A program made the translations under genes and the position numbers. From IMG/VR virus record IMGVR_UViG_3300042945_000816, positions 1 through 22,127 of that record: a stretch of DNA of 22,127 nucleotides. One strand, given 5' to 3'. Shown here piece after piece: positions 1-22,127 of the stretch. The notes beneath the pieces were generated by a model, which searched no databases, was not told the DNA's origin, and saw only the letters and a program-made list of their open reading frames with translations. This stretch comes from a virus. Each line of letters begins with the position of its first letter. Position 1 is the stretch's first letter.

Positions 1-104
1 TAGGCTATGGCCAGAATCAGGTGATGCCACTTGGATGTGTACCAAAAAACACATATCAAAGGTAAATATGATTCCTAAAAAGAAAAAGAAAGCAGACTAT
101 AAAG
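1..104 (+). other. Left edge: 3' end of an upstream gene, frame ambiguous
   Basis: Two frames are open from the window edge. One ends at TAA 63-65 and reads GYGQNQVMPLG and onward for 20 residues. The other runs open from position 2 to TGA 110-112 and ends in a lysine-rich tail (PKKKKKADYKDE), overlapping the next start by 8 nt. An AAAGG ribosome site at 58-62 lies 5 nt before ATG 68, so a 14-codon leader-like reading frame (68-112) is also possible. The 8-nt overlap style recurs at 16159-16166. The sequence alone does not say which frame is real, and too little is present to name a product. Confidence 0.4.
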
Positions 105-389
105 ATGAGTGAGCGTTCTGAATCAAAACGTATTGGTGCTATACAGCATAAAAACTCTGGCAGAAACAATACAAAGGGAGATGCCTCATGGCATAATTTT
201 GTTATTGATTTTAAGGAATGTTCAAAATCTTTCACACTTAATCAAGACGTATGGGCCAAGGCTGTTACCGATGCTCTAAAAAAAAGTATGGACCCTGCAT
301 TAATTATTGTACTTGGAGAAGGGACCCAGAAGGTAAGACTTGCTATAATTGAATTAGATATGTTAGAACAATTAGTAGAAGGAGAATAA
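105..389 (+). CDS. Small PD-(D/E)XK-type nuclease, putative Holliday-junction-resolvase-like
   Basis: This is a 94-residue cytoplasmic protein. The N-terminal block SKRIGAIQHKNSGR leads into GDASWHNFVIDFKE (about 25-38). There the acidic D at about 26 and the later D-x-K pair (VIDFKE) look like the PD-(D/E)XK nuclease core. They are followed by a hydrophobic strand, DPALIIVLGEG, and a helix. Small single-domain nucleases with this arrangement are common in phage replication modules, where they cut branched DNA or act in recombination; that role is family knowledge and not shown here. The neighbours (Cas4-like exonuclease, RuvC-like resolvase) fit DNA processing. The ribosome site is weak. The start at ATG 105 is the first ATG in frame after a stop at 69-71. 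The gene is followed one base later by the next ATG. Confidence 0.6.
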   Translation: MSERSESKRIGAIQHKNSGRNNTKGDASWHNFVIDFKECSKSFTLNQDVWAKAVTDALKKSMDPALIIVLGEGTQKVRLAIIELDMLEQLVEGE

Positions 390-390
390 T

Positions 391-693
391 ATGGCAGAAA
401 ATACAACACTAGAAATGATAAATGGTTTAGCAGAAATTGCAGAGTTTATGGAAGATGAAGAACTAACCACAGCACTAACAATGATTGCTAAGTTAATTAT
501 TAAGCCAGATATTCCTGCTCCAGTGGCAAGTATTGAGATTGTAAGATTACAGGCAATTGCAGGAAAGTTAGCGCTAAAGGCTACTTGGATGGCAAATGTT
601 GATAAGAATAATCGGGCAAAGAAAAATATTTATTACACAGCAGCAGAAGCAGTAAACAACTTGGTCTCAGCACTCAAATACATAATGCGCTAA
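391..693 (+). CDS. Hypothetical helical phage protein
   Basis: This 100-residue protein is not recognised. It is rich in Ala, Leu, Ile and Met and looks almost wholly alpha-helical, with an acidic N-terminus (EFMEDEEL) and a more basic second half (about 70-100). It has no cysteines, signal peptide or clear membrane segment. The ribosome site is strong (AAGGAG upstream of ATG 391), and the gene starts directly after the nuclease stop, so the two are co-transcribed. Its position between two nucleases suggests a replication or recombination accessory role, by context only. A helical bundle that binds a partner protein or DNA is as far as the sequence can be read. Confidence 0.7.
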   Translation: MAENTTLEMINGLAEIAEFMEDEELTTALTMIAKLIIKPDIPAPVASIEIVRLQAIAGKLALKATWMANVDKNNRAKKNIYYTAAEAVNNLVSALKYIMR

Positions 694-696
694 CCT

Positions 697-705
697 GGTA
701 TACTT
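697..705 (+). promoter_or_regulatory. Extended -10 promoter element (TGGTATACTT) for the Cas4-like gene
   Basis: The -10 hexamer TATACT is at 699-704, preceded by TGG (extended -10). No good -35 is seen 17 nt upstream. A transcript start near 711 would leave a leader of about 14 nt carrying the AAAGGA ribosome site before ATG 725. The same 9-mer GGTATACTT precedes genes at 10034, 10580 and 12469. Confidence 0.6.
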
Positions 706-724
706 ATATAAACAAAGGATGAAT

Positions 725-1540
725 ATGACTAAGAATTTACTACACTCTGTAATGCTTAAGCCTGCTGCAAAAAAGAATAACATTCTTGACAGCGACGCTT
801 TAATTGAAAAGATTAAGCACGGATATATTATTAATCGTGGCCCAAAGCAAACACAAAAGAAAACATTTGCACCATCTACAATTGCATACTCACATGGAGA
901 ATGCCCAAGATATTGGTATCTAGCCTTTGATGGCCAGATGTTTGAAGATAATGCAGATGCCTATGGCGCAGCAAACATGACTGCAGGAACCCTGTCTCAC
1001 GCAAGAATTCAGAATGCCATGATGAATGCTGGTATTGTTAAGATTTATCGTGATGAGAACAATGAGGAAACAACTGAGTTTAAAATTCGCCATGATGATC
1101 CACCTATCTTTGGATATGGTGACGTTATGCTTGATTGGGAAGGCGAAGAAATTGTTGGAGAAATTAAAACTATGCTCAATGAAGGTTTTGAGTATCGTAA
1201 AAATTCAATGAAGCCAAAGACTGGTCACCTTATTCAGTTACTTATTTACATGAAGATCCTTGGCAAGAAGAAGGGTGTACTTATCTATGAAAATAAAAAC
1301 AATCATGAACTACTTATTCTTCCAGTAGAGGTAGATGATAACTATCGTGAATGGATTGATAACGCATTCCAATGGATGAGAGATGTTCGTAAGGCATGGG
1401 AAGAAAGAACCCTTCCTACAAAAAATTATCGTTCTAACTCTAAGATATGCAAAACCTGCCCAATTCAAAAAGCATGTTCAGATGCTGGAGAAGGGGTAGT
1501 TAAAATCAAATCAATGGAGAAGTTAGTTGAAACTATGTAA
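725..1540 (+). CDS. Cas4-like / RecB-family PD-(D/E)XK exonuclease with Fe-S cysteines
   Basis: The protein has 271 residues from ATG 725. Nuclease-core residues are visible: SHARIQ (H at about 92), GYGDVML (D at about 133), EIVGEIKT (E146 and K148) and the helix HLIQLLIYMK. Four cysteines fit an Fe-S cluster of the Cas4/AddB type: one in GECPRYWY (C60) and three in ICKTCPIQKAC (C242, C245, C251). Such enzymes trim DNA ends, and phages use them in replication or recombination. An ATG at 719 is in frame, but the AAAGGA site at 714-719 overlaps it and lies 5 nt from ATG 725, so 725 is preferred. There is no CRISPR array or cas1/cas2 nearby, so an adaptation role is not supported. The gene overlaps the next one by 14 nt. 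Confidence 0.8.
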   Translation: MTKNLLHSVMLKPAAKKNNILDSDALIEKIKHGYIINRGPKQTQKKTFAPSTIAYSHGECPRYWYLAFDGQMFEDNADAYGAANMTAGTLSHARIQNAMMNAGIVKIYRDENNEETTEFKIRHDDPPIFGYGDVMLDWEGEEIVGEIKTMLNEGFEYRKNSMKPKTGHLIQLLIYMKILGKKKGVLIYENKNNHELLILPVEVDDNYREWIDNAFQWMRDVRKAWEERTLPTKNYRSNSKICKTCPIQKACSDAGEGVVKIKSMEKLVETM

Positions 1541-1817
1541 CAGATGTGATACCTACTTTGATCCTAAAGTAAGTTATCAGATATATTGCAGCGATATCTG
1601 TAGAGACGAATCTACAAGAGAAAAGATTGCTGAAAGATATCAAGTTACACGTAGACAAAAGAGAATTGGCAAAGACAGAAGGTGTCTTGGTGGATGCGGA
1701 GTTTCTTTGTCCATCTACAACGACTCTGGTTTTTGCTCTAACTGTAACGTAAGTGAAAAAGAAGTAAATAAAATGCTTAAAGAATTGAAAGGTTTTATTG
1801 AGTATGAGCAAGAATAA
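1527..1817 (+). CDS. Double zinc-ribbon protein with TTG start
   Basis: This 96-residue protein has two cysteine quartets. The first is C4-x2-C7 with C21-x3-C25. The second is C53-x3-C57 with C70-x2-C73 (SGFCSNC). They are separated by a basic helical stretch (REKIAERYQVTRRQKR), so a two-zinc-ribbon nucleic-acid-binding protein is likely. The start is TTG 1527, set by GGAG at 1516-1519 seven bases upstream, inside the 3' end of the exonuclease gene. The 14-nt overlap suggests translational coupling. Its place between a Cas4-like exonuclease and a RuvC-like resolvase points to a DNA-processing or transcription accessory role. The exact function is unknown. Confidence 0.75.
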   Translation: MKLCNRCDTYFDPKVSYQIYCSDICRDESTREKIAERYQVTRRQKRIGKDRRCLGGCGVSLSIYNDSGFCSNCNVSEKEVNKMLKELKGFIEYEQE

Positions 1818-2394
1818 GTGGGGTATAGAACTTCAGCCAGAAAGAATCTGTGCAATTGATGCTAGCACCAATAGCCTTGCGTTTGCGGTTTTTTCTGGGA
1901 AGCATCTTAAGGAGGTTGGCAAAATCAATTTTGAAGGCAAAGATATTTATGAAAAAGTAGGAGATGCAGCAAAGAAGACTAAGGCATACTTTGAAACGGT
2001 AATGAAAGCAGATGCTATTGTTATTGAGCATACAGTCTTTATGAATAGTCCTAAGACTGCTGCTGATCTTGCTCTAGTTCAAGGAGCCTTGCTTGGTGCT
2101 GCTGCTATGTGTGGAATTAGTATAGTTGGTAAGGTATCACCTATTACCTGGCAAAACTTTATTGGTAATAAGAAAATATCTAAAGATGAGCAACTATTTA
2201 TTAGATCACAAAATCCTGGTAAGTCATTGTCTTGGTATAAGACTTATGAAAGAAACCTAAGAAAAGAAAGAACTATTAAGTTTATCAATACTATATATGA
2301 TAGAAGTATTACAGATAATGATGTGGCTGATGCCTGCGGTATTGGTCATTGGGCGCTAAGCAATTGGACAAAGGCTATGGGGGTTGACAAATAA
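1804..2394 (+). CDS. RuvC-like Holliday junction resolvase (RNase H fold)
   Basis: The protein has 196 residues from ATG 1804. RuvC-type acidic residues are visible: D19 in CAIDASTNSLAFA, E75 in AIVIEHTVF, and D173/D176 in DNDVADACGIG near the C-terminus. The helix after E75 (NSPKTAADLALVQGALLGAA) resembles the RuvC dimer helix. The likely reaction is resolution of branched replication or recombination intermediates before packaging, which fits its position upstream of the terminase. An in-frame TTG at 1798 lies 5 nt from AAAGG (1788-1792) while ATG 1804 lies 11 nt away, so the start may be either one. The gene overlaps the zinc-ribbon gene by 14-20 nt. Confidence 0.8.
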   Translation: MSKNKWGIELQPERICAIDASTNSLAFAVFSGKHLKEVGKINFEGKDIYEKVGDAAKKTKAYFETVMKADAIVIEHTVFMNSPKTAADLALVQGALLGAAAMCGISIVGKVSPITWQNFIGNKKISKDEQLFIRSQNPGKSLSWYKTYERNLRKERTIKFINTIYDRSITDNDVADACGIGHWALSNWTKAMGVDK

Positions 2395-2398
2395 CATC

Positions 2399-2554
2399 AT
2401 GGCTGGTAAACTATATACAAGCGAAGTTTGGCTACGTAAGAGGTATCTTATGGATAAAAAGTCTCCAGAAGAGATTGCTAAAGAATGCGGTTCAAGCGTA
2501 GAAACAATCTACGTTTACCTTGCTAAATTTGGACTAAGGAAGTCAAGACGATGA
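2399..2554 (+). CDS. 51-aa helix-turn-helix DNA-binding protein
   Basis: This is a short gene translated as MAGKLYTSEVWLRKRYLMDK, then a second half carrying the pattern SPEEIAKECGSSVETIYVYL and a basic tail ending KSRR. That is a homeodomain-like helix-turn-helix: helix (PEEIAKEC), turn (GSS) and recognition helix (VETIYVYLAKFGL). Such mini-HTH proteins in phages are small regulators or recombination co-factors. It begins 4 nt after the resolvase stop and its TGA overlaps the next ATG (ATGA at 2551-2554), so it is part of a translationally coupled string. No specific target site can be identified. Confidence 0.75.
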   Translation: MAGKLYTSEVWLRKRYLMDKKSPEEIAKECGSSVETIYVYLAKFGLRKSRR

Positions 2555-2676
2555 ATAAATTTCAAAAAGCACTTGCTATTTTAACTATTGTAGGAGCGGT
2601 AGGAGTTTCTTATGCTCTATACACACTAAGAGGTTTGCCAGACGCATTTGATATAGAGGGTGATGAGAATGAGTGA
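2551..2676 (+). CDS. 41-aa single-pass membrane protein
   Basis: The N-terminus is short and basic (MNKFQK), followed by a hydrophobic stretch ALAILTIVGAVGVSYALY (about 7-24) and an acidic C-terminus ending in EGDENE. It reads as a single transmembrane segment or an uncleaved signal anchor. It overlaps the upstream HTH gene by ATGA and the downstream DUF3310 gene by 8-17 nt, depending on the latter's start. The function is unrecognised. The size and topology are compatible with a small inner-membrane phage effector. Confidence 0.65.
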   Translation: MNKFQKALAILTIVGAVGVSYALYTLRGLPDAFDIEGDENE

Positions 2677-2911
2677 TAACTTAAATATTACAGTTGATCA
2701 GGTAAACCATCCACGTCACTACACCACTGATCCTTCTGGTGTTGAGTGCATACAAATAACTCGCCATCGTAATTTTAATATTGGCAACGCATTCAAGTAT
2801 CTCTGGAGAGCAGGACTTAAGGATGAATCTAAAACTATTCAAGACCTTGAGAAAGCAATCTTTTATATCAAGGATGAGATCAATAGGCTAGAAGGCAAAT
2901 ATGTCAACTGA
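2669..2911 (+). CDS. DUF3310 family phage protein
   Basis: The protein has about 80 residues. It carries the family signature VNHPRHYTTDPSGVECIQI, followed by the helical region NIGNAFKYLWRAGLKDE and DLEKAIFYIKDEI. DUF3310 proteins are widespread in phages, sometimes as domains of nucleotide-kinase-like proteins; their biochemical role is not settled. GTG 2660 and ATG 2663 are in-frame alternatives. GAGGG at 2656-2660 is 8 nt before ATG 2669, so that start is chosen. The end overlaps the terminase small subunit gene by 11 nt. Confidence 0.85.
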   Translation: MSDNLNITVDQVNHPRHYTTDPSGVECIQITRHRNFNIGNAFKYLWRAGLKDESKTIQDLEKAIFYIKDEINRLEGKYVN

Positions 2912-3437
2912 AGAAGATTTAGTTAAGCACCTTGATCAGGTAAACACTGTTGTCAGTGAATACTTAAAAGGTAATGACCCAACAGTAATTTCTAAAGAGT
3001 TAGATATTCCACGCACCCGTGTTGTTACTTTAATTAATGAGTGGAAGGCTATGGCATCTGACAACTCTGCAATCCGTGCTCGTGCTAAAGAAGCCCTTGT
3101 TGGAGCAGATACACACTATACTAAACTTATCTCTAAGTCATATGAAGTTATTGACGAAGCATCTATGACTAATAATCTTAGTGCAAAGACTGCTGCTATT
3201 AAACTAGTAATGGATATTGAGTCAAAAAGAATTGATATGCTGCAAAAGGCTGGCCTTCTTGAGAACAAAGAACTTGCTGAAGAAATGGTTGAGATTGAGC
3301 GTCGTCAAGAAGTTCTTGTTGGAATCCTTAGAGATATTGCATCAGAACATCCAGAGGTTCGTGATATTATCATGCAAAGACTTTCTGCGATTGCAAAAGA
3401 GGGAGAAGTGATTACAGTTGTCCACGATGTTCAATGA
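2901..3437 (+). CDS. terS: Terminase small subunit-like protein
   Basis: This 178-residue protein sits immediately upstream of, and overlaps, the large terminase gene. The N-terminal region (about 8-50) contains a helix-turn-helix: NDPTVISKELDIPRTRVVTLINEW. It is followed by long helices (about 55-150) rich in charged residues, as expected for the oligomerisation core of small terminases. Its job would be to recognise phage DNA and load the large subunit. The assignment rests on the HTH-plus-helical architecture and the adjacency; sequence identity to known small subunits is not obvious by eye. The 11-20 nt overlap with the next gene suggests coupled translation. Confidence 0.7.
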   Translation: MSTEEDLVKHLDQVNTVVSEYLKGNDPTVISKELDIPRTRVVTLINEWKAMASDNSAIRARAKEALVGADTHYTKLISKSYEVIDEASMTNNLSAKTAAIKLVMDIESKRIDMLQKAGLLENKELAEEMVEIERRQEVLVGILRDIASEHPEVRDIIMQRLSAIAKEGEVITVVHDVQ

Positions 3438-5202
3438 TTTTCTTGAAGTACTAAAAGAGAATCATTTTATAGAAAAGCCTGTAGACGCAAAGACATTTGT
3501 TGAGTCTCCAGACTATCTTGGTCAACCACCACTTTCGGATATTCAGTATCAAATAGTAGAGGCAATGAGTCAGATCTATCGTAAAGAAGATCTTATAGAT
3601 ATTATGGGGGATGATGGAGAAGCATACTTTAATAAATACACAAAGAATGAAATCATTCTCCAACTTGGCAAGGGATCTGGAAAAGACTTCGTATCAACTG
3701 TAGCCTGTGCCTATACAGTATATAAACTTCTATGCCTTAAGGACCCTGCTATCTATTATGGAAAGCCTGCAGGAGATGCCATTGATATTATCAACGTTGC
3801 TATTAACGCACAGCAGGCTAAGAATGTTTTCTTTAAAGGTTTTAAATCAAAGATTGAAAGATCCCCTTGGTTTGCTGGAAAGTTTAATGCCAAGGCAGAC
3901 TCAATTGATTTTGACAAATCTGTAACTGTTTACTCTGGTCACTCAGAGCGTGAATCACATGAGGGTTTGAACCTATTCATGGCAGTGCTTGATGAAATTT
4001 CTGGTTTTGCATCAGAGGTTGGAACAGGTAATGAACAGGGAAAGACTGCTGAAAATATCTATAAAGCATTTCGTGGTACTGTAGATTCTCGTTTTCCTGA
4101 TCTTGGCAAGGTTGTTTTGCTTTCATTCCCCCGTTATCAGGGTGACTTTATTTCACAAAAGTATGAATCAGTAATTGCTGAAAAAGAAACTGTAGAGCGT
4201 AAGCACACCTTTATTATGAATCCAGATTTGCCACATGAGGATCCAGGAAATAGGTTTGAAATTTCTTGGGATGAAGACACAATACTTTCTTATAAAATTC
4301 CAAGAGTGTTGGCATTTAAACGACCAACCTGGGAAGTAAATCCTACCCGCCAAATTGATGACTTTAAGATTGCATTTTACACAGACCTTGCAGATGCCAT
4401 GATGCGTTTTGCATGTATGCCCACCTATGCTTCTGATGCTTTCTTTAAAGACAGAACCAAACTAGAAAAGGTTATGACACTTCGTAATCCATTAGATCAG
4501 TTTAGAAGGTTTGACGAATCCTTTAAACCAGACCCAGACAAGGTTTATTATATTCATGCTGACCTTGCACAAAAGCACGATAAGTGTGCAGTTGCAATTT
4601 CTCACGTAGATAAATGGGTAAATATTCAGGTAATCAAGGACTATGAACAGGTAGCCCCAATGGTTGTGGTAGATGCTGTTGCTTGGTGGGAACCAAGAGC
4701 AGAAGGACCAGTTAACTTGTCTGATGTTAAAAATTGGATTATCAACCTTCGCAGAGAAGGATTTAACATTGGCATGGTTTCTTTTGACCGTTGGCAGTCG
4801 TTTGATATTCAAAATGAATTGCAGGCGGTAGGAATAAGAACTGAAACAGTTTCTGTTGCGAAGAAACACTATGAAGATTTAGCAATGATGATATACGAAG
4901 AGCGTGTAGCAATTCCTATGATTCCAATCTTGCTAGAAGAAATGTCTGAGTTAAAGATTATGAAGGGTAATCGTGTAGATCACCCTAGAAAGAAGTCTAA
5001 AGACTTGGCAGATGCATTGGCTGGATCAGTATTTGGGGCTATATCACATACCCCAAAGACTGCTAATACAGTTATTGAAGTACACACTTGGTCTTCTTCT
5101 TCTGCTCAACTTGCAGAGAAACGTAGATCTATGGTAGAATTAGAGCCTAAGCAAATGACGGACGATGTTCGTGATTTCTTAGACAAGTTCAACTTAATAT
5201 AA
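3427..5202 (+). CDS. terL: Terminase large subunit (packaging ATPase-nuclease)
   Basis: The protein has about 591 residues. Walker A is GKGSGKD (about 81-87, after IILQL). Walker B is LFMAVLDE with the acidic pair at about 189-190. A coupling-motif-like stretch follows in LLSFPRY. The C-terminal RNase H-like nuclease shows YYIHADLA (D379), MVSFDRWQS (D454) and KSKDLADALAGS (D526/D529), so all catalytic acids appear present. It translocates DNA into proheads and cuts concatemers. In-frame TTG 3418 is 12 nt from AGGGAG (3400-3405); ATG 3427 has no site of its own but lies within the terS overlap. Portal and capsid genes do not follow, which is unusual. Confidence 0.92.
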   Translation: MFNDFLEVLKENHFIEKPVDAKTFVESPDYLGQPPLSDIQYQIVEAMSQIYRKEDLIDIMGDDGEAYFNKYTKNEIILQLGKGSGKDFVSTVACAYTVYKLLCLKDPAIYYGKPAGDAIDIINVAINAQQAKNVFFKGFKSKIERSPWFAGKFNAKADSIDFDKSVTVYSGHSERESHEGLNLFMAVLDEISGFASEVGTGNEQGKTAENIYKAFRGTVDSRFPDLGKVVLLSFPRYQGDFISQKYESVIAEKETVERKHTFIMNPDLPHEDPGNRFEISWDEDTILSYKIPRVLAFKRPTWEVNPTRQIDDFKIAFYTDLADAMMRFACMPTYASDAFFKDRTKLEKVMTLRNPLDQFRRFDESFKPDPDKVYYIHADLAQKHDKCAVAISHVDKWVNIQVIKDYEQVAPMVVVDAVAWWEPRAEGPVNLSDVKNWIINLRREGFNIGMVSFDRWQSFDIQNELQAVGIRTETVSVAKKHYEDLAMMIYEERVAIPMIPILLEEMSELKIMKGNRVDHPRKKSKDLADALAGSVFGAISHTPKTANTVIEVHTWSSSSAQLAEKRRSMVELEPKQMTDDVRDFLDKFNLI

Positions 5203-5207
5203 AATCT

Positions 5208-5223
5208 CTAGCCTCAAGGCTGG
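5208..5223 (+). other. Small hairpin in the terL-5246 gap
   Basis: CTAGCC-TCAA-GGCTGG forms a 6-bp stem (one G-T pair) with a 4-nt loop. It lies between the terL stop and the ribosome site of the secreted-protein gene. There is no T tract, so it is a poor intrinsic terminator. It may be a 5' stabilising hairpin or processing site for the downstream transcript. A weak TTCTTA/TATAAA pair (5176/5198) upstream could be a promoter, but this is not convincing. Confidence 0.35.
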
Positions 5224-5245
5224 AATAAAACAAACAAGGAGAAAG

Positions 5246-6952
5246 ATGAATTCATTTAAGAAAATTGCCCTAGGACTCGCTGCAGCAATGTCCTTCGGCG
5301 TTATGTCAGCACTTCCGACAAGTGCTGCTGTAATTCAGCCAACACTAACAATTGATTCTGCTACAGATTCAATCGTTGCTGGTGAGACTGCTACAGCAGT
5401 GGTCACATTATCATTTATTTCAGAAACAGCAGCAGACACGGCAACCGTGCTATCTGCTATTTTTGCACAGCCAGTAGGCTCATCAAAGAGCGCAACGCTC
5501 TCATTGCTTGAAACAACAACCTCTGTAGTTACAATTGCAGCAGGAAACCTTTCAGCAGATATTAATTCAACAGTTGGAACACCAGGATTTGTGACTGCAA
5601 AGTTCACAGTTTCATTGGTTGCACCAACAGTTGCGGGTACCTATGAAGCAAGAATTCTTACAACCCGCCCAGCAACAGGTCCATCCGTTGCATGGACAGT
5701 AACAGTTAAAGCAGCAGATGTTACACCTTCTGCAGCAACAACAACCTCAATCCTTAATGCAGGCGAAGTTACAACTGCAACCGCAGACGCTACAGTATAC
5801 GCACCAAAGGCTACTTCTACAGATGCAGCAGCAGTAATTGTTGTTACACCTAAGAATGCAGCAGGCGGAGCAGCAACTGAGTCAATTCTTGCAACAGTAT
5901 CAGGAACAGGTATGATTGGTTTTGGCACAAATGCCACAACAATGACCTCTGTTGGTCGTTCTCTAGTCATCCCAGCAGGAAATCACATTGGTGTATTTGC
6001 TGACGGTACAGCAGGAGTATCAACAATTACTCTTACAACACTTACAGGTGCAGTTCTTGCAACTGAGAAGGTAACATTCTACGGAGATATCGCATCTATC
6101 GTAGCAACAGCAGTCAAGCCTGTTATCGCTACTGGAGCAAACACTTCAACAATTAAGGCAGTAGCATACGATGCTTCTGGTGTAACAGTTGGAGCAGGCA
6201 CACTTAACGCTTTCTCAAGCGATGTTTCAGTGGTATCCGATTCAGGAACTGCAGCATCAATCGTAAATGGTGAAGCAGTATTTACTCTTACAGGAGTAAA
6301 GACAGGTGGAGTCGCTGTAACTGTTAAGTCAGGTACAGTATCATCTGCTCCAGTTGCTGCTCGTGTAGAAGGAACTGCAGCAACAGTTAAGTTGTCATTT
6401 GATAAGGCTAAGTACCTTCCAGGAGAAGCAGCAATTGTTACAGTTCAGGTTCTAGATGCAGCAGGCCTTCCAGTATCTGGTAAGACACACGCTAATCTAT
6501 TTGCTACAGGTGGAATTGTTTCTAACTACGCATTTGGATCAGCATCTGATGTACTAACAGCGACTTCTGTTACAACAGATACAGCAACAGTTAAGACCTA
6601 CAAGGTCTTTATGCCACTTGTACAAAATACAATTAAGATTACAGCAACTGGTGGATCATCTCTTCCAGTAGCAGGTCAGGTTGTAGTTTCTGCAGAGGCA
6701 CTTGTTGAAGATTCTGCACAGAAGGCAGCAACAGATGCAGCAAAAGAGGCTTTAGATGCTTCTAATGCAGCAACAACTGCAGCACTTGATGCAGCAAAAG
6801 CAGCAGATGCTGCCACAGCAGCAGCACAAGCAGCAACAGATGCAGTTGCAGTTCTTTCAGAGTCTGTAACCAAGTTGATTGCTGGACTTCAAGCACAAAT
6901 TAAATCACTTGCAGCAGCAGTTGCAAAGATTGCTAAGAAGGTCAAGGCATAA
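5246..6952 (+). CDS. Large secreted Ala/Thr/Val-rich surface protein with C-terminal coiled coil
   Basis: This 568-residue protein has a textbook signal peptide: MNSFKK, then a hydrophobic core and PTSA|AV cleavage near 27. The body (about 30-480) is poor in Cys and charged residues and rich in Thr, Val, Ala and Ser with beta-strand rhythm. It looks like stacked Ig-like/invasin-like beta-sandwich repeats; for example AKYLPGEAAIVTVQVLDAAG near 395-415 is a typical bacterial Ig-like strand pattern. The last ~75 residues are an Ala-rich heptad coiled coil ending in basic KIAKKVKA. The whole resembles S-layer or cell-surface proteins of small actinobacteria more than a virion protein. The ribosome site is good (AAGGAG) and a strong terminator follows, so it is its own highly expressed unit. 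The role is unknown; host-surface remodelling and superinfection exclusion are inferences. Confidence 0.75.
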   Translation: MNSFKKIALGLAAAMSFGVMSALPTSAAVIQPTLTIDSATDSIVAGETATAVVTLSFISETAADTATVLSAIFAQPVGSSKSATLSLLETTTSVVTIAAGNLSADINSTVGTPGFVTAKFTVSLVAPTVAGTYEARILTTRPATGPSVAWTVTVKAADVTPSAATTTSILNAGEVTTATADATVYAPKATSTDAAAVIVVTPKNAAGGAATESILATVSGTGMIGFGTNATTMTSVGRSLVIPAGNHIGVFADGTAGVSTITLTTLTGAVLATEKVTFYGDIASIVATAVKPVIATGANTSTIKAVAYDASGVTVGAGTLNAFSSDVSVVSDSGTAASIVNGEAVFTLTGVKTGGVAVTVKSGTVSSAPVAARVEGTAATVKLSFDKAKYLPGEAAIVTVQVLDAAGLPVSGKTHANLFATGGIVSNYAFGSASDVLTATSVTTDTATVKTYKVFMPLVQNTIKITATGGSSLPVAGQVVVSAEALVEDSAQKAATDAAKEALDASNAATTAALDAAKAADAATAAAQAATDAVAVLSESVTKLIAGLQAQIKSLAAAVAKIAKKVKA

Positions 6953-6969
6953 TATAGTCCAACAATTAA

Positions 6970-7000
6970 GGGGGTTAGCCAAGTGCTAGCCCTCTTTTTT
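6970..7000 (+). terminator. Intrinsic terminator after the 568-aa secreted protein gene
   Basis: GGGGGTTAGC (6970-6979) pairs with GCTAGCCCTC (6985-6994) across a 5-nt loop, giving 10 bp with two G-T pairs. A six-T run follows (6995-7000). Confidence 0.9.
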
Positions 7001-7012
7001 GTACCTAAAAAA

Positions 7013-7021
7013 TGATATAAT
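7013..7021 (+). promoter_or_regulatory. Extended -10 promoter (TGATATAAT) for the coiled-coil protein operon
   Basis: TATAAT at 7016-7021 is preceded by TGA, giving an extended -10. It lies right after the terminator, with no clear -35 at 17 nt. The predicted start near 7028 leaves a leader of roughly 30 nt to the candidate ATT start at 7059, or about 58 nt to TTG 7086. AAAGGG is at 7042-7047. Confidence 0.65.
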
Positions 7022-7085
7022 AGGGTTATCAAACATCTTGGAAAGGGTGTGACCCAACATTAAATCTTTCCTACTAAAGAGTGGT

Positions 7086-9488
7086 TTGGTGGGACTATTA
7101 GTGGTTTTGTGGCTTATCATAGCCCCATTTGACCATGCTGGTGCAAATGAAGAAGTGACAGTACAAGTTTCAACATCAGAAACATCAACAGCAATTATTT
7201 CTGCAGGATCAATAATAACAATTGAAAGCGCAACAGCCGTTATTGAGGCAGCACAGACTGCAATAACTCAGGCTGAAACTGCCACGGCAGTCATAGAAAC
7301 CCAAGCAACAGCCATTACAAGCCCTACAGAGACCATTACAGCCACTATCACACAGGCTCAGGACTCAATATTACAGGCTCAGACAGTAGTAGATAGTGCT
7401 ACTGCGGCTGTGGCTCAAGTTGATTCTGCTACTGTTTTGGTTGCTGAGGCTGAAGAAAGTGTACAGATTTTACAAATAGCAGTAGACTCACAGACTGTAA
7501 CAGTATCTATTGATCAGGGAGTTCTTACAGTAAAGCAGTCTGAACTAGATACCCTTGAAAGTGCTGGAAATCCCACAATAAATTATACAACTCCAGGATA
7601 TGTTGCCCCTATATCAGACTCATCTACAGCAACATCTGTTACCCTGCAACCTATGTGGGATGCCTCTACTCAGATACAGGTGCCATTTGATATTAAATTA
7701 GGAGACACTTTATTTAATGGACAAGGAACAAATAGCCAGGTATATGTAAGTTCTAAGGCTATTATTTCATTTGGTGGAGCAGACTATACATACTGGGGAT
7801 GGCCAAATGCAACTCAAGATGGAATATATGTTTTTCAATCAGATTATATGAGTGCTGGCACAGGTGCATCTATTGTAGTTACAACTACAGATACGACCCT
7901 AAAGGTTGATTGGGTTTTACATAGATTTGGCGATTCAAATGGACCACTTACATATATTACGTGGGACATGACTGTTAATCCAGAAACTGGTCTATGGACT
8001 GGAACTGGAACCATGTCTGGCAATACTGATGTTTATGGTGGTCCAAGAACTGGAATAAGACAAGATAATATTTTAACAGAATTAACACCAACGACTACTG
8101 GATATGATCAAGAAGCAGTAGAAGCAAAACAAGAAGAAGTTGATATTGCAGAAACAGAACTTGCCACTGCACAGCAGGCTTTAACTATATTACAAAATGA
8201 TTTAGAATCATCACAAGATGAACTTGAACAAGCACAAATAGATCTAGAGCAGGCAGAAGATAATTTAGAGTCTGCGCTTTTAGCAGTAGGTGTTGCTATA
8301 TCAGAAATGAATACAAGTATAGACGAAGCAAGAATATTGGTTAGCACTACCTTAGCAGAAGAAGAAGCAGAAAGAGTAAGAGTTGCAGAAGAAGCAAGGT
8401 TAGCAGAGATTGCAAGATTAGCAGCCATAGAAGCAGAAAATGCTCGCATTGCTGCACAACAGGCTTATGAAGCAGAGCAAGCAAGAATTGCTGCAGAGGC
8501 TGCACGAGTTGCTGCACAGCAAGCATATGAAGCAGAGCAGTCTAGGATTGCAGCAGAAGCAGCACGAGCAAAGGCTGAGGCAGAAGCCAAGGCAGCAGAA
8601 GAAGCAAGAGTTAAAGCAGAGGCAGAAGCAAAAGCCGCTGCAGAAGCAGCAGCAAAGGCTGAAGCAGAGCGTATAGCAGCAGAAGAGGCTGCAAAGAAAG
8701 CAGAAGAAGAAAGAATTGCTGCAGAAGAAGCAGCCGCAAAAGCCAAGGCAGAAGCAGAAAAGGCTGAAGCAGATAGACTAGAAGCGGAAGCAAAGGCAAA
8801 GGCAGAAGAAGAAGCCAAAGTAAAGGCTGAGTTAGAGGCAAAGATTAAGGCTGAGGAAGAAGCCAAGAAGTTAGCGGAAGAAAAAGCGGAGCAAGAAGCA
8901 AAGGCTAAGGCAGAAGCAGATGCTAAGTTAAAGGCAGAGCAAGAGGCAAAGGCTGAGGCTGACAAGGCTAAAGCAGAACAAGAAAGATTAGATAAGTTAG
9001 CAGAAGAAGCCCAGGCTGGGAAAGAATTATCTACTGAAGAAAAAGCGGTAGTAGTAGAAGCACTTGTAGCAAACCTTCAACCAGGACAATCTATCTCAGC
9101 AGCAGAAGTACAGGCATCTGGTGTTTCATTTGCAGATCTTCCACCAACAACCCCAGTAGAACTTCGCACAGATGAAAATGGAAATGCCCTTGTCATTACT
9201 GCAGAGGTTGCTGCAAATGTTGAATTAGTTCAAGATCCAGGAGCGCTATTAGAGGCGGTATTTACTGATCCAGGAGCAGCCTTAGCAGCATTTGGAAGTA
9301 TTGGTGCAGATATGACAGAAGAAGAAAGAGAAGAAGCAAAAGATATGGTTATAGCAACAGTTGTTGCAACAGGTGCAGCACTAAACGCTGTTGGCCTTGC
9401 AGCAAGTGGTTCTGCACCCGCAGCCCCAGCAAGTGGTTCAAGTACTGGTGCAAACTCAGGCGGTTCTAGGAGGACTGAAAAATGGTAA
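7086..9488 (+). CDS. ~800-aa secreted coiled-coil protein with TolA-like Ala/Glu/Lys region
   Basis: Residue numbers are from TTG 7086. A hydrophobic segment (1-19) ends at AGA|NEE, as in a signal peptide. Next comes a Thr/Ala/Val heptad region (about 24-160), then a beta-rich aromatic globular domain (about 185-335, WDASTQIQVPFDIKLGD and YTYWGWPN). A long coiled coil follows (about 340-640) dominated by EAKAKAEAEA-type repeats. A conserved-looking C-terminal domain (about 645-775, DENGNALVITAEVA and GSIGADMTEEEREEA) precedes a Gly/Ser tail ending RRTEKW. From TTG, the signal peptide lacks its usual positive N-region. Reading back to ATT 7059 would add MKSFLLKSG and restore it. The tail overlaps the next gene by 7 nt and encodes its ribosome site. 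It could be a periplasm/wall-spanning rod or adhesin; its function is unproven. Confidence 0.75.
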   Translation: MVGLLVVLWLIIAPFDHAGANEEVTVQVSTSETSTAIISAGSIITIESATAVIEAAQTAITQAETATAVIETQATAITSPTETITATITQAQDSILQAQTVVDSATAAVAQVDSATVLVAEAEESVQILQIAVDSQTVTVSIDQGVLTVKQSELDTLESAGNPTINYTTPGYVAPISDSSTATSVTLQPMWDASTQIQVPFDIKLGDTLFNGQGTNSQVYVSSKAIISFGGADYTYWGWPNATQDGIYVFQSDYMSAGTGASIVVTTTDTTLKVDWVLHRFGDSNGPLTYITWDMTVNPETGLWTGTGTMSGNTDVYGGPRTGIRQDNILTELTPTTTGYDQEAVEAKQEEVDIAETELATAQQALTILQNDLESSQDELEQAQIDLEQAEDNLESALLAVGVAISEMNTSIDEARILVSTTLAEEEAERVRVAEEARLAEIARLAAIEAENARIAAQQAYEAEQARIAAEAARVAAQQAYEAEQSRIAAEAARAKAEAEAKAAEEARVKAEAEAKAAAEAAAKAEAERIAAEEAAKKAEEERIAAEEAAAKAKAEAEKAEADRLEAEAKAKAEEEAKVKAELEAKIKAEEEAKKLAEEKAEQEAKAKAEADAKLKAEQEAKAEADKAKAEQERLDKLAEEAQAGKELSTEEKAVVVEALVANLQPGQSISAAEVQASGVSFADLPPTTPVELRTDENGNALVITAEVAANVELVQDPGALLEAVFTDPGAALAAFGSIGADMTEEEREEAKDMVIATVVATGAALNAVGLAASGSAPAAPASGSSTGANSGGSRRTEKW
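8437..8965 (+). repeat. Degenerate tandem repeats encoding EA(K/R)AxAE coiled coil
   Basis: About 530 bp of GCAGAAGAAGCAAAGGC-like sequence repeats with 15-60 nt periodicity. The clearest pair is a ~60-bp unit encoding IAAxxAYEAEQARIAAEAAR, seen at about 8449-8508 and 8509-8568. This is a low-complexity region prone to recombination and assembly error. Confidence 0.75.
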
Positions 9489-9652
9489 AACTAATCAAGG
9501 ATATTCTTGACCAACAGTGGACACTCCTTGGCATGTTTATTGCCTGGGTTGTTTTGGACGGATCTGCAAAGACCGTAGTTGGTTATGGAATTATGATAAC
9601 AATGACCACATGGATATTAACTTATCCTATTAGAAGCAGGGAGGAGGACTAA
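9482..9652 (+). CDS. 56-aa two-segment membrane protein, coupled to the coiled-coil gene
   Basis: The sequence begins MVKLIKDILDQQWT, then LLGMFIAWVVLDG (about 15-27), a short link, and VVGYGIMITMTTWILTY (about 32-48), ending RSREED. This gives two short hydrophobic segments in a hairpin. An excellent ribosome site, AGGAGG (9468-9473), sits 8 nt upstream within the end of the preceding gene, and ATGGTAA overlaps that gene's stop. Size and topology suit a holin, an anchor or an assembly partner for the secreted coiled-coil protein. Nothing identifies the family. Confidence 0.75.
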   Translation: MVKLIKDILDQQWTLLGMFIAWVVLDGSAKTVVGYGIMITMTTWILTYPIRSREED

Positions 9653-9653
9653 T

Positions 9654-9953
9654 ATGAACAGTATCACAAACATTTGGAATATTCTTATGCGTATTGTTGC
9701 GGTATTCGCAGCAAATGCATTAGCAGTAATCGGTGCTGGCGCAATCGCAGGAATCTCAGTAGCAAAGGCTATGACAGTTGCAGGCCTTAGCGCAGTAGCA
9801 GTTGTTGTTGAGAAGTTGGCTCGTGCATTTATGGATGACGGAAAACTTACAAGAGATGAAATCAATGCAGCATTTTCTACCACAGATAAAAATGCAGTAA
9901 CAGTGCAAGATGCAGCAGTTGAGAAGCGCAGAAAAATATCAAAGACAGCATAA
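9654..9953 (+). CDS. 99-aa membrane protein with EF-hand-like DGKLTRDEI motif (holin candidate)
   Basis: Two hydrophobic stretches (about 9-33, IVAVFAANALAVIGAGAIAGI, and 38-54, AMTVAGLSAVAVVVEK) are followed by DDGKLTRDEINAAF (about 61-74). That motif resembles the second half of an EF-hand calcium loop. A basic C-terminus (EKRRKISKTA) follows. A strong GGAGGAGG site precedes ATG 9654, which comes one base after the previous stop. It is probably a small inner-membrane protein. Holin is a reasonable guess from size and layout, but the true lysis gene (endolysin) lies 2.5 kb downstream, so an association with the secreted coiled-coil protein is equally likely. Confidence 0.7.
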   Translation: MNSITNIWNILMRIVAVFAANALAVIGAGAIAGISVAKAMTVAGLSAVAVVVEKLARAFMDDGKLTRDEINAAFSTTDKNAVTVQDAAVEKRRKISKTA

Positions 9954-9973
9954 TTAAACATCTTTGACCCTAT

Positions 9974-10003
9974 TTGACAGCCCCTTCCAGGGAATGGTAT
10001 ACT
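9974..10003 (+). promoter_or_regulatory. Consensus sigma70-type promoter for the Ntn hydrolase gene
   Basis: TTGACA (9974-9979), an 18-nt spacer, then TATACT (9998-10003) within TGGTATACTT. This is a perfect -35 with an extended -10. The start is predicted near 10010, giving a leader of about 24 nt that contains GGGAGGGG before ATG 10034. Confidence 0.9.
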
Positions 10004-10033
10004 TGAATATATCGCTTTGGGAGGGGTTTCTGC

Positions 10034-10564
10034 ATGACTTGTATTGCAGTTGTTCGTGATGAGTTAAACAATAAGATCTACATGGCTGGAGATCGTGGGG
10101 CATCTGATGATGGAACCATTTTAGCACTATCTAGCCCAAAGGTTTGGAAACTAGGACCCTATCTTATTGGGTATGCTGGCTCAATGGACGGAGAGAGAAT
10201 TCGCTATAACTTTAACCCCTATGTACCAGACATTAAAGATACAGATAAGTTTATGCAGACTAAGTTTATTAAACAACTTAGGGCATTCTATAACGACTTT
10301 TGGGTTGACACATCTAAGGATGGAGATCTTGGTTTGATAATTGCTGTTCGTGGACAAATCTATGAGCACAGTTCTGGCGATATGTCTTTGTCTAAGTATA
10401 CACTTCCTTATCTTGCTATGGGGTCAGGTGCTGAATATGCTTATGGATATTTAAATGCCACAGAAAAAACAAAAGACGCTAGAAAGCGTGTTGTTGGTGC
10501 AGTAAATGCAGCCATTAAATTTAGCCCATCCTGTATGGGTCCAGTTGACGTAGTAAGCGTTTAG
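10034..10564 (+). CDS. Proteasome/HslV-like Ntn hydrolase (threonine protease)
   Basis: This 176-residue protein begins MTCIAVVRD. Removal of Met would expose Thr as the nucleophile, as in proteasome beta subunits and HslV. The family triad is visible: T2, D20 in YMAGDRGAS (equivalent to Asp17) and K36 in SSPKVWKL (equivalent to Lys33), followed by the strand LIGYAGSMDG. The length matches single-domain HslV (about 175 aa). The family forms ring-shaped threonine peptidases. No ATPase unfoldase partner is encoded nearby, so it may borrow a host ATPase, act alone or modify a phage protein. It has its own consensus promoter and strong ribosome site. Specificity is unknown; an Ntn amidase of another type is an alternative. 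Confidence 0.75.
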   Translation: MTCIAVVRDELNNKIYMAGDRGASDDGTILALSSPKVWKLGPYLIGYAGSMDGERIRYNFNPYVPDIKDTDKFMQTKFIKQLRAFYNDFWVDTSKDGDLGLIIAVRGQIYEHSSGDMSLSKYTLPYLAMGSGAEYAYGYLNATEKTKDARKRVVGAVNAAIKFSPSCMGPVDVVSV

Positions 10565-10573
10565 GGGTATACT
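10545..10573 (+). promoter_or_regulatory. Promoter predicted to give a leaderless mRNA for the gene at 10580
   Basis: TTGACG (10545-10550), a 17-nt spacer, then TATACT (10568-10573). Only 6 nt separate the -10 box from ATG 10580, so the expected transcription start coincides with the A of the start codon. The promoter overlaps the end of the Ntn hydrolase gene. Confidence 0.8.
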
Positions 10574-10579
10574 TTTAAT

Positions 10580-10771
10580 ATGCATAAAGAAGATGACATA
10601 GAAGATGCAGAATTTGGTATCTGGCTAACAAGCGGTATTGAGCGGGGATGGATCTCAGACCCATACTGCAATACTCACGATGGTGGATACCAATATATGG
10701 ATGAAGAAGAAGTTCAAGAATGGGAAGACGGTGGCGACCCATGTTGTCATGTAGTCCGTCTAATGATATAA
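10580..10771 (+). CDS. 63-aa acidic hypothetical protein, probably translated from leaderless mRNA
   Basis: This protein is very acidic (EDDIEDAEFG, MDEEEVQEWEDGGD) with residues that might bind a metal: DPYCNTHDGG (C30 and H33) and DPCCHVV (C55, C56 and H57). It has no signal peptide or membrane segment. Similar small Cys/His acidic proteins occur in actinobacteriophages, but no function is known to me. The nearest purine-rich stretch (AGGGG at 10563-10567) is 12 nt upstream and would lie outside the predicted transcript. Confidence 0.7.
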   Translation: MHKEDDIEDAEFGIWLTSGIERGWISDPYCNTHDGGYQYMDEEEVQEWEDGGDPCCHVVRLMI

Positions 10772-10781
10772 GGAGAAAAAA

Positions 10782-11660
10782 ATGAAAAAAATAGCAGTGG
10801 GGCTTATGGCAATTCTAGGTTTAGTTTTGCTTCAACCTGCAAGTGCATCAACAGAAAAATCAATTGTAATTATTGATACAGCAATTGATTCCTCTATTCC
10901 TCAACTAAAAGCAAAGTTAGTACAAGAGGTATGTATTTTAGATAGTAGACCATGCCTAAATGGAACCAAGTTTCAAGAAGGCCCTGGATCTGCAACATTA
11001 CCATCTTCACAGGCACTGACTGGTGGATTTGAGCATGGAACAATTATGTCTCTTATTGCAAATAAGGTCAACCCAGATGTTAATATTATATTTATTCGTA
11101 TTGCTGGGGTATTGCCAAATGGTAAAATTTCTACCTTTAGCGATATTGAAATAGCAAGAGCGCTTGATTGGTCAATTGCAAACAAGCAAAAGTATAACAT
11201 TGTTTCAGTATCTGCATCTTTAGGAAATCACAATCTACGATCTGGCGCAAACTATTGTCCAATAACCACAAGACATGATTCACTGATCAAAAATATTGAC
11301 ACATTGTCTTCTATGGGTGTTGCTACAATGTTTGCTGCAGGTAATAATAGAGATATTGCTAGGGTTAATTTCCCAGCATGTATTCCTTCAGCAGTAACCA
11401 TTGCTGGAGCAACTGCAGATAAAGCAATTTCTCCATTTTCAAATGGAGGACCTGCTGTAGATTTTTATGCTCTTGAGTCATTTGATACTCAGGTAAAAAG
11501 ATCTGTTGGAACATCAGCAGCAACAGCAGCATTTTCTGCATATTGGGCTAAAAACTACAAGGGTACATATCAATTAACATATGACTATATGAAGTCTATT
11601 AGCCAAAAAGCGGTTGGTCGTAATACACAAACTAGTGTATTTGTGGACATACTAAAGTAA
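10782..11660 (+). CDS. Secreted subtilisin-like serine protease (S8 family)
   Basis: This 292-residue protein has a signal peptide (MKKIAVGLMAILGLVLLQPASA, cleavage near 22). The S8 catalytic set is complete: D32 in VIIDTAID, H85 in GGFEHGTIMS, oxyanion N188 in MFAAGNNRD and S245 in VGTSAATAAF. There is almost no propeptide between the signal and the catalytic domain, and the domain (about 265 aa) is compact. A GGAG ribosome site precedes the ATG, 10 nt after the previous gene. The enzyme is exported and would cleave extracellular or wall-associated proteins. Phages rarely carry S8 proteases. Maturation of the phage-encoded secreted proteins or digestion of host surface proteins are inferences. 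The tRNA cluster follows immediately. Confidence 0.88.
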   Translation: MKKIAVGLMAILGLVLLQPASASTEKSIVIIDTAIDSSIPQLKAKLVQEVCILDSRPCLNGTKFQEGPGSATLPSSQALTGGFEHGTIMSLIANKVNPDVNIIFIRIAGVLPNGKISTFSDIEIARALDWSIANKQKYNIVSVSASLGNHNLRSGANYCPITTRHDSLIKNIDTLSSMGVATMFAAGNNRDIARVNFPACIPSAVTIAGATADKAISPFSNGGPAVDFYALESFDTQVKRSVGTSAATAAFSAYWAKNYKGTYQLTYDYMKSISQKAVGRNTQTSVFVDILK

Positions 11661-11667
11661 AAGGTTT

Positions 11668-11743
11668 TGGTCTGTAACTCAGTTGGTAGAGTGGCGAACT
11701 GTTAATTCGCAAGTCGCAGGATCGAGGCCTGCCAGACCAGCCA
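11668..11743 (+). tRNA. tRNA-Asn (GTT), CCA encoded
   Basis: Acceptor TGGTCTG (11668-11674) pairs with CAGACCA (11733-11739). The anticodon loop CTGTTAA has GTT at 11701-11703. The T stem GCAGG/CCTGC has the unusual loop ATCGAGG (A rather than T at the first loop position). Discriminator G is followed by an encoded CCA (11741-11743). Confidence 0.93.
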
Positions 11744-11744
11744 A

Positions 11745-11818
11745 GCGGATATTGCATAGTGATAGTGCGTAACCTTGCCAAGGTTAATGTGCGGGTTTGA
11801 TTCCCGCTATCCGCTCCA
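11745..11818 (+). tRNA. tRNA-Gly (GCC), CCA encoded
   Basis: GCGGATA (11745-11751) pairs with TATCCGC (11808-11814). The anticodon loop TTGCCAA has GCC at 11777-11779. The T arm is GCGGG-TTTGATT-CCCGC. Discriminator T and CCA are at 11815-11818. It is separated from tRNA-Asn by a single base. Confidence 0.93.
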
Positions 11819-11819
11819 A

Positions 11820-11891
11820 GGCCCTATCGTCTAGTGGTTAGGATACCAGGCTTTCATCTTGGTGGGCAGAGTTCAATTCTCTGTAGGGCTA
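11820..11891 (+). tRNA. tRNA-Glu (TTC), CCA not encoded
   Basis: GGCCCTA (11820-11826) pairs with TAGGGCT (11884-11890), with the first pair G-T as is common in tRNA-Glu. The anticodon loop CTTTCAT has TTC at 11853-11855. The T arm is CAGAG-TTCAATT-CTCTG and the discriminator is A. CTG rather than CCA follows, so this tRNA needs host CCA addition while its two neighbours do not. Confidence 0.92.
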
Positions 11892-11898
11892 CTGATTC

Positions 11899-11907
11899 TG
11901 GTATAAT
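11899..11907 (+). promoter_or_regulatory. Extended -10 promoter (TGGTATAAT) for the Hsp20 gene
   Basis: TATAAT (11902-11907) has TGG in front and no recognisable -35. It starts 8 nt after tRNA-Glu. The predicted leader is about 49 nt. Confidence 0.7.
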
Positions 11908-11962
11908 AGTATCGTACTGCCTACGGGGGTACATTAACTTATTCGCTTGAAAGGGGAATAAA

Positions 11963-12379
11963 ATGGTAACACAGTTCGCTATGGATCTTTTCAATGATCC
12001 TTTTTTTATTGGATTCAACAGAGAGTTGGGTCGTCTTAATACAGCACATAAAACAAATACAACATCATATCCTCCATATGATCTTCTTAAGTTAGATGAA
12101 GATACATATAGAATTTCTATTGCTATTGCAGGATTTTCAAAAAATGATATTAATGTATCTGTAGATAATGGAACATTAATTATCAAGGGAGAGATTGTTG
12201 AAGTAACAGATGCTGAAGTTGTTCACAAAGGCATTGCAGGTCGTAAGTTCACACGATCATTTGCTCTTGGAGAATACATGGAAGTAACTGGGGCTGAGAT
12301 GAAGGATGGTATGCTACATATTAATGTAGATCGTATTATTCCTGAAGACAAAAAGCCTAAAACTATTAAGATAAAGTAA
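11963..12379 (+). CDS. Small heat-shock protein Hsp20 (alpha-crystallin family)
   Basis: This 138-residue protein has the layout of class-A IbpA-type small heat-shock proteins. A short N-terminal arm (PFFIGFNREL) leads to YPPYDLLKLDEDTYRISIAI at about 36-55, where the alpha-crystallin beta-sandwich begins, with GTLIIKGE and HKGIAGRKFTRSFAL inside it. A C-terminal IKI motif (TIKIK) completes it. It acts as an ATP-independent holdase for unfolding proteins in the cytoplasm. Phage-borne Hsp20 genes are known, especially from aquatic phages, and are thought to help virion assembly or host proteostasis. The gene has its own promoter, an AAGGGGA ribosome site and a ~49-nt leader that can fold weakly around that site. 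Confidence 0.93.
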   Translation: MVTQFAMDLFNDPFFIGFNRELGRLNTAHKTNTTSYPPYDLLKLDEDTYRISIAIAGFSKNDINVSVDNGTLIIKGEIVEVTDAEVVHKGIAGRKFTRSFALGEYMEVTGAEMKDGMLHINVDRIIPEDKKPKTIKIK

Positions 12380-12381
12380 CA

Positions 12382-12399
12382 TTTAGACCACCGTCTAAA
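12382..12399. other. Perfect inverted repeat TTTAGAC-N4-GTCTAAA
   Basis: A 7-bp perfect stem with a 4-nt CACC spacer lies directly after the hsp20 stop and 15 nt before the -35 of the endolysin promoter. It lacks a T tract (AACAACC follows), so it is more like an operator or mRNA-end hairpin than a standard terminator. Confidence 0.6.
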
Positions 12400-12413
12400 A
12401 CAACCTGAGTAAG

Positions 12414-12442
12414 TTGTAAAACTGCTCATCTTTTGGTATACT
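12414..12442 (+). promoter_or_regulatory. Promoter for the endolysin gene
   Basis: TTGTAA (12414-12419), a 17-nt spacer, then TATACT (12437-12442) within TTGGTATACTTG. The short leader carries TTAGGAGG before ATG 12469. Confidence 0.85.
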
Positions 12443-12468
12443 TGTAGTACTAAACTTAGGAGGTTTAC

Positions 12469-13113
12469 ATGGCTGTCAAAGGCTCATTAGAAGCAATCAT
12501 TGAAGTTGCAAAGAAAGAAGTAGGGACTATTGAAGGCCCTAAAGATAATGAAACAAAGTATGGTAAATGGACTGGAATGAATTTTCAGCCATGGTGCCAA
12601 TCGTTTGTTTCGTGGTGTGCGTTCACATCTGGCTTAAATCCAAAGAAGTATCCAAAGTCTGCATCAACAGTAGCAGCATCAGATTGGTTTAAGAAAAATA
12701 ATCGTTGGGCAGATGCTCGCAATGATGATCCAACACCAGGAGACTGGATTTATTTTGATTTCCCAGAAGATGGTGTAAATCGTATTTCACATGTTGGTAT
12801 TTGCATCAAGAATAATGGCGATGGAACAATCCAGGTTATTGAAGGAAACACTTCAGGAACTGCAAAGGGAGACCAGCGCAACGGAGGAATGTGCGTAGAG
12901 AAGACTCGTGCATATGTTAAGAACAATAAAAAGAAGTTGATCAACGGAATTGTTGGTTGGGGTCGCCCAGTCTACACTGGTGAAGAAGACCTTCCACTAC
13001 TAAACAAGTTGGCAGCAACTGAAGCACCAGCACCAAAGAAAGAGTCAGCAAAAACTGTGAAGCCTGTAGTAAAAAAGTCTTCAGGTGGCTCTAAGGCAAA
13101 TCAGGTTAAGTAA
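12469..13113 (+). CDS. CHAP-domain endolysin (peptidoglycan hydrolase)
   Basis: This 214-residue protein has a CHAP-type amidase/endopeptidase domain (about 5-150). The nucleophile is C43 in FQPWCQSFVSWC, the base is H108 in RISHVGIC, and the polar partner lies in VIEGNTSG (E125/N127). GDWIYFDF is the typical strand before the His. A low-complexity Lys/Ala/Pro/Ser tail (about 175-214) may bind the anionic wall. No signal peptide is present, so release to the wall needs a holin; candidates are the small membrane proteins at 9482, 9654, 18430 and 18599. It has its own promoter and a consensus AGGAGG site, consistent with strong late expression. The next gene begins right at the stop, on TTG. 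Confidence 0.9.
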   Translation: MAVKGSLEAIIEVAKKEVGTIEGPKDNETKYGKWTGMNFQPWCQSFVSWCAFTSGLNPKKYPKSASTVAASDWFKKNNRWADARNDDPTPGDWIYFDFPEDGVNRISHVGICIKNNGDGTIQVIEGNTSGTAKGDQRNGGMCVEKTRAYVKNNKKKLINGIVGWGRPVYTGEEDLPLLNKLAATEAPAPKKESAKTVKPVVKKSSGGSKANQVK

Positions 13114-13299
13114 TTGCCAGCATACGAATATAAATGTACTGGTGCTTGTGAAGGTATAGTCATTAAAGTTCGTTCTATTAAAGATAGCGATCCAGGGTAT
13201 GGGTGTGAAACTTGCACCCTACCACTGGAGCGTGTATATTCTAATGTAACAGCAATTTTTAATGGTACTGGGTTTTATTCAACGGATCATAGAAAATGA
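13114..13299 (+). CDS. FmdB-like zinc-ribbon protein, TTG start
   Basis: This 61-residue protein opens PAYEYKCTGAC, the FmdB-family hallmark (P-x-YEYxC). C8, C12, C31 and C34 form a zinc ribbon (GCETCTLPLERVYS), and GTGFYSTDHRK resembles the family's C-terminal GxGFYxTD motif. FmdB proteins are putative regulators or metal-binding accessory proteins of unknown role. The TTG start follows the endolysin TAA with no gap; no alternative start in frame preserves the PAYEYKC motif. It overlaps the next gene by 4 nt. Confidence 0.82.
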   Translation: MPAYEYKCTGACEGIVIKVRSIKDSDPGYGCETCTLPLERVYSNVTAIFNGTGFYSTDHRK

Positions 13300-13952
13300 A
13301 AATAACTTTTGTTCCTGGCACAAAAGATATAGAGGATGCTGTCATGTTTCCTCAGCCAGCAAAAAATTTTATTCCAGATTGGTATAAAAGTATAAAATCA
13401 GGAAAAGATTTATTTAATGTAAAAAAGTGTATTCCTTTTTTAGACTCCATGTCTAATGGGTATATTCAAACTACATGGTGTGATATTAATATTATAGATG
13501 AAGAAGATGGACTAAAGGTTTTTTTTGACAGTAAGGTGCCACTATTTCATTATAGAGAAACATCGGATATGCCAATTGATAACTCTTTTTACAACATTGA
13601 GTTTATTTGGCAAAGACCTTGGTCAACAATATTGCCAGATGGATACTCTGCTCTTGTAGTGCATCCTTTAAATAGGGTTGACCTACCATTTATAACTCTT
13701 TCAGGAATTGTTGATTTTGATAAATCAATACATGCTCAAATAGGAAATATACCATTTTATATTAAAAAAAGTTTTACGGGAACCATCCCTGCTGGAACCC
13801 CAATGTTTCAAATAATACCTATAAAAAGAGAAGATTGGAAATCTGAAAGTCAAGAATATAGCGATTTTTTTTGGGAAAAAAAGATAAACCAAAGAAAAGG
13901 ACTTTCTAACTTTTATAAAAAAGAAGTTTGGCAAAAAAAGTTTTTTGAATAA
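13296..13952 (+). CDS. DUF6065-like phage protein of unknown function
   Basis: This 218-residue protein is soluble and aromatic-rich. Conserved-looking blocks are WYKSIKSGKDLFNVKKCIPF (about 29-48), DGYSALVVHPLNR (about 120-132), SGIVDFDKSIH and the PAGTPMFQIIPIKREDW block (about 175-191). The order 'Cys-x-Pro-Phe, strand, HPxNR, GIVDxD, G-x-PxxQxxPxxR' recalls DUF6065 proteins. This is recognition by eye, with no alignment. These proteins have no assigned activity. ATG 13296 overlaps the FmdB-like stop (ATGA). It is strikingly A/T-rich, with long A runs, compared with its neighbours. A double-stranded beta-helix enzyme is a speculative alternative. Confidence 0.6.
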   Translation: MKITFVPGTKDIEDAVMFPQPAKNFIPDWYKSIKSGKDLFNVKKCIPFLDSMSNGYIQTTWCDINIIDEEDGLKVFFDSKVPLFHYRETSDMPIDNSFYNIEFIWQRPWSTILPDGYSALVVHPLNRVDLPFITLSGIVDFDKSIHAQIGNIPFYIKKSFTGTIPAGTPMFQIIPIKREDWKSESQEYSDFFWEKKINQRKGLSNFYKKEVWQKKFFE

Positions 13953-13970
13953 AGTTTAATATAGGCTGTG

Positions 13971-13999
13971 TTGAAAAATAGAGAAACTAGGAGTATAAT
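13971..13999 (+). promoter_or_regulatory. Promoter overlapping the DUF7455 gene start
   Basis: TTGAAA (13971-13976), a 17-nt spacer, then TATAAT (13994-13999). The -10 abuts ATG 14000, so transcription is expected to begin near 14006, which is the A of the in-frame third codon ATG. This suggests a leaderless start at 14006. Confidence 0.8.
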
Positions 14000-14254
14000 A
14001 TGAATATGACTATAGCAGAAGATATTGTAGAAAAGCAGTGGGTTCTTAAGGCAACAGATCGTTGTGATTCTTGTGCAGCAGAGGCTTTAGTTAGAGTAAC
14101 TGGTCTTAATGGAGATCTACTTTTTTGTGGTCACCACTATAATAAGATTATGGATAATCCAGAATCTTATAAAAAAATGATGGCATTTATGATAACTGTC
14201 GTTGATGAAAGAGATAAACTTATTGAAAATAAAGCAAAGGGGAAAGACTACTAA
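14000..14254 (+). CDS. DUF7455-type actinobacterial zinc-ribbon protein
   Basis: The protein has 84 residues, or 82 if it starts at ATG 14006. The core KATDRCDSCAAEALVRV, then LNGDLLFCGHHYNK, supplies the Cys-x2-Cys and Cys-x2-His/His ligands (C22, C25, C43, H45/H46) typical of DUF7455, a small family found widely in Actinobacteria. It supports an actinobacterial host. AGGAG (13989-13993) sits 6 nt before ATG 14000, while the promoter predicts a leaderless transcript from 14006. Both initiation modes may be used, depending on whether the message is read through or freshly initiated. The stop overlaps the nuclease start (TAATG). Confidence 0.85.
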   Translation: MNMTIAEDIVEKQWVLKATDRCDSCAAEALVRVTGLNGDLLFCGHHYNKIMDNPESYKKMMAFMITVVDERDKLIENKAKGKDY

Positions 14255-14661
14255 TGTATGAATACTATGTAAGAAAAGTAGAAAATGTTGTTGATGGAGA
14301 TACCATTGATGTTCTTATTGATTTAGGGTTTGATATTTTGTTTCAGTCCCGTGTAAGATTGGCTGGTATTGATACACCTGAGTCCCGTACAAAGGATCTT
14401 AAAGAAAAGGCTCTTGGCCTTGAGTCCAAAGAATACCTAAAGAAGGCTCTAAAAGATGCAAAGTCTGTTGTCATTAAAACTGAGAAGATGGACTCATCTG
14501 AAAAGTATGGTCGCATTTTAGGCTGGGTATATATTAATGGAGATACAGTATCCCTTAACGACATGATGATCAATGATGGTTATGCATGGGGATATCTTGG
14601 AGACACTAAGGTAAAAGATTTTGACGAACTTGCAAAGGCTAGAAAGAAATCTGGTAAGTGA
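14254..14661 (+). CDS. Thermonuclease-like (SNase) phosphodiesterase, cytoplasmic
   Basis: This 135-residue OB-fold nuclease has the full SNase signature: VVDGDTIDV (acidic residues at 14-19), VRLAGIDTPE with R35, D40 and E43, and KYGRILGWV with R87. These numbers coincide with the mature staphylococcal nuclease numbering. It cleaves DNA and/or RNA with calcium. No signal peptide is visible, so the enzyme stays inside the host cell and probably degrades host nucleic acid or processes phage DNA. It is translationally coupled on both sides (TAATG before, GTGA after). It ends in a basic KARKKSGK tail. Confidence 0.92.
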   Translation: MYEYYVRKVENVVDGDTIDVLIDLGFDILFQSRVRLAGIDTPESRTKDLKEKALGLESKEYLKKALKDAKSVVIKTEKMDSSEKYGRILGWVYINGDTVSLNDMMINDGYAWGYLGDTKVKDFDELAKARKKSGK

Positions 14662-14903
14662 AACATATTTTATATTTTACAGCAGACTGGTGTAATCCTT
14701 GTAAAAGGGTGAAACCAATAGTTGAAGAACTTAACCGTGACTCTTCTGTAAAATTTCAATTTATTGATGTTGACCAGGAAACAGAAATGGCTAAAAACAT
14801 GAACGTTAGGTCAGTACCTACATTTATTGTTATTGAGGATGGCTCTGAAGTAAAAAGAGTAACTGGTGCACAAACAAGAGAACAGTTGCAGGAATTAATG
14901 TAA
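14658..14903 (+). CDS. Thioredoxin-like protein with WCNPC active site
   Basis: This 81-residue minimal thioredoxin has the active site ADWCNPCKRVKP (C12, C15). The cis-Pro loop is NVRSVPTFIV (P54) and the end strand is GSEVKRVTGA. The GTG start overlaps the nuclease stop (GTGA). Compared with a standard thioredoxin (about 105 aa), the N-terminal beta/alpha unit is missing, as in many phage thioredoxin/glutaredoxin forms. WCNPC replaces the usual WCGPC, which should shift redox potential. Its likely role is dithiol reduction in the cytoplasm, for example supplying a ribonucleotide reductase, but no such enzyme is in the window. Confidence 0.9.
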   Translation: MKHILYFTADWCNPCKRVKPIVEELNRDSSVKFQFIDVDQETEMAKNMNVRSVPTFIVIEDGSEVKRVTGAQTREQLQELM

Positions 14904-14904
14904 A

Positions 14905-15234
14905 ATGAATGAGGCTAGTCCAGAAATCTTTGACATGCTAATACTAAATGGGGCCATTGAGGTAGTTGGTGTTGACCCAATAAGCGGAGAGTTCTTATAT
15001 TCAATGACAGAAAAAATGATTGATATTATGCCAGAGGTTTACCAAGAGCACTTAAATCAGGTCAATAATCAGATAATGAATCTTTGGCAAGATGGGTTCT
15101 TGGAAGTTGATTTGCTTGACCCTAACCCCATGGTAACCCTTACAAAAAAGGCTTTTAACTTAGAAGAATTAAAGAAAATGGACAGTGAGTCCCTAGAATG
15201 CCTCAATGAAATAAAGAGAGTTTTAGCAAAGTAA
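14905..15234 (+). CDS. Hypothetical protein, winged-helix-like
   Basis: This 109-residue acidic soluble protein contains the segment FDMLILNGAIEVVGVDPISG, then SMTEKMIDIMPEVYQEHLNQ. A helix, IMNLWQDGFLEVDLLDPNPM, and TLTKKAFNLEELKKM follow. The helix-helix-strand-turn-strand order resembles a small winged helix (MarR/PadR-like) in which NLWQDGFLEV would be the recognition helix and wing. It lacks a basic surface, so protein-protein contact is as likely as DNA binding. It starts 1 nt after the thioredoxin stop. Similar proteins seem common in aquatic phages. The function is unknown. Confidence 0.7.
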   Translation: MNEASPEIFDMLILNGAIEVVGVDPISGEFLYSMTEKMIDIMPEVYQEHLNQVNNQIMNLWQDGFLEVDLLDPNPMVTLTKKAFNLEELKKMDSESLECLNEIKRVLAK

Positions 15235-15238
15235 ATTC

Positions 15239-15247
15239 TGCTATAAT
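15239..15247 (+). promoter_or_regulatory. Extended -10 promoter (TGCTATAAT) before the gene at 15274
   Basis: TATAAT (15242-15247) is preceded by TGC. The best -35 candidate is weak. The leader of about 20 nt contains CTAGGAGG upstream of ATG 15274. Confidence 0.65.
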
Positions 15248-15273
15248 CAGTATATAGGTCTAGGAGGATCGTC

Positions 15274-16026
15274 ATGCCATATAAAGTAGGAGCAAAAGGA
15301 TCATTTGGGTGCTCTGGGTACCCTGCTCTAAAAGAGGGTACAAATGAAGTAATGGGTTGCCATACTTCAAGAGCAGAGGCAGCAGCACAAATTTTTGCCA
15401 TTAATCGTAGTGAAGGAAATATAGGAAAGTCAATGCCAAACCTTAAGGAAGGCGACTTTGCTATGACTGCACATGGTGGAGATGAAGAGTTTCATATTGG
15501 ACAAGTAGTTCATGTAATGCGTGAAGGAATGCTTGGCGTACCTGGTGGAGAGTATACACTTGAAGCAACTCCTGAAAACCCTGCAGTTCTTATTCAATTG
15601 TTTGAACAAGAAGACAGCGGATTATGGGAAGCAACAAGATTGTATTCTGCATGCACAATGAGTTTATTTATTGCAATTGATCCACTACCAGTTGAGCCAG
15701 AACTAACAGTTGAAGATATGCCAAACATGAATTCTCAACCAGACCTTATGGATGCATATGATTCTTCAATTGGTAAAGCAAAGAAGCCAAACTATGGGGC
15801 AATGATTGAGCCTCGTAGAGGTGGATCTACTCCTTCTAATCCACAACTATATGCAAGAGTAGTGCAAGCAGCAAAAGATAAGTTTGATGTATATCCATCT
15901 GCTGTTGCTAACTCCTGGGTAGTTCAAGAGTATAAGCGACGTGGTGGTACATATAAATCAGATGAAGTATCTGAAGCAAAAAGTATTTGGGATGGATCCT
16001 TTGATCCAAAGGGGTTTATTAAATAA
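15274..16026 (+). CDS. Three-part phage protein with CHTSRAEAAAQ motif and C-terminal RGGTYK domain
   Basis: This 250-residue protein has three visible parts. The first (1-50) contains GCSGYPALKEGTNEVMGCH, then TSRAEAAAQIFAIN, a small Cys/His module that also appears near head-maturation proteins in actinophages. The second (about 57-137) is beta-rich (HIGQVVHVMREGMLGVPGGE). The third (about 180-230) contains LYARVVQAAKDKFDVYPSAV, then ANSWVVQEYKRRGGTYK, a basic helical module also seen in other phage proteins. It may be a structural or assembly accessory; no catalytic motif is seen. It has its own promoter and a strong ribosome site, and heads a coupled string of three genes. Confidence 0.7.
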   Translation: MPYKVGAKGSFGCSGYPALKEGTNEVMGCHTSRAEAAAQIFAINRSEGNIGKSMPNLKEGDFAMTAHGGDEEFHIGQVVHVMREGMLGVPGGEYTLEATPENPAVLIQLFEQEDSGLWEATRLYSACTMSLFIAIDPLPVEPELTVEDMPNMNSQPDLMDAYDSSIGKAKKPNYGAMIEPRRGGSTPSNPQLYARVVQAAKDKFDVYPSAVANSWVVQEYKRRGGTYKSDEVSEAKSIWDGSFDPKGFIK

Positions 16027-16166
16027 TGCCAAAGAAAAAAGCAGGGGCATTTAATGCAACTCAAATTAAAGATGGAAAGATTGTTCGTATGAACAAGAAT
16101 GGAACAGTAAAGTCTATTCTTGGAGACTACTATGTTAATCACAAGAAGGTAAAGACTAATGGCTGA
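16026..16166 (+). CDS. 46-aa basic hypothetical protein
   Basis: It reads MPKKKAGAFNATQIKDGKIV and continues RMNKNGTVKSILGDYYVNHK, a basic protein that could form a three-stranded beta sheet. It starts on TAATG at the previous stop and overlaps the following gene by 8 nt (ATGGCTGA), so translation of all three is probably coupled. The function is unknown. A DNA- or capsid-associated peptide is conceivable from its charge. Confidence 0.7.
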   Translation: MPKKKAGAFNATQIKDGKIVRMNKNGTVKSILGDYYVNHKKVKTNG

Positions 16167-16521
16167 TACATATTCACCTAATGCAGGAATGAAAGCAGCA
16201 GCACGTCGTGCTTTAAAGTGGAAAGAAGATGGCAAGGCTACTGGTGCTGGTACCCCTGTAGGTTGGGGAAGAGCAACAGATATTGTTAATGGATCTGCAA
16301 TGTCTCTTGATACTGTTAAGAGAATGTTCTCTTTCTTCTCTCGTCATGAGGTAGATAAAAAGGGTAAAGGTTTTTATGATGGACCTGAATTTCCATCCAA
16401 TGGTCGTATTATGTGGGATGCTTGGGGTGGCGATGCTGGATTTTCATGGTCAAGGGCTATAGTAGAGCGTGAAAGAAACAAGGTTTGGGAAAACAGCCCT
16501 TTTAATTTTAGAAAGGGTTAA
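16159..16521 (+). CDS. Conserved phage domain protein (GWGRATDIVNG ... SRHEVDKKGKGF)
   Basis: This 120-residue protein has the strongly patterned core MKAAARRALKWKEDG, GWGRATDIVNG, SLDTVKRMFSFFSRHEVDKK and RIMWDAWGGDAGFSWSR. Its length fits one full domain. I recognise this as a common phage module that elsewhere is found alone or attached to head-maturation/protease proteins; its activity is not known. The helical, Trp-rich layout suggests a DNA- or protein-binding fold. It is coupled to the two preceding genes. Confidence 0.75.
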   Translation: MADTYSPNAGMKAAARRALKWKEDGKATGAGTPVGWGRATDIVNGSAMSLDTVKRMFSFFSRHEVDKKGKGFYDGPEFPSNGRIMWDAWGGDAGFSWSRAIVERERNKVWENSPFNFRKG

Positions 16522-16523
16522 GC

Positions 16524-16943
16524 ATGGAGTATGTCCTAGTAGTGGGCTTGACAATCATATGTGCTTGGTCTATAATTAGAATAGTAGCAAAGAGTAAGTA
16601 TAAAAAAAATCATTATACTATCTATCGTCAAAGCGATATGCATAAAATGATGAAAAAGTTTTTTACTTATGATTTACCACAAAATCAACATTTATCTTCT
16701 CAGTTGCAAAAACGAAGAGAAGAGGGTACAATTAAGGTGTTGGTTGTAGAAGATCAAGCATATTGGGTGGCTAGTAACATATTTTATGTTGCTAATGTAA
16801 AAGATGGTACTCCTGTATCAGATTCAGCAAAGCCAGTAGACACAACCAATATGTCCAAAAAAGACGTTGAAAAGATGTTATTCATATTGGATAACTTAAA
16901 GGGTGGGAATAGAAATGATAGTGGCAGTACAGGGAACAAATGA
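16524..16943 (+). CDS. Membrane-anchored hypothetical protein
   Basis: This 139-residue protein has an N-terminal transmembrane anchor (YVLVVGLTIICAWSIIRIVA, about 3-22) and a basic juxtamembrane region (KSKYKKNHY). A cytoplasmic domain follows with a compact beta part (TIKVLVVEDQAYWVASNIFYVANV, about 69-92) and a helical C-terminus. There is no recognised motif. It overlaps the next gene by about 29 nt from that gene's ATG 16915. It is one of several single-span membrane proteins in this half of the window. Confidence 0.7.
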   Translation: MEYVLVVGLTIICAWSIIRIVAKSKYKKNHYTIYRQSDMHKMMKKFFTYDLPQNQHLSSQLQKRREEGTIKVLVVEDQAYWVASNIFYVANVKDGTPVSDSAKPVDTTNMSKKDVEKMLFILDNLKGGNRNDSGSTGNK

Positions 16944-17265
16944 TTTTAGTGATTATCAAGTATTTCTTCGTGCAATGAGCGTTGCTCTTTCTTGCATGAA
17001 AGAAGATGATAAGGAATTTGTTATTTACTCAGTAGGCCCAGCAAAAGTAAATTCTTTTGTTTCAGAGTTTTCAAACTTATCCGAAAGAGGAATGAAGGCT
17101 CGTGGAAAAAAGATTAAGTTCTTTAAAGCACCTGCATCATGGGTTGAAGAAAATATGAGTTACGTAAATTACTTTGCGTTTTTAAGTACACAGAAGCAGT
17201 CAAATTCAAAACTTGTTGCTCATGCTGAACTTAATAATGTTGAAGTTGGAATTTTTAGATACTAA
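16915..17265 (+). CDS. SLOG/YspA-like Rossmann-fold phage protein
   Basis: The protein has 116 residues from ATG 16915. The opening MIVAVQGTNDFSDYQVFLRA resembles the GTRDFxDY nucleotide-binding start of DUF2493/YspA and other SLOG-superfamily proteins. EFVIYSVGPAKVNSFVSEFS gives a second beta-alpha unit, KKIKFFKAPASWVEENM a third, and SKLVAHAELNNVEVGIFRY closes the sheet. SLOG proteins bind nucleotides or small signalling molecules; here that is an inference from the fold. GTG 16903 is in frame, but GGGTGGG at 16901-16907 fits ATG 16915 better (7-nt spacing). Confidence 0.7.
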   Translation: MIVAVQGTNDFSDYQVFLRAMSVALSCMKEDDKEFVIYSVGPAKVNSFVSEFSNLSERGMKARGKKIKFFKAPASWVEENMSYVNYFAFLSTQKQSNSKLVAHAELNNVEVGIFRY

Positions 17266-17276
17266 AAGGAGTACAG

Positions 17277-17486
17277 ATGATCATAAAAGACTTAGATACA
17301 ATGGAAAAAATTGTATCAAAAAATAGCAACCTCAAATGGGTTGGTTGGGATGTTCTAGAACTCAAGAAAACAAATCTTGGCAGAACAGACGTTAATGGAA
17401 TTCGTATCAAAGATCAGTGGTACATTCAAAAAACTTTTACTCCTTCTCGTAATGGCTGGGAGATTCCAGGCAAGTATAAGGAGTAG
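17277..17486 (+). CDS. 69-aa conserved phage hypothetical protein
   Basis: It reads as a short helix (DTMEKIVSKN), then LKWVGWDVLELKKTNLGR, VNGIRIKDQWYIQKTFTPSR and NGWEIPGKYKE. This is a compact Trp-rich beta domain. The ending N-G-W-x-I-P is a recurrent pattern in small phage proteins, but no function is known to me. AAAAGGAG precedes ATG 17277. It lies two nt upstream of the WhiB gene and encodes that gene's AAGGAG ribosome site, so the two are expressed together. Confidence 0.75.
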   Translation: MIIKDLDTMEKIVSKNSNLKWVGWDVLELKKTNLGRTDVNGIRIKDQWYIQKTFTPSRNGWEIPGKYKE

Positions 17487-17488
17487 GT

Positions 17489-17773
17489 ATGAAGCAGCAT
17501 CTATGGAAAGACGATGCTCCATGCAAAGACCTTGATACTAATATATTTTTTGATAAATATGAGGACGAACCTGAGTCCAGATTTTTAGTTGATGCTTTAT
17601 GTATGCAGTGTCCACTAGCAAGAAAATGTTTTGCTAATGGTGTATCTGGCAAGGAATGGGGAGTTTGGGGTGGTGTATATCTTGAGGACGGTAAGGTGTC
17701 TAGAGAATTCAATAACCACAAAACCAAGGTAGATTGGGCAGACACATGGCAAGTTTTAACAATGGACAAATAA
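17489..17773 (+). CDS. WhiB-like Fe-S transcription factor
   Basis: This 94-residue protein has the invariant four cysteines (C12, C38-x2-C41, C47) that ligate a [4Fe-4S] cluster. The G-[VI]-W-G-G turn (GVWGGVYL, 58-65) contacts the sigma factor and DNA region. The family is confined to Actinobacteria and their phages, making this one of the clearest host markers in the window. Phage WhiB proteins can interfere with host WhiB regulation through the primary sigma factor. After the turn the basic tail is weak (KVSREFNNHKTK) rather than a strong AT-hook. It is preceded by AAGGAG and followed one base later by the next gene. Confidence 0.95.
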   Translation: MKQHLWKDDAPCKDLDTNIFFDKYEDEPESRFLVDALCMQCPLARKCFANGVSGKEWGVWGGVYLEDGKVSREFNNHKTKVDWADTWQVLTMDK

Positions 17774-17774
17774 A

Positions 17775-18005
17775 ATGTATACAGATTCAATGAGAAGAGC
17801 ATTTCACGCAGTACCAGCACCTAAAGGCTTTTCTGTTCAACTTATTGACAATGATCATTTTCTTACTGTAAAATTAGATGAACGACATTTTGCTGGACTA
17901 CTGCATGATGAAAAGATTGCAGCATTACAGTATGTTGTACAACTTAAAAAAGCATTAGAGATGGAAGGTGCTATTGTTTTGGTTACTAGGGAGGCTACTA
18001 AATGA
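17775..18005 (+). CDS. 76-aa hypothetical protein
   Basis: Its visible order is MRRAFHAVPAPKGFSVQLID, then FLTVKLDERHFAGL, then KIAALQYVVQLKKALEMEGA and a short end. This gives an alpha/beta pattern with two strands and an amphipathic helix. It has no cysteines, membrane segment or signal. It starts 1 nt after the WhiB stop and ends in ATGA overlap with the following gene, so it belongs to the same operon. It is possibly a WhiB partner by context only. The family is not recognised. Confidence 0.7.
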   Translation: MYTDSMRRAFHAVPAPKGFSVQLIDNDHFLTVKLDERHFAGLLHDEKIAALQYVVQLKKALEMEGAIVLVTREATK

Positions 18006-18433
18006 ATAAAAACATTGTTATAGTTGCATTAGTTTCTGCAATTGTTTCTTTTGCAATGGCCTATGCCGTAACACTAAAAAAATTAATTACTTCACAAAAA
18101 CTTGCAGGAAAGTTATATGTTGATAACTTTACCTTAGAAGAATATATCAAGACAATTAAAAACTCAAAAGAAGATAAAACAGATCAGCAAATACATCAAG
18201 AAAATTTTTTAAAGTTTCTTTCTGATTCACGGGACTGGGCATTCAACTATATTGAAGAGGTTCAATCTGGTCTTAATAAGTTTGTTACTGATATTGAGCC
18301 AGAAATTAATTACTTTAGAGAGTACGGAGATCTTATGGCAATGCAGCCTAACTACTATTCTTTGAAGAAAATAACAGAGGCATATGAAGAATTAAAGAAT
18401 TTACTACCAAAAGAAGAAGAGGAAGTTAAGTGA
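18002..18433 (+). CDS. N-anchored membrane protein with acidic helical domain
   Basis: This 143-residue protein has a basic start (MNKN) followed by a transmembrane segment IVIVALVSAIVSFAMAYAVT (about 5-24), then KKLITSQK and a long helical cytoplasmic or extracytoplasmic part with coiled-coil character (about 45-143), ending EEEEVK. SRDWAFNYIEEVQSGLNKFV is the most structured-looking block. No family is recognised. It is coupled by ATGA to the gene before and by GTGA to the XapX gene after, so it could act with that membrane protein. Confidence 0.7.
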   Translation: MNKNIVIVALVSAIVSFAMAYAVTLKKLITSQKLAGKLYVDNFTLEEYIKTIKNSKEDKTDQQIHQENFLKFLSDSRDWAFNYIEEVQSGLNKFVTDIEPEINYFREYGDLMAMQPNYYSLKKITEAYEELKNLLPKEEEEVK

Positions 18434-18588
18434 AAGATATTATTTTATCAATGCTAACAGGTTTTGGATGCGGTGTCGTGTTCGCAGCATTCAAATTGCC
18501 AGTACCAGCACCACCAGTTTTTGCGGGAGTCGCAGGAATTATTGGTCTATGGATTGGTTTTACAGTACTAACACGAGTTATATCCTAG
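18430..18588 (+). CDS. XapX (DUF1427) domain membrane protein, GTG start
   Basis: This 52-residue protein reads MKDIILSMLTGFGCGVVFAA, then FKLPVPAPPVFAGVAGIIGL and WIGFTVLTRVIS. The KLPVPAPP-x3-GV-x2-I-x-G core is the XapX signature: two hydrophobic segments flanking a proline-rich turn. Bacterial XapX proteins have no clear role. In a phage, near other small membrane genes, a holin-like or membrane-stress role is plausible. The GTG start at 18430 overlaps the previous TGA (GTGA). It is followed by a 10-nt gap carrying the AGGAGG ribosome site of the next gene. Confidence 0.88.
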   Translation: MKDIILSMLTGFGCGVVFAAFKLPVPAPPVFAGVAGIIGLWIGFTVLTRVIS

Positions 18589-18598
18589 GAGGAATAAA

Positions 18599-18871
18599 AT
18601 GAATACAGAACAACTAAAAGGAATGCTAGCGTCATACGGAAGATCAGTACTCGCATCAGGTCTTGCCCTATATATGGCGGGAGTTACAGATCCAAAGGAT
18701 CTATGGACTGCACTAGTGGCAGCAATTGCTCCAGTAGCAATCAGAGCAATTAATCCTAACGACAAGGCATTTGGTGTACTACCATCTGCTGAAGAGGTAG
18801 AGAAGGCTTTGAAGACTGCTAAAGCACCTGTAAAGAAGGCTGCTAAGAAGGCACCTGCAAAGAAGAAGTAA
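18599..18871 (+). CDS. Holin-like small membrane protein with Lys/Ala/Pro tail
   Basis: This 90-residue protein has an amphipathic N-terminus (NTEQLKGMLASYGRS) and a hydrophobic stretch VLASGLALYMAGV (about 17-29). A second stretch, LWTALVAAIAPVAIRAINP, is at about 34-52. A strongly basic tail (KKAAKKAPAKKK) ends the protein. Two short hydrophobic segments, a C-terminal polylysine region and an AGGAGG site (18586-18591) are typical of actinophage holins, though sequence family membership is not proven. It is the last gene before the terminator and close to the XapX gene, so the two may form a lysis or membrane pair, remote from the endolysin at 12469. Confidence 0.7.
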   Translation: MNTEQLKGMLASYGRSVLASGLALYMAGVTDPKDLWTALVAAIAPVAIRAINPNDKAFGVLPSAEEVEKALKTAKAPVKKAAKKAPAKKK

Positions 18872-18886
18872 TTCTTTAAATAGTTA

Positions 18887-18916
18887 GGGCCAGTCTATAT
18901 TAGGCTGGCTCTTTCT
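18887..18916 (+). terminator. Intrinsic terminator ending the 15-18.9 kb operon
   Basis: GGGCCAG (18887-18893) pairs with CTGGCTC (18905-18911), giving 7 bp with one G-T pair and an 11-nt loop. A short T-rich stretch (TTTCT, 18912-18916) follows. It separates the small-gene operon from the glycosyltransferase locus. Confidence 0.75.
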
Positions 18917-18934
18917 ATGTTACTATGGAGATAT

Positions 18935-19621
18935 ATGTCAAAGACAGCGCTAATAATGTGTACGTATATAAGGTTTGAGAACCTACACACAACTTTGGCC
19001 TGCATAAATAATCAAACAGATAAAGACTTTGACTTTTATATTATAGATAACTCAGGTCAAAATGAAAAACTTTTAAAGTATTTAGATAAGTTTAAAGGAA
19101 GCCTAGATATCTCTGTACATAACTATGCAAATGACTTTAAACAATTTGCTAGATTTATATTAGCAAGAGATCTTGCAGAAGATGGATACGAAAAAATAAT
19201 CTTTATTGATGATGATGAAATAATTCCAAATACATTTATAGAAGAATGTCACAGACAATATGATGAGATCTGTGTAAAATCTTTTTGGGCACACAGAGTT
19301 AATTCAAGATACAAAAGAAAAATTAAGATTGAGAAAGAAGAACTAGGAAACTATGCTGGTACGGGTGGGCTAATCTGCAGTGCCAAACTATTTTTAAACG
19401 AAGACTTTTTTGACTGCCCTGAAGAATACTGGATCATTGACGACCTATGGTTATCTTATTACATATTAAAGTTTACAAACTATAAGATCAAAGAACTTAA
19501 AACAGATATTAAATTTATTAAAGATAGAAAGGCAACTTTTCTTACGCTTGGAGATTTAAAACAAAAGTTCTCCGAAGAGTTTATCCTTCCAGAATCTGAA
19601 GGTATTGATCCCTTAGAATAG
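18935..19621 (+). CDS. GT2-like glycosyltransferase
   Basis: This 228-residue GT-A-fold enzyme starts ALIMCTYIRFENLHTTLACI, the classical GT2 opening, with an acidic NDP-sugar site: FYIIDNSG near 35-41 and the metal-binding IIFIDDDEII (D92-E95). GTGGLICSAKLF and EEYWIIDDLWLSYY (about 155-175) match the acceptor and ED-type motifs. It transfers a sugar from a nucleotide donor in the cytoplasm; the acceptor is unknown. GGAG (18927-18930) supports ATG 18935, whereas the in-frame ATG 18917 has no ribosome site and abuts the terminator. Its 3' end overlaps the opposing gene by 41 bp. Confidence 0.88.
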   Translation: MSKTALIMCTYIRFENLHTTLACINNQTDKDFDFYIIDNSGQNEKLLKYLDKFKGSLDISVHNYANDFKQFARFILARDLAEDGYEKIIFIDDDEIIPNTFIEECHRQYDEICVKSFWAHRVNSRYKRKIKIEKEELGNYAGTGGLICSAKLFLNEDFFDCPEEYWIIDDLWLSYYILKFTNYKIKELKTDIKFIKDRKATFLTLGDLKQKFSEEFILPESEGIDPLE

Positions 19622-20612
19622 ATGGGTCAAAGTTTTCAAATCCAATAGTTGCAGCCTTTTCTTTTTGTGCTTGTTTGTCACTGTTAACATACCTATCAAT
19701 TCTTTTACCAAGTTCTCTAACATCTGCCTCATAAACATCAAGTTTAACTCTTGTCATAAGAGTACTAACCTTGCTTGATGATACAAGCCAATCTTGTGGA
19801 AGTATTTGATTATTGGGAGATATATCAGTCATAAATACTGGAAGTCCACTTACGAGAGCCTCATTCATTGGAAGACAAAGACCAGCATACCTTCTTGGCA
19901 TAACCATTGCATCAAAACCATCATACATTTCAGAACGGCTATCAATATTTCCTATCTCAACAGTTAATCTAGAGTCTTTGTAGTTAATGTTTAACTCGCT
20001 CTGACTTCTAATAACAAGTTCGTAATCAGCCCTAGAATAACGAAGCATATCAATAACGGTTTGAGTACCGTTTCTATCTTGTGAAGCAGCCTTGCCACCA
20101 ATATGTAACAGTCTTTTATGATCTTTTGACATATTGTTTTCTCTAACAGACTTAAAGTCATCAAGGTGAATTGGTGGCGGGATATGAACAACCTTAGTAT
20201 CATTGCCAAACTTAGCAATAGTCTCATCTACCTTCCAATAACTAGGAGAAATCATGTAGGTAGGTAATGGCATATCAGGCTTGTTGAGGTGATCAAGGAA
20301 CTCGTAGTTATACTGCATCAAGGTTTTGACCTTACGCCTTTGGGCCAAATTAATAAAGTGTGGGTGGTAGAAGGTTTCACATGTTAAGACAGAATTTAAT
20401 CCGTCCATAAACATAGCAACCTCTTGTTTGGTTGGAAAGCCATTAGTCATTGTTACGTTGTATCCATCGTACCATTCTGGATACTGTTTATTGTTATTAA
20501 ACTTGGCAGAGTTAACTAAAAGAATTCTGTCAGGGTTTAGCATTCTTACCAAATCCCTTGTCTGATTACCAAGACCAGTATTATCGCACCTTGCAATAAT
20601 TCCAAATGTCAT
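19581..20612 (-). CDS. GT4/GT1-like (GT-B fold) glycosyltransferase
   Basis: This 343-residue protein has a GT-B layout. The N-terminal domain begins MTFGIIARCDNTGLGNQTRD with a Gly-rich acceptor loop (10-16). The C-terminal Rossmann domain includes KRLLHIGGKAASQDRNG (about 166-182) and the donor-binding YAGLCLPMNEALVSGLPVF (E251), the variant of the usual E-x7-E motif with only the first Glu clear. It lacks membrane segments. On the minus strand it is the last of three genes and begins in ATGA overlap with the gene upstream. The sugar and acceptor are unknown; glycosylation of virion proteins, DNA or host surface are all possible. Confidence 0.85.
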   Translation of the reverse strand: MTFGIIARCDNTGLGNQTRDLVRMLNPDRILLVNSAKFNNNKQYPEWYDGYNVTMTNGFPTKQEVAMFMDGLNSVLTCETFYHPHFINLAQRRKVKTLMQYNYEFLDHLNKPDMPLPTYMISPSYWKVDETIAKFGNDTKVVHIPPPIHLDDFKSVRENNMSKDHKRLLHIGGKAASQDRNGTQTVIDMLRYSRADYELVIRSQSELNINYKDSRLTVEIGNIDSRSEMYDGFDAMVMPRRYAGLCLPMNEALVSGLPVFMTDISPNNQILPQDWLVSSSKVSTLMTRVKLDVYEADVRELGKRIDRYVNSDKQAQKEKAATIGFENFDPSILRDQYLQILEG

Positions 20613-21340
20613 TCAGTATATCCCCACACATCATCATCTTGTGTAAATTTTCTTGTACCTGCACGACCATCAAGGTGGTAAGATCTTTTAATACTTCCTT
20701 CTGGATGGTAAATCCAAAGTTTATGCTTATCCCATCCATCATCTTGAACTACTCCATGAAACTTATCTTCAATAAAAGTTTTCTCATCACAAGCAGGAAG
20801 AACTACTTCTCTATAATATTTAGTTAGACTAAGGTGTGGCCTTTGACTCCATTGAAGTGTTTTCATAAAGCCATCTTCAATGCCAAACATTAGATGTTCA
20901 TGCTCAATAGGAATAGATGCTTCAAAGTGAAATCTAATAGTGTTAGCCTTCTCATATTCAAGCATGTCTAAACACTTCTGCCAATCAATTTCAAGATTAG
21001 GAGTAATTGGTGCATCGCCTTCTACATATAGAATCGCTGCTGTTTGAACAAGACCAATAGTTTCTTTCATCATATTTGTTTGATGACTATGCTCGTCAAA
21101 TATAATTGGTAAAACATTTTTCCACTCATGGAGACATTTCCACAGAACTCTACTCTTGAACTCATCGTAAGCATCTTTACGGTCTAGCCTTTCTTTTCTA
21201 AGTCCATCAATCTGCAAAATGATTTCGTTTTCTGGAAAATGACTGCGAACAGAAGCAATTGTTTCATCAAGTATTAGTGTATCTGGATGACTTGGTAGAA
21301 TAGAAGTTACAACAACTATAGTTATATTATCTTTGTTCAT
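20609..21340 (-). CDS. GT-A fold glycosyltransferase-like protein
   Basis: This 243-residue protein starts NITIVVVTSILPSHPDTLIL and ETIASVRSHFPENEIILQID, with QIDGLRKER corresponding to the first nucleotide-sugar Asp region. An acidic, metal-type motif ILYVEGDAPI follows (about 103-112), and the later DKFHGVVQDDGW resembles a catalytic Asp region. The middle (IRFHFEASI) is strand-rich. GT2-like assignment is by fold-order recognition and is weaker than for its neighbours. It sits between two glycosyltransferase genes with 4- and 14-nt overlaps, so they are almost certainly co-translated and act in one pathway. The catalytic base is not certain. Confidence 0.75.
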   Translation of the reverse strand: MNKDNITIVVVTSILPSHPDTLILDETIASVRSHFPENEIILQIDGLRKERLDRKDAYDEFKSRVLWKCLHEWKNVLPIIFDEHSHQTNMMKETIGLVQTAAILYVEGDAPITPNLEIDWQKCLDMLEYEKANTIRFHFEASIPIEHEHLMFGIEDGFMKTLQWSQRPHLSLTKYYREVVLPACDEKTFIEDKFHGVVQDDGWDKHKLWIYHPEGSIKRSYHLDGRAGTRKFTQDDDVWGYTE

Positions 21341-22127
21341 GTAGGTCCTTCATAATTTCAATAGAAAAATCTCTTTTATATTTGATCCACCAACTAACAA
21401 TCTTATGCATGTTATTAGGATACTCTAGTAGAATCCCTGGCAAAACTGAGTTTAATTCACCCCAATTATTCATCTTATTAATTGGTAAATCTTTTGGGTA
21501 TACAAATGTAAAATAGTCTTGTTCTACACCTTTAGAATCAATAAGATCTCCAATAGGCATTGCTAGCATTTCTATTGATTCAAAGAATCTAAAGGTATCA
21601 ACTACCTGTGCTCCAGCGGGGCAGGGAGCCACCTTAGCCTTTGATAGTGTCTCGTAGTAATCCTTTGGCTTTTGACCCTGTGCAAAGCCTGCTGTGGGCT
21701 TGTAATGGGCATTTGGTAGGGACTCCATAGCATGACCTAACTCTTTTCTACGGTCATGAGTAATCTGTCCACCAAAGTAAACACTATGTTCTTTAATAGG
21801 ATAATCAGGTAAATTATCCTTTAAGTGCTGTGGAACTCCAACAAAAAACTTATTATATTTTTCGTGCTTTTTATGAGGATATTGAATCCATATAGAAATA
21901 TTAGGATGGTCTATCTTATCTACATTAAATTTAGCAGACTCGTCACCTGTAATAAATAACACTACTCTACTAGAGTTTTGAAGTTGCTTAGAAATGTATG
22001 CCTCTTTACCAGCATTGCCTTGTCCAGGAATTACCACAAAACATCTTTCATCATTTGGAATTGAGTCAACTGTTATTTGATCTATCCCATTTCTTTCAAA
22101 TGTTGATCTTAGAAGTTCATAGTCCCA
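21327..22127 (-). CDS. Exostosin/GT-B-like glycosyltransferase, 5'-truncated by the window
   Basis: The reading frame stays open to the right edge: 30 more codons (22127-22038) precede the GTG at 22037, beginning WDYELLRSTFERNG. The gene is therefore incomplete and the GTG is probably internal. Blocks RVVLFITGDESAKF, ISIWIQYPHKKH and SVYFGGQITHDRRKELGHAM precede KDYYETLSKAKVAPCPAG and TFRFFESIEMLAMPIGD. The last two form the exostosin-type 'S-K...P.G...RFFE...G.P' donor-binding region. Membership is by pattern only. At least 266 residues are present. It overlaps the next gene of the minus-strand operon by 14 nt. Confidence 0.75.
   Translation of the reverse strand, partial: WDYELLRSTFERNGIDQITVDSIPNDERCFVVIPGQGNAGKEAYISKQLQNSSRVVLFITGDESAKFNVDKIDHPNISIWIQYPHKKHEKYNKFFVGVPQHLKDNLPDYPIKEHSVYFGGQITHDRRKELGHAMESLPNAHYKPTAGFAQGQKPKDYYETLSKAKVAPCPAGAQVVDTFRFFESIEMLAMPIGDLIDSKGVEQDYFTFVYPKDLPINKMNNWGELNSVLPGILLEYPNNMHKIVSWWIKYKRDFSIEIMKDLHEQR

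Follow-up and report, generated by a model that had tools for sequence, protein, structure and literature searches.

The viral DNA analysed here (the window: positions 1 to 22,127 of IMG/VR record IMGVR_UViG_3300042945_000816, a fragment of 22 kb) encodes on its plus strand a real and probably active, stand-alone proteasome-like threonine peptidase of the Ntn type (10034..10564, 176 amino acids). Its relatives suggest that freshwater viruses of one family, the hosts of which are probably actinobacteria, have this peptidase as a standard gene. What is new here is that the conserved promoter of the peptidase gene is nested in a hairpin by which the ribosome-binding site would be masked on RNA that reads through from upstream.

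Fold, active site and family of the peptidase

The open reading frame is intact in the window, running from an ATG at 10034 to its end at 10564 as 176 codons plus a stop, and the protein is as long as E. coli HslV (531 nt in L224), in agreement with the original prediction. The gene had been placed at 9974 to 10564. Its end was correct, but the frame opened at 9974 meets a stop codon upstream of the ATG at 10034, so that 9974, the first base of a −35 box, marks the promoter and not the start of the gene.

The residues that had been matched to the Thr/Asp/Lys triad of the proteasome (Thr2, Asp20 and Lys36) are all present. Among close relatives, Thr2 is found in 90 of 90 sequences and Lys36 in 91 of 91, and Gly46, Gly49 and Gly130-Ser131-Gly132 are unchanged across all 91; position 20 is occupied by aspartate in 82 of these and by glutamate in the other 9. 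A set of 24 divergent relatives is invariant at Thr2, Asp20, Lys36, Gly46, Gly130 and Gly132. Glutamate in place of Asp20 was observed in L009, L011, L015, L026, L031, L032 and L093-L095, as well as in the 47%-identical L220; this substitution is seen in several branches, with Thr2 and Lys36 constant throughout. By its position, and from the sequences of the Thermoplasma and HslV proteins, Gly46 is presumably the equivalent of the oxyanion Gly47 of the proteasome. A propeptide is absent, so that loss of Met1 alone would lay the threonine nucleophile bare; such a loss has been demonstrated for BPH by mass spectrometry (PMC5777263).

The relationship to known proteasome families is remote, since the match of the window protein to the Pfam Proteasome family falls below the cut-off (17 bits versus 22.4) and a search of the PDB with the single sequence gave no clear answer. 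The NCBIfam HslV models TIGR03692 and PRK05456 did not match the window protein at an E value of 0.01, and the profile of PHROG 1040 ('peptidase HslV family') matched it over residues 1-175 (E 1.7e-20). We constructed an alignment of 24 divergent viral relatives, which was used both as a profile against the PDB and as input for AlphaFold2. The profile matched HslV (E 1.1e-11, Thermotoga chain) and BPH (E 1.1e-10), and in these matches Thr2 of the family was aligned to the mature Thr1. The AlphaFold2 model, of a monomer, reached a pLDDT of 93.3 and a pTM of 0.89; it replaced an earlier model made from 10 near-identical sequences, which had a pLDDT of 60. All helices are present in the new model, among them both helix 53-59 and helix 70-88. 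When it was searched with Foldseek, the top match was BPH (TM 0.80, E 3e-12), followed by HslV (TM 0.76). The structural comparison with HslV and BPH that had been proposed as a check therefore returned a proteasome-type Ntn fold for the model, and neither a different fold nor loss of Thr2 or Lys36 among homologs was found. Together, the predicted fold, the conservation of the active site and the family match bear out the original assignment to proteasome-like threonine peptidases.

By profile, BPH and HslV score alike, and the modelled fold is slightly nearer to BPH (PDB 5ovs, 5ovt, 5ovu). The window protein also shares with BPH the Thr/Asp/Lys/Gly/Ser active-site set, the absence of a propeptide and the absence of an unfoldase partner; it differs in sequence, with 17-22% identity in the structural match, and in origin, BPH being bacterial and the window protein coming from a phage. 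The likeness to HslV consists of the length, the fold and a full-length profile match, whereas hslU is absent from 13 related phage records and the dedicated HslV models are unmatched. The HslV component of HslVU forms a double hexameric ring, and BPH a double heptameric one. Members of PHROG 1040, which come from T5-like, Vibrio, Moorella and other phages, belong to the same profile family and carry the same active-site residues, but those of the distant phages that were compared are only 24-33% identical, and their genes often lie among nucleotide-metabolism or replication genes, whereas the gene in the window lies between holin-like and Hsp20 genes. Proteasome-like proteins that are more distantly related and carry the annotation 'protease' are also encoded by Microbacterium phage Pumpernickel (L141:6001-6540) and Arthrobacter phage Hum25 (L142:6001-6528).

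Phage proteasome homologues as such were already described in 2021 by Fuchs, Alva and Lupas (PMC8665760). Of the groups in that survey, PPH proteins are about 140 residues long and lack the second helix (H2), and AAH proteins, which occur in alpha-proteobacteria, Actinobacteria and many phages, are compact, with four helices and no propeptide; Actinobacteria-specific phages with AAH were not found (PMC8665760). Membership in PPH is ruled out for the window protein by its 176 residues and by the presence of both early helices in the model. The window family resembles AAH more than PPH, as judged against the published description of the group, for which the AAH reference is WP_035979212: its members are about 176-180 residues long, begin with Met-Thr without a propeptide, have four helices and occur in phages, and relatives that align over the full length are located on plasmids of Rhizobium, Sinorhizobium and Streptomyces, which is the distribution of AAH. 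Identity to these proteins is nevertheless only about 26-33%. On the phylogenetic tree, the window family forms a branch of its own (support 100/99) outside the Rhizobium, Sinorhizobium and Streptomyces plasmid relatives, at about 30% identity.

A promoter within a hairpin

The original prediction had described a perfect TTGACA with an extended −10 upstream of the gene, and both are present on the plus strand, the −35 box TTGACA at 9974..9979 and the extended −10 TGG-TATACT at 9995..10003 (hexamer 9998-10003), with a spacer of 18 nt between −35 and −10. Matches of the promoter type in the window alone were not above chance (10 found versus 11 expected), and the claim of a promoter therefore rests on conservation in relatives. 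Of 88 scored relatives, 78 have the pattern TTGAC[A/T]-17/18-TATACT upstream of the peptidase gene, and 82 have a TG ahead of the −10.

This promoter is enclosed by an inverted repeat (9979..10028, plus strand) that is predicted to form a 20-bp hairpin, with a lower stem of 9979-9992 paired to 10015-10028 and an upper stem of 9995-10001 paired to 10008-10014. The 5' arm of the hairpin is the promoter spacer, and the 3' arm contains the Shine-Dalgarno sequence of the peptidase gene, GGGAGGGG (10019-10026, plus strand). An RNA spanning 9970-10036 is predicted to fold at −26.6 kcal/mol (z −3.7), which no shuffled sequence equalled; an RNA starting after the −10, and hence truncated at its 5' end, shows no unusual structure (z about 0).

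Of 77 distinct leaders, 52 have a −35/−10 spacer whose bases complement those of the Shine-Dalgarno region, and the pairing energies are bimodal, the 52 being strong (mean −22 kcal/mol) and the remaining 25 having nearly none (weaker than −5.5 kcal/mol). For the 52 strongly pairing leaders, drawn from 77 unselected ones and not corrected for kinship, pairing of each leader's own arms exceeded that of permuted arms in 10,000 of 10,000 permutations. The 47%-identical L220 retains the hairpin with different bases on both arms (GCCCTCTC/GAGAGGGC). We give more weight to the permutation test and to L220 than to an alignment of 44 leaders, because the latter was selected for stability of the fold and showed modest covariation, likewise uncorrected for kinship.

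The hairpin follows the upstream holin-like gene. It was found in 50 of 50 loci in which a holin-like gene ends within 90 nt, compared with 1 of 19 loci that had enough sequence but no holin-like gene found nearby, and in four loci where a gene has been inserted after the holin-like gene, the hairpin and promoter stay behind the holin-like gene and before the insert. The switch is thus no special feature of the peptidase gene; whichever gene comes next, its Shine-Dalgarno sequence always lies in the 3' arm. The hairpin may lock the ribosome-binding site or terminate the holin-like transcript, and it may do both. The suggestion that it is mainly a terminator of the holin-like gene, combined with a promoter for the next gene and not a lock, is a serious one, which we rate as quite possible if short of probable; it would explain why the element is tied to the end of the holin-like gene in the 50 loci and remains there in the four with an insert. 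The tail after the stem is, however, short in U (UUUCUGC), and the constant inclusion of the next gene's Shine-Dalgarno sequence in the 3' arm corresponds to the arrangement of T4 gene e; the two functions may also coexist.

In the leader of T4 gene e (lysozyme), this layout is proven, read-through RNA being locked and locally started RNA being translated (PMC3014915). The leader in the window is similar in that a promoter lies within the 5' arm of a hairpin covering the ribosome-binding site. It differs from T4 gene e in that its promoter is of the sigma-70-like type with an extended −10, where T4 has a late promoter, and in that the gated gene, as recognized from sequence and folding, is the one after the holin-like gene, usually the proteasome homologue. 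If the hairpin acts as a lock, read-through RNA from the holin-like gene would have its Shine-Dalgarno sequence folded away, and RNA from the peptidase's own promoter, without the 5' arm, would be translatable. Expression of the peptidase would then be decoupled from the upstream late or lysis transcript. Of the earlier proposal that the gene is strongly expressed, the promoter is upheld by its conservation and the word 'strong' is not, because the hairpin would block translation of read-through RNA; 'separately timed' appears to be the better reading of peptidase expression in this lineage.

Neighbouring genes and occurrence

Close relatives of the peptidase are encoded on more than 480 IMG/VR stretches. 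None turned up when 84,980 genomes of bacteria and archaea were scanned with two patterns. Contigs were also gathered by their terminase, so that their selection was independent of the peptidase gene; among these, the gene is at the same place in 19 of 19 contigs with at least 5.8 kb of downstream sequence, down to 47% identity. Comparison with close relatives gave dN/dS values of 0.03-0.06, indicative of purifying selection, although these values are rough, because dS approaches or exceeds 1 in several pairs. The terminase large subunit of the window (3418..5202, plus strand) is closest to those of Streptomyces phages, with 53-55% identity, which supports an actinobacterial host, at a level broader than the acI lineage named in the original prediction. 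The peptidase had no match in PADLOC to a defence or counter-defence family.

To describe the local genomic context, the gene order is a coiled-coil protein, the holin-like protein, the peptidase, a 63-residue open reading frame, a subtilase or another secreted protein, Hsp20 and a CHAP endolysin. The holin-like gene (9654..9953, plus strand, 99 amino acids), directly upstream of the peptidase, matches the holin family phrog_443 with an E value of 1.2e-4; its best match is to phrog_26427, labelled as a nuclease (E 8.6e-25). The 63-residue open reading frame (10580..10771, plus strand) follows the peptidase in 55 of 67 loci and has no family match. A promoter-like TTGACG-17-TATACT is situated at 10545-10580, within the 3' end of the peptidase gene; its TATACT ends 6 nt ahead of the ATG at 10580, and given this short distance the mRNA of the small open reading frame may be leaderless.

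The next gene (10782..11660, plus strand) encodes a putative secreted subtilase (S8) with a signal-like N-terminus. This slot holds a subtilase in 33 of the 67 loci and an unrelated secreted protein in 24, and the two never occur together. The alternative protein (cluster 26, for example L047:9094-9768) likewise has a signal-like N-terminus and is unrelated to the subtilase. Three adjacent tRNA genes (Asn gtt, Gly gcc and Glu ttc; 11668-11892) separate the subtilase from the gene for the small heat-shock protein Hsp20 (11963..12379, plus strand), which is present in 56 of the 67 loci, and the CHAP-domain endolysin is encoded at 12469..13113 (plus strand). The Hsp20 neighbour suggests, by synteny, a role of the peptidase in proteostasis.

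Two further conserved proteins are encoded upstream. One of them, a late-region protein at 5246-6952, has a signal peptide and alanine-rich repeats; it matched no family, and a pattern scan of bacterial genomes yielded no relative of it. The other, at 7086-9488, has 800 amino acids, with an Ala/Glu/Lys-rich coiled-coil-like stretch and no family match, and is found in all 47 loci that extend far enough upstream.

Proposed working of the peptidase

We regard it as reasonably probable that the protein is a stand-alone, propeptide-less group I threonine peptidase (AAH-like, with the HslV/BPH fold), standard in one actinophage lineage, that works as follows. The host methionine aminopeptidase would strip Met1, exposing Thr2 as the nucleophile; Asp20 and Lys36 would activate Thr2, and Gly46 would form the oxyanion hole. 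The subunits would probably form a ring that encloses the active sites. The most likely activity would be the ATP-free cutting of unfolded or small proteins during infection, as has been proposed for BPH and for the uncapped 20S proteasome, given that no AAA+ motor was found in the phage. A caution comes from BPH, the nearest relative with a solved structure: inhibitors bound its Thr1, but it was inert on standard peptides and casein, so that an intact active site is no proof of useful peptidase activity (PMC5777263).

The absence of an ATPase partner, which was part of the original prediction, is supported by 13 related phage records, the window being itself only a fragment of 22 kb: a search of these records, three of which are about 112 kb long, gave no match to PF07724 (AAA_2/HslU) and none above cut-off to PF00004. 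Two sub-threshold matches to PF00004 were considered as a possible phage AAA+ partner and set aside, the one that was read, in L101, being an APS-kinase/nucleotidyltransferase-like open reading frame.

HslU is the partner of HslV, which gave the second-best match in structure, and any motor for the window protein would have to be the host's. A host AAA+ protein (HslU-, ClpX- or Mpa/ARC-like) might accordingly dock on the phage ring and redirect host-powered degradation to regulators or defence proteins. We consider this unlikely, since Fuchs et al. (2021) found no AAA+ partners co-occurring with the new proteasome homologues (PMC8665760) and BPH is without the HslU interface (PMC5777263).

Somewhat less likely still, in our view, is a highly specific processing enzyme or a protein ligase, with, for instance, a single phage or host protein as its substrate, in place of a degrader. 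The superfamily does contain a ligase, connectase (PMC8665760), and BPH shows no general protease activity (PMC5777263). However, the helical insertion between S3 and S4 that is typical of connectase is absent from our model, and connectase is without H1 and H2, whereas our model contains helices 53-59 and 70-88. A head-maturation substrate is likewise improbable. Two large related records encode an S78/XkdF head-maturation protease (L132:9668-11056 and L137:256-1605; phrog_9427 with E about 1e-113, PF04586/PF14550), the genes for which adjoin portal and capsid genes. The presence of this dedicated enzyme makes processing of a capsid protein by the peptidase, a use that the earlier proposal of a phage-protein substrate would have included, unlikely, and it rules out the peptidase gene as that of the capsid-maturation protease. 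A B12-dependent ribonucleotide reductase and a ferritin-like (Dps-type) protein were also observed in a related 112-kb phage record (L132:13165-15195 and L129:11595-12092).

That the protein is a degenerate, inactive proteasome fold retained for a structural or binding role seems very improbable: the change of Asp20 to glutamate in several branches and the inertness of BPH in standard assays (PMC5777263) would fit it, but Thr2, Lys36 and the glycines are constant in the 91 close and 24 divergent relatives, and the gene is under strongly purifying selection.

Returning to ATP-independent cutting by a stand-alone peptidase, a fuller version may be put forward, which we offer as speculative. According to this version, an ATP-independent phage proteasome ring would be a separately timed, standard tool of an abundant freshwater actinophage lineage and would represent the first actinophage-wide branch of the AAH type. 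It would work without an unfoldase on proteins that are unfolded or that are held by the Hsp20 of the same phage, and it would be switched on only from its own promoter, read-through RNA being locked.

Judged from sequence, the window family adds a new branch, divergent and regular in its occurrence, to a kind of phage gene that was already known, and its leader is likewise of a known regulatory type, here in a new location. Phage proteasome homologues have been described since 2021, none with a known function. The present branch is standard, syntenic and under strong purifying selection in probable actinophages, among which the 2021 survey had no specific AAH phages. Its set of neighbours (the holin-like gene, Hsp20 and the endolysin), together with the promoter-hairpin, make the timing of the peptidase testable. 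The branch is thus more than one further entry in a list, and offers a tractable case for learning what a proteasome does without an unfoldase.
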